Source: Thermoleophilia bacterium | GTDB taxonomy: Bacteria > Actinomycetota > Thermoleophilia > Miltoncostaeales > Miltoncostaeaceae | Direction: 5' to 3' | Length of the DNA stretch: 64,000 bases | NCBI GenBank assembly: GCA_017882545.1 | Contig: JADGPG010000082.1 | Location: 1 to 64,000 of the forward strand | Shown here: positions 1 to 64,000 of the stretch, piece by piece | Layout: each line of letters begins with the position of its first letter | How positions within the stretch are numbered: position 1 is the stretch's first letter | Position numbers and translations under genes: made by a program | Notes under the pieces: model-generated | Database searches by the model: none | What the model was told of the DNA's origin: nothing | Seen by the model: only the letters and a program-made list of their open reading frames with translations

Positions 1-1
1 G

Positions 2-166
2 CGGATGCGCGAACTGATGGAAGAGATCCTGGCCAAGCACACAGGTCAGCCCATCGAGCAGATCCGTGCCGACGTCGAGCGCGACAAGATCATGACGGCA
101 GCGCAGGCCAAGGAGTACGGCATGGTCGACGACGTCATCAGCACCCGCAAGCTGATCGCAGACTGA
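2..166 (+). CDS. clpP: ATP-dependent Clp protease proteolytic subunit, C-terminal fragment
   Basis: Only the last 54 codons lie in the window; the gene begins to the left. The visible end reads RMRELMEEILAKHTGQ and then an Asp-Val-Glu-Arg-Asp segment that in this family carries the Asp of the Ser-His-Asp triad, followed by AKEYGMVDDVI, the usual ClpP tail. ClpP forms the tetradecameric peptidase chamber used by ClpX. It lies 134 bases upstream of clpX on the same strand, the normal clpP-clpX order. The Ser and His of the active site are outside the window. Confidence 0.93.
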   Translation, partial: RMRELMEEILAKHTGQPIEQIRADVERDKIMTAAQAKEYGMVDDVISTRKLIAD

Positions 167-263
167 CCGATCGCTGCCCGGCGCGCCGTGTACGCGGCAC
201 GCCGGGAAGGGCGATTACAGGGGACTTCCGCAGGGTTTCCAGGTAGCGTTCTGGACCTGACCG

Positions 264-269
264 TAGTTT
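264..269 (+). promoter_or_regulatory. Candidate -10 box (TAGTTT) for clpX
   Basis: TAGTTT fits the TANNNT pattern used elsewhere in this window. It would start transcription near 276, leaving a 25-base leader with AGAGGA at 285-290 upstream of the GTG at 301. No convincing -35 box is seen. clpX may instead be read through from clpP. Confidence 0.3.
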
Positions 270-300
270 TACCGCAGCTCGCAGAGAGGAACGGACGCTC

Positions 301-1584
301 GTGGCGCGTGTCGGCGAGACCGGTGATCTGCTCAAGTGCTCTTTCTGTGGAAAGAGCCAGAAGCAGGTCAAGAAGCTGATCGCCGGACCTGGTGTCTACA
401 TCTGCGACGAATGTATCGATCTGTGCAACGAGATCATCGAGGAGGAGCTGGCCGAGACCAGTGAGTTCTCCTTCGACGAGCTGCCCAAGCCCAGCGAGAT
501 CTACGAGTTCCTGAACAGCTACGTCGTCGGCCAGGACCAGACCAAGAAGACGCTCGCGGTCGCCGTCTACAACCATTACAAGCGGGTACAGGCCGGTACC
601 GAGAGCAAGCCTCGCAACGCCGAGACGACGGTCGAGCTGGCCAAGTCCAACATCCTGCTCCTCGGCCCCACCGGCTGCGGCAAGACGCTGCTCGCCCAGA
701 CGATGGCCAAGATTCTCAACGTCCCGTTCGCGATCGCCGACGCCACCGCGTTGACCGAAGCCGGATACGTGGGCGAAGACGTCGAGAATATTCTGCTCAA
801 GCTGATCCAGGCCGCCGACTTCGACGTCAAGCGCGCCGAGACCGGGATCATCTACATCGACGAGGTCGACAAGATCGCCCGCAAGGCCGACAACCCGTCG
901 ATCACGCGGGACGTGTCCGGCGAGGGCGTCCAGCAGGCGCTTCTGAAGATCCTCGAGGGGACCGTCGCCTCGGTGCCGCCTCAAGGGGGGCGGAAGCATC
1001 CGCACCAGGAGTTCTTGAGCATCGACACGACCAACATCCTGTTCATTTGCGGCGGGGCGTTCGCGAGCCTCGAACAGATTATCGATCGCCGGATCGGCAG
1101 CGGCGGCGTCGGCTTCGCGGCGGAGGTCCACTCGCGTCACGAGCATGACCCGCACGGACGGTTCAGCCAGGTGCTGCCCGAAGACCTGATGCACTACGGA
1201 CTGATCCCGGAATTCATCGGGCGCCTGCCGGTCATCTCGGCCGTCCACCAGCTCTCCCGGGATGATCTGGTCAAGATTCTGACCGAGCCACGCAACGCGC
1301 TGACCAAACAGTACAAGCGCTTCTTCAGCTTCGATCGCGTCGACCTGGCCTTCGCCGAAGAGTCGCTGGCGGCCATCGCCGACCGTGCGCTCGAGCGCGC
1401 GACCGGCGCCCGCGGCTTGCGGACGATCGTCGAGAGCGCACTCATGGATGTCATGTTCGAGCTGCCGTCGCGGGACGACGTGGTCAAGTGCGTGGTCACG
1501 CGCGAGACCATCGAAAAGGGTCTCCCGCCGACGCTCGTCACCGAAGCCCCGGGGCGTGAACGTCGCGCCGAGGCAGGCGGGTGA
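301..1584 (+). CDS. clpX: ATP-dependent Clp protease ATP-binding subunit ClpX
   Basis: AAA+ unfoldase that feeds substrates to ClpP; 427 residues, normal family length. The N-terminal zinc-binding domain has Cys13, Cys16, Cys35 and Cys38. Walker A GPTGCGKT is at 122-129, the GYVG pore loop near 145-148, Walker B IIYIDE at 163-168, and the sensor-2 segment GARGLR near 379-384. The family's IGF loop, which contacts ClpP, appears as GVGF ([10 protein letters not shown]). The GTG start follows AGAGGA at 285-290 and gives the standard N-terminus. The stop overlaps the valS start by four bases (GTGA), so the two are probably cotranscribed and translationally coupled. Confidence 0.98.
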
Positions 1585-4157
1585 CCGAGCCGCAGCACGC
1601 ATCCCCAGCGGCAGGCGGCGGCGATCTTCGGTATGACCCTGCGGCCGATGAGCCCCGTTGGGTGGACGCCTGGAACGCGTCCGGCGCGCTGAGGGCCGAC
1701 CCCTCGTCGGGCAAACCGGCCTACAGCATCGCGATCCCGCCTCCGAACGTGACGGGCGCCTTGCACATCGGGCACGCCCTGAACAACTCGATTCAGGACG
1801 TGCTGATCCGCCATCACCGCATGGCGGGGTACGAGACCCTCTGGATCTGCGGGACCGACCATGCCGGAATCGCCACCCAGGCGCAGGTCGAGAAGGCGCT
1901 CGCGCGCGAGGGGCGATCCCGGCACGAAATCGGACGCGAGGCATTCGTCGCTCGGGCGTGGGAGTGGCGGGACGAGTACGGCGGCACGATCATCGGCCAG
2001 CTTCGGCGTCTTGGGGCGACGCTCGACTTCTCCCGTGAGCGCTTCACGCTTGACGAGGGCTACGCCCGGGCCGTGCAGCACACCTTCGTCGATCTGTACG
2101 AGAAGGGGCACGTCTACCGCGACCACTACATGGTCAACTGGGACCCCGGGCTCGGGTCGGCAATCTCTGACCTCGAGGTGGAGGACCGCGAGGTCACCGA
2201 CGCGCTCGTGCAGATCGCCTACCCACTCGCCGACGGGTCGGGCGAGCTGATCGTCGCGACGGTGCGCCCGGAGACGATGCTCGGGGACACGGCTGTCGCC
2301 GTGCACCCGGACGACGACCGCTATCGCCACCTGGTCGGCAAGACCTGCATTCTGCCCCTCGTCGGGCGCGAGCTGCCGATCGTCGCCGACGACTATGTCA
2401 AGCCCGAGTTCGGGACTGGCTGCCTGAAGATCACCCCAGCGCACGACCCGAACGACTTCGATCTCGCGCGTCGTCACAACCTGCCGGCAATCAGCGTCAT
2501 CGGTGAGGACGGGCGGATCGTGGCGGCGATGGGAGAGCGCTACGCCGGCCTGACGCCCGAGGCGTGCTCGGAGCGTGTCCAGGCCGACTTGGCGCAGGCG
2601 GGACTGCAGCGCGGCAGCGAGCCCTACACGCACACGGTCCCGTTCTCGCATCGCTCCGGGCAGCGGGTCGAGCCGCTCATCTCGCTGCAGTGGTTCTGCG
2701 ACATGAAACGCCTCGCCGCGCCCGCCATCGCCGCCGTCGAGGACGGCGCGGTGACGTTCACCCCCTCGCATTGGGCGGGCGTGTACGTCCGTTGGATGCA
2801 GGAGATCCGGCCGTGGTGCCTGTCGCGCCAGCTCTGGTGGGGACACCAGCTGCCGGTCTGGTACCGCGGGGAGGAGGTCTACGTCGGGGTCGACGCGCCC
2901 GACGGCGAGGGCTGGGATCGCGACCCGGACGTGTTGGACACGTGGTTCTCGTCGGGCCTGTGGCCATTCGCGACCTTGGGCTGGCCGGAGCAGACGGCGG
3001 AGCTCGAACGCTTCTACCCGACTAACGTGCTCTCGACCGCGCGCGACATCATCTTCCTGTGGGTCGCCCGCATGGTCATGCTCGGAATCGAGTACATGGG
3101 TGCGCCACCGTTCGCCGACGTCTACATCCACTCAGTGATCCAAGCCGCCGACGGCCGCCGGATGAGCAAGAGCCTGGGTACCGGCGTCGATCCGCTCGAA
3201 CTCATCGACGAGCACGGCGCCGACGCGCTCCGGTTCGGCCTATTGCTGATGAGCAGCCAGCAGGATGTCCGGTTCTCGGCCGAGAAGATCCGCCAGGGGC
3301 GTCAGCTGGTCACCAAGATCTGGAATGCCACCCGCCTGGTAATCGCCCGCGGCGGGACCGCTGGCGCGCCTGCGCCGGTCGTGCCGGAGACGGTCGCCGA
3401 CCGCTGGATGGCATCACGCGTGACCGAGGCGATCGACACCGCCGCGGACCTGATCGCCCGCTATGAGTTCAGCCGTCTTACCGACGTCATCTACCACCTC
3501 GTGTTTGACGAGTTCTGCGACTGGTACCTCGAGCTGCTCAAGCACGACGAGGCGACCGCGGCGGTTGCCGGCGACCTGCTCGAGCAGATCCTGGCGCTGG
3601 TCCACCCGGTCATGCCGTTCGTGACCGAAGCCTGCTGGGAGCAGCTGCCCGGGTCGTCGGGACTGATGCTCGTCCACGCGCCGCCGCGCCGTCCGAGTGC
3701 GCGCGACGGCCACGCCGAGGCGATGGTCGGCGCGCTGCAGGAGGCCGTCACGGTCGTGCGGGCCTGGCGCAGCCGGCACGGGCTGAGCCCGAAGACGACC
3801 CTCACCGTCGCGCTCGACGACCTTGACCTCGGACGGCTGGCGCCGGCATTCGCAGGCCTTGCCAACGTTGCCATCGACGACGTGGGCGAGGGTGCGCAGG
3901 TCCTGGCCGTCGGCGCTGGGCAGATCCGGATCGTTGCCCCGGTCGGACAGGTGGACGTTGGCGCCGAGCGTGCGCGGCTGGTCGCCGAACGGGACCGCGT
4001 GGACAAAGAACTCGCCCGCGCCGAGGCGATGCTCGCCAACGATCGCTTCGTCTCCCGCGCGCCGGCCGCCCTCGTTGCGGCCGAGCGGGAGAAGGTCGAG
4101 CGGTTTGCCGCCGAACGGCAGATTCTCGAGGAGCAGATCGGGGTGCTCGGGACGTGA
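1581..4157 (+). CDS. valS: Valyl-tRNA synthetase
   Basis: Class I aminoacyl-tRNA synthetase that charges tRNA-Val; 858 residues, at the short end for ValRS. The HIGH signature is His62-Ile-Gly-His65 within [15 protein letters not shown]. The KMSKS loop reads RMSKS at 527-531, a tolerated variant. An inserted CP1 editing domain follows ([18 protein letters not shown]), then the anticodon-binding domain. The C-terminal arm is charged and heptad-like ([20 protein letters not shown]), the ValRS coiled coil. The GTG start overlaps the clpX stop and the TGA overlaps the folC GTG, placing it in a clpX-valS-folC operon. valS next to folC is a common bacterial arrangement. Confidence 0.98.
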
Positions 4158-5455
4158 ACCTGGCCGACGCGCTTGCCTACGTCGAGAGCCTCGACATCCT
4201 GGGCATGCGGTTCGGCCTGGCCAGGATGGAGCACCTCCTGGCCGAGCTCGGCAATCCCCATCGTGCCCAGCCGGCGATCCACGTGGTCGGAACGAACGGC
4301 AAGTCGTCGACGACTTGCCTATCGGCGGCCCTGCTCGCGGCGGAGGGGCTTCGGACCGCCGCGTACCTGTCGCCGCACATCGTCGGGTGGACCGAGCGGC
4401 TGATGATCGACGGGGATGCCGTTCGCGGCGATGTCTTCGCCGCCGCCTTGACGCGGGTTCGGGATACGGTCGATCACCTCGGGTATGCCGGCGACGATTC
4501 CGTCACGCAATTCGAGGTTCTCACGGCCGCCGCGTTCGTTGTCGCCGCCGCTGCCGGTGTCGACGTCGTGGTCGTCGAGGCCGGGCTCGGCGGGCGCTAC
4601 GACGCCACGAACGTGCTCGGCGGCGGCGCGGTCACCGTGCTCACCAACATCGCGCGCGAGCACACCGAGCTGCTCGGCGAGACGGAGGCCGAAATCGCCG
4701 GTGAAAAGCTTGCGGTCGCGCCCGACGGATCGGACCGCCTTGTGATCGGGAGACTTGACCCGGCCGCCGCCGCCGCGGTCGACACGGTAATGGCGGCGCA
4801 TCGGCTCTCGGGGTGGCGCCTGGAGCGAGAGATTCTGATCGACGAGGCTGACGGCGCCTGCAGCATCGCCGTCGACGGCACCGTCTATCGGCGGCTCCGG
4901 GTCGGTGCGACCGGGCGCTTTCAACGGGACAACCTCGCCGTCGCACTGGGAGCCGCGCAGCGGTTCCTCGGGCGCCCGCTCGACGCCAACGCGGTTCGGG
5001 CGACGGCCGCGCGGGTCCGCGTGCCGGGACGGCTCGAGGTGTTCGCAGGGGCGCCGGACGTGGCCATCGACGGGGCACACAATCCGGCCGGGATGCGCGC
5101 CTTGGCCACCTCACTCGTCGAGGTCTTCGGCGCGCGCCGGCCCGTCGCGGTCGTTTCAGTGCTCGACGACAAGGACCTCGGTGCGATGCTGGAGGCGATC
5201 GCGCCGTGTTGCACCGCGGTGATCGCAACGCGATCGTCCCACCGGCGCGCCGCTGATCCCGCCGGGGTCGCCGCCGCGGCACGGAGGCTCGGCACCGCCG
5301 CGGAGGTCGTTGCGGACCCGGGCGCGGCGTTGGCGGCGGCGCTCCAGGAGGCCGGACCGGCGGGCGCGGTGCTGGTGTGCGGGTCGCTCTATCTGCTGGG
5401 GGATGTCCGTCCGCTGCTCCTCGCAGCGCGGCCCGACGACCCTCCGCGAACCTGA
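4154..5455 (+). CDS. folC: Folylpolyglutamate synthase / dihydrofolate synthase
   Basis: Mur-ligase-family enzyme that adds glutamate to dihydropteroate and to folates; 433 residues. The ATP-binding loop GTNGKSS is at 46-52, followed by YLSPHI (folate-binding omega-loop region), the Mg site segment VVEAGLGGRYDATNV, and the C-terminal ligase-domain motif DGAHNPAG. The GTG start lies in the four-base overlap with valS. The last gene of the clpX-valS-folC run; 84 bases separate it from the next gene, which has its own candidate -10 box. Confidence 0.95.
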   Translation: MNLADALAYVESLDILGMRFGLARMEHLLAELGNPHRAQPAIHVVGTNGKSSTTCLSAALLAAEGLRTAAYLSPHIVGWTERLMIDGDAVRGDVFAAALTRVRDTVDHLGYAGDDSVTQFEVLTAAAFVVAAAAGVDVVVVEAGLGGRYDATNVLGGGAVTVLTNIAREHTELLGETEAEIAGEKLAVAPDGSDRLVIGRLDPAAAAAVDTVMAAHRLSGWRLEREILIDEADGACSIAVDGTVYRRLRVGATGRFQRDNLAVALGAAQRFLGRPLDANAVRATAARVRVPGRLEVFAGAPDVAIDGAHNPAGMRALATSLVEVFGARRPVAVVSVLDDKDLGAMLEAIAPCCTAVIATRSSHRRAADPAGVAAAARRLGTAAEVVADPGAALAAALQEAGPAGAVLVCGSLYLLGDVRPLLLAARPDDPPRT

Positions 5456-5504
5456 CCGGGATGCAGGTCCGACCCGCCGGCGCGTAGTGCGGGATTTGCC
5501 CTGA

Positions 5505-5510
5505 TATGCT
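5505..5510 (+). promoter_or_regulatory. Candidate -10 box (TATGCT) before the 5540 gene
   Basis: GATATGCTCGCC matches the extended box seen before leuS (GATATACTCGC) and deoC (GATATACTCGCC). Predicted transcription start near 5517, about 23 bases before the ATG at 5540. No clear -35 hexamer. Confidence 0.5.
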
Positions 5511-5539
5511 CGCCCCGCACAAATGCGGAACGAGCTTGG

Positions 5540-6148
5540 ATGCCCAGCATTGATCACAATGACCCGTTTGCAACCGTGACCAGTTTCTTCAGTTCAGGTC
5601 TCTGGAGCGCGCTCAGTCTCCTTATCGAGGTCTTCCTCGTGCTGTTGTGGCTGTCGCTCATCTGGTGGACCTACCAGGATGTGCGCCGCCGCACCGAGAA
5701 CGGCACGTTCATCGCGCTGGCGCTGGCGCTGGTGATCGTGTTGCCGTTCTTCGGGGCGGTGATCTACCTGATCATCCGGCCGCCCGAGCTGCTGGACGAG
5801 GCTCGCGAACGCGAACTCGAACTCGTCGCGCTTGAGCGGCGCCTCAAGGAGATCGGCGACGAAGAGGGGCGTCAGATGGTCTCCCGGATGATCGCCCGTG
5901 AGGGGTTCGCCGGGGCGGACATCGATGCGCATGACATCCTGCAGAAGGCGGGAGCCGTAAGCCAGGACGATCTGCGCGACCTGCAATCGCGTCTCACCGA
6001 ACTCGAGTTTCGCATTCGGGTCACCGACCGCGTCAATCGTGAGTCCGCGGTTGGCGGTCCGTTCGACCAGTCGGGCGACACCGGCACGGCGCAGGCAATC
6101 CGCCAAACCCGTACCGACGCAGGGACCACCCCCGGAGGAATCGATTGA
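5540..6148 (+). CDS. Two-helix membrane protein with a PLDc_N-like segment and long cytoplasmic tail
   Basis: 202 residues, no confident family. Two hydrophobic segments, at about 22-44 (LWSALSLLIEVFLVLLWLSL) and 57-80 (FIALALALVIVLPFFGAVIY), enclose a short basic loop. The second ends in PFFGAVIYLIIRPPE, which resembles the phospholipase-D N-terminal membrane motif (PLDc_N) found in small bacterial membrane proteins. The rest is charged and probably cytoplasmic, with helical stretches (LDEARERELELVALERRLKEI) that could form a coiled coil. The tail turns Gly/Thr-rich. The stop overlaps the TTG of ndk by three bases. Function unknown; coupling with ndk and maf says only that they are coexpressed. 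Confidence 0.85.
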   Translation: MPSIDHNDPFATVTSFFSSGLWSALSLLIEVFLVLLWLSLIWWTYQDVRRRTENGTFIALALALVIVLPFFGAVIYLIIRPPELLDEARERELELVALERRLKEIGDEEGRQMVSRMIAREGFAGADIDAHDILQKAGAVSQDDLRDLQSRLTELEFRIRVTDRVNRESAVGGPFDQSGDTGTAQAIRQTRTDAGTTPGGID

Positions 6149-6552
6149 GCGAGCGCTCGTTTGTCATGATCAAGCCCGATGGCGTCGCCGCTGGGTTGAC
6201 GGGGGAGATCATCTCGCGAATCGAGCGTCGCGGACTCGTGGTCGTCGGGCTGAAGAAGCTGACCGTGACGCGCGATGCCGCCGAGTCCCACTACGCCGAA
6301 CACCGTGCACGCCCGTTCTTCGGTGAGCTGGTGGACTTCATCGTCTCGGGACCGGTCGTCATGCTGGCCGTCGAGGGCCAAGGGGCGATCGGCGCGCTGC
6401 GGACGATGATGGGCGCGACCAATCCGCTCGACGCCGCGCCGGGAACTGTTCGCGGCGACTACGCCCTGGATGTCGGGCAGAACATCATCCACGGCTCCGA
6501 CGGCGAGGAATCGGCGGCGCGCGAGCTCGCGCTGCACTTCGCCGAACTGTGA
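6145..6552 (+). CDS. ndk: Nucleoside diphosphate kinase
   Basis: Transfers the gamma phosphate of ATP to NDPs through a phosphohistidine; cytoplasmic; 135 residues, normal length. The N-terminus RSFVMIKPDGV is diagnostic. The catalytic His116 lies in NIIHGSDG. The TTG start at 6145 is chosen because CGGAGGAA (6133-6140) sits just upstream and because the frame begins exactly at the family N-terminus; no ATG or GTG is available there. It overlaps the preceding gene's stop, and its own stop overlaps the GTG of maf. Confidence 0.97.
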   Translation: MSERSFVMIKPDGVAAGLTGEIISRIERRGLVVVGLKKLTVTRDAAESHYAEHRARPFFGELVDFIVSGPVVMLAVEGQGAIGALRTMMGATNPLDAAPGTVRGDYALDVGQNIIHGSDGEESAARELALHFAEL

Positions 6553-7121
6553 TCCTGCTGGCCTCGCGCTCGCCTCAGCGGCGGGCGCTGCTGGGCCTGC
6601 TGGGTGTGGAGTTCCGCGTCGTTGTTTCGGGCGTGCCCGAGCGGACCGACGGGGCCGACGCGAGGGAGCTCGTCGTCGTCAACGCGCTCGCCAAAGCGCG
6701 TGAGGTCGCCGCGCGGTCCGGCGTCCCGGCGGAGGGGGCGGTGCTGGGCGCCGACACCGAAGTGGTGCAGGACGGATCGATTCTCGGCAAGCCTGTCGAT
6801 GACGACGCGGCGTCGGCGGCGATCGCGCGCCTTGCTGGGCGGACGCACGAGGTCGCCACGGGCATTGCGCTGATCTCCGGATCCGGGGAGCAGACCGCGT
6901 GCTCGGTCACCCGTGTCACCTTCCGCAGCCTGGGCCCCGACGAGATCGCGTGGTACGTGGCGACGGGGGAGTGGCGCGATCGCGCGGGGGGCTATGCCAT
7001 CCAAGGCGCGGGTGCGATTCTCTGTTCGGGCATCGACGGGGATCTGGCAACCGTCATCGGCCTGCCCGTCGCCCGGGTCGCCCAACTACTCTCCGAGGTC
7101 GGGATGTGGCCCCCGCGTTGA
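6549..7121 (+). CDS. maf: Maf-family nucleoside triphosphate pyrophosphatase
   Basis: House-cleaning enzyme that hydrolyses non-canonical or methylated NTPs (family knowledge); 190 residues. It opens with ILLASRSPQRRALL, the SxSPxR substrate loop. It has the catalytic acidic segment LGADTEVV and the Maf motif GGYAIQGAGA near the C-terminus, ending with the usual VIGLPV. The GTG start shares four bases with the ndk stop. Which Maf subfamily (dTTP/UTP or m7GTP type) cannot be decided from this reading. Confidence 0.95.
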   Translation: MILLASRSPQRRALLGLLGVEFRVVVSGVPERTDGADARELVVVNALAKAREVAARSGVPAEGAVLGADTEVVQDGSILGKPVDDDAASAAIARLAGRTHEVATGIALISGSGEQTACSVTRVTFRSLGPDEIAWYVATGEWRDRAGGYAIQGAGAILCSGIDGDLATVIGLPVARVAQLLSEVGMWPPR

Positions 7122-7311
7122 CCGGCGTTCGGACGTCGCGGTTGCCCATGTGGCCCCGTCGCCGTTCATTGGACCCGGGATGGCTCCCCAAGCGGACGCC
7201 GGCGCGACCGGCGGGCGGGGTCCGGGACGGCCGAAACGCCCGCGTTTGTCCCGCACGCAGGGTGCGCCGGTGCGATCGCCCGCGTCACCGTCGGTGCCGC
7301 ACGCCTGGCGC

Positions 7312-7524
7312 TTAGAACAGCGGCGGGTAGCGCTCGAGCAGTTCCTGGTGGCGGCGCGAACGCTCCTCCGCTGCGAGCTCGGCGGGGTCACCGCTTTTGT
7401 CGCGAAGCCGCCGCAGCGTCTCGAGAATCTCCGAGCGGCGCTGTTCGCGGGCACGGGCATCCTGGTCGGCGCGGCGCATTGCCCGTCGGTACGAGCTGTT
7501 GTCGTCGGCAAACAGTGGCGGCAT
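7312..7524 (-). CDS. Small charged hypothetical protein
   Basis: 70 residues from the ATG at 7524, very rich in Arg and Glu with no membrane segment (MPPLFADDNSSYRRAMRRAD at the N-terminus, LLERYPPLF at the end); probably a single long helix. It is the only minus-strand gene between maf and mreB. Support beyond the open frame: TACCCT on the minus strand (7534-7539) puts a transcription start near 7527, three bases before the ATG, the leaderless arrangement seen at several other genes here. A GTG at 7530 would add two residues. Function unknown. Confidence 0.55.
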   Translation of the reverse strand: MPPLFADDNSSYRRAMRRADQDARAREQRRSEILETLRRLRDKSGDPAELAAEERSRRHQELLERYPPLF

Positions 7525-7533
7525 GTGCACCTC

Positions 7534-7539
7534 AGGGTA
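7534..7539 (-). promoter_or_regulatory. Candidate -10 box (TACCCT) for the small minus-strand gene
   Basis: Minus-strand TACCCT; predicted start near 7527, giving an essentially leaderless mRNA with ATG at 7524. Confidence 0.45.
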
Positions 7540-7646
7540 GCGAACACCTCGGCGGGTGGCGCGCGCACCGGCATCCCGCTACCGTCAGCGCTGCACGCCG
7601 CGTTGCACGCTGGCGTTTGCTCGCTCGCAGCAGGCCAATCCTCGGC

Positions 7647-7652
7647 TAGTAT
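7647..7652 (+). promoter_or_regulatory. Candidate -10 box (TAGTAT) for the mre operon
   Basis: TAGTAT in GGCTAGTATCGG; predicted start near 7659, leaving a 48-base leader that contains AAGGAG at 7694-7699. No good -35 hexamer. It lies in the 182-base gap between the small minus gene and mreB, in which nothing else is evident. Confidence 0.45.
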
Positions 7653-7693
7653 CGGCCGGCATGATGCCCTGCGGGATGGGGCAGAACCACGGC

Positions 7694-7699
7694 AAGGAG
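7694..7699 (+). promoter_or_regulatory. Ribosome binding site AAGGAG that places the mreB start at an ATC codon
   Basis: AAGGAG followed seven bases later by ATC at 7707, in frame with mreB. The first standard start, ATG 7749, has no such site and would remove 14 residues ([13 protein letters not shown]) that read as a natural MreB N-terminus. Confidence 0.6.
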
Positions 7700-7706
7700 C
7701 AGTCCG

Positions 7707-8750
7707 ATCGGGTTCATCGGTTACCTGACCGGGTTTGGCGGCCGCGACATGGCCGTCGACCTCGGCACCGCGAATACGCTGGTGTACGTCCGTGGCCGCG
7801 GCATCGTGCTCTCCGAGCCGTCCGTGGTTGCGATCGACCAGCGCACCAACGAGGTCCACGCCGTCGGTATCGAAGCAAAGCGGATGCTGGGCCGCACGCC
7901 CGGCAACATCACCGCCATCCGTCCGCTCAAAGACGGGGTCATCGCCGACTTCGACGTCACCGAGCAGATGCTGCGCCATTTCATCCAGAAGGTGCACCAG
8001 AACCGGTGGGCGCACCCGCGCGTTGTGGTCTGTGTGCCGTCCGGGGTGACCGGGGTAGAGAAGCGCGCCGTCGAAGAGGCGACCCTGTCGGCCGGCGCTC
8101 GCCAGGCGTACCTCATCGAAGAACCGATGGCCGCGGCGATCGGCGCGGGGCTGCCCGTGGCCGAGCCGACCGGAAACATGGTGGTCGACATCGGCGGGGG
8201 CACCACCGAGGTTGCCGTGATCTCCCTCGGCGGCATCGTGGTCGCCCAATCGATCCGCGTCGGTGGCGACGAGATGGACGAGGCGATCATCAACTGGGTC
8301 AAACGCGAGTACAAGCTGATGATTGGCAGCCAGACCTCGGAAGAGGTCAAACTCGAGATCGGGTCGGCGTACCCCCTTCCGGAAGAGGTCCAGGCCGAGA
8401 TTCGCGGGCGCGACATGATCACCGGCCTACCGAAGACCGTCGTGTTGTCCTCCGAAGAGGTCCGCGAGGCACTCGAGGAACCGGTCAGCCAGATCGTCGA
8501 TGCGGTCAAGAGCACGCTCGACAAGACCCCGCCCGAGCTCGCGTCGGACATCATGGACCGCGGCATCATGTTGGCCGGTGGCGGCGCCCTCCTGCAGGGT
8601 CTGGACGAGCGCCTGCGCCGCGAAACCGAGATGCCCATCCACGTCGCCGAGTCGCCGCTGACCTGCGTTGCCGTCGGCTCCGGGCGATCCCTGGAAGAAT
8701 TCGAGGTCATGAGGCGATCCAGCAAGGGACGCTCGCGCCGCCGCTACTGA
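7707..8750 (+). CDS. mreB: Rod shape-determining actin homologue MreB
   Basis: Actin-like ATPase that organises lateral wall synthesis on the inner face of the membrane. Phosphate-1 motif [15 protein letters not shown], the [14 protein letters not shown] phosphate-2 loop, and adenosine-binding [13 protein letters not shown] are all present. 347 residues if it begins at ATC 7707, 333 from ATG 7749. I prefer 7707 because AAGGAG lies seven bases upstream and because the intervening codons give [13 protein letters not shown], a hydrophobic, membrane-facing N-terminus; no ATG/GTG/TTG occurs in frame between the upstream stop (7662) and 7749. First gene of mreB-mreC-mreD-mrdA-rodA. Confidence 0.96.
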
Positions 8751-8778
8751 GCCGGCGCGTCGTCCGTCGCCGACTCCG

Positions 8779-9690
8779 GTGAGCAATCACGGCAACAGTC
8801 CACTCGCGCAGCGTCGCACCCTTGCCCGCCGCCTGATTATCGGCGGCCTGGTGCTGCTGTGCGTGGTCGTGCTGTCGTTCTACGGCCGCGAGTCCGGGAG
8901 CGGGCCGCTCCACGGCCTCCAGGGCGGTGCGGGGACCGTCGTGACCCCGCTCCAGGATGGGGTCAGCCGAGCGATCGAGCCGGTGCGCAACGCCTGGGAC
9001 TGGGCGACGAGTCTCGCGAACGCCCGCGATCGCGCGGCCCAGCTCGCCAAGGAGAACCAGCAGCTGCGCAGCGAGCTCATTCAGGGCCAGTTCAACGTCG
9101 AGGAGAACCAGCGCCTGAACGCGGTTCGCGGCCTGGGGCACCAGTGGAGCACCGACTACATCCCGGTGCCGGCCGACATCATTGCCTGGTCGGCCTCGCC
9201 GTACTACGAAGAGGCGCGCATCGACAAGGGCACCAACAGCGGCGTCGTGGTCAACGCGCCGGTGGTCGCCAACAGCGGGTCCGGGCCGGGGCTGGTGGGT
9301 ACCGTCACCCAGGCCGGACCGATCAGCGCGACGATCGCCTTCCTGTCGCAGCCGCAGACGAGCGTCGGCGTGACCATCACCCAGTCGAATTCGGCGTTCG
9401 GCATCCTGCAGCCGACGGCGCCCGGCGCCTTTCAGATCGCCGGCATCCCGGCCAGCAAGCCGGTCGCCGCCGGCGACATCGTGTTCACGGCCGGGTTCAA
9501 GCGCCTCGGTCAGTTGTCGATCTATCCGCGCGGTATTCCGGTCGGTGTCGTGGAGGGCGTCGGGCACCGCGAAGCCGATGTCCAGCAGACGGTCCAGGTC
9601 GTGCCCATCGTCAGCGCGACCTCGCTCGCCTACGTCGTGGCGCTTGCCCCGAAGAGCGCGTTGGCCAAGCAGCGCGCGACGACGCCATGA
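8779..9690 (+). CDS. mreC: Rod shape-determining protein MreC
   Basis: Bitopic membrane protein that links MreB filaments to the periplasmic wall machinery; 303 residues. A short basic cytoplasmic N-terminus leads into one transmembrane segment at about 19-37 (LIIGGLVLLCVVVLSF), then a coiled coil around 75-115 (RDRAAQLAKENQQLRSEL). Two beta-rich domains follow, with family-typical VPADIIAWSASPYYEEARID, RIDKGTNSGV and VTQAGPISATI. The GTG start at 8779 is 28 bases after mreB. Its TGA overlaps the ATG of mreD by three bases. Confidence 0.95.
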   Translation: MSNHGNSPLAQRRTLARRLIIGGLVLLCVVVLSFYGRESGSGPLHGLQGGAGTVVTPLQDGVSRAIEPVRNAWDWATSLANARDRAAQLAKENQQLRSELIQGQFNVEENQRLNAVRGLGHQWSTDYIPVPADIIAWSASPYYEEARIDKGTNSGVVVNAPVVANSGSGPGLVGTVTQAGPISATIAFLSQPQTSVGVTITQSNSAFGILQPTAPGAFQIAGIPASKPVAAGDIVFTAGFKRLGQLSIYPRGIPVGVVEGVGHREADVQQTVQVVPIVSATSLAYVVALAPKSALAKQRATTP

Positions 9691-10277
9691 GCTCCCGGCC
9701 CCCGATGATCATCTCGGCGGCGGGTCCCAGCGGCCCGTCCGCGGGGGAGGTCATGCGGGCGCCGCGGTTGTGGGCGGTGGCGCTGATCGTCGTCGCCGCC
9801 GCGTTGCTGCAGGTCTCGTTGATGCCGTTCATCCAGGTGGCGCGTGGTGTGCCGGACGTGCTGGTGTGCGCGGTCGTCGCGGTCGGGCTCCAGCGCGGAT
9901 CGCTCGTCGGTGCGGTGTCGGGTGCGGCGGGCGGGTTTATCGTCGAGCTCACCTCCCCGGTCGGGACCCTGGGTGCGCTCGCCCTGCTGTATCTGGTCGT
10001 AGGATGGGGTGCGGGGCGGCTGTGCGGACACGATGAGGTCCGCGGACTGCTGCCGCCCGTGGTGCTGTGCCTGGTCGCCGAGTTCATCGTGCAGGCCGGT
10101 GACGTCTTCGCGCAGCTCCTCTTGGCCCGACCTCTCGAATTCGGTGACGTTGTGCGTACCCTGCTGGCATCCGTGATCCTGACTGGACTCGTGGCGATCC
10201 CCGTCTTGGCGGTGACGCGGTGGTTGTTAGGCGCGCCGCGGTCGATCGAGCCCTTCGTCGTCTCGGGAGACGTGTGA
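9687..10277 (+). CDS. mreD: Rod shape-determining protein MreD
   Basis: Integral membrane partner of MreC; 196 residues with about five hydrophobic segments (LWAVALIVVAAALLQVSLMP; VLVCAVVAVGL; LGALALLYLVVG; VILTGLVAIPVLAV). Family assignment rests on topology and position between mreC and the PBP2 gene, because MreD sequence is poorly conserved. The ATG at 9687 overlaps the mreC stop, and the TGA overlaps a GTG of the next gene. The roughly 30 residues before the first helix are longer than usual. Confidence 0.88.
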   Translation: MSSRPPMIISAAGPSGPSAGEVMRAPRLWAVALIVVAAALLQVSLMPFIQVARGVPDVLVCAVVAVGLQRGSLVGAVSGAAGGFIVELTSPVGTLGALALLYLVVGWGAGRLCGHDEVRGLLPPVVLCLVAEFIVQAGDVFAQLLLARPLEFGDVVRTLLASVILTGLVAIPVLAVTRWLLGAPRSIEPFVVSGDV

Positions 10278-12265
10278 GCTCGCGCCTGGTGTCGCCCGCC
10301 GGCGGGCCCGGAGGCCCGGGCCGCCGCCGCCAACGTCCGCTCAATCCACGGACGGCGTTCCGGATCGCGGTCATCGGCGGGGTCGCGTTGGGCGCGGTCT
10401 GCATTCTGGTCGTCCGGCTGTGGTTCATGCAGGTCATCGACGCCCAGGGGTACGCACAAGTCGCGTCGTCGAACGCCATCCGGACCGTTGTCGTGCCGGC
10501 TCCCCGCGGCTTCATCACCGACCGCTCGGGGCGGGTCGTCCTTGCCGACGATGTCCCCAGCGTCAACGTCGTGGCGTTCCCGCTCGAGTTGGCCGGGGCC
10601 CGCCGCCTGACCGAGATGCGGATGCTGGCCCCGCTGCTGCACACAAGTGCCACGCACCTGATGCGGACCATGGCGCGCGGACAGACCGCCTCCCCGTATG
10701 AGCCGGTCGTCCTTGCCGAGAACATCTCGGCGACCCAGCGGGCGGTCATCTCGGAGCGGATCCGGCAGTTCCCGGGCGTGGAGCTGGAGAACGCCTACCG
10801 GCGCAACTACCCGCTGAAGACGACCGCCGCGCACATCCTCGGATACACCGGGCTGATCACCCAGGCCGAGTACAAGAGTTACCTCGCCAAGGGGTATTCA
10901 GGGACCGAGCAGGTCGGCCAGGCCGGGCTCGAGGCCCAGTACGAGCAGTACCTGCGCGGCGTTCTGGGCCAGACCCAGGTCGAGGTCGACGCGTCCGGCG
11001 ATCCGGTTGGGACCGCGCCGCTCTCGTCGACGCCTCCCGTTCAGGGCGACACCCTGCAGCTATCGATCGACATGCCGACCCAGCTGGCGCTGGAGGCCGA
11101 GCTGCGCCAGCGGGTCCTGTCGATCGGTCGCGCCACGGGCGCGGCGGGGGTGGCGCTCGATCCGAAGACCGGCCAGATCCTGGCGATGGCCTCCTACCCG
11201 ACCTATGAGCCGAACGCGTTCGTCCAGCACAGCCCCCACAACACCCGCCTGGTCACCCAGTACGAGACCAGCAAGACCTTCACGCTGCTCAACCGCGCGA
11301 TCAACTCGTATCCGCCGGGGTCGACCTTCAAACCGGTGACCGCCCTCAGCGCCCTGCAGCTCGGGAGACTCAGCGCCAACGAGCTGATCGACGGGCCATC
11401 GGAGATCAAGCTGTCGGGGACCGTGTTCACGAACTTCCAGAAGGAGAACAACGGGCTCATCAAGCTGCCCGTCGCCCTTGAGGTCTCCTCGGACACCTAC
11501 TTCTACCAGGTTGGCTACCGGTTCTGGCAGCTGCACCAGAGCGTCGCGGGGCTGACCAACGCCAACACCGGACTACAACAGCAGACGATGGCGGAACGGT
11601 TCGGATTCGGTTCGACCACAGGGCTTGACCTGCCGGGTGAGGACCCCGGCCGGGTGCCGACGCCGAAGTGGAAAGCGATCAACTTCGGAAATACCCACAC
11701 CTACCTGCTCGATCACTGGATCCCCGGCGACAACATCAACATGGCCGTCGGGCAGGGCAATCTGCTTGCGACGCCGCTGCAGATGGCCGTGGCTTACGCG
11801 GCCATCGCCAACGGCGGCAACGTGGTCACCCCGACCCTCGGGAAGACCGTGACAAATCCGAGCGGCGGAGTCGTGCGGCAGTTGTCGGGGGTCACTCCGC
11901 CGCGGCCGCTCGGAATCAATTCCGCCTTCCTGGGCGTGGTGCGCCAGGGCATGTTCCTGGTGGCCCAGGGCGGCCAGGGGACGGCGTCGGGGGTCTTTAG
12001 CCCGGTCGCCGCCGCGGGGGGCCCCGTGGTCGCCGGCAAGACCGGTACCGCACAGTCGGGAACCAAATCCCAGGCCGACCACTCCTGGTTCGTCGGGTTC
12101 GCCCCGTTCAACAATCCGAAGATCGTCGTCGCGATCATCATCGAGCACGGCGGCGTCGGCGCGATCGGGGCCGCGCCCGCGGTGTGTGGCACGATTGCTG
12201 CCTATGGGCCCACCAAGTTCAACCCGCACCTCTGCGGCTCGGCGGGCGCGGTGAAGTCGAATTGA
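10274..12265 (+). CDS. mrdA: Penicillin-binding protein 2 (class B, elongation transpeptidase)
   Basis: Cross-links peptidoglycan during cell elongation; N-in membrane anchor, periplasmic catalytic domain; 663 residues. One transmembrane segment at about 33-55 (FRIAVIGGVALGAVCILVV) is followed by the PBP dimerisation domain (PAPRGFITDRSGRVVLADD) and the transpeptidase domain. Active site: Ser350-Thr-Phe-Lys353 in PPGSTFKP, Ser405-Ser-Asp407 in SSDTYFY, and Lys589-Thr-Gly in AGKTGTAQ. I take GTG 10274, which overlaps the mreD stop by four bases, over an upstream in-frame GTG at 10220 that lies inside mreD. Followed directly by its SEDS partner rodA. Confidence 0.97.
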   Translation: MSSRLVSPAGGPGGPGRRRQRPLNPRTAFRIAVIGGVALGAVCILVVRLWFMQVIDAQGYAQVASSNAIRTVVVPAPRGFITDRSGRVVLADDVPSVNVVAFPLELAGARRLTEMRMLAPLLHTSATHLMRTMARGQTASPYEPVVLAENISATQRAVISERIRQFPGVELENAYRRNYPLKTTAAHILGYTGLITQAEYKSYLAKGYSGTEQVGQAGLEAQYEQYLRGVLGQTQVEVDASGDPVGTAPLSSTPPVQGDTLQLSIDMPTQLALEAELRQRVLSIGRATGAAGVALDPKTGQILAMASYPTYEPNAFVQHSPHNTRLVTQYETSKTFTLLNRAINSYPPGSTFKPVTALSALQLGRLSANELIDGPSEIKLSGTVFTNFQKENNGLIKLPVALEVSSDTYFYQVGYRFWQLHQSVAGLTNANTGLQQQTMAERFGFGSTTGLDLPGEDPGRVPTPKWKAINFGNTHTYLLDHWIPGDNINMAVGQGNLLATPLQMAVAYAAIANGGNVVTPTLGKTVTNPSGGVVRQLSGVTPPRPLGINSAFLGVVRQGMFLVAQGGQGTASGVFSPVAAAGGPVVAGKTGTAQSGTKSQADHSWFVGFAPFNNPKIVVAIIIEHGGVGAIGAAPAVCGTIAAYGPTKFNPHLCGSAGAVKSN

Positions 12266-13425
12266 CGACGCTCACGAGCATGCGCGTGCCACGGCGCGCC
12301 ACGAGCTCGGGTGTCCGCGCCTTCCTGGCGGGGCTCGACTGGATCATGCTGGCCGTCGTGGGTGTGTTGCTCGCGCTCGGCGTCCTGATGATCAAGACCT
12401 CGACCACTCACGCGATCGCGGGGAACCCGGGGTACTTTGAGACCCGGCAGGTCATCTTCCTCATTCCCGCGGTGGCCGCGCTGCTGGCGTTCGCCATCTT
12501 TGACATCCGCCGGCTGCAGCCATACCCTCGCGTGTTGCTCGGCGGGCTCCTGGGGGCGCTGTTGGTGGTATTTGCCATCGGCGTCACCGTGCGCGGGGCG
12601 AACGCATGGATCAGCGTCGGTCCGTTCCAGCTGCAACCATCGGAGTTCGGGAAGATCGCGCTCGTGGTGGTCCTCGCGGCGATGGCGATCGAGCGCATCG
12701 ATGACATCGATCTGTGGCGCACGACGGTGACGTTGTGTGCCGTGGCGGCAGGTCCCGCGCTGCTGATCTTTCTGGAGCCCGACCTGGGCATGGCGCTCAT
12801 CTACGCAGCGGGCCTCGTCGGGGTTCTGTTCATCGCGGGGACCCCGTGGAAACACTTTGCCGTCGGGGCGCTGGGCCTCGCGACCACGGTGCTGCTCGCG
12901 TTCTGGATTCTGCCCTCGGTCGGGATCCGTGTCGTCAAGGGGTACCAGCTCGAGCGCATGACGGCGTTCCTCAACGGCGGCCACGGCAACACCGCCGGAT
13001 ACCAGCTGTCGCAGAGCAAGACCGCAATCGGCTCGGGCGGCGCACTGGGCAAGGGGGTCAGCGGCGCGACCCAGACCGTGTACAACTTCCTGCCCGAAGA
13101 CCACACCGACTTTATCTTCGCCGTGGTCGGCGAGGTGTTCGGGTTCGTCGGGGCGGCGCTGGTGGTCGCGCTGTTCGGGATCCTGCTCTGGCGGGCGCTG
13201 CGCATCACCGCGCAGGCCGCGACACAGTTCGAACAGCTCGTCGCCGGTGGGATCTGTGCGATGTTCTGCTTTGAAATGGTCGTCAACATCGGAATGAACG
13301 TTGGGCTGATGCCGATCACCGGCATCCCGCTGCCGTTCGTCAGCTACGGCGGCAGCCACCTGGTCGCCGATATGGCAGCGGTCGGTGTGCTGCTGTCGAT
13401 CCACCGGCGCCGGCTGGCGATCTGA
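12262..13425 (+). CDS. rodA: Peptidoglycan glycosyltransferase RodA (SEDS family)
   Basis: Polymerises lipid II in complex with PBP2; polytopic membrane protein with about ten helices; 387 residues from TTG 12262. The signature near the C-terminus is GLMPITGIPLPFVSYGGS. Other SEDS features are FQLQPSEFGKIALV and FLEPDLGMALIY, the latter holding the acidic residue needed for catalysis in the family. TTG 12262 is chosen because it overlaps the mrdA stop by four bases (TTGA); ATG 12280 is an alternative. An in-frame start at 12184 would lie deep inside mrdA and is rejected. Confidence 0.96.
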   Translation: MTTLTSMRVPRRATSSGVRAFLAGLDWIMLAVVGVLLALGVLMIKTSTTHAIAGNPGYFETRQVIFLIPAVAALLAFAIFDIRRLQPYPRVLLGGLLGALLVVFAIGVTVRGANAWISVGPFQLQPSEFGKIALVVVLAAMAIERIDDIDLWRTTVTLCAVAAGPALLIFLEPDLGMALIYAAGLVGVLFIAGTPWKHFAVGALGLATTVLLAFWILPSVGIRVVKGYQLERMTAFLNGGHGNTAGYQLSQSKTAIGSGGALGKGVSGATQTVYNFLPEDHTDFIFAVVGEVFGFVGAALVVALFGILLWRALRITAQAATQFEQLVAGGICAMFCFEMVVNIGMNVGLMPITGIPLPFVSYGGSHLVADMAAVGVLLSIHRRRLAI

Positions 13426-14258
13426 TGGGCCGCACGTCGACCGCGCTGCGGACCGGAATGCGCTGGGCGCAGCCGGTCGCCAAGACGGTCGCCCGCTCGC
13501 AGATGACGGCCCGCCACGCGGACGAAATTGTCGTCCTTCCGATCGCCGACCATGAGGCGGCGGTGCGCCTGGCCACCGAGTTCGGGGCACGGGTCGGCGC
13601 GCCCGGGCGCGCCGACCTGGTGGTCGCGATCGCGCAGCCCGGTGCCGACAATGCCGCGCTCGCCACGCGGATCGGCGACCATCGCCGCGTGGGTGGCGGT
13701 GCGCTGGTTGTTGTGACGGGAAATGCCGCCGAGCGTCGAGTGCTCGAGCGCGAGCTGCGTACCGATCCGGACGTCGGGATCGCGGTGATGCTGTTCGTCG
13801 ACGGCCTGACCGGTGACGACCTCGTGCGCATCCGCCGCCGGGTCGCGGACATGGTCATCGACCACCGCAACGGCACGCGTCGCTCCTACCCGGGCCTGCA
13901 GCCGGAGGTTGCCCGCCAGATGGAGCACCGATTGGCGATGCGTCTGGCAGTGCGGTCGGTGCTGGTTGCGAGCCCGACGAAGACCGCGGCCGGCATGAAG
14001 GCCGGCCATACCAAGCTCGCGGCGGACACCGGCAGCCTGTCGAACCCGGGCGTCGATCCAAAGAACATCGGCCTTGTCGTCGCGCTCGCGATGTTGACGC
14101 CGGTGTGGCGTCACGGGGCGGGACGTCTGACCCGGTTCGTACCCTTTAGCCGCATCCTGGTGCGCAGCGGCGCTGTGTACCTGATCACCCGTTTGGTCGG
14201 GCTGGCTGTCAAGCGCATCGCCGCCCAGGGCCGGGAACCTCGTCAGGAGGAACGCTGA
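13425..14258 (+). CDS. Unrecognised protein encoded in the elongasome operon
   Basis: 277 residues, no family recognised. The N-terminal half looks like an alpha/beta domain (DEIVVLPI; DLVVAIAQPGADNAALATRI; ALVVVTGNAAERRVLEREL), with strand order loosely like part of a GTPase, but no P-loop or NKxD is present. The C-terminal part has two hydrophobic segments, at about 213-227 (NIGLVVALAMLTPVW) and 246-262 (VRSGAVYLITRLVGLAV), joined by a basic stretch, which suggests membrane association and faintly recalls DUF697-type proteins. Its ATG shares one base with the rodA TGA, so it is translationally linked to the rod machinery. An AGGAGG at its end serves the next gene. Confidence 0.85.
   Translation: MGRTSTALRTGMRWAQPVAKTVARSQMTARHADEIVVLPIADHEAAVRLATEFGARVGAPGRADLVVAIAQPGADNAALATRIGDHRRVGGGALVVVTGNAAERRVLERELRTDPDVGIAVMLFVDGLTGDDLVRIRRRVADMVIDHRNGTRRSYPGLQPEVARQMEHRLAMRLAVRSVLVASPTKTAAGMKAGHTKLAADTGSLSNPGVDPKNIGLVVALAMLTPVWRHGAGRLTRFVPFSRILVRSGAVYLITRLVGLAVKRIAAQGREPRQEER
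14245..14250 (+). promoter_or_regulatory. Ribosome binding site AGGAGG that places the rng start at a CTG codon
   Basis: A perfect AGGAGG four bases before CTG 14255. In the rng frame no ATG, GTG or TTG occurs until GTG 14375, forty codons in. Confidence 0.7.
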
Positions 14259-15709
14259 AGACCAAGATCCTCGTCTCCGTCGACCCGTGGGAGACCCGGG
14301 TCGCACTCCTGGAAGACGGATACACAGCGGAGTGCTACATCGAACGGCGAGGACGTCAGTCGGTCGTCGGGCACGTGTGGAAGGGTCGGGTCGGCAACGT
14401 GCTGGCCGGCATGGAGGCGGCATTCATCGACGTCGGCCTCTCCAAGAGCGGCTTCCTTCACGTCGACGAGGTCGTCGCCGTCGGCGTGCCGAAACACAAG
14501 CGCCAGATCGCCGAGCTGCTCAAGAAGGGTGACGAGGTGCTCGTCCAGGCCACCAAGGACCCGATGGGAACCAAAGGGTGCCGCCTGACGATGCAGCTGT
14601 CGCTGGCTGGCCGCTTCGTGGTCTACGTCCCGTACGGGGACGGACTCGGTGTCAGCCGCAAACTCCTCGACGACGAGCGGCGACGGCTGCGCAAGATCTG
14701 CAGCGCGCTGCCGCTCGAGGGTGGTCTGATCGTCCGCACCGCGGCCGCCGGCGCGTCGGCCGACGACATTGCACGCGACTACCAGGCGCTGCGTCGTCTG
14801 TGGGCCGCCCTCAGCCAGCGTGGCGCTGCGGTGAAGTCGCCGACGCTGCTCTACTCCGAGGCTGATATCTCGCTCAAGGTTATCCGCGACCTGCTCAACA
14901 GCGACGTCGAGGAGGTCCTCGTCGACGACCCGACGCAGTTCGAGCGGATCCACAACTTCCTCAAGCGGACCTCGCCGGGCATCGCATCGCGCGTCCGTCT
15001 CTATGACGGCGACCGGTCGATGTTCGAGGAATACGGCGCCGAAAAGGCGGTGCGGTCGACACTCGAGCGCCGCGCGCCCCTGAAGTCCGGCGGCTACCTG
15101 GTCATCGATGACACCGAGGCGATGACGGTGATCGACGTCAACTCGGGCGGGAACGTCGGGCGTGGGGGCAGCCGTCTCGAGGAGACGGTCACCAAGACCA
15201 ATCTCGAGGCCGCCGCAGAGGTTGTCCGGCAGCTCCGGCTGCGGGACATCGGTGGGATCGTGATCATCGATTTCATCGACATGAACGACGCCTCGAATCG
15301 CAGGCAGGTCAAAGCCGTGCTGGACGCCGAGCTGGAGAAGGACCGGACCCGCACGTTTGTCGCCGACATCTCGCCGCTCGGACTCGTGCAGATGACGCGG
15401 CAGAACATCTCCGACGGGCCGCGCGAGATCATGACGGTGACCTGCGAGCCGTGCGAGGGGGTCGGGATCGTGCTCTCCGACGAGACCGTCGCGATCGACG
15501 CGTCGCGGGCCATCGTCCGTGCGGCCGACGGGATCGCAGGCGACGAGATGACGGTGCACGTCGGCTCGCAGGCCTCCGCACTGCTCAACGAGGACGGACG
15601 CGCGCGCCTGGCGGAAATCGAGGAGATCGTCGGCAAGCGCGTACGACTTGAGACCGACCGTGCGCTGCACGGGGGGGCCATTCGGGCGCGTCGGCGCGAC
15701 GCTGGATAG
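14255..15709 (+). CDS. rng: Ribonuclease E/G family endoribonuclease
   Basis: Single-strand-specific endoRNase of rRNA and mRNA processing; 484 residues, RNase G-like in length with no long degradosome scaffold. The N-terminus LKTKILVSVDPWETRVALLE leads into the S1 RNA-binding domain (GHVWKGRVGNVLAGMEAAFI). The catalytic metal ligands are Asp294 (VIDVNSGG) and Asp342 (FIDMND), and the zinc-link Cys397-x2-Cys400 (TCEPCEG) is present. The start is CTG 14255: a perfect AGGAGG precedes it and the encoded residues match the family N-terminus, whereas GTG 14375 would delete part of the S1 domain. The RNase E/G next to rod genes is a known bacterial neighbourhood. Confidence 0.94.
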   Translation: MKTKILVSVDPWETRVALLEDGYTAECYIERRGRQSVVGHVWKGRVGNVLAGMEAAFIDVGLSKSGFLHVDEVVAVGVPKHKRQIAELLKKGDEVLVQATKDPMGTKGCRLTMQLSLAGRFVVYVPYGDGLGVSRKLLDDERRRLRKICSALPLEGGLIVRTAAAGASADDIARDYQALRRLWAALSQRGAAVKSPTLLYSEADISLKVIRDLLNSDVEEVLVDDPTQFERIHNFLKRTSPGIASRVRLYDGDRSMFEEYGAEKAVRSTLERRAPLKSGGYLVIDDTEAMTVIDVNSGGNVGRGGSRLEETVTKTNLEAAAEVVRQLRLRDIGGIVIIDFIDMNDASNRRQVKAVLDAELEKDRTRTFVADISPLGLVQMTRQNISDGPREIMTVTCEPCEGVGIVLSDETVAIDASRAIVRAADGIAGDEMTVHVGSQASALLNEDGRARLAEIEEIVGKRVRLETDRALHGGAIRARRRDAG

Positions 15710-15747
15710 CCACGGGCCACGTGGGCGCGACGATCGGGGGCGCTCAC

Positions 15748-15813
15748 GAGCCGGCGAGGTGCCGAACCGGCTCGGGCTTTGCTATTCTCCCGAGCCGCGC
15801 CGCAGTCTGCGGC
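15748..15813 (+). promoter_or_regulatory. rplU leader with alternative hairpins
   Basis: The 164 bases between rng and rplU contain GAGCCGG (15748-15754) pairing with CCGGCTC (15767-15773), and CGGCTCGGG (15768-15776) pairing perfectly with CCCGAGCCG (15789-15797). The two stems share bases and exclude each other. A third stem, GCCGCA/TGCGGC, spans 15799-15813. TATTCT at 15783-15788 lies in the second loop and could itself be a -10 box. The layout suits an L21 autoregulatory leader or attenuator; this is inferred from pairing only. Confidence 0.5.
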
Positions 15814-15873
15814 ACCGACCTGCGCTGGCCGCAGATCGGTTGTGAAGTCCGACCGAGACGGGTTGGGGGAAGT

Positions 15874-16170
15874 GTGCCGGATTACGCGGTAATCGCCCTT
15901 GGGGGCAAGCAGTATCGAGTGAAGACGGGCGAGCAGCTGCTTGTGGACCGTCTGGCGCAGGAGCCGGGGGATACGTTCTCTCCAACCGTCCTCGCGACCG
16001 GCACCGCCGGTGGCGCGTTGAGTGACGGTGGAACCGTGAACGCCACGGTGGAAGAGCATCTGTTGGGGCCGAAGCTCCTGGTGTTCACCTACCGGGCCAA
16101 GAAGGATTCAAAGCGCAAGCGCGGGCACCGCTCGCGGTTGTCACGCGTGCGCATCGACTCGATCGCGTAG
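15874..16170 (+). CDS. rplU: 50S ribosomal protein L21
   Basis: Large-subunit protein that binds 23S rRNA; 98 residues, usual size. The N-terminus [20 protein letters not shown] is the family signature, with basic C-terminal [18 protein letters not shown] 15874 is chosen over an in-frame start at 15721 because GGGGA lies just upstream and the extra residues would be unlike L21. Followed 11 bases later by rpmA. Confidence 0.97.
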
Positions 16171-16181
16171 GGGAAGCCGAG

Positions 16182-16448
16182 ATGGCACACAAGAAGGGTG
16201 GCGGCTCCAGCCGCAACGGTCGTGACTCCGCCGCACAGCGGCTTGGCGTGAAGGTCTTCGCCGGTCAGGTCGTCCCGGCAGGATCGATCATCGTGCGCCA
16301 GCGCGGCAGCGAGTTCCACCCCGGTGACGGGGCAGGAATGGGTCGCGACTACACAATCTTCGCCAAGGTCTCCGGCCGCGTCGAGTTCACCAGCGGCCGC
16401 AAGGGCCGTCGGATCTCCGTCCAACCGGAGGTCGCGGCCTCCGCCTAG
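16182..16448 (+). CDS. rpmA: 50S ribosomal protein L27
   Basis: 88 residues, beginning [19 protein letters not shown]; the N-terminal tail reaches toward the peptidyl transferase centre in the family. [20 protein letters not shown] and [17 protein letters not shown] are diagnostic. No N-terminal prepeptide of the Firmicutes type is present. It lies between rplU and obgE, the conserved order. Confidence 0.98.
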
Positions 16449-16459
16449 CCGGAGCCGCT

Positions 16460-17404
16460 GTGCCCTTTACCGATCGCGCACGTATCCACGTTGAAGGCGG
16501 ACGTGGCGGCCACGGCGGACTGTCGTTCCGTCGCGAAGCCCGTGTGCCCAAGGGTGGACCCGACGGTGGCAACGGCGGGCGCGGCGGCGAGGTGATCCTC
16601 GTCGCCGATTCCCAGGTGGTCGATCTGTCGCGGTTCCGGCACGCGGTGCATCACACGGCGGCGGCGGGCGGCGGCGGGGAGCGCCGGGCCCGGCACGGGC
16701 GCAACGGCGCCGACGTCGAGGTGGCCGTGCCTCCCGGCACCCGCGTCATCCGCGACGATGCGGTGATCGCCGACCTCCGGCACGACGGCGACCGGGTCGT
16801 GGTCGCCCGCGGCGGCAACGGTGGGGTCGGCAACAAGGTCTTTCGGTCGTCGACCCATCAAGCGCCGCGCGAGACGGTTCCGGGCGGTCCGGGCGACATG
16901 ACCTGGCTCACGCTCGAGCTGCGGCTCCCCATCGAGGTCGCGATCGTCGGGATGCCCAATGCGGGCAAGAGCGCGCTGTTGGTCGCCCTGACGGGCGCCA
17001 CGGCCGTCGTTGCGCCCTACCCGCAGTCCACGCGCGAGCCGGCCTTCGGCCCGCTCGTGGACGACGAGCTGGAGATTCATCTCGTGGCCGATCTGCCCGG
17101 GGTCGGCACCGACGGTCAGGCCCGGCCGGACGGTTTCCTGACCCAGTGCGAACGCGCGCGGGTGATCGTGCACTGCATTGCGGCCGACGACGAGGCGGCC
17201 CCGGCGGCCGAACGGCGGGCGCTCGTCGACGCGGCGATCGCCCCGTATGTCTCCGCCGAGGCACGTCGTATCGTTGTGGCGACGTTCTCGGACCCGTCCG
17301 CGCCGCCGGAATGGGCCGACGTGGCAGTCGACGCGGTCTCGGGGGCGGGCATCGAAGCAGTGCGCGAGCGGATCCTGCGCCCCCCGGAGGGCCTCAGCAA
17401 GTGA
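16460..17404 (+). CDS. obgE: Obg-family GTPase with an eroded G domain
   Basis: Ribosome-assembly GTPase by family and position; 314 residues, short. The glycine-rich Obg fold is intact (GGRGGHGGLSFRREA; KGGPDGGNGGRGG). In the G domain, G1 GMPNAGKS (164-171) is present, G2 is YPQSTREPAFG instead of the usual YPFTT, and G3 is DLPG (211-214). The switch II stretch after it lacks the customary IEGA/GLG residues. At the G4 position the sequence is IVVATFSDPS, with no NKxD guanine-specificity motif. No C-terminal OCT domain follows. The GTG start is 11 bases after rpmA; the stop overlaps proB. Identity as Obg is secure; GTPase competence is in doubt. Confidence 0.9.
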   Translation: MPFTDRARIHVEGGRGGHGGLSFRREARVPKGGPDGGNGGRGGEVILVADSQVVDLSRFRHAVHHTAAAGGGGERRARHGRNGADVEVAVPPGTRVIRDDAVIADLRHDGDRVVVARGGNGGVGNKVFRSSTHQAPRETVPGGPGDMTWLTLELRLPIEVAIVGMPNAGKSALLVALTGATAVVAPYPQSTREPAFGPLVDDELEIHLVADLPGVGTDGQARPDGFLTQCERARVIVHCIAADDEAAPAAERRALVDAAIAPYVSAEARRIVVATFSDPSAPPEWADVAVDAVSGAGIEAVRERILRPPEGLSK

Positions 17405-18510
17405 GTGTGATCGTGGCAAAGGTCGGGTCGTCGACGCTCGTCGATGCGGACGGGCGCCTGCGCGAGGACATCCTCGCGGCGCGCGTCCGCGATCTGGTCC
17501 GGCTGCGGCGTCTCGGATACCGGCCGGTGCTCGTCAGCAGTGGGGCGATCGCCTGCGGGCTTGGACGGCTCGGCATCCGCGAGCGCCCGACGGCGCTCCC
17601 GGACCTGCAGGCCGCATCGGCGGTGGGGCAGGGCGTGCTGTTCCAGCGTTACCTGGAATTGTTTACCGCCCAGGCGGTCACGCCGGCCCAGGTGCTGTTG
17701 ACGTCCGAGGATCTCAAGCGTCGCGGAAGCTATATCAACGCACGTACCACGTTGACGCGGCTGCTCGACCTCGGTGTGATCCCCGTGATCAACGAGAACG
17801 ACACGACGGCGACCGACGAATTGACGTTCGGCGACAACGACGTCCTGGCGGCCCAGGTCGCGATACTGATGTCGGCGAGGTGGCTCGTGCTGTTGACCGA
17901 TCGGGACGGGCTGTTCGGGGTCGGTGAGGATGGGCGGCCGGAGTTGATCGGCGACGTCGCGCCCGCGACGCGCCCGCAAGATGTCGCGCTGGCGGACATG
18001 CACGGCTCAGGGCTCGGGCGCGGCGGAGTGTCATCGAAGATCGCCGCGGCCACGATGGCGACGGCCGCAGGCGTGACCTGCGTGATCGCCTCGGGCCGGT
18101 CCGCGGGGGTGCTCGCGGCGGTCGCGTCCGGGCATCGCGTCGGGACCCGATTCGCTCCGTCCGAACGGCGCGAGAGCGCGTTCAAGCTGTGGCTGAGGTA
18201 TGCAAAGCCGTCACTCGGGACCATCCGTGTGGACGCTGGCGCCGCCCGCGCGCTGCGCCGCCAGGGGACCTCCCTGCTGCCGGTCGGCGTGACCGCCGTC
18301 GACGGGGTGTTCGGGGTAGGCGACGCCATCGACGTTGTCGACGAGGATTCCCGGGCGGTGGGGAAGGGCATCAGCGCATTCGCGGCCGACGACCTGCGCC
18401 AGGTGGCCGGGCTCAAGACCGACGCGGTACGGCGCCTGCTGCCGGAGGCCGGTGCTGAGGTGGTCCATCGGGACCAATTCGTCCTGGCCGACCCGCCCGC
18501 GATCCCGTGA
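17401..18510 (+). CDS. proB: Glutamate 5-kinase
   Basis: Phosphorylates glutamate in the first step of proline synthesis; 369 residues. The amino-acid-kinase domain begins IVAKVGSSTLV and includes VLVSSGAIACGLGRLG, VIPVINENDTTATDEL and FGDNDVLAAQVA. A C-terminal PUA domain spans roughly 275-360 (GTIRVDAGAARALRRQGTSL). GTG 17401 overlaps the obgE stop by four bases; an earlier in-frame start at 17146 would lie inside obgE. proA, the usual partner, is not in the window: nadD follows directly. Confidence 0.95.
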   Translation: MSVIVAKVGSSTLVDADGRLREDILAARVRDLVRLRRLGYRPVLVSSGAIACGLGRLGIRERPTALPDLQAASAVGQGVLFQRYLELFTAQAVTPAQVLLTSEDLKRRGSYINARTTLTRLLDLGVIPVINENDTTATDELTFGDNDVLAAQVAILMSARWLVLLTDRDGLFGVGEDGRPELIGDVAPATRPQDVALADMHGSGLGRGGVSSKIAAATMATAAGVTCVIASGRSAGVLAAVASGHRVGTRFAPSERRESAFKLWLRYAKPSLGTIRVDAGAARALRRQGTSLLPVGVTAVDGVFGVGDAIDVVDEDSRAVGKGISAFAADDLRQVAGLKTDAVRRLLPEAGAEVVHRDQFVLADPPAIP

Positions 18511-19109
18511 CCCCCGATCACCGCCGGGTCGGCGTACTCGGCGGACGGTTCGATCCGCCGCACATCGGCCATCTGATGATCGCCCAGGAGGCGTGGTGGC
18601 GCCTCGCGCTCGACGAGCTGGTGTTCGTCCCGGTCGGCGCACCGGCGGATCGCCCGGCACCCCGTTTCCCCGCAGACCTGCGGGTCGCGATGGTCGAGTC
18701 GGCCATCGATGAACACCGCGGCTGGCGGTGCTCCCGGACCGAGGTCGACCGTCCGGGGCCGAGCTATACGGCCGATACCCTGGCCGAGATCACCGGGCAG
18801 GAACCGGACGCAGAGGTGTGGTTCATCATGGGTGCCGACCGCTTGGCGGGGTTCGTCCAGTGGCACGATCCGGTGCGGATCCTTTCCTTGGCCCGGCTGG
18901 CGGTGGTCTCGCGGGACGGGGTGGACCCGTCGGTCCTGACGGCGACCGCGACCGCGGTGGCGCCGGGGCGGGTGGACATCCTTACCGCGCCGGAGGTGGA
19001 CGTGTCGGCCACGATGATCCGCGAGCGACTCGCCGCGGGTGCGCCGGTGGACTATCTGGTGCCGGACGGGGTTGCCCGGCTGCTCGCCGACGCGGACCGG
19101 GGCGCGTGA
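18507..19109 (+). CDS. nadD: Nicotinate-nucleotide adenylyltransferase
   Basis: Makes nicotinic acid adenine dinucleotide in NAD synthesis; 200 residues, normal. The nucleotidyltransferase motif GGRFDPPHIGHL opens the protein (the His-x-Gly-His pair), and VSATMIRERL near 172-181 is the C-terminal ISSTxIR signature. The GTG start overlaps the proB stop by four bases. Followed by rsfS, the classic nadD-rsfS pairing, but here rsfS has its own promoter. Confidence 0.96.
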   Translation: MTPDHRRVGVLGGRFDPPHIGHLMIAQEAWWRLALDELVFVPVGAPADRPAPRFPADLRVAMVESAIDEHRGWRCSRTEVDRPGPSYTADTLAEITGQEPDAEVWFIMGADRLAGFVQWHDPVRILSLARLAVVSRDGVDPSVLTATATAVAPGRVDILTAPEVDVSATMIRERLAAGAPVDYLVPDGVARLLADADRGA

Positions 19110-19115
19110 CCCCGC

Positions 19116-19144
19116 TTGCCAACTGGCCGCGCGGGCCGTACCCT
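19116..19144 (+). promoter_or_regulatory. Promoter for rsfS: TTGCCA, 17-base spacer, TACCCT
   Basis: The best two-box promoter seen in this window: TTGCCA at 19116-19121 and TACCCT at 19139-19144. Predicted start near 19151, two bases before the GTG of rsfS, so the mRNA would be leaderless. Confidence 0.6.
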
Positions 19145-19152
19145 CGCTGACA

Positions 19153-19533
19153 GTGGAATCGAACCAGGAACTGTCCGCGACCCCGCATGAGCTGGCGCTG
19201 ATCGCCGCCGATGCGGCTGCCGACAAGAAGGCTCGCGACATCGTCATCCTCGACATGCGCGATTTGGTCGTCTACACCGATTATTTGGTCGTGTGCACGG
19301 GCAACACGCCGCGCCAGACGGCGGCCATCGCCGACGAGATCCGGCGCGTGCTCAAAGAGGATCATGGCGTGCGTGCCCGACGGGTCGAAGGCGTGCGCGA
19401 GGCCGAGTGGATCCTCATGGATTATCTGGACTTCGTCGTCCATGTCTTTACCCCGCAGGCACGCGAGTTCTATCGGCTCGACCGGCTCTGGGGAGAGGCC
19501 CCCCAGCAGGTCCTCGCGCCCGCGGCGTCCTAG
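19153..19533 (+). CDS. rsfS: Ribosome silencing factor RsfS
   Basis: Binds L14 and blocks subunit joining under nutrient stress (family role); 126 residues. Family segments include KKARDIVILDMRDLVVYTDY, VCTGNTPRQTAAIADEI, VEGVREAEWILMDYLDFVVH and VFTPQAREFYRLDRLWGEA. I place the start at GTG 19153 (VESNQELSATPHEL), the first sensible start and two bases from the predicted transcription start; an in-frame start at 19039 lies inside nadD. Confidence 0.95.
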   Translation: MESNQELSATPHELALIAADAAADKKARDIVILDMRDLVVYTDYLVVCTGNTPRQTAAIADEIRRVLKEDHGVRARRVEGVREAEWILMDYLDFVVHVFTPQAREFYRLDRLWGEAPQQVLAPAAS

Positions 19534-19593
19534 CCGGGCCGTGGGCCGAGCATTCGTGCGGGCAGGCGTCGGCAGGCGTCGCTGCCCGGTGCT

Positions 19594-20388
19594 GTGGGTC
19601 CTGTCGACCGGACGGGCCGTCGGCTGAGTCTCAGCGCACTTGATCTCGGGTTCGTGGGTGTCGCGGCGCTGGCCGCCGGCGCCGTCAACGCGCTGGCCGG
19701 CGGCGGCACGCTGATCACATTTCCCGCATTGACCGCCGTCGGGGTCCCCGCTCTCAACGCCAACATCACCAATACGGTTGCACTGAGTCCCGGGTACGTC
19801 GGCGGAACGGTCGCCCAGCGCGCCGACCTGGAGGGACAGCGTCCGCGGGTCCGTGCCGCGGCAATTCCCGCACTCATCGGCGGGCTGGTCGGCGGGGCGC
19901 TGCTGCTGGCCGTCGGGGCCGCGACGTTCCGCGCGCTCGTGCCGTGGCTGATTCTTCTCGCGACGGCACTGCTTGCGGTCGATCCGATCGCCAAGCGATG
20001 GGTGCGCGCCCGTCTGAGCCACCCGACCGTTCACGGCAGCCCCTACCTGACGGCGCTCGTCGCATTTGTCGGTGCGGTGTACGGGGGGTTCTTCGGCGCC
20101 GGCCTCGGGATCATCCTCCTGGCGCTCTACTCGCTCGTGATCCCAGACACGCTCATCCGCATCAACGCCCTCAAGCAGGCGACCTCCTTCGTCGCGAACG
20201 CGACGGCTGCGCTGTTTTTCGTGTTCAGCGGGCACATTGTGTGGGAGGCCGCCGCCGTCATGGCCGTGGGAGCGCTGGTCGGCGGCGCCGCCGCCGGAAG
20301 GATCGTGAGGTTCGTCAATCCGGGCGTGTTGCGGGCGGTCGTCGTGTCGATCGGGGTGATCGTCGCGATCGTCTACTTCGTCACCTAG
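19594..20388 (+). CDS. TauE/SafE-family membrane transporter
   Basis: Putative anion (sulfite or sulfonate-type) exporter of the DUF81 family; 264 residues with about eight hydrophobic segments. The two inverted halves show the family GGG/GxGxG features: AGAVNALAGGGTLITFPALT with NANITNTVALSPGYVGG in the first, and FVGAVYGGFFGAGLGIILL with RINALKQATSF in the second. Substrate cannot be told. The start (GTG 19594) has no clear Shine-Dalgarno site; CTG 19623 (LSLSALDLGF) would be closer to the first helix. Sits alone between rsfS and the tRNA gene. Confidence 0.87.
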   Translation: MGPVDRTGRRLSLSALDLGFVGVAALAAGAVNALAGGGTLITFPALTAVGVPALNANITNTVALSPGYVGGTVAQRADLEGQRPRVRAAAIPALIGGLVGGALLLAVGAATFRALVPWLILLATALLAVDPIAKRWVRARLSHPTVHGSPYLTALVAFVGAVYGGFFGAGLGIILLALYSLVIPDTLIRINALKQATSFVANATAALFFVFSGHIVWEAAAVMAVGALVGGAAAGRIVRFVNPGVLRAVVVSIGVIVAIVYFVT

Positions 20389-20406
20389 CGCGTTCCCGGC
20401 GGCCGG

Positions 20407-20434
20407 TTGCGCCGCGCCGTGAGTGTCTTATACT
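20407..20434 (+). promoter_or_regulatory. Promoter for tRNA-Ala: TTGCGC, 16-base spacer, TATACT
   Basis: TTGCGC at 20407-20412 and TATACT at 20429-20434. Predicted start near 20441, six bases before the 5' end of the mature tRNA. Confidence 0.6.
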
Positions 20435-20446
20435 GCCAAGCGCCCT

Positions 20447-20519
20447 GGGGGATTAGCTCAGCTGGGAGAGCGTCGCGCTGGCAGCGCGAAGGTCAGCGGT
20501 TCGAGCCCGCTATCCTCCA
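20447..20519 (+). tRNA. tRNA-Ala (anticodon GGC)
   Basis: A full cloverleaf can be drawn. The acceptor stem GGGGGAT pairs with ATCCTCC (one G-U). The D arm is GCTC/GAGC. The anticodon stem TCGCG/CGCGA encloses the loop CTGGCAG, giving anticodon GGC, which reads GCC and GCU. The variable loop is AGGTC, and the T arm AGCGG-TTCGAGC-CCGCT. Discriminator base A at 20519. The CCA end is not encoded. No other tRNA is adjacent. Confidence 0.97.
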
Positions 20520-20583
20520 CTTCTGGTGTCGTCGCGATCCCCGGACCCATCGTGGGCGTTGCGGGATTTGCATCGTTTTCGCA

Positions 20584-20602
20584 CCCACCCACCCACCCGC
20601 CC
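20584..20602 (-). other. G-quadruplex-type motif on the minus strand
   Basis: Five runs of three C separated by single bases (ACCC repeats), so the minus strand reads GGG-N-GGG-N-GGG-N-GGG-N-GGG. One-base loops give the most stable parallel G-quadruplex class. It lies in the 261-base gap after the tRNA gene and about 180 bases beyond the 3' end of the minus-strand dehydrogenase gene. Nothing else is evident in that gap. Confidence 0.5.
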
Positions 20603-20780
20603 GCCGCGCCCTCTGACCGGGGACGCGGAATCGCGGCGGCTCCCGGACGAAGCGCGTCGACGCGGCAGACCCGACGCGGGTCTCAGGATGACGTCGCCGG
20701 TTGCCCCCGAGATGCCCTGCGGGACCACCCCACACCGGGAGGTCTTGGCGGGCCGGTCCGACGGCCGCACTCATTCACGT

Positions 20781-21830
20781 TCAGGACACCGCCACCAATG
20801 CCTTGATCGCGCGCCGCTGGTCCATCGCGGCATAACCCTCGGGCACCTCGCCGAGCGTCACGGTGAGATCGAGCACCGGTGACGGGTCGATCCGGCCGGC
20901 CAGGACGTCCTCGAGCAGCTCCGGGATGTACGCCCGCACCGGGGCGACTCCGCCGCGAAACGCGATGTTGCGGTCGTAGAGGTCCATGAGGTTCACGGGC
21001 TCGGCCGGCACCCCGACGTGTCCGACGGTTCCCCCGGGCCGGCACACGGCGATCGCCGTCTGCGTGGCCTGCGCGGTGCCGAGGCATTCCAGGACGTGCG
21101 GGGCGCCCCCGCTGGTGAGTTCCCGGACCCGCGAGATGCCGTCGTCGCCGCGCTCATGCACCTCGTCCGTGGCGCCGAACCGTCGGGCGACCGCGAGCCG
21201 ACTGTCGTGGCGCCCCATCATGATGATGCGCTCGGCCCCAAGCCGCGAGGCGGCCAGGACGCCGCAAAGACCCACCGCTCCGTCGCCGACGACGACCACG
21301 GTTGCGCCAGGCGCGACGGCTGCGCTCAGCGCGGCGTGGTGGCCGGTGCCGCACACGTCGGTCAAGGTCGCAAGCGCCGTCGCCAGCCGGGAATCGGAGA
21401 GATCGACCTCGTCCGGCAACTTGACCAGGGTTCCGTCGGCAAACGGCGCCCGCACGGCTTCGCCTTGGCCGCCATCGTTCCCGGCGCCCCAGTACCCTCC
21501 CTGAACGCACGAGGTGTGCAGACCGGCGCCACAGAATTCGCACACCCCGTCGGAGAACGCGAACGGGGCGATCACGCGATCGCCGGCCTTTAGCGTGCGG
21601 ACCTCCGCTCCCACGGCGTCGACGATGCCCATGAACTCGTGACCCATGCGCCCGTTCATCCCGTAGATGAGCAACTGGCCGCGATATGGCCACAGATCGC
21701 TTCCGCAAATGGCGGCGTGGGTCACGCGCACCAGCGCATCGGTCGGCTCCCAAAGCGTGGCGTCGGGCACCTCTTCGACGCGTACGTCATGCCTTCCGTA
21801 ATAGACCGTGGCTCGCAACAGGTCCTCCAT
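20781..21830 (-). CDS. Zinc-dependent alcohol dehydrogenase family (MDR) oxidoreductase
   Basis: NAD(P)-dependent medium-chain dehydrogenase; 349 residues from ATG 21830 (MEDLLRATVYYGRHDVRVEE). Catalytic zinc ligands are visible: AAICGSDLWPYRG with Cys, and GRMGHEFMGIV with His-Glu. The structural zinc lobe (GVCEFCGAGLHTSC) has three cysteines in an atypical spacing, so that site may be altered. The Rossmann motif is VVVVGDGAVGLCGV. The substrate is unknown. A longer in-frame reading to 22340 enters non-MDR sequence and overlaps the cupin gene, so it is rejected. Minus-strand TAGCCT at 21941-21946 could be the -10 box. Confidence 0.88.
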   Translation of the reverse strand: MEDLLRATVYYGRHDVRVEEVPDATLWEPTDALVRVTHAAICGSDLWPYRGQLLIYGMNGRMGHEFMGIVDAVGAEVRTLKAGDRVIAPFAFSDGVCEFCGAGLHTSCVQGGYWGAGNDGGQGEAVRAPFADGTLVKLPDEVDLSDSRLATALATLTDVCGTGHHAALSAAVAPGATVVVVGDGAVGLCGVLAASRLGAERIIMMGRHDSRLAVARRFGATDEVHERGDDGISRVRELTSGGAPHVLECLGTAQATQTAIAVCRPGGTVGHVGVPAEPVNLMDLYDRNIAFRGGVAPVRAYIPELLEDVLAGRIDPSPVLDLTVTLGEVPEGYAAMDQRRAIKALVAVS

Positions 21831-21994
21831 CGGGTCGGGTGCCGTGCACGGACAGGCGACCGCCGCGCGGTCCCGGGTGATCCGCGTACGTCGCCGTCTC
21901 AGGTACGTCGGGAGTGCGTGCATCGTGACGACGAGGGGACAGGCTACCCCGGCATCGAGGGCCGTGGATGCACGCGCGCCGGCAGTGTGTCGAT

Positions 21995-22405
21995 CTAGCC
22001 CTCGCGGGGCGGCGCCAGGTATTCCTCGTCGGTGACCTGCGCCCCCCAGTCGGCGACCTCGCCATCCTCGTGCAGTTCGTGGAGGGCGAGGTGGGTCATG
22101 AAGTGGTTGGGCGCTGCACCGTGCCAGTGCTCCTCGTCCGGCTCGAACCACACGACGTCCCCGGCACGGATGATCCGCGGGGGCTCGCCGCGGCGCTGCA
22201 CCAGACCGATGCCTTCGGTCACGTAAAGGATCTGTCCAAGCCCGTGGCGGTGCCAGGCCGTGCGGGCGCCCGGGGTGAAGTGGACCCGAAGCATGTGGAC
22301 CCGGGACGGCGCCGGCGGCGCGGCGAGCTCCTCCATCCACACTTGGCCGGTGAACCAGTGGTCCGGCCCGGGGCGGGTGTCGCTGTGGGTGCGTGTGACG
22401 TTCAC
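21995..22405 (-). CDS. Small cupin related to manganese hydroxynitrile-lyase-type cupins
   Basis: Single-domain cupin, 136 residues. The order VNVTRTHS, WFTGQVW, PGARTAWHRHGLGQILYV, RAGDVVWFEPDEEHWHGAAP, MTHLALHE and VTDEEY matches the bacterial cupin group that includes the (R)-selective hydroxynitrile lyases. The metal ligands of that group have counterparts here: His52, His54, Gln58 and His93. Most members have unknown physiological roles, so lyase activity is not claimed. GTG 22405 has AAAGG seven bases upstream and is preferred over ATG 22423. The 164 bases between this gene and the dehydrogenase downstream hold only that gene's candidate -10 box. Confidence 0.87.
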   Translation of the reverse strand: MNVTRTHSDTRPGPDHWFTGQVWMEELAAPPAPSRVHMLRVHFTPGARTAWHRHGLGQILYVTEGIGLVQRRGEPPRIIRAGDVVWFEPDEEHWHGAAPNHFMTHLALHELHEDGEVADWGAQVTDEEYLAPPREG

Positions 22406-22534
22406 GGGGCTGCCTTTCGACATCTGATGAGACGGCGGGATCGGGCCCGGAGGTGCATACCCGTTCCGATCATACGAGACCCCGCGCGGTGGGCGTCGTC
22501 ACACCATTCTGGGCGCCGCGACCGATCGTGACGG

Positions 22535-22540
22535 TAACCT
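22535..22540 (+). promoter_or_regulatory. Candidate -10 box (TAACCT) for the MBL-like gene
   Basis: Predicted start near 22547, one base before GTG 22548: leaderless. A divergent TATGAT on the minus strand (22469-22474) could serve the cupin gene. Confidence 0.5.
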
Positions 22541-22547
22541 GGGGTGC

Positions 22548-23186
22548 GTGGAGCGGATCCTGCCCGACCTCGACTGGTGGACGGCATCGCACCCGGTTCT
22601 GGGGATCGAGGTGTCCTCCTACTGGCGCGACGACGTGGGGGTGTTGTTCGATCCGTTGGTGTCGTCACAGGGAGACCTCGACTGGTTTGCCGCGCGCCCG
22701 GTCCCGCCCTCGGCGATCCTGCTGTCCAATCGCCACCATTTTCGCTCCAGCGGGGAGTTTGCGGCGCGGTTCGGGTGCCCCGTGTTCTGCCACCGGGACG
22801 GGCTTCACGAGTTCATCGCCGGCCAGCAGGTCCGACCCTTCGCGGTCGGTGACCACCTGCCGGGCGGTGTGGTGGCCTGCGAGGTCGGAGCGATCTGCCC
22901 GGACGACACTGCGCTGTACCTGCCGGCGCAGCGAGCGATGCTGTTTGCGGACGGCCTGGTGGCCGGCGGACCCGCCGGCAACCGACAGATCGGGTTCGTC
23001 CCGGACGTGCTTATGGATGATCCGGCCGCAACCAAGGCCCGCCTGCTGGCGGCCTTTGGACGCCTGCTGGAGGCGTGTGACTTCGAGCACCTGTTACTCG
23101 CGCACGGCGGCCCGGTGATCGGCACCGGCCGGGCGCAGCTCGAGGACCTGATCCGCGAGGGCGGCAGGACCGCTTTCACCCTCTAG
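22548..23186 (+). CDS. Metallo-beta-lactamase-fold-like protein with degenerate metal motif
   Basis: 212 residues. Layout resembles a compact MBL-fold hydrolase: GVLFDPLVSS early, AILLSNRHHFRSSGEFAARF where HxHxDH is expected, MLFADGLVAGG in the middle and HLLLAHGGPVIGTGRAQLED near the end. Only His63-His64 of the usual HxHxDH remain, with Ser-Ser replacing the Asp-His, so the dinuclear zinc site is probably absent or altered; His186 may correspond to a late ligand. Function unknown. The GTG start sits one base from the predicted transcription start. Confidence 0.8.
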   Translation: MERILPDLDWWTASHPVLGIEVSSYWRDDVGVLFDPLVSSQGDLDWFAARPVPPSAILLSNRHHFRSSGEFAARFGCPVFCHRDGLHEFIAGQQVRPFAVGDHLPGGVVACEVGAICPDDTALYLPAQRAMLFADGLVAGGPAGNRQIGFVPDVLMDDPAATKARLLAAFGRLLEACDFEHLLLAHGGPVIGTGRAQLEDLIREGGRTAFTL

Positions 23187-23195
23187 CCGACGGGC

Positions 23196-23687
23196 TCAGC
23201 GGATGCCGGGCACGAACCGCCAGCCCGGCGCGTCGTGCGCCGGGGGCGTGCCCGGATGCATCCGCGCGAGCGCCCGTTCCTCGTAGGCCGCCTTGCGGTC
23301 CAGAACCACGGCCAGCGCACCGGCGGGCACGAACGCCCAACTCGAGCCGGCCAGGGCAGTCGCGGCGGCCTGGGCGAGCACACCGGTGTACATCGGGTGC
23401 CGGACGCGGCCGTACATGCCGACGGTGACGCGGTCGGCGTCCCCGGTCGGGCGCGGAAAGACCGAGAACGCATCCCCGAGGTCACGCCGGGCCCGGAGCG
23501 TGAGCGCCGCGCCTGCCGCCCCGAGCACGATCGCCACCGCGCGCCGGGTCCGGGGCAGATGCTCCGGCCGCGGGCCGGCCGCCGCGACGGCGACAACGGC
23601 GGCTCCGAGGACCACCTGGAGCACGACCCAGCCGGTGCCGCGCGGCTCGGGGGGCAGGGCGTCGGGCGTGTGTGAGGAGCCGGCCAA
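23196..23687 (-). CDS. Isoprenylcysteine carboxyl methyltransferase (ICMT)-like membrane protein
   Basis: 163 residues with about four hydrophobic segments. The C-terminal half has the signature of the ICMT/PEMT-like integral membrane methyltransferases: VGMYGRVRHPMYTGVLAQ, then YEERALARMHPG, then a late aromatic tail. Bacterial members methylate unknown lipids or small molecules. Convergent with the preceding MBL-like gene, nine bases apart. The TTG start at 23687 has no clear ribosome binding site, so the N-terminus is uncertain. Confidence 0.82.
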   Translation of the reverse strand: MAGSSHTPDALPPEPRGTGWVVLQVVLGAAVVAVAAAGPRPEHLPRTRRAVAIVLGAAGAALTLRARRDLGDAFSVFPRPTGDADRVTVGMYGRVRHPMYTGVLAQAAATALAGSSWAFVPAGALAVVLDRKAAYEERALARMHPGTPPAHDAPGWRFVPGIR

Positions 23688-24578
23688 CGGCGGGTGTCCT
23701 TGTGGATGTCGTGGGGGCGGCGGGAGACCGGCGCGTGTGGACGGAGTATTGCGCGTCCGACGGCCGGGGAGTCGGACGACGCGACGCTGACGGCATGGAT
23801 CGTGACGAGGCGTTGCAGAACCACGAAACGGGCCCTTCGCCGACGGTCATGTCATGGGGTTAGGGCCCTCCTGCGGGGCGCCCCGTACGCACATTGATCC
23901 CACGACGATGGCGCCATCCTGCGCGGGGTGGTTGACGAACGCGTACGTGTCGACGATGTGCCGGCGACGATCGTGGCGGTCATCGGGCGCGCCGGTGCCG
24001 GCAGGGCCCGGTCGAGGTCGGTTCGGTGACGTCCGCGGTCGACCGGGGGCGTGCGACAGGTCGTCACGTCACGCTGAGATATTGTAAGACTAAGACTCAG
24101 ACTCAGACTCAGACTCAGGTTGAGGGTGAGTCTTGGGTGCCACCATGGGTTGGGTGCCTCGCTGAGATCGATGTCGACTCGAATTTCGCGGAGCGCGTCG
24201 CAGTCCTCAACGACGCCTTGCGGTCGTCGCTTAGATATGAGTCCGACGCGTATCTTGGTTGGTCTCTCAGGGGAACCGTGTTGTCCGAGGACTGGTCCCT
24301 CTGAGCGGCATCCCCTCGCGATCGAACGGGTCGACGCACCGGAACTGCGTCCGGCGACCCGCATTCGGGGGGCCAAGCTGTCAATCGGCGCCTCCGTCGA
24401 CGCTGGCGCTGGCACCGACCGCGCACGCGCTCCAAGACTGCGCTGGCCAGGCGCGCACGGGTGGGCCTGGCGGGTGGCATCGCAACAGCGATCGGGCATG
24501 CAGACACTGCGCGACGCGGTCGCAGGTGCCATGACCCGAGCCCACGACCCCCGCGCCCGCCGGGTCGCGGGGTACCCG
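23688..24578. other. Gene-poor 890-base region
   Basis: No convincing gene on either strand. Open frames here are low-complexity or antisense in character. The best, on the plus strand at 24026-24304 (92 codons), encodes KTKTQTQTQTQ from the hexamer repeat followed by a more natural tail (LAEIDVDSNFAERVAVLNDA), possibly a gene remnant. Also seen: a 12-base palindrome CGGGGCGCCCCG at 23874-23885, the hexamer repeat at 24085-24119, and AAGACTCA (24092-24099) facing TGAGTCTT (24127-24134). Base composition looks less G+C-rich than the flanks by eye. Confidence 0.5.
24085..24119 (+). repeat. Tandem hexamer T(A/C)AGAC, five copies plus a partial
   Basis: TAAGAC, TAAGAC, then TCAGAC three times, then TCAGG. 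The last part pairs in inverted orientation with TGAGTCTT at 24127-24134. A simple tandem array of this purity is unique in this window. It lies in the gene-poor region downstream of amt. Confidence 0.85.
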
Positions 24579-25853
24579 CTATCGACGGATCGACTCCTGG
24601 AAGGTGTCGCTGATCACGAGGATGGCACCCTCACTGTCGGTGTATGCCTGCTCGCCGTGCTCGATGACGTCCATCCCGATCGACTCGTCGAGTGCCGCAA
24701 CCCGCAACGGCATCACCAGGCCGAGCAGCTTGATGATCACAAACGTTCCGACGAAGGCATACGCCGGACCGGCGATCGCCGCGACGGCCTGCCATCCGAG
24801 TTGGGCTGGGTGCCCGAAGACCAGGCCGTTCGAGACGCCGTTCCACGACAGCTCGGCGAACAGACCGATGAACAGGATGCCCGTCATTCCGGCGAGCCCG
24901 TGTGCGCCGAGGACGTCCAGGGATTCATCGAGACGCGTTCGCGGGCGCCACAAGATGAACGCATAGCTCGGGAGGGCGGCGAGTGCCCCGAGCAGCATCG
25001 CGAAGGTGGGGCTGATGAAGCCCGCTGCGGGGGTGATCCCGACGGCTCCGACCACGATCGCGGTCGCCGCACCGACCGCGGTGATCTTCCGGTCGCGCAG
25101 GAGATCGAGGATGAACCAGACCACCAGCGTGCACGCCGGCGCCAGCAGGGTGTTCACGAAGGCCAGCACACTCGAGTGACCCGTGGACAGTCCGCTGCCG
25201 CCGTTAAACCCGAACCAGCCGAACCACAGCAGGCCGGCGCCGAGCAGCACAAACACGGTGTTGTGCGGAAGGAGCGCCAGGCGCCCGTAGTCCCGTCGCG
25301 CACCGACCGCGATTGCCGCGGCGAGCGCCGAGAAGCCCGAGGCCATCTCGACAGGTACACCGCCGGCGAAGTCGAGTGTTCCGTGCGTCTCTAGCCAGCC
25401 GCCGCCCCAGACCCAGTGGGCGAGGACGGGGTAGATCAGGATCGACCACAGAAAGATGAACACCAGAAAGGTGGAAAAGCGCATCCGCTCAACCACTGCG
25501 CCCGAGATCAGTGCTGCGGTGATGATGCAAAACGATGCCTCGAACGCGAAGAACACCAACTGCGGGATCGCGGTCCCGTGCTGGGCACCGAACCCGACGT
25601 GCTCGAGGAAGACGTTGTGGAACCCGCCCACGAAGCCGTCACCCTTGGAAAAAGCCAGCGAATAGCCGACAAGCGCCCAGGTGATCGTGACCACACCGAG
25701 CGCGCCGATGCTCATCATGAACGTGTTGAGGGTGTTCTTGCTGCGGACGAGGCCCGCGTAGAAGAGACCGAGCGCCGGGGTCATCATCAGAACCAGGGCG
25801 GTGGCGACCATCATCCATGCGGTGTCGCCGGAACTGATTTGGGTCACCGTCAT
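24579..25853 (-). CDS. amt: Ammonium transporter (Amt/MEP family)
   Basis: Trimeric ammonium channel-type transporter with 11 membrane helices; 424 residues, usual length. Family markers: GLFYAGLVRSKN, ITAALISGAVVERMRF, FGWFGFNGGS and VLGAHGLAGMTGIL. Of the pore twin histidines, the second (His318) is present, but the first is Glu169 (DFAGGVPVEMASG in place of DFAGGxVVHxxAG). This Glu/His pair is known from some fungal MEP proteins and is unusual in bacteria. Second gene of glnK-amt; its ATG overlaps the glnK stop by four bases. Confidence 0.96.
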   Translation of the reverse strand: MTVTQISSGDTAWMMVATALVLMMTPALGLFYAGLVRSKNTLNTFMMSIGALGVVTITWALVGYSLAFSKGDGFVGGFHNVFLEHVGFGAQHGTAIPQLVFFAFEASFCIITAALISGAVVERMRFSTFLVFIFLWSILIYPVLAHWVWGGGWLETHGTLDFAGGVPVEMASGFSALAAAIAVGARRDYGRLALLPHNTVFVLLGAGLLWFGWFGFNGGSGLSTGHSSVLAFVNTLLAPACTLVVWFILDLLRDRKITAVGAATAIVVGAVGITPAAGFISPTFAMLLGALAALPSYAFILWRPRTRLDESLDVLGAHGLAGMTGILFIGLFAELSWNGVSNGLVFGHPAQLGWQAVAAIAGPAYAFVGTFVIIKLLGLVMPLRVAALDESIGMDVIEHGEQAYTDSEGAILVISDTFQESIRR

Positions 25854-26221
25854 GTCGCGGCCTCGGGACCGTCGTCGACCGGGGTGACGGCAAACAGATC
25901 CGCCTCACCGGTCCGGATGCGAACCGCGTGCTCGAGGTCGACAACGAACACCTTGCCGTCGCCGACCTCGCCCGTCCGAGCGCCGTCGCACAGTGCGTCG
26001 ATCGCCGATTGGACGAACTCGTCCGAGACGGCGACCTCGAACCGGACCTTCTCGGCCAGGGCCATCTTGACCGTGGTGCCGCGGTACGTCTCGACGCGTT
26101 CCGTTTCGCCCCCGTGGCCCTGGACGCGCATGAGGCTGAACCCCCGGATATGCGCGCGATACAAGGCCTCGAGAACGTCGTTCGCCTTTTCCGGGCGAAC
26201 GATACCGATCACGAGTTTCAC
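25850..26221 (-). CDS. glnK: Nitrogen regulatory protein P-II (GlnK type)
   Basis: Trimeric sensor of 2-oxoglutarate and ATP/ADP that plugs the Amt channel; 123 residues. The N-terminus KLVIGIVRPEKANDVLEAL and C-terminal GDGKVFVVDLEHAVRIRTGE are diagnostic. The T-loop reads GHGGETERVETYRGTTVKM: Tyr46 is kept but position 51, where the modified Tyr normally lies, is Val. Uridylylation or adenylylation at the usual residue is therefore impossible. GTG 26221 is preceded by AGAGGAAG; an in-frame start 33 bases upstream is rejected. Confidence 0.95.
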   Translation of the reverse strand: MKLVIGIVRPEKANDVLEALYRAHIRGFSLMRVQGHGGETERVETYRGTTVKMALAEKVRFEVAVSDEFVQSAIDALCDGARTGEVGDGKVFVVDLEHAVRIRTGEADLFAVTPVDDGPEAAT

Positions 26222-26262
26222 GGTGTCGCTTCCTCTGTTTGGGCCGGTGCGCACACATGGGG

Positions 26263-26274
26263 GTCAAATGTGAC
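26263..26274. promoter_or_regulatory. Inverted repeat GTCA-N4-TGAC in the glnK leader
   Basis: GTCAAATGTGAC, about 42 bases before the glnK start, downstream of the candidate -10. A possible operator for a nitrogen regulator; it does not match the Streptomyces GlnR consensus closely. Confidence 0.35.
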
Positions 26275-26311
26275 GTTCCTGCCGCGCTGTGGCCCCGGCA
26301 CGGGGCGGGGC

Positions 26312-26317
26312 ATGCTA
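26312..26317 (-). promoter_or_regulatory. Candidate -10 box (TAGCAT) for glnK-amt
   Basis: Minus-strand TAGCAT in GATAGCATGCC; predicted start near 26305, giving a leader of about 84 bases. Confidence 0.4.
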
Positions 26318-26396
26318 TCAACCGCGTCGAACGCCTCCGAGGTGACGATTGCCCGCCGTGCGCCGGATCCGTAGTGTCATTGGTCGGGAGGGCGGC

Positions 26397-27281
26397 ATGT
26401 CCAGTCCAGGTCTGATGACGACCCGCAACAGGCCGCGCCGCATTGCGGCGGCCCTGGTGGCGTGCGTGTGCGCGTCGGGCCTGGCTCCCGCTGTGTTGTC
26501 CGGGGCAGCCGGTGCGGGCGTGCCGTGTCGGGCGGCGGATACCGTCCGGGTGGCATCGTGGTCGCCGGGGATCGCACCCGCGATTGCATACGCCCGGACC
26601 CGTCGCGGCGACATCTCGTTCGCGGTGCGCGTCAACGCCCGGCGGTGGGATTACCGCGCCGAGCACGTCGTGGCCACCGCGAGCGTGCTCAAGGCGATGC
26701 TCTTGGTCGCCTATCTCGATCAGGCGTCGGTGCGCGGGCGCGCACTGACCCGCGCCGACGCGGCCCTGCTTGCGCCAATGATCCGTCGGTCCGACAACAC
26801 GGCGGCCACCCGTGTGCGCGACATCGTCGGCGACCGGAGACTCGTCGCGCTTGCGCGCGCCGCCGGGATGCGGCACTTTCGCCCCGCCGCCATCTGGGGA
26901 CTGTCAGAGACCTCGGCATCCGACCAGGCCCGATTCTTCCTGCGCATCGACAGTTTCGTCGTCGCGCGCCACCGTCGGTTTGCGCTCGGACAGCTCGCGT
27001 CGGTGATTCCGTCCCAGCGCTGGGGGATCGGGCGCCTTCGGCTGCCGGGATGGTCGGTCTACTTCAAGGGCGGGTGGGGCACGGGCACCGGCCGGGTCGA
27101 CCACCAGGTGGTCCTACTGGTCCACGGCTGCAGCCGCGTCTCGGTCGCGATCATGACGACCGCTGACGGCACCCACGCGTATGGCAAACAGACGCTCTAT
27201 GGGATGGCGGGGCGGCTGTTGCGTGGCCTGCCGGCCTTCCCGAGTCTGCGGGCCGGCGCGGGTAACCATCCGAACGTCTAG
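26397..27281 (+). CDS. Secreted class A beta-lactamase-like serine hydrolase
   Basis: 294 residues from ATG 26397, which follows GGGAGG (26386-26391). A basic start and hydrophobic stretch (RRIAAALVACVCASGLAPAV) form a signal peptide or anchor. The three active-site motifs of the serine beta-lactamase/PBP fold are present: Ser96-Val-Leu-Lys99, Ser132-Asp-Asn134 and Lys214-Gly-Gly. The class A omega-loop Glu is not identifiable by eye, so it may act on cell-wall peptides or be an inactive relative rather than give drug resistance. Divergent from glnK across 175 bases. Confidence 0.87.
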   Translation: MSSPGLMTTRNRPRRIAAALVACVCASGLAPAVLSGAAGAGVPCRAADTVRVASWSPGIAPAIAYARTRRGDISFAVRVNARRWDYRAEHVVATASVLKAMLLVAYLDQASVRGRALTRADAALLAPMIRRSDNTAATRVRDIVGDRRLVALARAAGMRHFRPAAIWGLSETSASDQARFFLRIDSFVVARHRRFALGQLASVIPSQRWGIGRLRLPGWSVYFKGGWGTGTGRVDHQVVLLVHGCSRVSVAIMTTADGTHAYGKQTLYGMAGRLLRGLPAFPSLRAGAGNHPNV

Positions 27282-27326
27282 TTCCCCGCCCCGCGCATGG
27301 CCGGGTTACCCCGGGAACGCCCTGAA

Positions 27327-27332
27327 TAGCGT
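27327..27332 (+). promoter_or_regulatory. Candidate -10 box (TAGCGT) for the S53 peptidase gene
   Basis: Predicted start near 27339, before GAGGAA at 27345-27350 and GTG 27356. Confidence 0.35.
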
Positions 27333-27355
27333 GGTTTTTGCGACGAGGAAGCACC

Positions 27356-28657
27356 GTGACAGGACGTCACTCCGCGACCCCGGCGCAGTCCATCCCGACA
27401 GGGGCGCACGTGAACCAGTGGCGGCACATCATTCGGCGGACCGTCATCGCGGCACTCGCGATCGTTGCCAGCTTCTCGGCCGCAGGCCTGGCCGCCGCCG
27501 CGACTCCGACGGCCCACGGGTCCGCCTGTGCCCGTCCGTCCGGCCCGAACGCGGTCCGCTGCACCGCCCTGGTGCGCGACCTGGTCCGCCGTCAGGTCGC
27601 CACGACCCCGCAGGGGTACGGCCCGGCGCAGCTACGTGCGGCCTACGGCCTGACCTCGCTGTCGCTGACCAATCCGACGACGACCCAGACCGTCGGGATC
27701 GTCGACGCGTTCAGCGACCCACACTTGGCCAGCGACGTTGCCGCCTATCGCCAGCACTTCGGACTGCCGGCCTGCACGACCTCCACCAAGTGCCTGCGCA
27801 TCGTCGGCCAGACCGGGTCCGCCCAGCTTCCCGACGCCAACGCGGCCTGGGGACTCGAGACGACGCTGGACGCGGAGATGGTCTCGGCGATCTGCCCGCG
27901 GTGCCGAATCGTCGTCGTCGAGGCGAACTCCGCGACCTACGGCGACCTTGGCACGGCCGAGAACGAGGCCGTCGCGCTTGGCGCCCGTGTGGTGACCAAC
28001 AGCTGGGGTGGATCCGACACCCGGCTCGACGCGACCTACGACGCCCACTACTTCAACCATCCCGGGGTCGCGATCGTCGCGTCGACCGGGGACTCCGGCT
28101 ACGCGGCCGGGCCGATCTACCCGTCGACCTCGCCGAACGTCATCGCCGTCGGCGGGACGACGCTGACGGCCGCGGTGGGCACGGCCCGCGGCTACGGCGA
28201 ATCCGCGTGGAGCGGCGGCGGCTCTGGCTGCAGCGCCTATGAGCCGATGCCCGCATGGCAGGCGACCGTGCCGAGCATCGCGAGCACCTGCGGCAAGCGG
28301 CGTGCCGTCGCCGACGTGTCGGCGGTCGCCGATCCGGCCACGGGCGTTGCGGTCTATGACACCTACGGGTACGCCGGTTGGTACCCCGGCATGATCGGCG
28401 GAACGAGCGTCGCCGCCCCGATCGTGGCCGGCGTGTACGCCCTGGGAGGGCACGGCGCCGGCGCCGGCGTCACCGGCGCGGCTGGGCTGTACACCGCCGC
28501 CAACACGGCCGTCCCCGCGAATTCGGCGAACTCGCCACTGTTCGATGTCATCAGCGGTGCCAACGGCAGCTGCCCGACGCTGCTCGCCTGCACGGCGGCG
28601 ACCGGCTGGGACGGTCCGAGCGGGCTGGGCTCCCCGAGCGGGATCACCGGCTTTTAG
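27356..28657 (+). CDS. Secreted S53-family (sedolisin-like) serine-carboxyl peptidase
   Basis: Exported endopeptidase, 433 residues. Signal peptide: basic HIIRR then TVIAALAIVASFSAAGLAAA. The catalytic Glu and Asp lie in WGLETTLDAEM, and the nucleophile Ser in GGTSVAAPI (usual form SGTS). The oxyanion region is NSWGGSD, and a DVSAVAD segment resembles the calcium-site loop. The large pro-domain of fungal and Pseudomonas sedolisins is missing: the catalytic domain (YGPAQLRAAYGLTS) starts soon after the signal. GTG 27356 has GAGGAA five bases upstream; TTG 27338 and GTG 27410 are alternatives. Transcribed in the same direction as the preceding secreted hydrolase, 74 bases away. Confidence 0.9.
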   Translation: MTGRHSATPAQSIPTGAHVNQWRHIIRRTVIAALAIVASFSAAGLAAAATPTAHGSACARPSGPNAVRCTALVRDLVRRQVATTPQGYGPAQLRAAYGLTSLSLTNPTTTQTVGIVDAFSDPHLASDVAAYRQHFGLPACTTSTKCLRIVGQTGSAQLPDANAAWGLETTLDAEMVSAICPRCRIVVVEANSATYGDLGTAENEAVALGARVVTNSWGGSDTRLDATYDAHYFNHPGVAIVASTGDSGYAAGPIYPSTSPNVIAVGGTTLTAAVGTARGYGESAWSGGGSGCSAYEPMPAWQATVPSIASTCGKRRAVADVSAVADPATGVAVYDTYGYAGWYPGMIGGTSVAAPIVAGVYALGGHGAGAGVTGAAGLYTAANTAVPANSANSPLFDVISGANGSCPTLLACTAATGWDGPSGLGSPSGITGF

Positions 28658-28771
28658 AAGCGACCGGCGCGACCGGCGGGACGCCCAGGCGCCCGCGGGT
28701 TGGTCACACTACGGGTGCTCCGGCATGTGACGGGGTGGCCGCAAGGCCGGAACCGCATCGTCGTCCGCGAG

Positions 28772-29620
28772 GTGTCGTTGGCCGCTCGCCACCCATATCG
28801 CCGGCTTGCGCTGTTCGGGACGGCGCTGGTCGCGGCGGGGATCCTGGTCGCCGTGCCGCTTGCGCTGCGGGCAACGCGGTCGGGTTCGCCGACCTGCCTT
28901 GGCCCCGCGACGGTCGGGGCGGTGTCGGTGGGCTCCGGGATCGGGTCGGGCGTTCTCGCGTTGACCTCGGTGCCCGGGGCGGGGGCGCGGGTGCCGGTCA
29001 GCGTGCAGGTCGACCACGGCCCGGCCGCCGTGTCCGCGCTGCAGCGGCTCTGGCTGATCTCGCCCGCAACCGGGCCGATTGCCTTGTCGCGTTCCGGGCC
29101 GTCCTGCTGGTCGGGCACGGTTCCGCGCGGGGCGCTCGATGATGTGCAGATCGCGTCACGGCCCGACCGGGCGGCGCCCGCGCTCGCCCGGTTTGTGACG
29201 CCGGAGCCGATGCGCTCGGGTGCCGAGCTGATCGGTCGTGCCCAGCTGGCGACCCGGCGCCTGAAGGCCGTGCGCGAGATCACGCTCGGACGGCGGTCGC
29301 TCGCGGTGCGACCTACCCTGGTCGACACGCTGTATTCCGGGACGACGGTCGCGTCCCGCAGCGCCGGTGCGGTTGAGCGGTTCGCGTGGCCGGGCTGGCG
29401 CGATGGCTTCGAGTGGATGACGCCGGGGATCCAGGCGTCGGTGATTCTGGGCGACACCCGGATCGGCGGACGCCGGGCTGTCCGGGTCGCGGGCGCCGTC
29501 GTGCAGACGCCGATGTGGATGGAGCTGGACATCGACCCGACCACGGGTGTGGTGCTGGCCGACCGCATGAACGGTGCCAATCACGTCATGACCAGTCGCT
29601 ACCTACCGATCGGCGGCTAG
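28772..29620 (+). CDS. Membrane-anchored extracytoplasmic protein, possible LolA/RseB-like C-terminal fold
   Basis: About 282 residues, family not recognised. Basic residues then one hydrophobic segment (LALFGTALVAAGILVAVPLA) anchor it. An N-terminal beta-rich region (ARVPVSVQVDHGPAAVSAL) could be a small Ig-like domain. The C-terminal part (GAELIGRAQLATRRLKAVRE, then SAGAVERFAWPGW, RRAVRVAGAVVQTP, MWMELDIDPTTGVVLADRM) resembles the LolA/RseB lipid-binding fold; this is a weak structural guess. The start is uncertain (TTG 28700 or GTG 28772). The stop abuts the GTG of the next gene, so both are translated together. Confidence 0.7.
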   Translation: MSLAARHPYRRLALFGTALVAAGILVAVPLALRATRSGSPTCLGPATVGAVSVGSGIGSGVLALTSVPGAGARVPVSVQVDHGPAAVSALQRLWLISPATGPIALSRSGPSCWSGTVPRGALDDVQIASRPDRAAPALARFVTPEPMRSGAELIGRAQLATRRLKAVREITLGRRSLAVRPTLVDTLYSGTTVASRSAGAVERFAWPGWRDGFEWMTPGIQASVILGDTRIGGRRAVRVAGAVVQTPMWMELDIDPTTGVVLADRMNGANHVMTSRYLPIGG

Positions 29621-30412
29621 GTGCCGACGCTGCCGTTCTGGTGCTCGATCGTCGTCCTGTCGATCGTCCAAGGGGCGCTCGTGGCGGCCCCCGGGACATG
29701 GCCGTGGGCCCGGACGCGCCTGGCCCGCTTCCGGTCGGGGTGGTGGGCGCTCGTCCCGGTGGCGTCGCTCGTGGGCGTCGCCTTCGGCCTGCTGCGCGTC
29801 GCCGACGCCCCGCAGGGCCTGACCTACCTCGCACTGTCGGCGGTGCCCGTCCTGGCCGTTGCCGCACTCGGATGGGCGATGCACGGCGCCCGCCCGCGAT
29901 ATGCGGTCGCTGCGGTCCCCCTGTTTGCTGTGGCCTGGGCGTGGCCGGCGACGCTTGGCGGGGACACCGCGGCGCTGGCGCTGACGGCGCTCTCGTGCGT
30001 CGCCCTCGGCGTGATCCTCGTGGCGCTTGCGCCCGCGAGCGTGATCCGTGCGGGCATTGTGGTCTTGGCGACCGCAGACGTGGTCCTAGTCGCTGCCGAC
30101 CTGCTGCAGCACCCGAATTCGGCCCTTGTCGCCGCCCATCCGATTGCTCAGCTCCCGCGACTGCAGTCGGTCCAATTTGGCTCGGCGATCATGGGGTATG
30201 GAGACCTCTTCGCCGCCGGGGTCGTCGGCGCGCTCTTCGCCAGCCGGCCGTCGGAGCAGCGCCGCGCCGCGGTCCTGATCGTTGTGCTCGCCCTCGTCGG
30301 CGACCTGGCCTTCCTTCGGATCAGCGAGTTCCCGGCCACCGTGCCCGTGGCGGTCGGGATGCTGCTCGTCGACGTGCGGCGGCGGCGGACCGGCCCGGTA
30401 ACATCTTTGTAA
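29621..30412 (+). CDS. Polytopic membrane protein with a GxGD motif
   Basis: 263 residues, about eight hydrophobic segments, no confident family. In the C-terminal half, ATADVVLVAADLL is followed about 30 residues later by IMGYGDLFAAGVVGALFA, and then by EFPATVPVAVGMLLVD. The order Asp-helix, GxGD-helix, Pro-Ala helix is that of the presenilin / signal-peptide-peptidase-like intramembrane aspartyl proteases, but the match is limited to these motifs. The GTG starts right after the preceding stop, and an 18-base gap with AGGGAG separates it from the next gene. Confidence 0.72.
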   Translation: MPTLPFWCSIVVLSIVQGALVAAPGTWPWARTRLARFRSGWWALVPVASLVGVAFGLLRVADAPQGLTYLALSAVPVLAVAALGWAMHGARPRYAVAAVPLFAVAWAWPATLGGDTAALALTALSCVALGVILVALAPASVIRAGIVVLATADVVLVAADLLQHPNSALVAAHPIAQLPRLQSVQFGSAIMGYGDLFAAGVVGALFASRPSEQRRAAVLIVVLALVGDLAFLRISEFPATVPVAVGMLLVDVRRRRTGPVTSL

Positions 30413-30429
30413 CACTCCAGGGAGCGACG

Positions 30430-30735
30430 ATGGGCAAGCGCAACGATCCGCATCTGCGACGCGTCGGCGATCCCGACGACCACGACGCCGAACGGGAGGC
30501 CCTTCGCCACGAGCTGGGGATGGGGGCGGTGCGTGTGCCGCTGCCGGTCGACGTCGATCGGGTGATGCACGGCGACGCGCCGGATGCCGGCGACGGTGCG
30601 TCAGGAGGCGAATCGGTGATGGATTTGATCGCCCACCAGAAGCCGCCCGTCCGGACCCACTTTGTCGAGGGGGCGCTCGACGAACACGCGCGGCACCAAG
30701 GGGACGCCGCGCCGGAGGACGAGGTCAGCCCGTGA
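30430..30735 (+). CDS. Small acidic hypothetical protein
   Basis: 101 residues, hydrophilic and Asp/Glu/His-rich (GKRNDPHLRRVGDPDDHDAE at the N-terminus), no membrane segment, probably partly disordered. ATG 30430 is preceded by AGGGAG five bases upstream, a good ribosome binding site. Third gene of the 28772-30735 cluster. The last 11 bases overlap the 3' end of fabF on the opposite strand. Function unknown. Confidence 0.65.
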   Translation: MGKRNDPHLRRVGDPDDHDAEREALRHELGMGAVRVPLPVDVDRVMHGDAPDAGDGASGGESVMDLIAHQKPPVRTHFVEGALDEHARHQGDAAPEDEVSP

Positions 30736-31969
30736 CGACCGCCGGGCCCGGTGCGCGGAGCACCAGGCAGGCGTTGTGGCCCCCGAATCCGAACGAGTTC
30801 GACATTGCCGCGTCGAGCGTCCCAGGTTCCGCGGATCGGATGTGGCGCAGCGCGATCGCCGGATCGGGGTCGTCCAGATTGGCAGTCGGCGGCAGCATCT
30901 GACGGTGCAGCGCGAGCGCGGTGACGATCGCTTCGACGGCGCCCGCGGCACCCAGGGGATGGCCGATCGCCGCCTTGGTCGACGACACCGGCGTGGTGCC
31001 GAGCCCGGCGGCCACGAGCGCCCGCGCCTCGGCGACGTCGCCCGCGGGGGTCGCCGTCGCGTGGGCATTGACATAGCCGACCGCCTCAGGGCCGATCCCG
31101 GCGTCATGGAGGGCCAGGGCGATGGCACGGCCCGCGCCGGTACCGTCGGGATCCGGGTCGGTGAGGTGGCCGGCGTCACACGTTTGACCAAAGCCGGTGA
31201 TCTCGGCATAGACCGTTGCACCTCGGCGCAGGGCATGCTCGCGCTCCTCGAGGACGAGGACCGCCCCCGCTTCCGCCATGACGAACCCATCGCGGTCCGC
31301 GTCGAATGGGCGTGAGGCCTCGGCGGGCGCGCGGTCGGTGCGGCTCAGGGCCCCGAGCTTGCGGTACCCGGCGATCAACAGCGGCACCAGCGGCGCCTCG
31401 GCGCCCCCGGCAAGGACGAGATCGGCGCGACCTTGCCGAATCCAATCCCGCCCGAGGCCGATGGCGTCCGTACCGGCCGCGCAGGCGGTGCCCGTTACCG
31501 ATGTCGGTCCGCGCACGCCGTAGGTCCGGGCGACGGCGGCCAGCGCCCCGTTGGTGAGGCCCAAGGGGATCGTCAACGGGCCGACGCGATCAAGCCCCTG
31601 TGTCCATTCCGTCTGGGATGCCGCCTCGAGGGTGTGCGCCCCGCCGTGAACGCATCCGATCACCGCGCCCACGCGATCCGCCGAGATGCCGTGATCACCC
31701 GCATCGGCGAGCGCGGCGGCCGCGGCGAGGGTCGCCAGGCGCCCGACACGATCCATGCGGCGGAACTCGCGCGCACCGAGCAGATCCCGAGCATCGTCGT
31801 CCGCACCGTCGACGCGGAACACGGTGATCTGCCCGAGTCCGTCAACATCGAGGCGAGCGGCTCCGGAGTGACCTGCCAATAGCGCGGACCAGACGTGCTC
31901 GATGTCGGATCCGAGCGGGCTGGCGATGCCGAGGCCGGTGATGACGACGCGAGGGGTCACAGCGCCCAT
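30725..31969 (-). CDS. fabF: Beta-ketoacyl-ACP synthase II (KAS II)
   Basis: Condensing enzyme of fatty-acid elongation; 414 residues, normal. The Cys-His-His triad is clear: Cys163 in GTACAAGTDAI, His303 in NAHATATPAGD and His337 in TKAAIGHPLG, with the conserved Lys332. The C-terminal glycine-rich loop is NSFGFGGHNA. No ACP or other fab gene is adjacent, so it is a stand-alone copy and could also serve a secondary lipid pathway. Start ATG 31969; GTG 31957 is possible. Confidence 0.95.
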   Translation of the reverse strand: MGAVTPRVVITGLGIASPLGSDIEHVWSALLAGHSGAARLDVDGLGQITVFRVDGADDDARDLLGAREFRRMDRVGRLATLAAAAALADAGDHGISADRVGAVIGCVHGGAHTLEAASQTEWTQGLDRVGPLTIPLGLTNGALAAVARTYGVRGPTSVTGTACAAGTDAIGLGRDWIRQGRADLVLAGGAEAPLVPLLIAGYRKLGALSRTDRAPAEASRPFDADRDGFVMAEAGAVLVLEEREHALRRGATVYAEITGFGQTCDAGHLTDPDPDGTGAGRAIALALHDAGIGPEAVGYVNAHATATPAGDVAEARALVAAGLGTTPVSSTKAAIGHPLGAAGAVEAIVTALALHRQMLPPTANLDDPDPAIALRHIRSAEPGTLDAAMSNSFGFGGHNACLVLRAPGPAVVTG

Positions 31970-32426
31970 GTTGCCATCATTGGGGCTGCGCAGGGCCGAC
32001 GTCGGGAGAGTTGCGGTATCGGGGTCGCAATCCAGCGACCCCGATCCCGCGGCGGCAATGTCCCGTCAGCGACCGTTCGGCCACGCCGGGGTGGGGGCAA
32101 TCGCCCGCCACTTGCTCACCGTGATTCTGTGCATGCGCACAGATTCATACCTACCAGTGTCGAGGCATCTCCGTACTCCATTCATGGACATGTCCTGTTC
32201 CGCCGATCCATGCGATCCGCCGAGTCCATTCGTGACACTTGCGCAAGCGCAAGCGCTGGATTGCGTCAGATGCGGCACCCCCGAGCCTAGACACAGCATC
32301 AGGCACCGTGTGAAACGCATCGTGCAAGTTGCAGGGAGTGCGCCCGTCCGGCTGCGCGGTGCGTCGCGCGCGATGATTGACATCGGCACGGCAGCGGCCT
32401 GCGGGGTGCGCCTCTAATATTCACCC
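31970..32426. promoter_or_regulatory. 457-base divergent control region between fabF and the MFS gene
   Basis: No gene is apparent. Three inverted repeats stand out: TCTGTGC-ATGC-GCACAGA (32126-32143, seven-base perfect arms), GGACATGTCC (32186-32195, perfect palindrome) and TTGCGC-AA-GCGCAA (32239-32252), the last followed by a second AAGCGC copy. This many symmetric sites in one spacer suggests regulator binding. A TTGACA at 32377 has no -10 at the right distance. Confidence 0.5.
32415..32420 (+). promoter_or_regulatory. -10 box (TAATAT) for the leaderless MFS gene
   Basis: Close to the consensus TATAAT. Predicted start falls exactly on the GTG at 32427. Confidence 0.6.
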
Positions 32427-33686
32427 GTGCGCCTGAATGCCGCCATGTTCCTGATGAGCTGTGCGGTGCTCGTGATCGCCCCGATGATCCCGTCGATCCA
32501 GCAGTCGCGCGGGTTTCCCGTCGCCAGTCTCGGGATCATCGCCGGAGTCACGCTCCTGGTCGGCGTCGCCGCGGAACTGTTCCTCGGGCCCCAAGCGGAC
32601 CGCGGCTACGAACGCCCGCTGCTGATCGGAAGCGTGGTCGTCGCGGCGGCCAGCCTGATCGGATCGGGTGCCGCGGACTCGGTCGTCCTGCTGACGATGT
32701 GGCGGGCCCTGGCGGGCGTCGCGTACGGCATGTTCGTGCCGGCCGCGTCGGCCATCGTGATCAGGAGCAACCCCCACGGGGTCGGCGAGCGCCTGGCGCG
32801 GCTGCAGGTGGCAGAGTACGCGGGGTTCGCCGCCGGTCCTTTTTTGGGCGCGTTGCTGCTCGCCCGGATCGGCAGCACCCGCGGGCTCGAGCTGGCGGGG
32901 ATCGTCTCGCTCGGGCTCATTCCCGTGGTCATGTCGGTCGCGGTCCCGCGTCGGGTGGCCGATTCCGGAGCATCCGCCGCGGAGGCGGTGGACCCCATGC
33001 CGGCGGCCGAGTCCATCGGCACCACCGCGGTGCCGCCACCACGTCCGTCCGGTCTGGCGTTCAGCTTGCTGCGCCACCGTGCGGTGTGGGTAGCGGTGAT
33101 CCTGTCGGTGGCCGTGACGGCGCCGGTCGGCACCTATGCGGCGATGTGGTCGCGATTCCTGGCCGATCGTGGCGCCACGGGGTTCGTGATCGCCGTCAGC
33201 CTCGGGCTGTTCACGCTCCCGTTCATCATTATCGCGCCCGTCGCCGGTCGCTTCGTCGACCGGGTCGGTCCGCTCCGTGGTGCGGTGTGGGGCACCGTCA
33301 TCGTGGCCTTCGTCGTGTTCGCCTACGGCCTGATCGGCTCGGTGGTCATCATCATCGCCGTCAGCCTGGTCGAGTCGGCCGGGCAGGCCCTGGCCGGACC
33401 GGGGACCGCCGCGGCGATGGCGCGGGCCGCGGGGCCCGAGCGGGCCGGTGCGGGGCAGGGGCTCTCACGTGGTTTCGGGTTCATGGCGGCGGGCCTTACG
33501 TCGTTCGCGGCCGGGCCCCTGTACGCCGACTGGGGTGCGCGCGCGCTCTTCGGCGCGACCGCCGCGATGATGATCGTGTTGGCCGTCATCGGATGGTTTG
33601 CCGCCCTTCGCTGGGCGCCGGAGTTCGACGATCCGCTCGATGTCGAGCCCGCGACCGGCGAGTACGTCACCTCGCTGACGGAGTGA
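32427..33686 (+). CDS. Major facilitator superfamily transporter
   Basis: 419 residues with about 12 hydrophobic helices in two six-helix halves, separated by a cytoplasmic loop rich in Ala, Glu and Pro (VADSGASAAEAVDPMPAAES). The motif A region is GPQADRGYERPLLIGS. The second half carries AGRFVDRVGPLRGAVWG at the equivalent place. Likely a drug/metabolite or sugar efflux-type MFS; substrate unknown. GTG start coincides with the predicted transcription start. Ends one base before the convergent DUF3054 gene. Confidence 0.9.
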   Translation: MRLNAAMFLMSCAVLVIAPMIPSIQQSRGFPVASLGIIAGVTLLVGVAAELFLGPQADRGYERPLLIGSVVVAAASLIGSGAADSVVLLTMWRALAGVAYGMFVPAASAIVIRSNPHGVGERLARLQVAEYAGFAAGPFLGALLLARIGSTRGLELAGIVSLGLIPVVMSVAVPRRVADSGASAAEAVDPMPAAESIGTTAVPPPRPSGLAFSLLRHRAVWVAVILSVAVTAPVGTYAAMWSRFLADRGATGFVIAVSLGLFTLPFIIIAPVAGRFVDRVGPLRGAVWGTVIVAFVVFAYGLIGSVVIIIAVSLVESAGQALAGPGTAAAMARAAGPERAGAGQGLSRGFGFMAAGLTSFAAGPLYADWGARALFGATAAMMIVLAVIGWFAALRWAPEFDDPLDVEPATGEYVTSLTE

Positions 33687-34082
33687 CTAAGCCCCGGCGG
33701 CCGGCCCGTCCGCGGCAGGTCCGACGGCACGCTGTCGTGTGACGAGCCGCCACGCCAGGCGCCATCCGAGCAGGCCGGCCGCCAGGAAGCCCGCCGTGAC
33801 GAGGATGAACGCGATCGGCGTCGCCCGTCCGAAGACGAGCCCCCGCAGCGCCAGGCCGAGGACGACGGTTGACGTCCACACGGTCAGTCCGGCACGCCAT
33901 CCGGTCGGGCGCGCGGAGCGCCAGATCACGGCCCAACCGGTGCCCAATCCGATCAGGAACGGCGCCGCGACCGCAGCGATCGCCCCTGCCGCCTCGCCCT
34001 CGGAATGGCTGCGGCGCCCAAGTGCCACGAAGCCGACGACGACAACGACATCCAGACACAGCGCGGTGAGCCGGCGGCGCAA
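33687..34082 (-). CDS. DUF3054 family membrane protein
   Basis: 131 residues, four hydrophobic segments. The beginning (CLDVVVVVGFVALGRRSHSE) and SARPTGWRAGLTVWTSTVVL are typical of this small actinobacterial membrane family of unknown function. I use TTG 34082, five bases after the stop of the upstream LLM gene; the longer frame to 34280 would run inside that gene and looks like antisense sequence. Probably cotranscribed with the LLM oxidoreductase. Confidence 0.85.
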   Translation of the reverse strand: MRRRLTALCLDVVVVVGFVALGRRSHSEGEAAGAIAAVAAPFLIGLGTGWAVIWRSARPTGWRAGLTVWTSTVVLGLALRGLVFGRATPIAFILVTAGFLAAGLLGWRLAWRLVTRQRAVGPAADGPAAGA

Positions 34083-34087
34083 CGGGG

Positions 34088-35230
34088 CTACCCGGCCGCT
34101 GCCGGCGGGATCGCGGAGGCGGCGGACCGCAGCCCCTGGGCGATGTCGAGGTTCCGTGCGCCGGCTCGGGGCGCGAGGGCAGGGTCGGCGGCCGGCGTCA
34201 TGTTGGTGAGGTTGAACACCTGGCATCCGGAACGCATGAACGGCACAAGACGCGCAACGACATCGTCCGGGGTTCCCCACGTGTAGTACGTCCGGAGTAC
34301 CTCGTCGGGAATCGCGCGTGCGGCGGCGAGCGCCACGTCCCGGGAGAGTTCGGTGGGCACGAAGTCCAACAGGCCCCAGCGCGAGGCGAGCGGGTGCTCG
34401 GCCCCGGCGGCCTCAAACAGGGACGATGGCGCGGTCAGCGCGACGAGGCGCAACGCCAGCGAATCGAGGGCCTGCTCGGCCACCTCGCGGTCTTCGTCGC
34501 AGACCACCCAGACGTAGAGCCCGGGCCGGACCGCGTCGGGTCGCCGTCCGGCCGCCATGCTTGAGGCCCGGATCGTGCCCAGCAGGTCACCGTACTCGCC
34601 GGCGTCGGTGAGGATCGGCATCCACCCGTCGGCCAGCCGTCCGACGGCCGCGAGCACCCGGGGGCGGTGCGCTGGGACCCAGATCTCCGGATGGCGCCCG
34701 TCATACGGGCCGAGACCGAGCACCGCCTGGTGCAGCTGGGTGAACTCGCCGGAAAAGTCGACGGGATCTGTCGTGGACCACAGCAGCCGGATGACCTCCA
34801 GCGCCTCGATCAGGCGGGAGGCCGTGCGGGTGTACGACAGCCCGTAGGGCACGATGTTCTCGGCCTCTCCGACGCCCAGCCCAAGCCGGACACGACCGTG
34901 GCTCATGTGATTCAGGGTGGCGAAGGTCTGCGCGATGATGGCCGGGTGCCGGCGGATCGCGTCGGTGACGCCGGTCCCGACGATCATCCGCTCGGTATGG
35001 GTGACGACAGCACCCATGAGCGGGACCGTGTCGAGAAACGTGTGCGGCGAGGGTTCGGTCGCGGCCTGCGGGAACAGGTCGGGCGTCCAGACGCTCGGCG
35101 GATACCAATGGAGGAAGTGATCGGCGAACCACATCGCCTCGAACCCGTTGTCTTCGAGTGCCTTCGCCGTCGGGACGAGTGCATCGACCGGAGGCCGGGT
35201 GAGGCCGGAGACGCCAACTTCAATCTGCAC
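34088..35230 (-). CDS. LLM-class flavin/F420-dependent oxidoreductase
   Basis: TIM-barrel oxidoreductase of the luciferase-like superfamily, 380 residues. Segments: AKALEDNGFEAMWFADHFLH, GTGVTDAIRRHPAIIAQTFA, HGRVRLGLGVGEAENIVPYG, LIEALEVIRLLW, and EIWVPAHRPRVLAAVGRLAD. The arrangement is that of the F420-using actinobacterial group (glucose-6-phosphate dehydrogenase and phthiodiolone ketoreductase relatives), but cofactor and substrate are inferred. GTG 35230 has AAGGA six bases upstream and is preferred to GTG 35269. Confidence 0.9.
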   Translation of the reverse strand: MQIEVGVSGLTRPPVDALVPTAKALEDNGFEAMWFADHFLHWYPPSVWTPDLFPQAATEPSPHTFLDTVPLMGAVVTHTERMIVGTGVTDAIRRHPAIIAQTFATLNHMSHGRVRLGLGVGEAENIVPYGLSYTRTASRLIEALEVIRLLWSTTDPVDFSGEFTQLHQAVLGLGPYDGRHPEIWVPAHRPRVLAAVGRLADGWMPILTDAGEYGDLLGTIRASSMAAGRRPDAVRPGLYVWVVCDEDREVAEQALDSLALRLVALTAPSSLFEAAGAEHPLASRWGLLDFVPTELSRDVALAAARAIPDEVLRTYYTWGTPDDVVARLVPFMRSGCQVFNLTNMTPAADPALAPRAGARNLDIAQGLRSAASAIPPAAAG

Positions 35231-35293
35231 GAAGGTTCCTTGGCGGATAGCGCTGCGGGCATCGGACACGGCGGACGGGTTGTCGCCACCGCA

Positions 35294-35299
35294 AGGCTA
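35294..35299 (-). promoter_or_regulatory. Candidate -10 box (TAGCCT) for the LLM gene
   Basis: Minus-strand TAGCCT in GCTAGCCTTGC; predicted start near 35287, leader about 57 bases. Confidence 0.4.
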
Positions 35300-35393
35300 G
35301 CGCCCCGACGGCACCGCGCGGTGCGGGTGCCACGGCATGATCAGCGGCGACCTGGAAAGATGAATGTCCCTGCACATGCGACCCGGAGCGGAG

Positions 35394-36365
35394 ATGTCCG
35401 ACAGCACCCCGGCCCCCTTTCCGAACGAGCACGCCGCCGACGGCAGTTTCCGGCGACAGCTGTCACGGTTCCGCGAGTGGGTCCGCGCGAACCCGACGTC
35501 CCCGTTTCCGGCCGAGGCCGGTCGCTATCACCTGTACGTGTCGTTGGCCTGCCCGTGGGCGCACCGGACCATCATCTATCGGCGCCTGAAGGGGCTTGAG
35601 GGTGCGATCTCGATGACGATCGTCGACCCGGAGCGCGATGAGCGCGGATGGGCCATCGTCGACGGACCGGGGAACACCCCCGACCCCGTCAACGGCTTCG
35701 GCTTTCTCAGCGAGGCGTACCTGGCCAGCGACCCGGCATTCTCCGGGCGGGTGACCGTGCCGGTGCTGTGGGACAAGGTCACGGGGGTGATCGTCAATAA
35801 TGAATCCTCCGAGATCATCCGGATGCTCGATCGCGAGTTCGCAGCCGTCTCCGATCCCGGGGCCCCGGTGTTCTGCCCGCCGGACCTCGAAGCGGAGATC
35901 GACGAGATCAACGCCAGCGTGTACGCGGCCGTCAACAACGGGGTCTATCGCGCGGGGTTCGCAACGACCCAGGCGGCGTACGAAGATGCCTTCCGGGACC
36001 TGTTTGCCGCACTTGATGCGCTGGATCGGCGCCTGGGCATCAGGCGATACCTGCTGGGCGACCGGATCACCGAGGCCGACTGGCGGCTGTTCACGACCCT
36101 TGTCCGGTTCGATCCGGTGTACGTCGGCCACTTCAAGTGCAACCTGCGGCGGATTGCCGACTATCCGAACCTGTCCGGGTACCTGCGCGAGCTGTATCAG
36201 TACCCCGGGGTTGCCGACACCGTGAGTTTCAACCACATCAAACGCCACTACTACCGGACCCATCCGACCATCAACCCGACGCGGATCGTCCCGGTCGGGC
36301 CCCACATGAACCTGGCGGCGCCCCACCACCGTGATGCCATCGGTGCCGAACCCCTCGCGCAGTGA
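35394..36365 (+). CDS. Glutathionyl-hydroquinone reductase-like protein (Xi-class GST)
   Basis: 323 residues, matching the ECM4/YqjG family that reduces S-conjugated hydroquinones. The catalytic Cys53-Pro-Trp lies in YVSLACPWAHRTIIYRRLKG. VTVPVLWDKVTGVIVNNESS is the thioredoxin-fold thiol-binding part, and the helical domain has LGDRITEADWRLFTTLVRFD. Actinobacteria generally use mycothiol rather than glutathione, so the physiological thiol is open. ATG 35394 is preceded by GGAG; ATG 35364 is an alternative. Confidence 0.9.
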   Translation: MSDSTPAPFPNEHAADGSFRRQLSRFREWVRANPTSPFPAEAGRYHLYVSLACPWAHRTIIYRRLKGLEGAISMTIVDPERDERGWAIVDGPGNTPDPVNGFGFLSEAYLASDPAFSGRVTVPVLWDKVTGVIVNNESSEIIRMLDREFAAVSDPGAPVFCPPDLEAEIDEINASVYAAVNNGVYRAGFATTQAAYEDAFRDLFAALDALDRRLGIRRYLLGDRITEADWRLFTTLVRFDPVYVGHFKCNLRRIADYPNLSGYLRELYQYPGVADTVSFNHIKRHYYRTHPTINPTRIVPVGPHMNLAAPHHRDAIGAEPLAQ

Positions 36366-36366
36366 T

Positions 36367-36798
36367 ATGACGACCGGGATCCATGCGTCGTCGATGACGA
36401 CCTGGCGCCTGGTCTACGACCATCAGTGCGACGTCTGCAGGGTGATTGCCGCGGCCGTCCTGGTCGCCGATCGGCGTGAGCGACTGGTCCCGCTCGCGCT
36501 CGGTGACTCCCGGACGGCGCTGGCGCTGGCGGCGCTGCCGCCGGTCATGTGGGACCGCTCGTGGCACCTGGTCGCCCCGGACGGCCGGGTGTTCTCGGCC
36601 GGAGCCGCCGTTCCCGTGCTGTGCCGGCTACTGCCCGGGTTCGGCGGGCTTGCCCGGCTTTGCGGTGCCGCCCCGGATGTGACTGAGCGGGTCTACGCGT
36701 GGCTCGTGCGCCACCGTACCGGGATCGGACGCATCCTCCCGAAGCCGCTGGTCGTCCGTGCCAGCATCGTCCTGGCGGAGCACGGCGAACGGATCTGA
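36367..36798 (+). CDS. Thiol-disulfide oxidoreductase DCC-family protein (DUF393)
   Basis: 143 residues. Contains the family's Tyr-Asp-x-x-Cys-x-x-Cys motif: Tyr17-Asp18-His-Gln-Cys21-Asp-Val-Cys24 (LVYDHQCDVCRVI). A thioredoxin-like fold is predicted for the family; the redox role is inferred from the CxxC. ATG 36367 comes one base after the stop of the GST-like gene, so the two redox genes are likely cotranscribed; ATG 36394 is an alternative. Its last 171 bases overlap a convergent gene. Confidence 0.82.
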   Translation: MTTGIHASSMTTWRLVYDHQCDVCRVIAAAVLVADRRERLVPLALGDSRTALALAALPPVMWDRSWHLVAPDGRVFSAGAAVPVLCRLLPGFGGLARLCGAAPDVTERVYAWLVRHRTGIGRILPKPLVVRASIVLAEHGERI

Positions 36799-37266
36799 GT
36801 CGTCGGGCATGTCCGGCTCGGGGACGCGCAGATGGCCGTGCCAGCTGCCGTCGTAGGACCCGGAGTCGTCCCGCCACGACCAGCGCACGGTGATGTCCGC
36901 GTCGAGGATTCCGACCGGCCAGTCAAACGCGATCCGGACCCGGTTCGCCTCGGGGTCGGCCCCGTAACCGAACAGGGTGACCGTCCCGGCGGGTGCACCG
37001 GCGTCGACCCGATCGGCCTTGACCCGCGCCGAGAACCGGTAGGCCGGCGCCGCGGCCGCATTCGCAAACGGCACGATGAGGACAAGGCCGCCATCGACGG
37101 AGGTGCCGAATTCCGGGGGTCCGATCACCGGGTGCGCGCCGAACATCGCGCGGCGACCCTGGCGGAGGACCTTGACGAGGGCGGCGAGCACGATTATCAG
37201 CACCAGCACGAGCGCGGCGACCGCGATGGTCTCGACGAGTCCCTGATGTGTGTCGAGCCAGTGCAT
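36628..37266 (-). CDS. Single-pass membrane protein with a large extracytoplasmic or cytoplasmic tail
   Basis: 212 residues from ATG 37266 (MHWLDTHQGLVETIAVAALV). One strong transmembrane segment at about 12-34, then a basic stop-transfer (RQGRRAMFG). A beta-rich domain follows (GLVLIVPFANAAAAPAYRFS; VTLFGYGADPEANRVRIAFD; GILDADITVRWSWRDDSGS). The last 57 or so codons lie antisense to the DCC gene and are low-complexity (Asp/Pro/Gly), so the true 3' end is the weakest part. Not recognised. Confidence 0.6.
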   Translation of the reverse strand: MHWLDTHQGLVETIAVAALVLVLIIVLAALVKVLRQGRRAMFGAHPVIGPPEFGTSVDGGLVLIVPFANAAAAPAYRFSARVKADRVDAGAPAGTVTLFGYGADPEANRVRIAFDWPVGILDADITVRWSWRDDSGSYDGSWHGHLRVPEPDMPDDSDPFAVLRQDDAGTDDQRLREDASDPGTVAHEPRVDPLSHIRGGTAKPGKPAEPGQ

Positions 37267-37333
37267 GGCCCACACGCTACCGGTCTGGGGCGACAGCAAC
37301 GGACCTCGGGTCGCCGGGGCACCGTTTGGCGGC

Positions 37334-37339
37334 TAAGCT
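37334..37339 (+). promoter_or_regulatory. Candidate -10 box (TAAGCT) for the 37370 gene
   Basis: Predicted start near 37346; the 24-base leader holds GAGGAG at 37357-37362, seven bases before ATG 37370. Confidence 0.45.
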
Positions 37340-37369
37340 CCGCGCACGCCGAGCCCGAGGAGCGGACCG

Positions 37370-37588
37370 ATGAGCGCAGGCGGATTCCCGCCGGACGACG
37401 GATGGTGTGTCGAGATCGTCGACCGTGACGGGACGACGGTCGTCGACCAGCAGGTCTTCAGCCTTGCCGAGGACGCACGCGACTTCGCCAAGCAGGACGT
37501 ATGGCGGAACAAGGACCACCTCGCGCGCATCTTCGAACGGGCGGCCGGCCGGACCGTCTTCACGACCGAGGTGGCGTTTCCCCGTTGA
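37370..37588 (+). CDS. Small hypothetical protein
   Basis: 72 residues, soluble, mixed alpha/beta pattern (WCVEIVDRDGTTVVDQQVFS; EDARDFAKQDVWRNKDHLAR; RTVFTTEVAFPR). It has both a strong ribosome binding site (GAGGAG) and a candidate promoter, which argues that it is real. No family recognised. Convergent with the GNAT gene, three bases apart. Confidence 0.68.
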   Translation: MSAGGFPPDDGWCVEIVDRDGTTVVDQQVFSLAEDARDFAKQDVWRNKDHLARIFERAAGRTVFTTEVAFPR

Positions 37589-37591
37589 CGG

Positions 37592-38029
37592 TCAGTCGCT
37601 CGTGCCGCCGCTCGTGCGGATGAACGCCGTCAGACCGAAGGCGGAGATCGGCGTCATCCCGAGGCGACGGTAGAAGCCGTCGACACCCCGCTCTGCGATC
37701 AGTACCTGATGGTGGAAGGTTGTCAGCGGATAGTGGGATTGAATCGCGGCGGTGAGCGCGCGGCCGATGCCCTGACGCTGGCGCTCCGGCGCGACGAGGA
37801 TGTCGGCGATGTACACCGCGAACGCCTGGTCGCTCAGCGCGCGGGCGAATCCGATGATCGTGCTATCGCGATCGACCGCCACCACCGAATACGAGGAGTG
37901 GCGCACCGCGGTTCGCAGGCGATCCGGGTCGTCGGCGTGACTCCAGTCGTGGGCGCGGTACAGACCGAGGATCGCTGTGAAATCCTGGTCGAGTTCGACC
38001 TCGCGGATGGTGACGGGTGCGGGCAGCAG
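37592..38029 (-). CDS. GNAT-family N-acetyltransferase
   Basis: Acetyl-CoA-dependent acyltransferase. The fold is recognisable from TIREVELDQDFTAILGLY to the acetyl-CoA loop VAPERQRQGIGRALTAAI (Q/RxxGxG/A) and the late GVDGFYRRLGMTPI. Substrate unknown. The start is uncertain: the frame is open to a standard start at 38158, but that adds 43 residues of antisense-leuS character and would cross the leuS promoter. CTG 38029 with GAGG four bases upstream gives 145 residues, a normal GNAT size, and is used here. Confidence 0.8.
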   Translation of the reverse strand: MLPAPVTIREVELDQDFTAILGLYRAHDWSHADDPDRLRTAVRHSSYSVVAVDRDSTIIGFARALSDQAFAVYIADILVAPERQRQGIGRALTAAIQSHYPLTTFHHQVLIAERGVDGFYRRLGMTPISAFGLTAFIRTSGGTSD

Positions 38030-38058
38030 GTGACCTCGGGGAACGAAGGGCGCGCCGA

Positions 38059-38064
38059 TATACT
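38059..38064 (+). promoter_or_regulatory. -10 box (TATACT) for leaderless leuS
   Basis: CGATATACTCGC; predicted start near 38071, three bases before ATG 38074. No Shine-Dalgarno site precedes the ATG. Confidence 0.6.
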
Positions 38065-38073
38065 CGCGCCCCG

Positions 38074-40605
38074 ATGACTGAACTACACGACGTCCTACCG
38101 GATCGATATCACGCCAGCGATGTCGAGGAGCGCTGGCAGCGGGCGTGGGCACAGACACGGGCGTTCACCGGCGCCACGATCTCCCGTGACGGCACGCCGG
38201 CAGAGCCGTCTCCGGGACCCAAGTCCTACGTGCTGGAGATGCTGCCGTATCCCTCCGGCGAGATCCACATGGGGCATGTCAAGAACTACACGATGGGCGA
38301 TGTGATCGCGCATCACCGCCGTCGCTGTGGCGCGGCGGTGTTCCACCCGATGGGGTACGACGCGTTCGGTCTGCCCGCCGAGAACGCGGCGATCCGCACC
38401 GGCGAACATCCGGCCGTGGTGACCGCGCGCAACATCGCCCGTATCCGCGAGCAGCTTCAGCGGCTCGGGTTCGCCATCGACTGGGACACCGAGATCTCCA
38501 CCGCAGATCCGGAGTACTACCGCTGGACCCAATGGATCTTTCTGCGCATGTTCGAGCGGGGGCTGGCCGAGCGGCGCGAGGCGGCCGTGAATTGGTGCCC
38601 CACCGACCAGACGGTGCTCGCAAACGAGCAGGTTGTGGACGGGCACTGCGAGCGGTGCGGTGCCGAGGTCGAGCTGCGCCAGTTGACCCAGTGGTTTCTG
38701 CGAATTACCGACTACGCCCAGGCGCTCCTCGACGACATGAAGCTCCTTGAGGACTGGCCCGAGCGGGTCCTCGCCATGCAGCGCAACTGGATCGGACGTT
38801 CCGACGGCGCGCGCGTCCGCTTCCGCACCGATGACGACGTCCATGAGATCCCGGTGTTCACCACGCGCCCGGATACGCTCTTCGGGGCCACGTTCTTCCT
38901 GGTGGCCCCCGAACATCCGCTGTTGGCGACGCTCGTCGAGGGTCGAGGGGAGGCCGCCGCCGTCATGAGCTACGCCCGGGCCGCCGCCCGTGCCTCGCTG
39001 GCCGACCGCAGCGCGACCGACAAGCCCAAGACCGGCGTGTTCACGGGGCGGTACGTGATCAACCCGATCAACGGCGACCGGATTCCCGTCTGGGTCGCCG
39101 ACTATGTCCTGATGGACTACGGCACCGGCGCGATCATGGCGGTGCCCGGGCACGACGAGCGCGATTTCGCCTTCGCCAAGCAGCACGATCTGCCGATCCG
39201 TCGGGTCGTGGCGGGACCTGACGCCGGCGCCGATACCCCCCTCGAGACCGCATTCGCCGAGACCGGGCGGCTCGTGAACTCGGGGTTCCTGGACGGCCTC
39301 GAGGTTGAGGAGGCCGCCGGGGCCGCCGCCGCCTGGCTCGCCGAGCGCGGCGCGGGCGAGGCGACCGTCGGGTATCGCCTGCGGGACTGGCTCATCTCGC
39401 GCCAGCGCTACTGGGGGGTGCCGATTCCGATCGTGCACTGCCCGGACTGCGGACCGGTCGCCGTTCCCGACGAGCAGCTTCCGGTGCTGCTGCCGGACGT
39501 CGAGGATTACTCGCCCAAGGGGCAGAGCCCGCTTGCGGCCAACCCGGAGTTCCTGGCCGCGGCATGCCCGTCGTGTGGCGGACCGGCCCGACGCGAGACG
39601 GACACGATGGACACGTTTGTCGATTCGTCCTGGTACTACCTGCGCTATACGGCACCACACCTGTCGAATGCGCCGTTTGAGCGCGCGCTTGCGGACTACT
39701 GGCTGCCGGTCGACCAGTACATCGGCGGTGTCGAGCACGCGGTGCTGCACCTGCTGTACGCCCGCTTCTTTACGAAAGTGCTCAACGACCTCGACCTGGT
39801 CGGCTTCCGGGAGCCGTTCGCGCGCCTGTTCACCCAGGGGATGATCTACCGCGACGGCGCGAAGATGTCCAAGAGCAAGGGCAACGTCGTCTCGCCGGAT
39901 GAGATCGTCGCCCGCTACGGTGCCGACACGCTGCGGCTGTACGTGTTGTTCATGGGCCCGGCGGCCGACGACATCGAATGGAGCGACCGCGGCGTCGTCG
40001 GCGCCCGCCGCTTCCTCGACCGACTCTGGGCACTCGCTCGGGCGGCGACTCCCGGTGGCCTGGTGGCGCGTCCGGTGGCCTCAACCCTCACGGGCTCGCC
40101 GGTCTCGCTTGGGCTGGTGCGCCGCGCCGAGGCGACGATCGCCAAGGTGTCCGCCGACATCGGCGAGCGGTTCTCGTTCCATACGGCGATCGCGGCCATC
40201 CAGGAACTCGTCAACGCGTGCACCCGGCACCAGGCGGACGGGGGCACCGGGGAGCCGGCTGGGCCCGTGGCCCTCCGGTATGCCGTCCAGGTGGCGGTGT
40301 CGGTGCTGTTTCCCTTCGCCCCCCACGTGACGTGCGAGCTCTGGAGCGCGCTCGGGGGTGAGCGCCTCTGGGAGGTCCGGTGGCCGGATGCCGAGGGGAC
40401 GTACCTCGTCAAAGACGAGGTGACCCTCGTCGTCCAGGTCAACGGGAAGGTGCGCGACCGCCTGCAGGCCCCGGCGGGGCTTGGGGACGCGGCGGTCCTC
40501 GATCTCGTGCGCGAGCGCGACAAGGTGCGCGGGGCCCTCGTGGGCAAGCGGGTTGTGCGCGAGATCGTCGTGCCCGACCGCCTCGTGAACTTCGTCGTCT
40601 CCTAA
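38074..40605 (+). CDS. leuS: Leucyl-tRNA synthetase
   Basis: Class I synthetase that charges tRNA-Leu; 843 residues, normal for bacteria. HMGH at 65-68 within LPYPSGEIHMGHVKNYT, KMSKS at 597-601 (GAKMSKSKGNVV). The editing domain lies between (VFTTRPDTLFGATFFLVAPE; YGTGAIMAVPGHDERDFAFA), and a zinc-type HCPDCGPVAVP insert precedes the catalytic second half. C-terminal anticodon and tRNA-contact domains follow. ATG 38074 is chosen because it sits at the predicted transcription start; an upstream start at 38017 lies before the promoter. Confidence 0.98.
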   Translation: MTELHDVLPDRYHASDVEERWQRAWAQTRAFTGATISRDGTPAEPSPGPKSYVLEMLPYPSGEIHMGHVKNYTMGDVIAHHRRRCGAAVFHPMGYDAFGLPAENAAIRTGEHPAVVTARNIARIREQLQRLGFAIDWDTEISTADPEYYRWTQWIFLRMFERGLAERREAAVNWCPTDQTVLANEQVVDGHCERCGAEVELRQLTQWFLRITDYAQALLDDMKLLEDWPERVLAMQRNWIGRSDGARVRFRTDDDVHEIPVFTTRPDTLFGATFFLVAPEHPLLATLVEGRGEAAAVMSYARAAARASLADRSATDKPKTGVFTGRYVINPINGDRIPVWVADYVLMDYGTGAIMAVPGHDERDFAFAKQHDLPIRRVVAGPDAGADTPLETAFAETGRLVNSGFLDGLEVEEAAGAAAAWLAERGAGEATVGYRLRDWLISRQRYWGVPIPIVHCPDCGPVAVPDEQLPVLLPDVEDYSPKGQSPLAANPEFLAAACPSCGGPARRETDTMDTFVDSSWYYLRYTAPHLSNAPFERALADYWLPVDQYIGGVEHAVLHLLYARFFTKVLNDLDLVGFREPFARLFTQGMIYRDGAKMSKSKGNVVSPDEIVARYGADTLRLYVLFMGPAADDIEWSDRGVVGARRFLDRLWALARAATPGGLVARPVASTLTGSPVSLGLVRRAEATIAKVSADIGERFSFHTAIAAIQELVNACTRHQADGGTGEPAGPVALRYAVQVAVSVLFPFAPHVTCELWSALGGERLWEVRWPDAEGTYLVKDEVTLVVQVNGKVRDRLQAPAGLGDAAVLDLVRERDKVRGALVGKRVVREIVVPDRLVNFVVS

Positions 40606-40639
40606 CTCGTCACGTGCCCGCCGCCGCCCGTGCGGCCGT

Positions 40640-40645
40640 TAGCAT
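40640..40645 (+). promoter_or_regulatory. -10 box (TAGCAT) for leaderless holA
   Basis: Predicted start near 40652, one base before ATG 40653. Confidence 0.5.
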
Positions 40646-40652
40646 GGCGGTG

Positions 40653-41690
40653 ATGTCGCCCCGCAAGGAACCCCTGCGTCCGGTCTACGCCCTCCAGGGT
40701 GAGGACTGGCCGAAGGTCGACACGGCCCTGGCGCGGATGGCGGCGCGCGTCACCGCCGAGAGCGGCGGGGAGCCCGAGCGCTTCGACGCCGCCGAGGCGC
40801 CCGTCGCCGACGTCGTCGCCGCATGCCAAATGCTGTCGTTTGGCGGACTGCAGGGTGTGATCGTGACGGGTGCCGACGCGTGGCGTGCCGCCGACGCGGA
40901 CGTCATCGTGGCGTATCTCGAGGACCCGAATCCCGCCAGCGTGTTGACGATCGTCTCGACCGCGGTCCTGCCGCAGCGCCTCCAGCAGGCGGTCGAGCGC
41001 GTGGGTCAGGTGAGTCGCTGGGGTCCGGGCAAGGCCACCCCGCGCGAGCGCCGCCTCTGGCTGGAAAAGCACGTTGCCGACGCGGTCGCCAAACGTGGCG
41101 GCCACGTCGGCCCCGCGCTGGCACGGTTCGTCGTCGACCGTGCATGTGGTGAAGCAACCGACGCCCAGCGGACGGGTCTTGCCGCGTTGACGCTGACGCA
41201 CGAGGCCGACAAGCTCGTCGCGTATGCCGGCGGCATGCCGATCGATCGGGACATGGTGCTGGCGATGACGCCCGAGCACCCGGAGGCCCGTGTCTATCAG
41301 CTCGCCGACGCGCTCGTGGCGGCGGATGCCGCGCAGGCGTTTGCCCGGTTGGGAGACCTGGCCTCGGGGGACGACCGGACCGACCCCGTGGTGATCGTGT
41401 CGGGTCTGGCGCGCCACTACCGCGCCCTGGCGCGCGCCCAAGAATTGGGACCGGGTGCGACGACGGACGCGGTCAGTGCGGCGACCGGCATGAAGGGCTA
41501 TCCGGCGCAGAAGGTCGCCGAGCAGGCCCGGTCACTTCCGGGCGGTGCCGGTGCGCGCGCCGTGGTCCGCATTGCGCGTCTTGAACTCGACATCCGGGTG
41601 TCCGCCCAGCGCGAGCTCGGCGGGCCGCAGTTGGTGCTCGAGACGGCGGCGCGCGACCTCATCGGGATCGCGCGCGGCGCCGTCGTCTAG
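40653..41690 (+). CDS. holA: DNA polymerase III delta subunit
   Basis: Clamp-loader subunit that opens the sliding clamp; 345 residues. N-terminal ATPase-like domain without a functional P-loop (PVYALQGEDWPKVDTALARM), with LSFGGLQGVIVTGADAWRA and NPASVLTIVSTAVLP, then DADA/HolA-typical ALTLTHEADKLVAYAGG and the C-terminal collar (VVIVSGLARHYRALARAQEL; GMKGYPAQKVAEQARSL). ATG 40653 lies one base from the predicted transcription start; in-frame ATG 40644 and starts inside leuS are less likely. Convergent with rpsT, the common holA-rpsT neighbourhood. Confidence 0.92.
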   Translation: MSPRKEPLRPVYALQGEDWPKVDTALARMAARVTAESGGEPERFDAAEAPVADVVAACQMLSFGGLQGVIVTGADAWRAADADVIVAYLEDPNPASVLTIVSTAVLPQRLQQAVERVGQVSRWGPGKATPRERRLWLEKHVADAVAKRGGHVGPALARFVVDRACGEATDAQRTGLAALTLTHEADKLVAYAGGMPIDRDMVLAMTPEHPEARVYQLADALVAADAAQAFARLGDLASGDDRTDPVVIVSGLARHYRALARAQELGPGATTDAVSAATGMKGYPAQKVAEQARSLPGGAGARAVVRIARLELDIRVSAQRELGGPQLVLETAARDLIGIARGAVV

Positions 41691-41708
41691 CGGCGGCAGT
41701 TCCGGGGG

Positions 41709-41978
41709 CTAGGCGCTGACGACGCCGGCCGCGGCGATGCGGGCGACCCGGCTCTTCTTGCGCGCGGCGTTGTTGGCGTGGATCACGCCTTCCGCGGCTG
41801 CGCGGTCGATCAGGTGCTCGAGCTCACGCGCGCGCTCAGGCACGTCGGCCTCGCCGTTCTCACTCGCCTCGATCAGGCGACGGGTCAGGGTCTTGATGGT
41901 CGATCGGTACCGCAAATTGCGGGCGCGCTGGCGCTCGGAGATGAGGATGCGCTTCTTCTGCTGCTTGATGTTCGCCAC
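41709..41978 (-). CDS. rpsT: 30S ribosomal protein S20
   Basis: 89 residues, basic and helical, binds 16S rRNA. The N-terminus ANIKQQKKRILISERQRARN and the late VIHANNAARKKSRVARI are diagnostic. GTG start, with GGAGG nine bases upstream on the minus strand. It is divergent from murJ over 50 bases. Confidence 0.97.
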   Translation of the reverse strand: MANIKQQKKRILISERQRARNLRYRSTIKTLTRRLIEASENGEADVPERARELEHLIDRAAAEGVIHANNAARKKSRVARIAAAGVVSA

Positions 41979-42010
41979 CTGGCGATGCCTCCGTCGGTTG
42001 AACGGCCGCG

Positions 42011-42017
42011 TATGGTA
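42011..42017. promoter_or_regulatory. Overlapping divergent -10 boxes for murJ (plus) and rpsT (minus)
   Basis: TATGGTA: plus strand TATGGT (42011-42016) and minus strand TACCAT (complement of 42012-42017) share five bases. Predicted starts are near 42023 for murJ (ATG 42029) and near 42005 for rpsT. Confidence 0.45.
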
Positions 42018-42028
42018 CCACCGATCTC

Positions 42029-43702
42029 ATGACAGGCGACGCTTCCATCACCGGGGGGGACGGGGTCACGCCCACGGGCATCGATGACGATCTGCCGGTG
42101 GCCCGTCCCACAGTGAGTGCGGACGAGGGTGTTCGCGGGGAGCTTCCCGAGGTCGATCGCCCGACCGGGCGCTCGACGGCGATCTTCGCGATCTGGACCG
42201 GGCTGAGCCGCGTGGCGGGCCTCGCGCGCGAGATTCTCGCCGCGGCGATGTTCGGGACGCAGGGCAACATCAACGCCTTCGTCATCGCGTTCAACGTCCC
42301 GAACATCGTGCGCAGCCTGGTCGCGGACTCGGCCATCTCGGCCGCGCTGATCCCGATCTACACCGACATGCTCGAGCAGGGGCGCAAGCGGGAGGCCCAG
42401 CGGCTGATCGGCGCCGTCATCGGGCTGGTGGTCATGGTGCTCGGGGCGGTCACGCTGCTGGCAATCGTGCTCGCGCCGGTGTTCATGCCCTGGTTCGCGC
42501 TGGGGCTCTCGCCGGCCCTGAAGGCCGAGACGGTCACGCTGTCGCAGATCATGTTCCCGATCATCCTGCTGTTGGCGCTGACGGGGATCCTGGCGGCGGT
42601 GCTTCAGGCGAACGGCGAGTTCGGGGTCACCGGGTTCGTGCCGGTGCTGTGGAACGTGGTCATCATCGGCTGCCTCGGGCTCTCCGAGCTGATCCTGCCG
42701 GCGAACGAGCGGGTGACCGGCTACGCGGTCGGCATCGTGCTGGGCACGCTCGTGCAGTTGCTGTGGCTGCTGCCCTACATGCGAGGAAAGGGGCCGTTCG
42801 GATTCTCACTCGGCCGTGGGGTACCCGAGGTCCGCCGCGTGTTCTGGATGATGCTGCCCGTCTCGCTCGGCCTCGGGTTGATCAACATCAACGCCTCCGT
42901 CGACAACGTGTTCGCCGGGCTCGTCAGCGCTGACGCCGTCAGCTCGATCGACAAGGCATTCCGCCTATACATCCTGCCCCAGGGCGTGTTCAGCGTGGCG
43001 ATCTCGACGGTGCTGTTCCCCGCGATTTCGCGAATGGCCTCGCGCAAGGACATGGCCGGCGTGCGGGCGATGGTGACGTCCGGGCTGCGGCAAATCTTCT
43101 TCATGCTCATCCCGGCGTCGATCTTTCTGATGGTGCTCGCCGAGCCGGCGACGCGCCTGGTGTACCAGCGTGGCGCCTTCAACGGCGCGTCGACCCACAT
43201 GACCTCGATGGCGCTGTTTACGTTCACGCTCGGGCTCGTGTTCAATGGGGCGAGCCTGCTGGTGATCCGAACGTTCTTCAGCCTCCAGGAGCCCTGGATC
43301 GCCACCAAGGTCGCCCTGTTGGGCCTTGGGCTCAACGCGGCCGGGGACCTCGCCTTCTACAAGCCGTTCGGAGCGCCCGGCATCCCCTTGTCGACGTCGC
43401 TGGTCAGCCTGATCACGTTTACTGTGCTGATCGTGGTGCTGCGCCGGCGCATCGGCGGCCTGCCGCGCAAGGACCTCACGGCCGGGTTCGCCAAGTGCGT
43501 GTTTGCCGGGATCGTGATGGGGGTGTTCACCTGGGCGACCTTCCGCATCGTCAGCCAAGCGGTCGGAACAAGCCTGGTCGGGCAGCTGGTCAGCATGTCG
43601 TTCGCCGTCGTCGCGGCGGGGTTGTCCTACCTCGCAGGCGCACAGGCCGTCGGCGTGCCCGAGCTGGACAAACTGTCGCGCCTGGTCCGGGCGCTACGAT
43701 GA
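42029..43702 (+). CDS. murJ: Lipid II flippase MurJ (MviN family)
   Basis: Flips undecaprenyl-linked peptidoglycan precursor across the membrane; 557 residues with 13-14 hydrophobic helices. Family segments: TGLSRVAGLAREILAAAMFG, NAFVIAFNVPNIVRSLVADS with SAALIPIYTDM, QANGEFGVTGFVPVLWNVVI, and SIDKAFRLYILPQGVFSVAI. A polar 49-residue N-terminal extension, acidic and Gly/Thr-rich, precedes the first helix and is not part of the family core. Five bases upstream of lepA. Confidence 0.96.
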   Translation: MTGDASITGGDGVTPTGIDDDLPVARPTVSADEGVRGELPEVDRPTGRSTAIFAIWTGLSRVAGLAREILAAAMFGTQGNINAFVIAFNVPNIVRSLVADSAISAALIPIYTDMLEQGRKREAQRLIGAVIGLVVMVLGAVTLLAIVLAPVFMPWFALGLSPALKAETVTLSQIMFPIILLLALTGILAAVLQANGEFGVTGFVPVLWNVVIIGCLGLSELILPANERVTGYAVGIVLGTLVQLLWLLPYMRGKGPFGFSLGRGVPEVRRVFWMMLPVSLGLGLININASVDNVFAGLVSADAVSSIDKAFRLYILPQGVFSVAISTVLFPAISRMASRKDMAGVRAMVTSGLRQIFFMLIPASIFLMVLAEPATRLVYQRGAFNGASTHMTSMALFTFTLGLVFNGASLLVIRTFFSLQEPWIATKVALLGLGLNAAGDLAFYKPFGAPGIPLSTSLVSLITFTVLIVVLRRRIGGLPRKDLTAGFAKCVFAGIVMGVFTWATFRIVSQAVGTSLVGQLVSMSFAVVAAGLSYLAGAQAVGVPELDKLSRLVRALR

Positions 43703-43707
43703 CCTGA

Positions 43708-45531
43708 GTGCAACAAGACCTGATCCGTAACTTCTGCATCATCGCCCACATCGACCATGGGAAGTCGACGTTGGCGGACCGCATCCTCCAGCTCACCGGC
43801 GCGGTCACCGATCGGGACATGCGGGAGCAGATTCTCGACTCGATGGACCTCGAGCGTGAACGCGGGATCACCATCAAGGCCCAAGCCGTCCGCGTCTTCT
43901 ACACCGCTGCGGACGGGGTGACCTATCAGCTCAACCTGATCGACACCCCCGGCCACGTCGACTTCAGCTATGAGGTGTCGCGGAGCCTGGCCGCATGCGA
44001 GGGTGCGCTGCTGGTCGTCGACGCCAGCCAGGGAATCGAGGCGCAGACGCTCGCCAACACGTATCTGGCGATCGAGGGCGACCTCGACCTGATCCCCGTG
44101 CTCAACAAGATCGACCTGCCGGCGGCCGACCCGGAGCTGCACGGTGGCGCCGTCGCGGAGCTCATCGGCGTCGATCCGGCGAGCGTCCTGAGGATTTCGG
44201 CCAAGACTGGCGAGGGCGTCGCCGAGGTGCTCGAGGCGATCGTCGCCCGGATCCCCGCGCCGAGCGGTGATCCCGACGCCCCCGTCAGGGCGCTGATCTT
44301 CGACTCTGTGTACGACCAGTACCGGGGCGTCGTCGCCTTCGTCCGCGTCATCGACGGCGAATTCACCAAGGGCGATCGCCTGGTCGCGATGCAGACCGGA
44401 CGCGAGGTCGCCACGGAGGAGGTCGGGGTCATGACCCCGACGATGCTGCCCACCGGGCGACTGGCCGCCGGCGAGTCCGGATACCTGGTGACGGGCCTCA
44501 AGTCGGTCGGGGATCTGAAGGTCGGTGACACCCTGACCCTGGCGCGCAAGCCCGCGGCCGAGGCGCTAGCCGGGTACCGCGAGGTCAAGCCGATGGTGTT
44601 CTGCGGGCTGTTCCCGCTGGATGCCGACGACTATCCGGATCTGCGCGACGCGCTCGAGAAGCTCTCGCTCAACGACGCGTCACTGCAGTGGGAGCCTGAG
44701 ACCTCGCAGGCGCTCGGGTTCGGGTTCCGCTGCGGCTTTCTCGGCCTGCTCCACATGGACATCGTGCGTGAGCGCCTTGAGCGGGAGTACGACCTCGAGC
44801 TGCTGGCGACGACGCCGAACGTGGAGTACCACCTCACGACGACCAGCGGCGAGGAACTGTCGGTGCGCTCGCCGGTGGATCTGCCCCCGCCCACCAACAC
44901 CGAGAGCATCCGCGAACCGTACGTGCGGTGCACGATCCTCGTGCCGACCGACGGGGTCGGTGCGGTGATGCAGCTCTGCCAGGAACGCCGCGGTCAGTAC
45001 GTGACGATGATGCCGATCGAACAGCGCCAGCAGATCATCTATGACCTGCCCCTGGCCGAGATCGTCACCGACTTCTACGACCAGCTCAAGAGCCGCACCC
45101 GTGGTTATGCATCGCTCGACTACGAGATCGCGGGGTACCGTGAGAGCCCGCTGGTCAAGCTGGACATTCTCCTCGCCGGCGATCCGATCGACGCGCTGTC
45201 GATGATCGTCCACAAGGATCTGGCCTACGGGCGGGGCAAAGCACTTGTCGAACGGCTCCGCGAAACGATTCCGCGCCAGCTGTTCGAGGTCCCGATCCAG
45301 GCGGCCATCGGCGGCCGCATCATCGCCCGCGAGACGATCAAGGCCCGGCGCAAGGACGTGCTGGCCAAGTGCTACGGCGGCGACATCAGCCGCAAGCGCA
45401 AGCTGCTGGAGCGTCAGAAGGAAGGCAAGAAGCGCATGAAGCAGGTGGGGAGCATCGAGGTGCCCCAGGAAGCTTTCCTGTCGGTCCTTACGCTCGGATC
45501 GAGTTCGGACGGCAACGGGACCAAGAAGTAG
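43708..45531 (+). CDS. lepA: Elongation factor 4 (LepA), back-translocating GTPase
   Basis: Ribosome-associated translational GTPase, 607 residues, normal. G1 [14 protein letters not shown]2 region with [14 protein letters not shown]3 [21 protein letters not shown]4 NKID in [13 protein letters not shown], and G5 ISAKTGEGV. Domain order is that of EF-G without domain IV, with the LepA-specific C-terminal domain ([20 protein letters not shown]). GTG start; five bases after the murJ stop. Confidence 0.98.
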
Positions 45532-45536
45532 GGGCG

Positions 45537-46631
45537 ATGGTCCGCCATCTCTATGTGCACCTGCCGTTCTGTGCGTCGCGATGCGGGTACTGCGGGTTCG
45601 TGGTCGAGGTCGGTGCGCTGGACCGGCGCGACGCCTATCTGGACGCGGTGCGCGTCGAACTGGGCGCGGAACGGGCATGCCTCGGCGCGCTAGAGACCGT
45701 CTACTTGGGTGGCGGTACACCGACCCTGATGCGCCCGCACCGCATCGCCACACTGCTTGAGGACGTGGCTCCGCACCTCGCCCCTGGGGCCGAGGTGTCG
45801 ATGGAGGCGAATCCCGAGACGGTCGACCGCGCCGCCTGGGACCGGTATCGGGCCGCGGGCATCACACGGGTGTCGATCGGGGCCCAGTCATTCCAGCCGG
45901 AACTGTTGGCGGTCCTCGACCGCCGTGCGACCGCGGATCAGGTGCGTCGCGCGGTCGCGTGCGCCCAGGAGGCCGGATTCGCGTCGGTGAGCATCGACCT
46001 GCTGTTCGGGGTACCGGGACAAACCGCCGCGCAGCTGGCAGCAGACATCGCGGAAGTCGCTGCACTCGGGGTCGATCACGTGTCGTGGTACGAGCTCGAG
46101 ATCAAGCCGGACACCGCGCTTGAGCGCATGGGCGTCCCGCTCCCAGACGAGGACTGGGGGGCCGACGCCTACGAGACGATCGTGGCCGAGCTCGAGCGGC
46201 ACGGATACCGCTGGTACGAGACCGCGAACTTTGCGCGACCCGGCCATGAATGCCGCCATAGCCTGGCCTACTGGGAGGCGCGCGACTATCTCGGTCTCGG
46301 CGTCGGGGCGGTCAGCACGATCGACGGGGTGCGCTGGCGCAATCGCAGTGCCCTCGGCGGCTATCTCGGCGACATGGCGTCCCGAGGCCGTCCCGGGCGG
46401 ACCGAAGAGGCGCTCGAGGACGCCGTGCGGCGGCGGGAGCGCTGGATGCTCGGGCTGCGGCTCGACCGCCCCCTGGACACCGTGTGGGCGGGTCCGCCGG
46501 ACCATCCGGACGCGCTGGCCCGGCTGGCCGACGGCGGGTTGCTCGAGGTCAGCGGATCGCGCGTCGTGCTCACGCGTCGCGGCAGGTTCGTCCAAAATGC
46601 GGTACTGCACCAGCTGATGGAGTTCGTATGA
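45537..46631 (+). CDS. hemW: Radical SAM heme chaperone HemW (oxygen-independent coproporphyrinogen oxidase-like)
   Basis: 364 residues. The radical-SAM cluster ligands Cys12, Cys16 and Cys19 (CASRCGYC) follow RHLYVHLPF. LGGGTPTLM and SMEANPET are the SAM-binding segments, then GAQSFQPELLAVLDR and SIDLLFGVPGQT. The protein has the HemW CxxxCxxC without the fourth Cys in CxxxCxxCxC (Phe follows Gly), which separates HemW from HemN. The stop overlaps the hrcA ATG by four bases, the common hemW-hrcA-dnaJ arrangement. Confidence 0.94.
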   Translation: MVRHLYVHLPFCASRCGYCGFVVEVGALDRRDAYLDAVRVELGAERACLGALETVYLGGGTPTLMRPHRIATLLEDVAPHLAPGAEVSMEANPETVDRAAWDRYRAAGITRVSIGAQSFQPELLAVLDRRATADQVRRAVACAQEAGFASVSIDLLFGVPGQTAAQLAADIAEVAALGVDHVSWYELEIKPDTALERMGVPLPDEDWGADAYETIVAELERHGYRWYETANFARPGHECRHSLAYWEARDYLGLGVGAVSTIDGVRWRNRSALGGYLGDMASRGRPGRTEEALEDAVRRRERWMLGLRLDRPLDTVWAGPPDHPDALARLADGGLLEVSGSRVVLTRRGRFVQNAVLHQLMEFV

Positions 46632-47698
46632 CCACGTCGTCCGGACGCGACGCATCGGGCCCCGTCGAACTCAGTCCCCGCCAGGAACAGATCCTGGGGG
46701 CCGTGGTCGAGCGATTCATCGCCAGCGGCACGCCGGTCGGCAGCAGCCACGTCGCCGGGACCCACGGCATCGATTTCGCGCCCTCGACGGTCCGGTACGA
46801 ATTGGCGCGCCTCGAGGAGCTGGGCTATCTCAGCCATCCACACACGTCCGCCGGACGGGTGCCGACCGACCACGGCTACCGCTACTACGTCGACCGGCTC
46901 GTGCCGCGCGGCGGCGGGGCGATCATCCCGTCGGACGCCCTCGAGAGCGCGGTGGACCTCGGAGAGGTACGGACCGAGGTCGAGGGCGCGCTGCAGCGCC
47001 TGGCCGACGCCATCTCACAGCTGACATCGCTGCTCGGGGTGGTCACCGCGCCCGCGACCCGGATCGCCACGATCCGCCACGTCGAGGTGCTGCTGCTGCA
47101 GCCACACTTGGTGACCATCGTGGTCATCACCTCGACCGGGTCCGTCAACAAGCGCATGGTTGCGTTTGACCGTCCCGTCGATCCCGGTCTGGTCGAATGG
47201 GCCAAGGCCATCTTCAACGAGCGCCTGACCGGAATCGGGATGGGGGCGCGGACGCTCGACGCGCGCCTGTCGGAGCCGACGCTGACCCCACGTGAGCATG
47301 AATTCCTCGACGCGCTCGTCCCGGCGCTGACCGAGATGGCCGAGGAGACCTCGGACCACCTGTTCGTCGGCGGCCGCGCACGCTTCGTCGCCGAATCGCA
47401 GCAGGACATGGCGGCGATCGGCGCCCTGATGGAGCAGCTCGAGGAACGCTATGCACTGCTGGCACTGCTGCGCCGTGCGATGTCGCGGAACGAGGTGTAC
47501 CTGCACATCGGCAGCGAGCTGCCCGAGCCCGGGCTCCAGGGACTGTCGATGGTCGCAGCCAATTACGGCATCGCGCGCGGCAATCTGGGCACAATCACCC
47601 TGTTCGGACCCACACGCATGGACTACCGCCTGGCAATGTCCACGGTGCGGGAAGCCGCGACGGTGTTCTCCCGCTATCTGGAAGGGGTCTACGAATAG
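46628..47698 (+). CDS. hrcA: Heat-inducible transcription repressor HrcA
   Basis: 356 residues. N-terminal winged helix (LSPRQEQILGAVVERFIASG; APSTVRYELARLEELGYLSH; SAGRVPTDHGYRYYVDRLV), then the GAF-like dimerisation core with family-typical VVITSTGSVNKRMVAFDRP, and the C-terminal GSELPEPGLQGLSMVAANYG. HrcA binds CIRCE operators. I see no CIRCE (TTAGCACTC-N9-GAGTGCTAA) upstream of hrcA or dnaJ in this window, so its targets must be elsewhere or its site has diverged. Confidence 0.95.
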   Translation: MTTSSGRDASGPVELSPRQEQILGAVVERFIASGTPVGSSHVAGTHGIDFAPSTVRYELARLEELGYLSHPHTSAGRVPTDHGYRYYVDRLVPRGGGAIIPSDALESAVDLGEVRTEVEGALQRLADAISQLTSLLGVVTAPATRIATIRHVEVLLLQPHLVTIVVITSTGSVNKRMVAFDRPVDPGLVEWAKAIFNERLTGIGMGARTLDARLSEPTLTPREHEFLDALVPALTEMAEETSDHLFVGGRARFVAESQQDMAAIGALMEQLEERYALLALLRRAMSRNEVYLHIGSELPEPGLQGLSMVAANYGIARGNLGTITLFGPTRMDYRLAMSTVREAATVFSRYLEGVYE

Positions 47699-48354
47699 AC
47701 GATCGCTACGAAATTCTCGAGGTGTGGCGCCGCCCGCTGCGCGGTGAACCCAACGCAGCCGTGCGGGTACTGGCGAAGGTGGAGGCGGGCGCGGTTGGCC
47801 CGGAGGAGTACGCGGTCGGCATCACGACGCGTCCCGAAGCGCAGCTGGCACCGATGCTCGACGAGGCCGACCTGTTCACCGGACTGAGCTTCGCCGAGGC
47901 CCATTGGGTCGCGGCGGTCATCGCCAGTGCCGCGGACCGCGTCGGCGAGGCCGAAGACCTGCTGTTCGATCTGCGGGTCCCGGTCGACCTGACGTGGCGG
48001 GACATCGAGCTCGCGTCGGAGGTGATCGAGCCGGGCGGGGTCCGCTCATCGGCGCTGCTGCCGTGGCGGCCGGAGTCCGGAGATGCGCCGTCGGGCCAGT
48101 ACGCGATCGCGACGTACACCCTCGACTGCGGCCACCAAGCCGTCGAGCTCCTGCGACAGGATCCGGATGCTGCGCCGTTCTGGGTTGAGGAGGGCGCGGT
48201 CGACCATCTCGTGGCACGCGACGCGCGAAGCCTCACGCGGCTGCTACTTGCCGCCGCCAGCCTCGACGACGCCCACGCCCTGATTGAGCAGGCCCAAACC
48301 AACCTGGCGACCCACGCAGACGGTGAGGATGACGACGAGGGCGACGACGACTGA
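47695..48354 (+). CDS. Unrecognised protein between hrcA and dnaJ, probable ATA start
   Basis: 219 residues from ATA 47695. The ATA overlaps the hrcA TAG and lies seven bases after AAGGGG (47682-47687). The encoded start, DDRYEILEVWRRPLRGEPNA, reads as a natural N-terminus; the first standard start, GTG 47722, has no ribosome site and cuts it by nine residues. The protein is soluble and acidic: LTWRDIELASEVIEPGG, APSGQYAIATYTLDCGHQAV, EEGAVDHLVARDARSLTRLL, and a tail of Asp/Glu (GEDDDEGDDD). No family recognised. Position suggests a role in, or coexpression with, the heat-shock locus. Confidence 0.78.
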   Translation: MDDRYEILEVWRRPLRGEPNAAVRVLAKVEAGAVGPEEYAVGITTRPEAQLAPMLDEADLFTGLSFAEAHWVAAVIASAADRVGEAEDLLFDLRVPVDLTWRDIELASEVIEPGGVRSSALLPWRPESGDAPSGQYAIATYTLDCGHQAVELLRQDPDAAPFWVEEGAVDHLVARDARSLTRLLLAAASLDDAHALIEQAQTNLATHADGEDDDEGDDD

Positions 48355-48390
48355 CGCCCGATCACAGGTCGCCCGCGGCCGGCGTGCTGC

Positions 48391-48396
48391 TACCCT
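48391..48396 (+). promoter_or_regulatory. Candidate -10 box (TACCCT) for dnaJ
   Basis: Predicted start near 48403, six bases before ATG 48409; the mRNA would begin inside the GGAG at 48401-48404. Confidence 0.4.
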
Positions 48397-48408
48397 GCCC
48401 GGAGCGGT

Positions 48409-49524
48409 ATGACCGATCAGAAACGTGACTATTACGAGGTCCTCGGCATCGCACGGGATGCCGGCGAGGACGAGATCAAGAGGGCGTTCCGGCGCCGGGC
48501 GCGCGAACTGCACCCGGACGTCAACCCCGACGATCCCAACGCCGAGGCGCAGTTCAAGGAAGCGGCCGAGGCGTACGAGGTCCTCTCGAACCCGGAGAGC
48601 CGGCAGGCGTACGACCGGTTCGGTCACGAGGGGGTCTCCGGGCGCGGTGCGGCGCCGAACTTCAACGACTTCGGGTCCTTCCAGGATCTGTTCGACGCGG
48701 TGTTTGGCGGGGACGTGTTCGGGCGCGGTGCGCCCGCCGGCCAGGGCGAGGACCTGGCCATCCGGGTGCAGATCGCCTTCGCCGAGTCGGCGCTCGGGGT
48801 CGAGCGGGAGCTCGAGTTCGACGGTGTTGCCGCGTGCGCGACCTGCGACGGGCTCGGTTACCCCGCCGGCACAGAGATCGACCCGTGCGTCACGTGCGCC
48901 GGGCAGGGGCAGGTCCGCCAGGTCAGTCGCGGCCCATTCGGTCAGTTTGTGCGCGCCCAGATCTGCCCGGCCTGCAACGGCAGCGGCAGCATTCCGCGGG
49001 CGACCTGCGAGACGTGCCACGGCGACGGCCGTGTCCGCACACACCGGAAGGTGACCGTCAACATCCCCGCCGGCATTGCCAGCGCCCAGCAAATCCGGAT
49101 GACCGGCGAGGGGCATGCCGGGCTCCGCGGCGCACGCCCCGGCGACCTGTACGTCGAGGTGTTGGTCGCCGAGGATGAGCGCTTCTGGCGGGATGGTCTC
49201 GACATCGTCAGCCGGCTGCAGATCCCGGTCACCGACGCGATGACCGGGACGACCGCGACGGTCCCGACCGTCCACGGCGACGAGGAGATCGAGGTGCATG
49301 CTGGGACGCAGGCGGGAGAGCAGATCGTGCTGCGCGGTAAGGGGTTTCCGGCACTGCAGGGGCGGGGTCGCGGCGATCACCGCATCGTTGCGGACGTCCG
49401 GATTCCCCGTGTCGACAACGACGAGGCGCGGCAGGCCGTGACGACCCTCGCCGGTGTCCTCGACGAGCGCGCGTATCGCCAGGATGAGGGTTTCTTCGAC
49501 CGGCTTCGTCACGCCTTCCGCTGA
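48409..49524 (+). CDS. dnaJ: Chaperone DnaJ (Hsp40)
   Basis: DnaK co-chaperone, 371 residues. J domain with His35-Pro-Asp37 (RARELHPDVNP), a Gly/Phe-rich linker, and four CxxCxGxG zinc repeats (CATCDGLG, CVTCAGQG, CPACNGSG, CETCHGDG), making it type I. The substrate-binding C-terminal domains contain PGDLYVEVLVAEDERFWRDG and VHGDEEIEVHAGTQ. dnaK and grpE are not adjacent. Followed by prmA and rsmE, a common order. Confidence 0.98.
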   Translation: MTDQKRDYYEVLGIARDAGEDEIKRAFRRRARELHPDVNPDDPNAEAQFKEAAEAYEVLSNPESRQAYDRFGHEGVSGRGAAPNFNDFGSFQDLFDAVFGGDVFGRGAPAGQGEDLAIRVQIAFAESALGVERELEFDGVAACATCDGLGYPAGTEIDPCVTCAGQGQVRQVSRGPFGQFVRAQICPACNGSGSIPRATCETCHGDGRVRTHRKVTVNIPAGIASAQQIRMTGEGHAGLRGARPGDLYVEVLVAEDERFWRDGLDIVSRLQIPVTDAMTGTTATVPTVHGDEEIEVHAGTQAGEQIVLRGKGFPALQGRGRGDHRIVADVRIPRVDNDEARQAVTTLAGVLDERAYRQDEGFFDRLRHAFR

Positions 49525-50338
49525 GCTGATCCGGCTGGCGGCCGACGTCCCGGCCGAACGGGCCGAGATGGCGATCGCGGCCGCGTGCGTGGTGCTCGGC
49601 GAGGGCTGCCGCGAGGCGACCGGTGCCGCTGGCCGGGTGCGTCTCGAGTTCTGGGTCGCGCCGGCGCGGGCCGATCGGGCCGCCGAGCGGCTCGCCGCCG
49701 TGCTCGCGCCCCTGGGTGGGACGGGGGTGACCCGCACCGCCGAAGATCCGGGCTGGCAGACGGCGATGCGTGAGTTCCATCAGCCGGTCGAGATTGATGG
49801 GCGCATCCGGGTCCGTCCTCCGTGGCACCCCGCAGCTGGTGATGCGATCGACGTGGTCATCGATCCCGCGATGGCGTTCGGCACCGGGCAGCACGACACC
49901 ACCCGTGGGTGCTTGGAGCTGCTGGCCGGGCTCGCACCGGGTCGGCTGATCGACATCGGCTGCGGCTCGGGGGTTCTCGCCATCGCGGCCGCCAAGATCG
50001 GCCACTGCCCGGTGTGGGCGTGGGATCTGGACCCCGTGGCCATCGCGGCGACCATCGCCAACGCGTCGGCCAACGGTGTGGCCCTGACGGTCGCGTGCCG
50101 CAACGCGCTCGTCGCACCCCTGCCGGAGGTCGACGTGGTGCTCGCCAATCTCACCGCGAACGTCGTGGAGCCGCTCGCAGAGCGCGTCGTCGGCCTCCCG
50201 CTGCGCGCGGCCATCCTGAGCGGCCTGCGCCCGTTCGAGGTCGACTCCGTATGCGCCCATTGGGCGACGGTCGGGCTCGAGGTGATCGATACGCGCATCG
50301 GCCGCGAGTGGGGCACCGTGCTCCTGGAGCGCCGGTGA
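49484..50338 (+). CDS. prmA: Ribosomal protein L11 methyltransferase
   Basis: SAM-dependent trimethylation of L11; 284 residues. N-terminal substrate-recognition domain (LAADVPAERAEMAIAAACVV), then FGTGQHDTTRGCLELL and the SAM motif LIDIGCGSGVLAIAAAKIG, then VLANLTANVVEPLAERV and ILSGLRPFEVDSV, all PrmA hallmarks. The start is unresolved: ATG 49484 lies 41 bases inside dnaJ with no good ribosome site; GTG 49454 is further in; CTG 49526 would trim most of the leading residues. Confidence 0.93.
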   Translation: MRVSSTGFVTPSAELIRLAADVPAERAEMAIAAACVVLGEGCREATGAAGRVRLEFWVAPARADRAAERLAAVLAPLGGTGVTRTAEDPGWQTAMREFHQPVEIDGRIRVRPPWHPAAGDAIDVVIDPAMAFGTGQHDTTRGCLELLAGLAPGRLIDIGCGSGVLAIAAAKIGHCPVWAWDLDPVAIAATIANASANGVALTVACRNALVAPLPEVDVVLANLTANVVEPLAERVVGLPLRAAILSGLRPFEVDSVCAHWATVGLEVIDTRIGREWGTVLLERR

Positions 50339-51111
50339 GCCATACGTTCCGCTACCGGATTCCCGCTGCGCCCACCGCCGGCGCGCGGATCACACTGCCG
50401 CCCGCGGACGCCCGCCACCTGGTCCGCGTTGTGCGGCGCGCGGTTGGGGATGTCGTCGAGGTGATCGCGCCCTCGGGCGAGGTGTGGCCGGCCGTCGTGC
50501 TCGCCGCCGGACCGGAGGCGATCGTAGAGGTCGGGGACGCGCCGGTGCGCGGTCCGGACCCCGCCTCGGTGACGATTTTCGTCGGGCTGTGCGAGTGGGG
50601 CCGTCTTGATGTCATCGTCGAGAAGTGCACCGAGATGGGGGTTCCGCGCGTGGTGATCTACGCCGGCGCGCGTTCCCGACGCGTACCGGATACCGACGGC
50701 TGGCAGCGGCGCCGCGAACGCCTGGTGCGCGTCGCGGTGGCCGCGACGCGCCAGTCCGGGCAGGGGACCGTGCCGGTCATCGAGGGGATCTGGACGTTCC
50801 CCGACGTGGTGGCGGAGCTTTCCGGCGGAGAGTGGTTCGTGCTCGACCCGCAGGGTCAGGTTCCGTTCGGCCGAGCCCTCGCGGGGGCTCGTGCGGTGGA
50901 ACGCTTAGCGGTCGTCGTTGGCCCCGATACGGGCCTTAATGACACCGAGCGCGCGGTTGCGCGCGACGCCGGCGCGACGGTTTGCCACCTTGGGCGGGCG
51001 ACGTTGCGGGCGGAGACGGCGGTGATCGTGGCCGCCGGCATCGCGCTGGAGGCGACCGGATACCTTGACCAGGGGCCGCGTGGCGGGGCCGACGATCGGG
51101 AGGACGATTGA
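50335..51111 (+). CDS. rsmE: 16S rRNA (uracil-1498-N3) methyltransferase
   Basis: SPOUT-fold methyltransferase, 258 residues. N-terminal PUA-like domain with ADARHLVRVVRRAVGD, then VEKCTEMGVPRVVIY and RVAVAATRQSGQGTVPVIEG. The SAM knot motif, usually GPEGG, is GPDTGLNDTE here, and the closing LGRATLRAETAVIVA matches the family LGxxILRxETA. GTG 50335 overlaps the prmA stop by four bases. Confidence 0.94.
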   Translation: MSHTFRYRIPAAPTAGARITLPPADARHLVRVVRRAVGDVVEVIAPSGEVWPAVVLAAGPEAIVEVGDAPVRGPDPASVTIFVGLCEWGRLDVIVEKCTEMGVPRVVIYAGARSRRVPDTDGWQRRRERLVRVAVAATRQSGQGTVPVIEGIWTFPDVVAELSGGEWFVLDPQGQVPFGRALAGARAVERLAVVVGPDTGLNDTERAVARDAGATVCHLGRATLRAETAVIVAAGIALEATGYLDQGPRGGADDREDD

Positions 51112-51452
51112 TGACGGAGTGCATCTTCTGCGGCATCGCGGCGGGGGAGATCCCGGCGCAGATCGTGGCCGACGACCCGGAGTTCCTCGCGTTCCGCGAC
51201 ATCGCCCCGAAAGCGCCCGTCCACATCGTGGTGATTCCCCGTCGGCACGTGGCGTCGCTGGCGGCAGCGGCGGACCTCCCCGAGGCCGTGCGGGCCCGCA
51301 TGCCGGTGTTCCTGGCGGAGGTCGCCGAGCTCGAGGGCCTCGGTCCGACGGGCTACCGCGTCGTCACCAATCACGGTCCCGACAGCCGACAGTCGGTGTT
51401 TCATTTGCATTGGCACGTGCTGGGCGGGACGCTCCTGTCGGACGCGATGTAG
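51111..51452 (+). CDS. HIT-family nucleotide hydrolase (HINT-like)
   Basis: 113 residues. The histidine triad is VFHLHWHVLGG, and the N-terminus CIFCGIAAGEIPAQIV is typical of HINT purine phosphoramidases. ATG 51111 shares one base with the rsmE stop and has AGGA six bases upstream. It lies in the conserved rsmE-HIT-phoH-ybeY series. Confidence 0.96.
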   Translation: MTECIFCGIAAGEIPAQIVADDPEFLAFRDIAPKAPVHIVVIPRRHVASLAAAADLPEAVRARMPVFLAEVAELEGLGPTGYRVVTNHGPDSRQSVFHLHWHVLGGTLLSDAM

Positions 51453-51461
51453 GGGGTTCGG

Positions 51462-52415
51462 GTGTCGCAGCGCACGATCGAAGTCGCTGATCCGGTGGCG
51501 GTCGAGCTTGCCGGCGAGCAGGACCGGGTGCTCAAGGAACTCGAGGAGCGTCTGGAGCTGCGCATTTCGCTGCGCGGGAACCGCATCATGCTCAATGGCG
51601 ATGAGGGCTCGGTCGAGGCCGCGGTGGAGGTCATCGACGGGTTGTCGGGCATGGTCCAGCGCGGCATTCCGGTCGATGCCGGGACTGTCGCGGCACTTGC
51701 GAACGCCGCGGCGGTCAGGGCGCCGGTCGACGGCATGCTCGACGACGTCGTCTGGCGGCACCGGCAGCGCACGATCACGGCTCGGACGCCCGGCCAGAAG
51801 CGCTACGTGGACGCGATCCGCAAGCACACGATCACGTTCGGCATCGGACCGGCCGGCACGGGGAAGACCTACCTGGCCGTGGCACTGGCGGTCGCCGCGC
51901 TGTCGCGGCGCGAGGTCGGCCGAATCATCCTGACGCGTCCGGCGGTCGAGGCGGGCGAACGGCTCGGATTCCTGCCCGGGGATCTTGCGGCGAAGGTCGA
52001 CCCGTATCTGCGGCCGCTGTTCGACGCGCTGCACGACATGCTCGACGCGGAACGTGTCGAGACGCTGGTGGCACGTGGGCAGATCGAGATCGCGCCATTG
52101 GCGTTCATGCGCGGGCGGACGCTTAACGACAGCTTCATCATCCTCGACGAGGCCCAGAACACGACGCCCGAGCAGATGCGGATGTTCCTGACGCGGCTCG
52201 GGTTCGGGTCGACGATGGTGGTCACGGGCGACATCACCCAGGTGGATCTTCCGCGTGACCGCGGTTCCGGACTGATCGGCGTCCGCGGGATCCTCGATGC
52301 CACGCCGGACATCGCGTTCGTGACGTTCGATCGCCATGACGTCGTCCGTCACCGTCTTGTGCAACGGATCGTCGACGCCTACGCCCTTGCCGACGACGCC
52401 CCGGGTCTCGCGTGA
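51462..52415 (+). CDS. phoH: PhoH-family ATPase
   Basis: 317 residues. The P-loop GPAGTGKT is at 129-136, in KHTITFGIGPAGTGKTYLAV. GRIILTRPAVEAGERLGFLP, FIILDEAQNTTPEQMRMFL (Walker B) and VVTGDITQVDLP (sensor) complete the helicase-like ATPase core. An N-terminal KH-like region (RISLRGNRIMLNGDEGSVEA) precedes it. Functionally linked in many genomes to YbeY and RNA metabolism. GTG start; the stop overlaps the GTG of ybeY. Confidence 0.96.
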   Translation: MSQRTIEVADPVAVELAGEQDRVLKELEERLELRISLRGNRIMLNGDEGSVEAAVEVIDGLSGMVQRGIPVDAGTVAALANAAAVRAPVDGMLDDVVWRHRQRTITARTPGQKRYVDAIRKHTITFGIGPAGTGKTYLAVALAVAALSRREVGRIILTRPAVEAGERLGFLPGDLAAKVDPYLRPLFDALHDMLDAERVETLVARGQIEIAPLAFMRGRTLNDSFIILDEAQNTTPEQMRMFLTRLGFGSTMVVTGDITQVDLPRDRGSGLIGVRGILDATPDIAFVTFDRHDVVRHRLVQRIVDAYALADDAPGLA

Positions 52416-52819
52416 TCGATATCGCTGTGCAGGCGCCCGACGAGGTCGCGGACCGCCTCGGCGACGTGGTTCGGTACGTCTGCGCCGAACTCGGCATCGA
52501 TCGGGCAAGCGTCGGCCTGATGGTCGTGGGGCCCGAACAGATGGCCGCCATCAACGGGACCCATCGTGCCAAGCCGGAGGCGACCGACGTGCTCTCGTTT
52601 CCCGTTGACGGCCCCGACGTCCTCGGCGGATGGCCGGACGACGGTCCGGAGCCGGAACTGGGCGACATCGTCATTTGCCCCGAGGCGGCATCGGATCCCC
52701 TTGAGACGCTGACGGTCCACGGGATGCTGCACCTCGTGGGGTACGACCATGAGGTCGATTCCGGCGAGATGCTCGCCCTCCAAGACGACCTCGTCGAGCG
52801 CTACCCCGGGGGTCGTTGA
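52412..52819 (+). CDS. ybeY: Endoribonuclease YbeY (rRNA maturation factor)
   Basis: 135 residues. The zinc site is His103-x3-His107-x5-His113 in TVHGMLHLVGYDHEVDSGEM. The upstream LNxxHR-like INGTHRAKPEATDVLSFPV and LGDIVICPE are diagnostic. Overlaps phoH before it and the dgkA fusion after it by four bases each. Confidence 0.97.
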   Translation: MIDIAVQAPDEVADRLGDVVRYVCAELGIDRASVGLMVVGPEQMAAINGTHRAKPEATDVLSFPVDGPDVLGGWPDDGPEPELGDIVICPEAASDPLETLTVHGMLHLVGYDHEVDSGEMLALQDDLVERYPGGR

Positions 52820-53577
52820 TCGTGAGCCCGCCACCCGAGCCGTCCGGATCCGACGGGAGCGGGCTGCCGCCCCAAGGGTCACTGCGCTGGTCGTTTACGT
52901 GGGCCTTCAACGGCATCGTGTATGTCGTCCGCACGCAGCGGAACATGCAGTTGCACATTGCGGCGACCGTCGTCGTCCTCGTGGCGGGGCTCGTCCTTGA
53001 CTTGTCCCGGCTCGAGTTCGTGGCGGTGATCGCCGCGGTGAGCCTGGTGCTCATTGCGGAGATGTTCAACACCGCGCTCGAGGCCGCCGTCGACGCGATC
53101 GTCACCGATTATCACCCGTTGATCAGGGTCGCCAAGGATGTGGCGGCCGGTGCCGTATTGATCGCCGCGGTCAACGCCGTGGCGACCGCGTACCTGGTCT
53201 TCTATCCGCACATCGCCGACCCGCATCACGAGCTCAACAACACCCTCCACGGCACGCCGGTGCTGCTTGCCGCCTGCGCGCTGCTGCTGACGACGGTGAT
53301 CGTGCTCGTGATCAAGGCCGCAACGGGCCACGCGGCGCTGTTGCGTGGCGGGCTGCCCTCGGGGCATGCCGCCGCCGCCTTCGCCGGTTGGACCGCGATC
53401 ACGATCGTCGCCGATCCGTACGCCCATTCCGGGCTGGTGTCGATGCTCGCCTTCCTGATGGCCCTGCTGGTGGCCCAGTCCCGCGTGGAGGCAGGCATCC
53501 ATTCGGCGCTCGAGGTCATCGCGGGGGCGGTCATTGGGACCTGCGTCACCGTGATCATCTTCCAGATCTGGGGCTAA
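52816..53577 (+). CDS. Diacylglycerol/undecaprenol kinase fused to a PAP2 phosphatase-like domain
   Basis: 253 residues, two membrane domains. Residues about 20-125 are a DgkA-type kinase (SFTWAFNGIVYVVRTQRNMQ; IAEMFNTALEAAVDAIV, the active-site helix; VAKDVAAGAVLIAA). Residues about 145-250 are a PAP2 domain with LPSGHAAAAFAG (motif 2) and AQSRVEAGIHSALEVIAGA (motif 3, Ser-Arg...His). Motif 1 (KxxxxxxRP) is degenerate. The fusion joins lipid phosphorylation with dephosphorylation in the undecaprenyl-phosphate cycle. Start TTG 52816 (overlap with ybeY) or GTG 52822. Confidence 0.92.
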   Translation: MIVSPPPEPSGSDGSGLPPQGSLRWSFTWAFNGIVYVVRTQRNMQLHIAATVVVLVAGLVLDLSRLEFVAVIAAVSLVLIAEMFNTALEAAVDAIVTDYHPLIRVAKDVAAGAVLIAAVNAVATAYLVFYPHIADPHHELNNTLHGTPVLLAACALLLTTVIVLVIKAATGHAALLRGGLPSGHAAAAFAGWTAITIVADPYAHSGLVSMLAFLMALLVAQSRVEAGIHSALEVIAGAVIGTCVTVIIFQIWG

Positions 53578-53591
53578 CCCGCGCCGATCGC

Positions 53592-53597
53592 TAGCCT
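53592..53597 (+). promoter_or_regulatory. Candidate -10 box (TAGCCT) for era
   Basis: GCTAGCCTGCGG, in the gap after the dgkA/PAP2 gene; predicted start near 53604, about 80 bases before GTG 53684. Confidence 0.35.
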
Positions 53598-53683
53598 GCG
53601 GGGGCGTCCGCCGTCCGGCGGGCATGGCCCGCTGCGACGCGGCGTGCGCCGCACGCGCCCCACGAGACCTCGGAGACCCCCGC

Positions 53684-54577
53684 GTGGACAAGCAGGACTC
53701 ATACCGCTCCGGACTGATTGCGCTTGCCGGGCGGCCGAACGTCGGCAAGTCCACGTTGGCGAATGCGCTTGCCGGCGCACACGTCGCGGCCGTGTCACCC
53801 CGGCCCCAGACCACCCGCCGTCGGATCTCGGCGGTCGTGCATGGTGACGGCTGGCAGGCGGTGCTCCAGGACATTCCCGGCTACCAGACACCGCGAGACG
53901 CCCTGACCGGGCGGATGCAGCACACGGTCGACCAGACGCTCGCCGATTGCGACGCGGTGATCTTCGTGGTCAACGCGGCCGAGGCGATCGGCGGCGGCGA
54001 CCGGTTTATCGCCGAGCGCGTACGTGCCGTCCAGCGCCCAACGATCGTGGTCGTCAACAAGACCGATGCCGTCGCACCGGCGGCGATCGCCCGCGCGATT
54101 ACGGGTGTCGCGGACCTGATACCGGACTTCGTGGCCGTCCATCCGGTGAGCGCGTTGACCGAAGACGGGCTGGCGGCGCTGCGTGCGGAGCTTGCCGGGC
54201 TGCTGCCCGAGGGCCCCGCCTACTTCCCGCCCGACCAGTCGACCGATCAGACCCGCGACGAACGCGCCGCGGAACTGATCCGAGAGGCCGCCCTCGAGCG
54301 GCTGCGCGACGAGGTGCCGCATGCGCTCGCCGTGTCGATCGAGGAACTTGGCGCCGATCGCGGTCGGATCCACGTCGAGGCGGCGTTGCTGGTCGACCAC
54401 GAATCGCAGAAGGGGATCGTGATCGGCAAGGGCGGACAGATGATTCGGGACATCGGCACCGCTGCCCGTGCGACGCTGAGCGAGGCGTGGGGCGCACCGG
54501 TTCACCTGGATCTGACGGTGAAGGTCCGCCGCGGCTGGCGCCAAGACGACTCGATGCTCAACCGACTCGGCTTCTAG
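53684..54577 (+). CDS. era: GTPase Era
   Basis: Binds the 3' end of 16S rRNA during 30S assembly; 297 residues from GTG 53684. G1 GRPNVGKSTLANALAG, G2 SPRPQTTRRRI, G3 DIPG, G4 NKTD in VVVNKTDAVAP, and the C-terminal KH domain with GIVIGKGGQMIRDIG. GGAG lies eight bases before the GTG; an in-frame ATG 53624 gives an N-terminus rich in Arg/Ala unlike Era. Unlike obgE in this window, all G motifs are intact. Confidence 0.96.
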   Translation: MDKQDSYRSGLIALAGRPNVGKSTLANALAGAHVAAVSPRPQTTRRRISAVVHGDGWQAVLQDIPGYQTPRDALTGRMQHTVDQTLADCDAVIFVVNAAEAIGGGDRFIAERVRAVQRPTIVVVNKTDAVAPAAIARAITGVADLIPDFVAVHPVSALTEDGLAALRAELAGLLPEGPAYFPPDQSTDQTRDERAAELIREAALERLRDEVPHALAVSIEELGADRGRIHVEAALLVDHESQKGIVIGKGGQMIRDIGTAARATLSEAWGAPVHLDLTVKVRRGWRQDDSMLNRLGF

Positions 54578-54620
54578 GCCCCCCGGAGTGGCCGTTCCCG
54601 GCGGGCCGGGCCGGTCCGGA

Positions 54621-54626
54621 TATACT
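54621..54626 (+). promoter_or_regulatory. -10 box (TATACT) for the deoC-his-trp operon
   Basis: GGATATACTCGCC, nearly identical to the leuS box. Predicted start near 54633, two bases before a six-codon reading frame at 54635. Confidence 0.6.
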
Positions 54627-54634
54627 CGCCACCC

Positions 54635-54655
54635 ATGGGCTTCGAGCGCCGGTAA
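54635..54655 (+). CDS. Possible six-codon leader peptide (MGFERR) coupled to deoC
   Basis: ATG-GGC-TTC-GAG-CGC-CGG-TAA begins two bases after the predicted transcription start, and its TAA overlaps the deoC ATG (TAATG). No Shine-Dalgarno site is available for deoC itself, so reinitiation from this leader would explain its translation. It contains no Trp or His codons, so classical attenuation is not suggested. Confidence 0.4.
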   Translation: MGFERR

Positions 54656-55350
54656 TGCGTACTGCGGACCTCTCCAAGACGCTGGATCAGACGGTCCTTG
54701 CGCCCGATGTCACCCCCGGCGAGATCGCCCGGGCGTGCGGTCGCGCGCGCGCCGTTCACCTCGCGTCGGTCCAGACCGCTCCGCGATACACCGCGATGGT
54801 CGCCCGACGCCTGGGCGGCAGCGATGTGCGCACCTGCGCGGTGATTCCACAGTCGGGTGATCACACACGCACGATCGCCCTCGGCGAGCGAGCCGTCTGC
54901 CACGGCGCCGACGAGATCGAAGTGGCGATGAATCTGGCGGCCCTGCGCCGCGGGGACTTCGTGCTGGCGCGTGACGAGCTGGCACGGTTCGTGCGGGCGG
55001 TCCGAATGCGTGCGGCCAATGACGCACGCGGGACCGTGATCGTCAAAGCCATCGTGGATGCCCCGCTGCTCGACGACGCACACATCCGCATGGCGTGCAA
55101 GATTGTGGCCGACGCCGGGGCGGATTTCGCCGTGACGTCCCGGGGCGCCGGGACGCCAATCGCGATCGCAGATGTCGAGCTCATGCGCGAGTCGCTCCCC
55201 GAGGCGATCGGGGTGGCCGCCTCGGGGAGCATCGACAGTGTCATGCAGGTCAACCAGATGATCTCCGCGGGCGCCGCCCGAGTCGGCACCGCCCATGCGG
55301 TCGACGTCCTCGAGCGGGTCCGGGCCACCACCACCAAGTCGAGCGAATGA
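54655..55350 (+). CDS. deoC: Deoxyribose-phosphate aldolase-like protein with altered active site
   Basis: 231 residues with the DeoC TIM-barrel layout ([69 protein letters not shown]). The Schiff-base lysine has a counterpart, Lys131 ([12 protein letters not shown]). The second catalytic lysine, in the usual KTSTGF, is Val160 (AVTSRGAG). The Asp of EIDMV is Glu89, and the Lys of GVKASGG is Ala (GVAASGS). Classical aldolase activity is therefore doubtful. First full gene of the his/trp operon; its stop overlaps hisIE. Confidence 0.85.
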
Positions 55351-56006
55351 ACCCTTCAGAATCTTCCGCAGCCATCTCCGTTGACGACGTCGCCTTCGAC
55401 GCCCAAGGGCTGGTCCCGGCCGTGATCCAGGACGCGGCATCCGGCCGGGTCCTGACCGTCGCATTCATGAACCGCGACGCTCTCGCGCGCACCCTGTCCG
55501 AGGGCCAGACCTGGCTCTGGAGCCGTTCGCGCGGAGAGCTCTGGCACAAGGGTGCCACGAGCGGGAACACCCAGCGGGTGCGTGGCATCATCGCCGACTG
55601 TGACGCGGATGCGCTGCTCGTGCTGGTGGATCCGGACGGTCCCGCGTGCCACACGGGTGCCCGGACGTGCTTCTTCACGCGTCTGGCGGGCGCCCAAGCG
55701 GAGCCGTTTGCGGCACTTGCGGATCTGTCGGCGACCGTGGCCGCCCGCGCCGCCGACGCGGATCCCGAGCACTCCTACACCGCAAGCCTGCTGGCTCGTG
55801 GCATTGACACCGTCTGCAAGAAGGTCGGGGAGGAGGCCACGGAGGTGGTGTTGGCCGCCAAGGGCAATGAGCGCGGCCAGGTGATCTATGAGAGCGCGGA
55901 CCTGCTGTACCACCTCACGGTCCTGTGGCAGGCCGCCGGCGTGACACCGGACGAGGTCGCCGCCGAGCTCGCCCGGCGTCAGACGCCGGTCACACCGGCG
56001 TCATGA
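55347..56006 (+). CDS. hisI: Bifunctional phosphoribosyl-AMP cyclohydrolase / phosphoribosyl-ATP pyrophosphohydrolase
   Basis: Fused HisI-HisE, catalysing histidine steps 2 and 3; 219 residues. HisI part to about 125: [60 protein letters not shown] and ARTCFF (zinc cysteines). HisE part from about 145: [43 protein letters not shown]. Most Actinobacteria keep these as separate genes. ATG overlaps the deoC stop; the stop overlaps trpE. Confidence 0.95.
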
Positions 56007-57532
56007 CCGATCTGCAGATGCGGGTGCTGCCGCCGGCGTCGGAGCTGTCGGTCACGCCGAGCCTGGACGATGTCCGCGAACTGTCGGGGCACGGTGGCCA
56101 GGTCGCGGTCACCCATACCTGGATCGCCGACTGCGAGACACCGGTCGCAGCATTCCTGAAACTTCGTGACGGGGGCCCCGCGTTTCTCCTGGAATCTGCC
56201 GAACACGGCCGTCAGGGGCGCTACTCGATGATCGGTGTGCGTCCGCAAGCCATCCTGCGCGGCCACGGCTCTCGTCTCGTCCACACGGCGGCCGACGGGA
56301 CGGTGACCGCCCTCGAGTCCACCGATCCGTTCGCTGCCGTTCAAGACGTCGTCGAGGCGGTCGGCATGCTGCCGGCCGCCGGTCCGGCATCGCCGTTCGC
56401 GGGCGGTGCGGTCGGATACTTCTCTTACGACCTCGTCCGTCAGGTGGAGCAGATCGGCGCGGTGCCGGAGGACGACCTCGGCCTGCCCGAGCTGATGGTG
56501 ATGATCACCGGACCGGTCGTGGTGTTCGACCATCTCCAGCACACCCTGTCGGTGAGCGTGCCCTGTGCGCTTTCGCCCTCGAGCGACCCCGAGCCGGCCT
56601 ACCGCACATCACTGGCCACGATTGCGGAACTCAAGGCGGCCCTCACCGGGCCGCTGCCGGCGCCGTCGCGGGGCCCCGTGGCCCCGCATCTGGGCGAGGT
56701 CGTGAGCAACACGACTCCCGAGGCATTTCACGCCGCCGTCGAGCGCTGCCGCGAGTACATCTACGCGGGGGATGCGTTCCAGGTCGTGCCGTCCCAGCGG
56801 TTTTCGGCGGAGGTGGATCTCGACCCCTTCGCGATCTACCGCGGCCTGCGGGCGGTCAACCCGTCGCCATACATGTTCTTCCTGGAATTCGATGGGTACG
56901 CGCTGGTCGGATCCTCTCCGGAGACGTTGGTCAAGGTCGAGGGACGGACGGTTCAGACCCGCCCGATCGCCGGTACACGGCCCCGGGGCGCAACCGACGA
57001 GCAGGATCGCCAGTTCGCCGAGGACCTGCTTGAGGATCCCAAGGAGCGTGCGGAGCACGTGATGCTCGTCGACTTGGGGCGCAACGACATCGGGCGCGTC
57101 AGCCAGGTCGGCAGCGTGCGGGTCGAAGAGCTCATGGGCGTGCATCGCTACAGCCACGTCATGCACATCGAAAGCAGTGTCGTTGGCGAACTGGCGATCG
57201 GCCGGCGGGCGTGCGACGCCCTGCGAGCGACGTTCCCGGCGGGCACCCTGTCGGGGGCACCCAAGGTCCGCGCGATGCAGATCATCGATGAGCTTGAGAC
57301 GACCAAGCGCGGGCCGTACGGTGGCGCGGTGGGATACCTGAGCTACACAGGCGATCTCGACACGGCGATCACGATCCGCACGATCGTCTGCGCCAAGGGT
57401 CGCGTGCACGTCCAGGCCGGGGCCGGAATCGTGGCTGATTCCGTGGCCGAGCTTGAGTTTCAGGAGACCCAGAACAAGGCTGCGGCGCTGTTTCGCGCGA
57501 TCGAAATCGCGGCAACCCAGCAGGGGTGGTGA
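56003..57532 (+). CDS. trpE: Anthranilate synthase component I
   Basis: Converts chorismate to anthranilate with ammonia from TrpG; 509 residues. The feedback-inhibition element near the N-terminus is [17 protein letters not shown]. The chorismate-binding domain includes [66 protein letters not shown] and [21 protein letters not shown] 56003 overlaps the hisIE stop by four bases. Confidence 0.98.
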
Positions 57533-58110
57533 CCCGGATGCCCCGCGTCGTGATCATCGACAACTACGACAGTTTCACCTACAACCTCATGCAGTACTTT
57601 GGCGAGCTCGGCGCCGAGGTTGCCGTCCACCGCAACGATGCCATCGATCTGGACGGGATCGCGGCGCTGGGACCGACCCACCTCGTGATTTCGCCGGGCC
57701 CCAAGACCCCGCGCGAAGCCGGGATCTCGGTCGAGGCCATCCGTCATTTCGCCGGGAAGGTGCCGGTGTTCGGCGTGTGTCTGGGGCATCAGGCGATCGG
57801 CGCCGCCTTCGGCGCCGAGGTCATCCGCGGCGCCGAGCCAGTGCACGGGAAGACCAGCCGGGTCCACCACGACGGACGTACCGTGTTCGCGGGGATTGAG
57901 GATCCGATGGTGGCCACCCGCTACCACTCGCTGGTCGTCGCACCGGACCTGGCCCCGGGCCTTGAGTTGACGGCCTGGTGCGACGGCGACGTGGTGATGG
58001 GCGTGCGTCACCGCGACGTGCCGGTCGAGGGCGTCCAGTTCCACCCGGAATCGATCCTGACCGACCGCGGCAAGTTCCTGCTGGGCAATTTCCTCCGCCT
58101 CGAGGCCTAA
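57529..58110 (+). CDS. trpG: Anthranilate synthase component II (glutamine amidotransferase)
   Basis: Class I amidotransferase that supplies ammonia to TrpE; 193 residues. The N-terminus RVVIIDNYDSFTYNLMQYFG and SPGPKTPREAG are typical. Catalytic triad: Cys84 in FGVCLGHQAIG, His172 and Glu174 in QFHPES. GTG 57529 gives the usual four-base overlap with trpE; ATG 57538 is possible. May also serve PabB, as in other bacteria; no pabB is seen here. Confidence 0.97.
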   Translation: MTRMPRVVIIDNYDSFTYNLMQYFGELGAEVAVHRNDAIDLDGIAALGPTHLVISPGPKTPREAGISVEAIRHFAGKVPVFGVCLGHQAIGAAFGAEVIRGAEPVHGKTSRVHHDGRTVFAGIEDPMVATRYHSLVVAPDLAPGLELTAWCDGDVVMGVRHRDVPVEGVQFHPESILTDRGKFLLGNFLRLEA

Positions 58111-59150
58111 TGCCGTCGCCGCTCATCGCTCGGGCCATTGATCGCCTCCTGGACGGCGAGGACCTCGGGCGCGCCGGCGCCGCCGAGGCGCTGGACCTGG
58201 TGATGTCCGGGGAAGCAGGCGAGATTCAGGCGGCCGGGTTTCTGATCGCCCTGCGGGCCAAGGGCGAGACGGCCGAGGAGCTGGCCGGCCTCGTCGAGGT
58301 CCTGCGCGCGCACCTGATCCCGGTGACGACGCCTCCCGGGCCGTTCGTCGATACGTGCGGCACCGGGGGCGGCATCTCGACATTCAACATCTCGACCGCC
58401 GCCGCGTTCGTTGCCGCCGGTGCGGGTGTCGCGGTCGCCAAGCACGGGAACCGGTCGAGCACGTCGCGCAGCGGCAGCGCCGACGTGCTCGAGGCGCTCG
58501 GGGCGCGGATCGATCTCGACCCGGACGCGGTGGCCCTCTGCCTGGCCGAGGCGGGCGTCGGCTTCATGTTCGCTCCGGCGCACCATCCCGCCTTCGCGCA
58601 CGTCGTTCCCGTCCGGCGGGAGTTGCAGGTGCGGACGGTGTTCAACCTGCTTGGACCGCTCGCCAACCCCGCTGGCGCGACGCACCAGGTTGTCGGTGTC
58701 GCCGATCGCTCCGCGATGGAGCGCATTGCTGAGGCGCTGGCGCTGTTGGGAGCCGACCGCGCGCTGGTCGTCCGTGGGCGGGACGGGATGGACGAGCTGT
58801 CGGCGTCGACGATGTCGGACGTCTATGAGGTCGACCACGGACGCGTGCGCTACTTCGAGATCGATCCCGGCGAATTCGGCTTCCACCCAGCCGGCGTGGA
58901 CCTACTGGCCGGCGGCGAGCCCGCGGACAATGCGCGCCGGATCCGCGACGTGCTCGGGGGCGCCGACGGACCCGCGCACGACGTCATCGTCATCAACGCC
59001 GCCGCCGCCATCTGGATCTCGGGTGCCGTCGCCACGCTTTCCGAGGGCGTTGGGATGGCCGCCGAGAGCATCCGGACGGGGGCTGCCGTAGACCGTCTGG
59101 CGGCGTTTTGCGCGGCCACGCAGCGGCTTGCGCCGCGTACGGTCGCCTGA
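58110..59150 (+). CDS. trpD: Anthranilate phosphoribosyltransferase
   Basis: Joins anthranilate and PRPP; 346 residues. The PRPP site is DTCGTGGGISTFNISTAAA, the anthranilate/Mg region KHGNRSSTSRSGSADVLEAL, and FNLLGPLANPAGATHQVVGV is conserved. The ATG shares one base with the trpG TAA. Followed by 17 bases and then trpC. Confidence 0.97.
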   Translation: MPSPLIARAIDRLLDGEDLGRAGAAEALDLVMSGEAGEIQAAGFLIALRAKGETAEELAGLVEVLRAHLIPVTTPPGPFVDTCGTGGGISTFNISTAAAFVAAGAGVAVAKHGNRSSTSRSGSADVLEALGARIDLDPDAVALCLAEAGVGFMFAPAHHPAFAHVVPVRRELQVRTVFNLLGPLANPAGATHQVVGVADRSAMERIAEALALLGADRALVVRGRDGMDELSASTMSDVYEVDHGRVRYFEIDPGEFGFHPAGVDLLAGGEPADNARRIRDVLGGADGPAHDVIVINAAAAIWISGAVATLSEGVGMAAESIRTGAAVDRLAAFCAATQRLAPRTVA

Positions 59151-59167
59151 GCGCGCGAGGGATCCCG

Positions 59168-59953
59168 CTGCCCACGTTCCTCGAGACCGTCGTCGTCAAC
59201 ACCCGCGGCTTGGTGGACGCGCGCCGCGCGCAGGTGTCGGAGGCGCAGTTGCGCGAGCAACTCGCCGATGCCCCCGCGGTTGGGTCATTCGCCCGGGGGC
59301 TGTCGGCGCCGGGCATGAGCTTGATCGCGGAGATGAAGCGCGCCAGCCCGTCGAAGGGTGCGATTCAGGCGGACGCCCGCGTGGCACCGATCGTCACCGC
59401 CTATGCGGCGGCGGGCGCCAGTGCGATTTCGGTCCTGACCGAGCCCAAGTGGTTCGGCGGAAGCCTGGAGGATCTGCGCGAGGCGCATGCCACGGTCCGC
59501 ACGCCGCTGTTGCGAAAGGATTTCATCGTCGAGCCGTACCAACTCGTGGAGGCCCGCCTGGCGGGCGCGAGCGCCGCGCTGCTGATCGTTGCGGCCTTCA
59601 CCGAGGCCCGCGGCCTCGCGAGCCTGATCGGCGAGGCTGGCGCACTCGGGCTCGACGTGCTGGTCGAGGTGCACGATGCCCACGAGCTGGCGACGGCACT
59701 CGCCGTCGGCGCGCCGATCATTGGCATCAACAACCGCAACCTGCACAGCCTTGACGTCGATCTCGCGACGAGCCTGCGCCTGCGTCCGCAGATTCCCGCT
59801 GGCGTCACGGTGGTCGCCGAGTCGGGCATCACGACGCGGGCGGACGTGGCCGCGCTCGAGCAAGCCGGAGTCGATGCCATTCTCGTCGGCGAGGCGCTGA
59901 TGCGGGTCAACGATCCGACGACGACCGCTGCGGAGCTGCTTGGGCGCGCTTAG
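59168..59953 (+). CDS. trpC: Indole-3-glycerol phosphate synthase, probable CTG start
   Basis: TIM-barrel enzyme of tryptophan synthesis; 261 residues. Motifs: LIAEMKRASPSKG, SVLTEPKWFGGSLEDL, LLRKDFIVEPYQLVEARLAG, LVEVHDAHEL, IIGINNRNLHSLDVDL and VVAESGITTRADV. The start is CTG 59168: GAGGG (59157-59161) lies six bases upstream and the encoded LPTFLETVVVNTR is the normal family N-terminus. The only standard starts in frame are TTG 59108 inside trpD, giving a foreign N-terminus, or TTG 59213, which deletes conserved residues. Confidence 0.94.
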   Translation: MPTFLETVVVNTRGLVDARRAQVSEAQLREQLADAPAVGSFARGLSAPGMSLIAEMKRASPSKGAIQADARVAPIVTAYAAAGASAISVLTEPKWFGGSLEDLREAHATVRTPLLRKDFIVEPYQLVEARLAGASAALLIVAAFTEARGLASLIGEAGALGLDVLVEVHDAHELATALAVGAPIIGINNRNLHSLDVDLATSLRLRPQIPAGVTVVAESGITTRADVAALEQAGVDAILVGEALMRVNDPTTTAAELLGRA

Positions 59954-60006
59954 CCCGCCGTGGTCTCCACGCGCCGCCGGGGACGTCCGTCCGGTGGCCA
60001 TGACGC

Positions 60007-60012
60007 TACGCT
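60007..60012 (+). promoter_or_regulatory. -10 box (TACGCT) for the leaderless resA-like gene
   Basis: Predicted start near 60019, one base before GTG 60020. An overlapping TAGCCT at 60014-60019 is too close to the GTG to serve it. Confidence 0.5.
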
Positions 60013-60019
60013 GTAGCCT

Positions 60020-60670
60020 GTGACCCCCGCGGACCCCGCACCGACGCCCCCCTCGCGACGTGGCTGGGATCGGCGCCAAATCGTCGTCGCCGGGATCGTC
60101 GCACTCGTAATTGTCGGCGTCGGCGTCCTGCTCACGGTGGGGCTGCTGCACCGCAACGTCACCAACTCGATCGATTCGGCGATCGCCAAGGGGCAGCGCG
60201 TCCAGGCCCCGGCCTTCACGCTGCCCGTGCTCACGTCGGCGCCCGGGCTGCCCACCGCGGGTCAACAGGTCTCGCTGTCCCAGCTCCGTGGCCATCCGAT
60301 CGTGCTCAACATCTGGGCATCGTGGTGCGTGCCGTGCACCAGCGAGGCGCCGATCCTGCAATCGATCTGGAACCATTACCGGGGCAGAGGCGTGATCGTG
60401 CTCGGCGCCGACGTGAAAGACCTCACCGGCGACGCACTGGCCTTCCATAAGACGTACGGGCTCACGTTCCCGACGGTCCGCGACGGCGAGGGCAACATCG
60501 AGGGCCCGTACGGCACGACCGGGGTGCCCGACACGTTCATCATCGACGCCCAGGGTCGGATCGTCGCCACGCTCCGCGGCCAACTGACGGACTCCGGATC
60601 GGGCGCCAACGTCCAGAAGTTCGCGTCGGTGCTCGACACCGTTGTTGCCGAAGCGGCCGGGAAGCGCTGA
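60020..60670 (+). CDS. Membrane-anchored thioredoxin-fold protein (TlpA/ResA/CcmG-like)
   Basis: 216 residues. N-terminal transmembrane anchor at about 21-43 (IVVAGIVALVIVGVGVLLTV), then an AhpC/TSA-type thioredoxin domain. The redox motif is Trp102-Cys103-Val-Pro-Cys106 (NIWASWCVPC), with the cis-Pro loop TTGVPDTFIID. It probably keeps apocytochrome c cysteines reduced, given that ccmH follows with a one-base overlap. Located between trpC and trpB but apparently with its own promoter. Confidence 0.93.
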   Translation: MTPADPAPTPPSRRGWDRRQIVVAGIVALVIVGVGVLLTVGLLHRNVTNSIDSAIAKGQRVQAPAFTLPVLTSAPGLPTAGQQVSLSQLRGHPIVLNIWASWCVPCTSEAPILQSIWNHYRGRGVIVLGADVKDLTGDALAFHKTYGLTFPTVRDGEGNIEGPYGTTGVPDTFIIDAQGRIVATLRGQLTDSGSGANVQKFASVLDTVVAEAAGKR

Positions 60671-61119
60671 TGCGCCGGACCTTGGCCGCAGTGCTCGCGG
60701 CGTTGGTGCTCATCGTCGTGGCCGCGCCGGGCCTCGCGCTCGGCGACACGCTGTCGCTCGAGCAACAGCTCAAGTGCCCGACCTGCGAAGTTCCGTTGAA
60801 CGTCTCCAACGCTCCGTCGGCGCTGCGGATCAAGGCCTATATCGAGGCCAAGGAGGCGGCAGGCTGGAGCGACGGCCGGATCGAGCAGTCGCTGGTTCAG
60901 CAATTCGGTCGCGACATCCTCGCGACGCCACCGAAGTCCGGATTCGACCTGATCGTGTGGCTCGTTCCGGCCGGGCTGATCCTGGCGGGACTCATCGCCG
61001 TCCCGTTCCTTGTGCGTCTCTGGATCCGCCGGCGCCGTGCGCCGGCTGCCGCCGGCATCGACGCCACCCCGGACGAGCTTGCCCGGCTTGACCGCGAGCT
61101 GCGCGGAATCGACGACTGA
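60670..61119 (+). CDS. ccmH: Cytochrome c maturation protein CcmH (thiol-disulfide part)
   Basis: 149 residues. A cleavable signal or anchor (RRTLAAVLAALVLIVVAAPG) precedes the CcmH/CycL domain. The cysteine pair is Cys36-Pro-Thr-Cys39 in LKCPTCEVPLNVSNAPSALR, where the family norm is LRCxxCQ; Glu replaces Gln. A second membrane helix follows (LIVWLVPAGLILAGLIAVPF), then a basic stop and a short acidic tail. ATG shares one base with the preceding stop. No ccmF or other system I gene is in the window. Confidence 0.9.
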   Translation: MRRTLAAVLAALVLIVVAAPGLALGDTLSLEQQLKCPTCEVPLNVSNAPSALRIKAYIEAKEAAGWSDGRIEQSLVQQFGRDILATPPKSGFDLIVWLVPAGLILAGLIAVPFLVRLWIRRRRAPAAAGIDATPDELARLDRELRGIDD

Positions 61120-61156
61120 GCCCCGCCGGCGCCGCTGGCCGGCGCCCCGGCGGCGA

Positions 61157-61162
61157 TAGACT
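61157..61162 (+). promoter_or_regulatory. Candidate -10 box (TAGACT) for trpB
   Basis: GCGATAGACTTC; predicted start near 61169, leader of 28 bases holding CGGGGGGA before ATG 61197. Confidence 0.4.
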
Positions 61163-61196
61163 TCTGCGGAGTTTTCCGACCGTCCGGGGGGACCGC

Positions 61197-62561
61197 ATGC
61201 CGCAGCACCGCTACCAGCTCAGTGAGGACCAGATCCCGCAGCAGTGGTACAACATCGCCGCGGACCTGCCGACGCCGATGCCGCCGCCGCTCGCGCCCGA
61301 CGGCAGCCCGCTGCAGCCCGACATGATGACGCCGATCTTCCCGATGGAGCTCATCCTGCAGGAGGTCAGCCAGGAGCGCTGGATCGCCATCCCGGACCCC
61401 GTCCGCGAGGTGTACGCGCTCTGGCGCCCGACGCCCCTGTTCCGTGCGCTCAACTTCGAGCGCGCGCTCGGGACCGACTGCAAGATCTTCTACAAGTATG
61501 AGGGCATCAGCCCCGCCGGATCCCACAAGCCCAACACGTCGGTCCCCCAGGCGTACTACAACGCGAAGGCGGGCATCCGCCGACTGGCGACCGAGACCGG
61601 CGCCGGCCAGTGGGGCTCGTCGCTTGCGCTGGCATGCCAGATGTTCGGACTCGAGTGCAAGGTCTACATGGTGCGGGTGAGCTACGACTCCAAGCCGTAC
61701 CGGCGCGTGATGATCGAGACGTGGGGTGGAGAGTGTGTTGCCAGCCCATCCACGGAGACCAACGCCGGACGCTCGATTCTGGCCGAGCACCCCGACTCGA
61801 CCGGCAGCCTCGGGATCGCGATCTCCGAGGCCGTCGAAGACGCCGCGACCCGGGAGGACACCAACTACGCACTCGGGAGCGTCCTCAACCACGTCCTGCT
61901 GCACCAGACCGTAGTGGGCCAGGAGGCCATCGACCAGATGAAGATGGCCGGGGCCCAGCCCGACATCGTCATCGGCTGCACGGGCGGGGGCTCGAACTTC
62001 GCCGGCCTCGCCTTCCCGTTCCTGGCCGAGAAGTTCGCCGGAGCGGACATCAAGGTGGTCGCTGCGGAGCCCGCATCCTGCCCGAGCCTGACGCGTGGGG
62101 TCTACGGGTACGACTTCGGCGACACCGCCGGCATGACGCCGCTGCTGCCGATGCACTCGCTCGGGCACTCGTTCATGCCGCCCTCGATCCACTCCGGCGG
62201 TCTGCGGTACCACGGAATGGCACCGCTGGTCTCGCATCTTGTGCACACGGGCCTCGTCGAAGCGCGGGCCTACGGCCAGCTCGAGTGCTTCAAGGAGGCG
62301 GTCACCTTCGGGCGGAGCGAGGGAATCATCCCGGCTCCCGAGGCCTCGCACGCGATCCGCGCCGTCGTCGATGAGGTCGAGCGCGCGCGGGAGGAAGGCG
62401 TCGCCAAGACGATCCTGTTCAACCTCTGCGGTCACGGCAACTTCGACATGGCCGCGTACCAGCAATACCTGCACGGGGAGATGGTCGAGTCGCCGTTCAC
62501 CGAGGCCGAGCTGGACCGGGCGACGGCCGAACTGTCCGGTATGCCGGCGCTTCCCGTCTGA
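61197..62561 (+). CDS. trpB: Tryptophan synthase beta chain, TrpB2 type
   Basis: PLP enzyme that makes tryptophan from indole and serine; 454 residues, longer than TrpB1. PLP lysine is Lys111 in SPAGSHKPNTSVPQ. GIRRLATETGAGQWGSSLAL and CTGGGSNFAGLAFPF are the conserved loops. The extended N-terminus (WYNIAADLPTPMPPPLAPDG), WRPTPLFRALNFERAL and MVRVSYDSKPYRR mark the TrpB2 subgroup, which often lacks a TrpA partner; none is adjacent here. The start ATG 61197 has a good ribosome site. A strong hairpin ends the gene. Confidence 0.96.
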   Translation: MPQHRYQLSEDQIPQQWYNIAADLPTPMPPPLAPDGSPLQPDMMTPIFPMELILQEVSQERWIAIPDPVREVYALWRPTPLFRALNFERALGTDCKIFYKYEGISPAGSHKPNTSVPQAYYNAKAGIRRLATETGAGQWGSSLALACQMFGLECKVYMVRVSYDSKPYRRVMIETWGGECVASPSTETNAGRSILAEHPDSTGSLGIAISEAVEDAATREDTNYALGSVLNHVLLHQTVVGQEAIDQMKMAGAQPDIVIGCTGGGSNFAGLAFPFLAEKFAGADIKVVAAEPASCPSLTRGVYGYDFGDTAGMTPLLPMHSLGHSFMPPSIHSGGLRYHGMAPLVSHLVHTGLVEARAYGQLECFKEAVTFGRSEGIIPAPEASHAIRAVVDEVERAREEGVAKTILFNLCGHGNFDMAAYQQYLHGEMVESPFTEAELDRATAELSGMPALPV

Positions 62562-62564
62562 TTC

Positions 62565-62610
62565 GCCAACGACCGACGGCGCCCCGGGCGGGGTGCCGTC
62601 GGTCGTTGGC
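62565..62610 (+). terminator. Hairpin terminator after trpB
   Basis: Perfect 16-base stem GCCAACGACCGACGGC (62565-62580) with its complement at 62595-62610 and a 14-base loop, starting three bases after the trpB stop. There is no T-run after it, so it is a stem-only terminator or an mRNA 3'-end stabiliser. Confidence 0.75.
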
Positions 62611-62710
62611 GGAGTTCTTGAGTCCCTGCAGGCTCCTGCCGATGGATATGCGCACGCACTGACGGCTGGGAGGCCTGATCATCAGCGGGACCCGGCAACA
62701 TCAAGACGAC

Positions 62711-64000
62711 GTGACGACCGTGCGCTTGGCGCACGCGGTCGGGCGCATGGCCAACGAGCGCGAAGGCGCGCGGCTGTGCGCGATCGCGCTTGAGGTCGCC
62801 TGCGAGATCGCGGACGCCGACGGCGGCGAGGTGGTGCGCCTCAACGATGCCGGCGCGCCCGAACTCGGCGCCCGGGTCGGAGCACCGACACCCGGCATGC
62901 CGTCCCAGGTGACCACCCTCGTGGCGTCCGGAACGCAGCTGGGCGCGCTGCGTCTGTGGGGCGAACAGATCGACCCCGAACCCGATGCCTCGGTGATCGT
63001 GATTGCGGCCCATCTGGCCCAGGGCCTGGCCACCGAGCGGTTCGGGCGGCGGGCCGTCGGGCAGCGTGCCCGCGCCCGGCGTTTGGCGAAGGCGGTCCGC
63101 GTCCTGCGCGAAATCGATATCGCCGACCGCGGCCTGGGGCGCCTGTTGGACGTCAGCTGCACGCTGGCGGGTGGGATGGGCGCCGTGCTGGTGTCCGGCG
63201 TCGCGGACCAGGCCAGAATCATCGCCGGTACCGGGCTCGACCCGGTCGCCGAGCAGACACTGGCGGGACTTGTCGCCCGGGACCTCGTGCGGTTGTGCGC
63301 CGAGGGGCGCCCGTGGGCCGGCGCGCTCCCGACGGACTCGCCGTTGCGCGACGGCGGCGCTCGCGGTGTCGGGTTGGTGGTGGTCCGCAGCGACCCCGAA
63401 CGCACCGCGATCCTCGCGGTGCTCACCGACCGCCAGAGCGGACTCGACACCGACGATCTCGAGGCCCTCCAAAGTCTGATTGACCACGCCACCGCGACGC
63501 TCGGCGCCGCGGCGATGCGTGGTCGTATCGCGGCGCTTGCGACGGTCGACCCCGTGACGCGCCTGTTCAACGAGCGGTATTTCGTGACGCGTCTCGACCA
63601 GGAAACCCACCGCGCGATCCGCAGCCAGGAGTCCTTGTCGCTCGTCGTGCTCGGCGTCGAGGGTCTCATGGACTTGCGCAGGGATGTCGGCGACGAGGCC
63701 ACGAACACGTTCCTGGCGGCTCTAGTCGACGACATCGTCGGCGGTCTGCGGGCGACTGACGTCGGATGCCGCATCGCCGATGACGAACTGGCGATCATCC
63801 TGCCGGCCTCTGGCGGCCTCGATGCCTTCCGGATCGCCGAGCGGATCCGAAACGACTGCCGCACCGCCGGCCTGCTGCCCGAGGGCGTGGGCCTGTCGGC
63901 AGGCGTCGCGAGCTTTCCCGAACAGGCCGCCAAGTCCGATCAGCTGGCGCGGTTTGCGCGCGCGGCGCTCGGTCTCGCCCGACGCCATGCGGGCAATCGC
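62711..64000 (+). CDS. GAF/GGDEF-type signalling protein with degenerate GGDEF, 3' end outside window
   Basis: 430 codons visible, open to the right edge. The N-terminal part (LAHAVGRMANEREGARLCAI, ADGGEVVRLND) and the middle (LRTILDV-type REIDIADRGLGRLLDVSCTL) look like two GAF-like sensor domains. The C-terminal domain begins VDPVTRLFNERYF, the normal opening of GGDEF domains, but the active-site motif reads ADDEL (GCRIADDELAIILP), so cyclase activity is unlikely. No EAL domain is seen yet. The start is uncertain: GTG 62711 has no ribosome site, whereas GGGAGG (62668-62673) points to an in-frame ATC at 62681. Confidence 0.82.
   Translation, partial: MTTVRLAHAVGRMANEREGARLCAIALEVACEIADADGGEVVRLNDAGAPELGARVGAPTPGMPSQVTTLVASGTQLGALRLWGEQIDPEPDASVIVIAAHLAQGLATERFGRRAVGQRARARRLAKAVRVLREIDIADRGLGRLLDVSCTLAGGMGAVLVSGVADQARIIAGTGLDPVAEQTLAGLVARDLVRLCAEGRPWAGALPTDSPLRDGGARGVGLVVVRSDPERTAILAVLTDRQSGLDTDDLEALQSLIDHATATLGAAAMRGRIAALATVDPVTRLFNERYFVTRLDQETHRAIRSQESLSLVVLGVEGLMDLRRDVGDEATNTFLAALVDDIVGGLRATDVGCRIADDELAIILPASGGLDAFRIAERIRNDCRTAGLLPEGVGLSAGVASFPEQAAKSDQLARFARAALGLARRHAGNR

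Follow-up and report, generated by a model that had tools for sequence, protein, structure and literature searches.

Known Obg proteins

Canonical Obg/CgtA proteins (TIGR02729), among them ObgE of Escherichia coli, Bacillus subtilis Obg (1lnz) and Thermus thermophilus Obg (1udx), combine an Obg domain with a G domain that carries a P-loop and a DxPG motif, features which they share with the protein described here. For E. coli, PMC4028186 describes the Obg domain as a mimic of A-site tRNA at the peptidyl-transferase centre. It further reports that 50S binding is strengthened by guanine nucleotides, ppGpp especially, and that 50S binding and 70S splitting persist in ObgE without its C-terminal domain. 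According to PMC6982127, the ObgE exchanges N283I and D286Y, on alleles that also carry K268I, abolish nucleotide binding, yet these mutants are viable with the altered gene as sole copy; the P-loop mutant G166V does not support viability. Our reading of the K-12 gene places N283 to D286 at NKID, G166 at the first glycine of the P-loop and T193 at the threonine of G2. The behaviour of these E. coli mutants suggests that Obg can do its essential job with no nucleotide bound. Many proteins bind guanine although they lack NKxD, which is thus no strict requirement; the motif is absent from 43.3% of 298 guanine-binding complexes in PMC11594714. In searches of the open-licence literature we found no published account of an Obg from the order Miltoncostaeales, which belongs to the little-studied actinobacteria.

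An Obg gene from Miltoncostaeales

The window, i.e. the whole stretch of 64,000 nucleotides that was analysed, encodes an Obg protein behind the genes for ribosomal proteins L21 and L27, which is the usual arrangement for obg. The features of the locus are the following (residue numbers refer to the Obg protein).

15874..16170, + strand: rplU (ribosomal protein L21), neighbour; synteny by tblastn in four order genomes
16182..16448, + strand: rpmA (ribosomal protein L27), neighbour; synteny by tblastn in four order genomes
16460..17404, + strand: coding sequence of obg (cgtA), 314 aa with GTG as start codon; no other Obg was found in the genome
16460..16927, + strand: N-terminal Obg domain, conserved, residues 1-156 (PF01018 match at residues 5-156)
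16949..16972, + strand: G1 / P-loop GMPNAGKS, intact, residues 164-171
17018..17050, + strand: G2 YPQSTREPAFG, residues 187-197; invariant Thr191 retained, Phe189 lost
17090..17155, + strand: G3 with the rewritten switch II, DLPGVGTDGQARPDGFLTQCER, residues 211-232; shortened by three residues, without IEGAxxGxGLG and with Arg222 and Gln229 as new residues
17282..17293, + strand: G4 position, TFSD replacing NKxD, residues 275-278; Asp278 retained
17327..17335, + strand: G5 position, VDA replacing xSA, residues 290-292
17407..18510, + strand: downstream proB-like gene, named from the sequence as read

The obg gene is a single unbroken frame of 314 aa, and its coordinates and motif readings proved exact. 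Four other genomes of the order also showed L21, L27 and Obg located together with RNase E/G-like, NadD-like and RsfS-like genes (tblastn). The protein scored 167.4 bits against PF01018 (GTP1_OBG; cut-off 27) and 56.6 bits against MMR_HSR1, which places the G domain directly behind the Obg domain, in agreement with the predicted fold. It shares 41% identity with ObgE and the rplU-rpmA neighbourhood with canonical Obgs, and shows the glycine-rich Obg domain, the fused G domain and the rplU-rpmA adjacency of the Obg/CgtA family. With 249.7 bits against the Obg_CgtA equivalog model TIGR02729 it stays below the curated cut-off of 280.25. Among the features of a canonical Obg GTPase the P-loop GxPNxGKS and DxPG are present; the switch II IEGAxxGxGLG...H and N/T/S-K-x-D are absent. 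The searches detected no further Obg in the source genome.

Distribution of the altered form

We screened 299 genomes of the class, comprising 42 Miltoncostaeales genomes from one family with 12 genera and 257 genomes from outside the order. The altered Obg was present in 40 of the 42 order genomes, and the two that gave no match have completeness values of 73% and 90%. None of the 42 reached the TIGR02729 cut-off of 280.25 bits (best score 275.8). The cut-off was passed by 235 of the 257 genomes outside the order, where 240 genomes had a match at 1e-40, five of the matches falling below the cut-off, and 17 had none. The altered Obg is an order-wide trait and not the peculiarity of a single genome. 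An alignment of Obg proteins from the clade and a search for a second, canonical copy had both been proposed along with the original prediction; the altered G domain was common to the whole order, and no second canonical Obg was found in the source genome or elsewhere in the order.

Column counts and the tree below refer to 38 of the 41 order rows, as L039, L040 and L153 were left out as partial, and outgroups are 24 class sequences from outside the order. The intact Obgs of the order are 304-317 residues long, save one that is cut by a contig start, compared with 395-484 residues for the 24 outgroups, which end in a C-terminal extension that is shorter in four of them. Length and alignment indicate that the intact order Obgs lack this extension, a point that the original prediction had missed.

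Two records from this survey deserve a remark of their own. L080, which is titled Acidobacteria bacterium REEB500, has an Obg of the order type (68% identity), and its title looks wrong. In the Obg of L025 (G017:C123) some ten residues are missing that follow SFRREKY in the glycine-rich Obg domain of its genus mate L008, which is either an assembly error or a real deletion.

Phosphate-binding motifs and switch II

The phosphate-binding half of the G domain was well preserved. P-loop residues G164, P166, N167, G169 and K170 were each found in 38 of 38 order sequences, and the residues of DxPG were likewise invariant (38/38). This bears out the original reading that Obg fold and G1 are intact, together with the fold match. 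The description of G2 as abnormal was overstated, in that the invariant threonine T191, which corresponds to ObgE T193, was retained in 37 of 38 order sequences. What G2 has lost is Phe189, found in all 24 outgroups and in one of the 38 order sequences.

Switch II behind DLPG is altered, as had been noted from the sequence of the window, and the span from DxPG to ER measures 22 residues in the order versus 25 elsewhere. Arg222 and Gln229 occurred in 38 of 38 order sequences; the corresponding residues are Leu and His throughout the 24 class outgroups. We extended the comparison to 68 Obgs of other groups, a set of loci picked by similarity to the query and not at random, and the rewritten switch II occurred in none of them (0/68; the count leaves out 12 loci taken as the order's own, three of which were kept in the alignment as guides). 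A switch II of 25 residues and the histidine were found in all 68, with Leu in 66 and Met in two.

Motifs for base recognition

At the G4 position the window protein reads TFSD. The original prediction that NKxD is absent holds for the Asn and the Lys, which are lost, but Asp278 is still there, so that the motif is not wholly gone. We found no [NTS]KxD anywhere in the protein, and neither an equivalent of NKxD elsewhere in the domain nor a frameshift; the frame is open throughout. The equivalence of the G4 position was taken from multiple alignments bridged by the TKCD of genus g9, the pairwise alignment with ObgE placing gaps in this region. TKCD was present in 18 of 18 readable members of g9. 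The other 21 readable order sequences, from 11 genera, are without the G4 lysine, five having Arg and 16 neither Lys nor Arg. The G4 aspartate was retained in 30 of the 38 order sequences used for column counts and is gone in eight of 39 readable ones, and those eight, from six genera, are also without Lys or Arg. A further change that had been overlooked before is found in G5, where Ser is replaced by Asp at position 291 of the window protein; Ser291 was present in 18 of 38 order sequences (altered in 20) versus 24 of 24 outgroups.

The tree, whose backbone is poorly supported, gave three changes of the G4 lysine state, one outgroup Arg counted. Constraining all 21 order rows without Lys to a single clade was not rejected (p-AU 0.42), and both a single and a repeated loss of the G4 lysine are compatible with the tree.

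The missing NKxD does not by itself stand out: only 26 of the 68 Obgs from other groups read exactly NKxD, with TKxD in 21, SKxD in 12 and other motifs in nine. These nine fall outside [NST]KxD and comprise four TKxE, two SKxE, two SMxD and one SRxD (loci L136, L145, L130, L083, L085, L113, L126, L133 and L134). TKxE was seen in Saccharibacteria and Nomurabacteria, SMMD in Erysipelotrichaceae and Bacilli, and SKxE and SRxD elsewhere. The drifted Obgs of the TKxE and SMxD kinds depart from NKxD as the order does, but have a full-length switch II with Leu or Met and His. Because drift of G4 is common and a short switch II occurred in none of the 68, the rewritten switch II and not the missing NKxD is, as far as the sequences tell, the exceptional part of this protein and is special to the order within this sample.

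Sequence constraint and predicted fold

Both domains are under purifying selection, with omega below 1 in 12 of 12 order pairs (0.02 to 0.56). The G domain was less constrained than the Obg domain in each of these pairs, some of which have sequences in common, so that the 12 comparisons are not independent; four outgroup pairs showed no consistent direction between the domains. The mean identity of the G domain fell short of that of the Obg domain by 12.9 points in order members outside g9, 4.2 points in g9 and 5.2 points in the class outgroups. Of 90 query positions that were 95%-conserved in the outgroups, 58 are shared by 90% or more of the order sequences and the remaining 32 fall below that level.

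An AlphaFold2 model of the window protein, which may be drawn toward canonical Obgs as these were included in the input alignment, had a mean pLDDT of 86.4 and a pTM of 0.66, with low values at residues 185-190 next to G2. It matched GTPBP5 (Z 24.4, 306 residues aligned, rmsd 5.3), B. subtilis Obg (21.7, 291, 9.7), ObgE on the pre-50S particle (21.5, 312, 4.9) and Thermus Obg (20.9, 295, 11.2), and the high rmsd values probably reflect differing domain orientations. The mitochondrial proteins GTPBP10 and GTPBP5, Obg-domain factors of large-subunit assembly according to PMC10693566, share the fold, but their sequence similarity to the order Obg is lower (GTPBP10 E 7e-22) and they were modelled with bound guanine nucleotide.

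Possible function of the remodelled G domain

We consider it probable that this protein is the true working Obg of Miltoncostaeales, namely an Obg-domain factor of 50S assembly whose G domain is remodelled and depends weakly or loosely on nucleotides. By analogy with E. coli ObgE it would act in late 50S-subunit assembly and in anti-association, with the Obg domain inserted at the peptidyl-transferase centre; orthology and the conserved Obg domain suggest that it binds the 50S subunit. The order's ancestor would have lost the C-terminal extension and exchanged IEGAxxGxGLG...H for a shorter segment with the new Arg and Gln. P-loop, G2 threonine and DxPG, i.e. the half that binds phosphate and Mg, would have stayed under selection, while the base-recognition half, with Lys and Asp of G4 and Ser of G5, would have loosened or disappeared in the majority of genera, that of the window among them. 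The TKCD of g9 is a standard variant, and the ancestor of the order may therefore have been fully guanine-specific. Nucleotide binding is likely to be weak or loosely base-specific as a consequence, ribosome binding would depend less on GTP and ppGpp than elsewhere, and the protein might function mainly through its Obg domain. The Phe at the Lys position in the window's genus, together with the kept Asp, could bind a purine through stacking and hydrogen bonds. Since ppGpp strengthens 50S binding in E. coli (PMC4028186) and Rel/SpoT was found in 40 of the 42 order genomes, a ppGpp input could persist.

The order parallels the ObgE mutants in that the P-loop is invariant and G4 is free to change. 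N283I and D286Y (PMC6982127) lie in the same G4 motif, but these are laboratory point mutants with a normal switch II, whereas the change in the order is natural, order-wide, accompanied by a new switch II and read from sequence. Compared with canonical Obgs, the order form has a shorter switch II, altered G4 and G5, no C-terminal extension and a TIGR02729 score below the cut-off. YchF/Ola1 offers a GTPase-like precedent for relaxed base specificity, but belongs to another family, an ATPase by the title of the report, and has other domains. That the window protein is less strict in its nucleotide use or serves as a scaffold had been suggested from the start, and explanations of this family fit best, given the order-wide pattern, the lack of a second Obg and the viability of ObgE NKxD mutants in PMC6982127. 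Somewhat doubtful, though possible, is the reading that the order's only Obg no longer depends on guanine recognition and is a 50S scaffold or loose NTPase, with its switch rebuilt around Arg222 and Gln229 and a weaker response to GTP and ppGpp. If true, a ribosome-assembly GTPase that is essential in other bacteria would have been freed from guanine recognition in an entire order. With an altered site whose forms run from TKCD to the complete loss of G4, the order represents a natural series for probing the need for GTP, and its Obgs also offer a test of the role of switch II.

It is just as conceivable that the newly fixed Arg and Gln work in a fully active GTPase. NKxD is missing from so many guanine-binding complexes in PMC11594714 that the order Obg may be an ordinary GTPase with a non-canonical G4, in which TFSD binds the base through its Thr and Asp and stacks its Phe on it, and a switch II with Arg222 and Gln229 provides an alternative route of hydrolysis. 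The G4 aspartate in 30 of 38 sequences, the invariance of Arg222, Gln229, P-loop and DxPG, and the frequent TKxD and SKxD in other Obgs (33/68) are in line with this. However, eight sequences from six genera have neither Lys or Arg nor Asp at G4, and 20 of 38 have a changed G5; the usual base contacts therefore cannot be general in the order, and we regard an ordinary GTPase as unlikely.

A G domain that is a decaying relic drifting toward loss, in a protein acting through its Obg domain only, would agree with the faster G domain in 12 of 12 order pairs, with the larger identity deficit outside g9 (12.9 versus 5.2 points in class outgroups) and with the wide variation of G4 and G5. This seems quite improbable to us, as G-domain omega stays below 1 in every pair, there is no variation in P-loop, DxPG, Arg222 or Gln229, and every intact order member still has its G domain. 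An artefact of assembly, frameshift or contamination might be suspected from a draft genome such as G000 (2.27 Mb, 130 contigs, 92.87% complete, 4.54% contamination). The same form was, however, found in 39 other genomes, with 12 genera in all and including assemblies of one contig (G014) and three contigs (G025), the frame is open throughout and omega is low. Bad sequence, already judged unlikely in the original prediction, can be practically dismissed.

Other GTPases of the order

We also inspected Der and Era. Der was found in 38 of the 42 order genomes, with NKWD as its second G4 in 30 of 30 loci read. Era was found in 39 of 42, and the 30 loci read all have the Asn and the Asp in G4. Both showed only single-residue changes of G4, and a general decay of ribosome GTPases was rejected as an explanation; the presence of Rel/SpoT in the 40 genomes mentioned above gave no support to the idea that a lost ppGpp system was the cause. 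The window's own Era (53714-54523) keeps NKTD and had been used as a control for sequence quality. This control does not extend to the order as a whole, where many Era proteins read NQxD, and NKCE occurs in the first G domain of Der in four genera including the window's.

The Lys to Gln exchange in Era G4, giving NQVD or NQID, was seen in genus g9 and in some members of g12 (L196, L199, L201-L208, L210-L213, L217, L219, L220, L222 and L223). In Der/EngA, the first G domain reads NKCE and not NKCD in nine of 30 loci, from g1, g3, g6 and one member of g7 (L173, L174, L181-L183 and L185-L188), of which L181 belongs to the window's own genome (G000:C81:31952-33232). Another g7 member has NKSD in the first G domain of Der.
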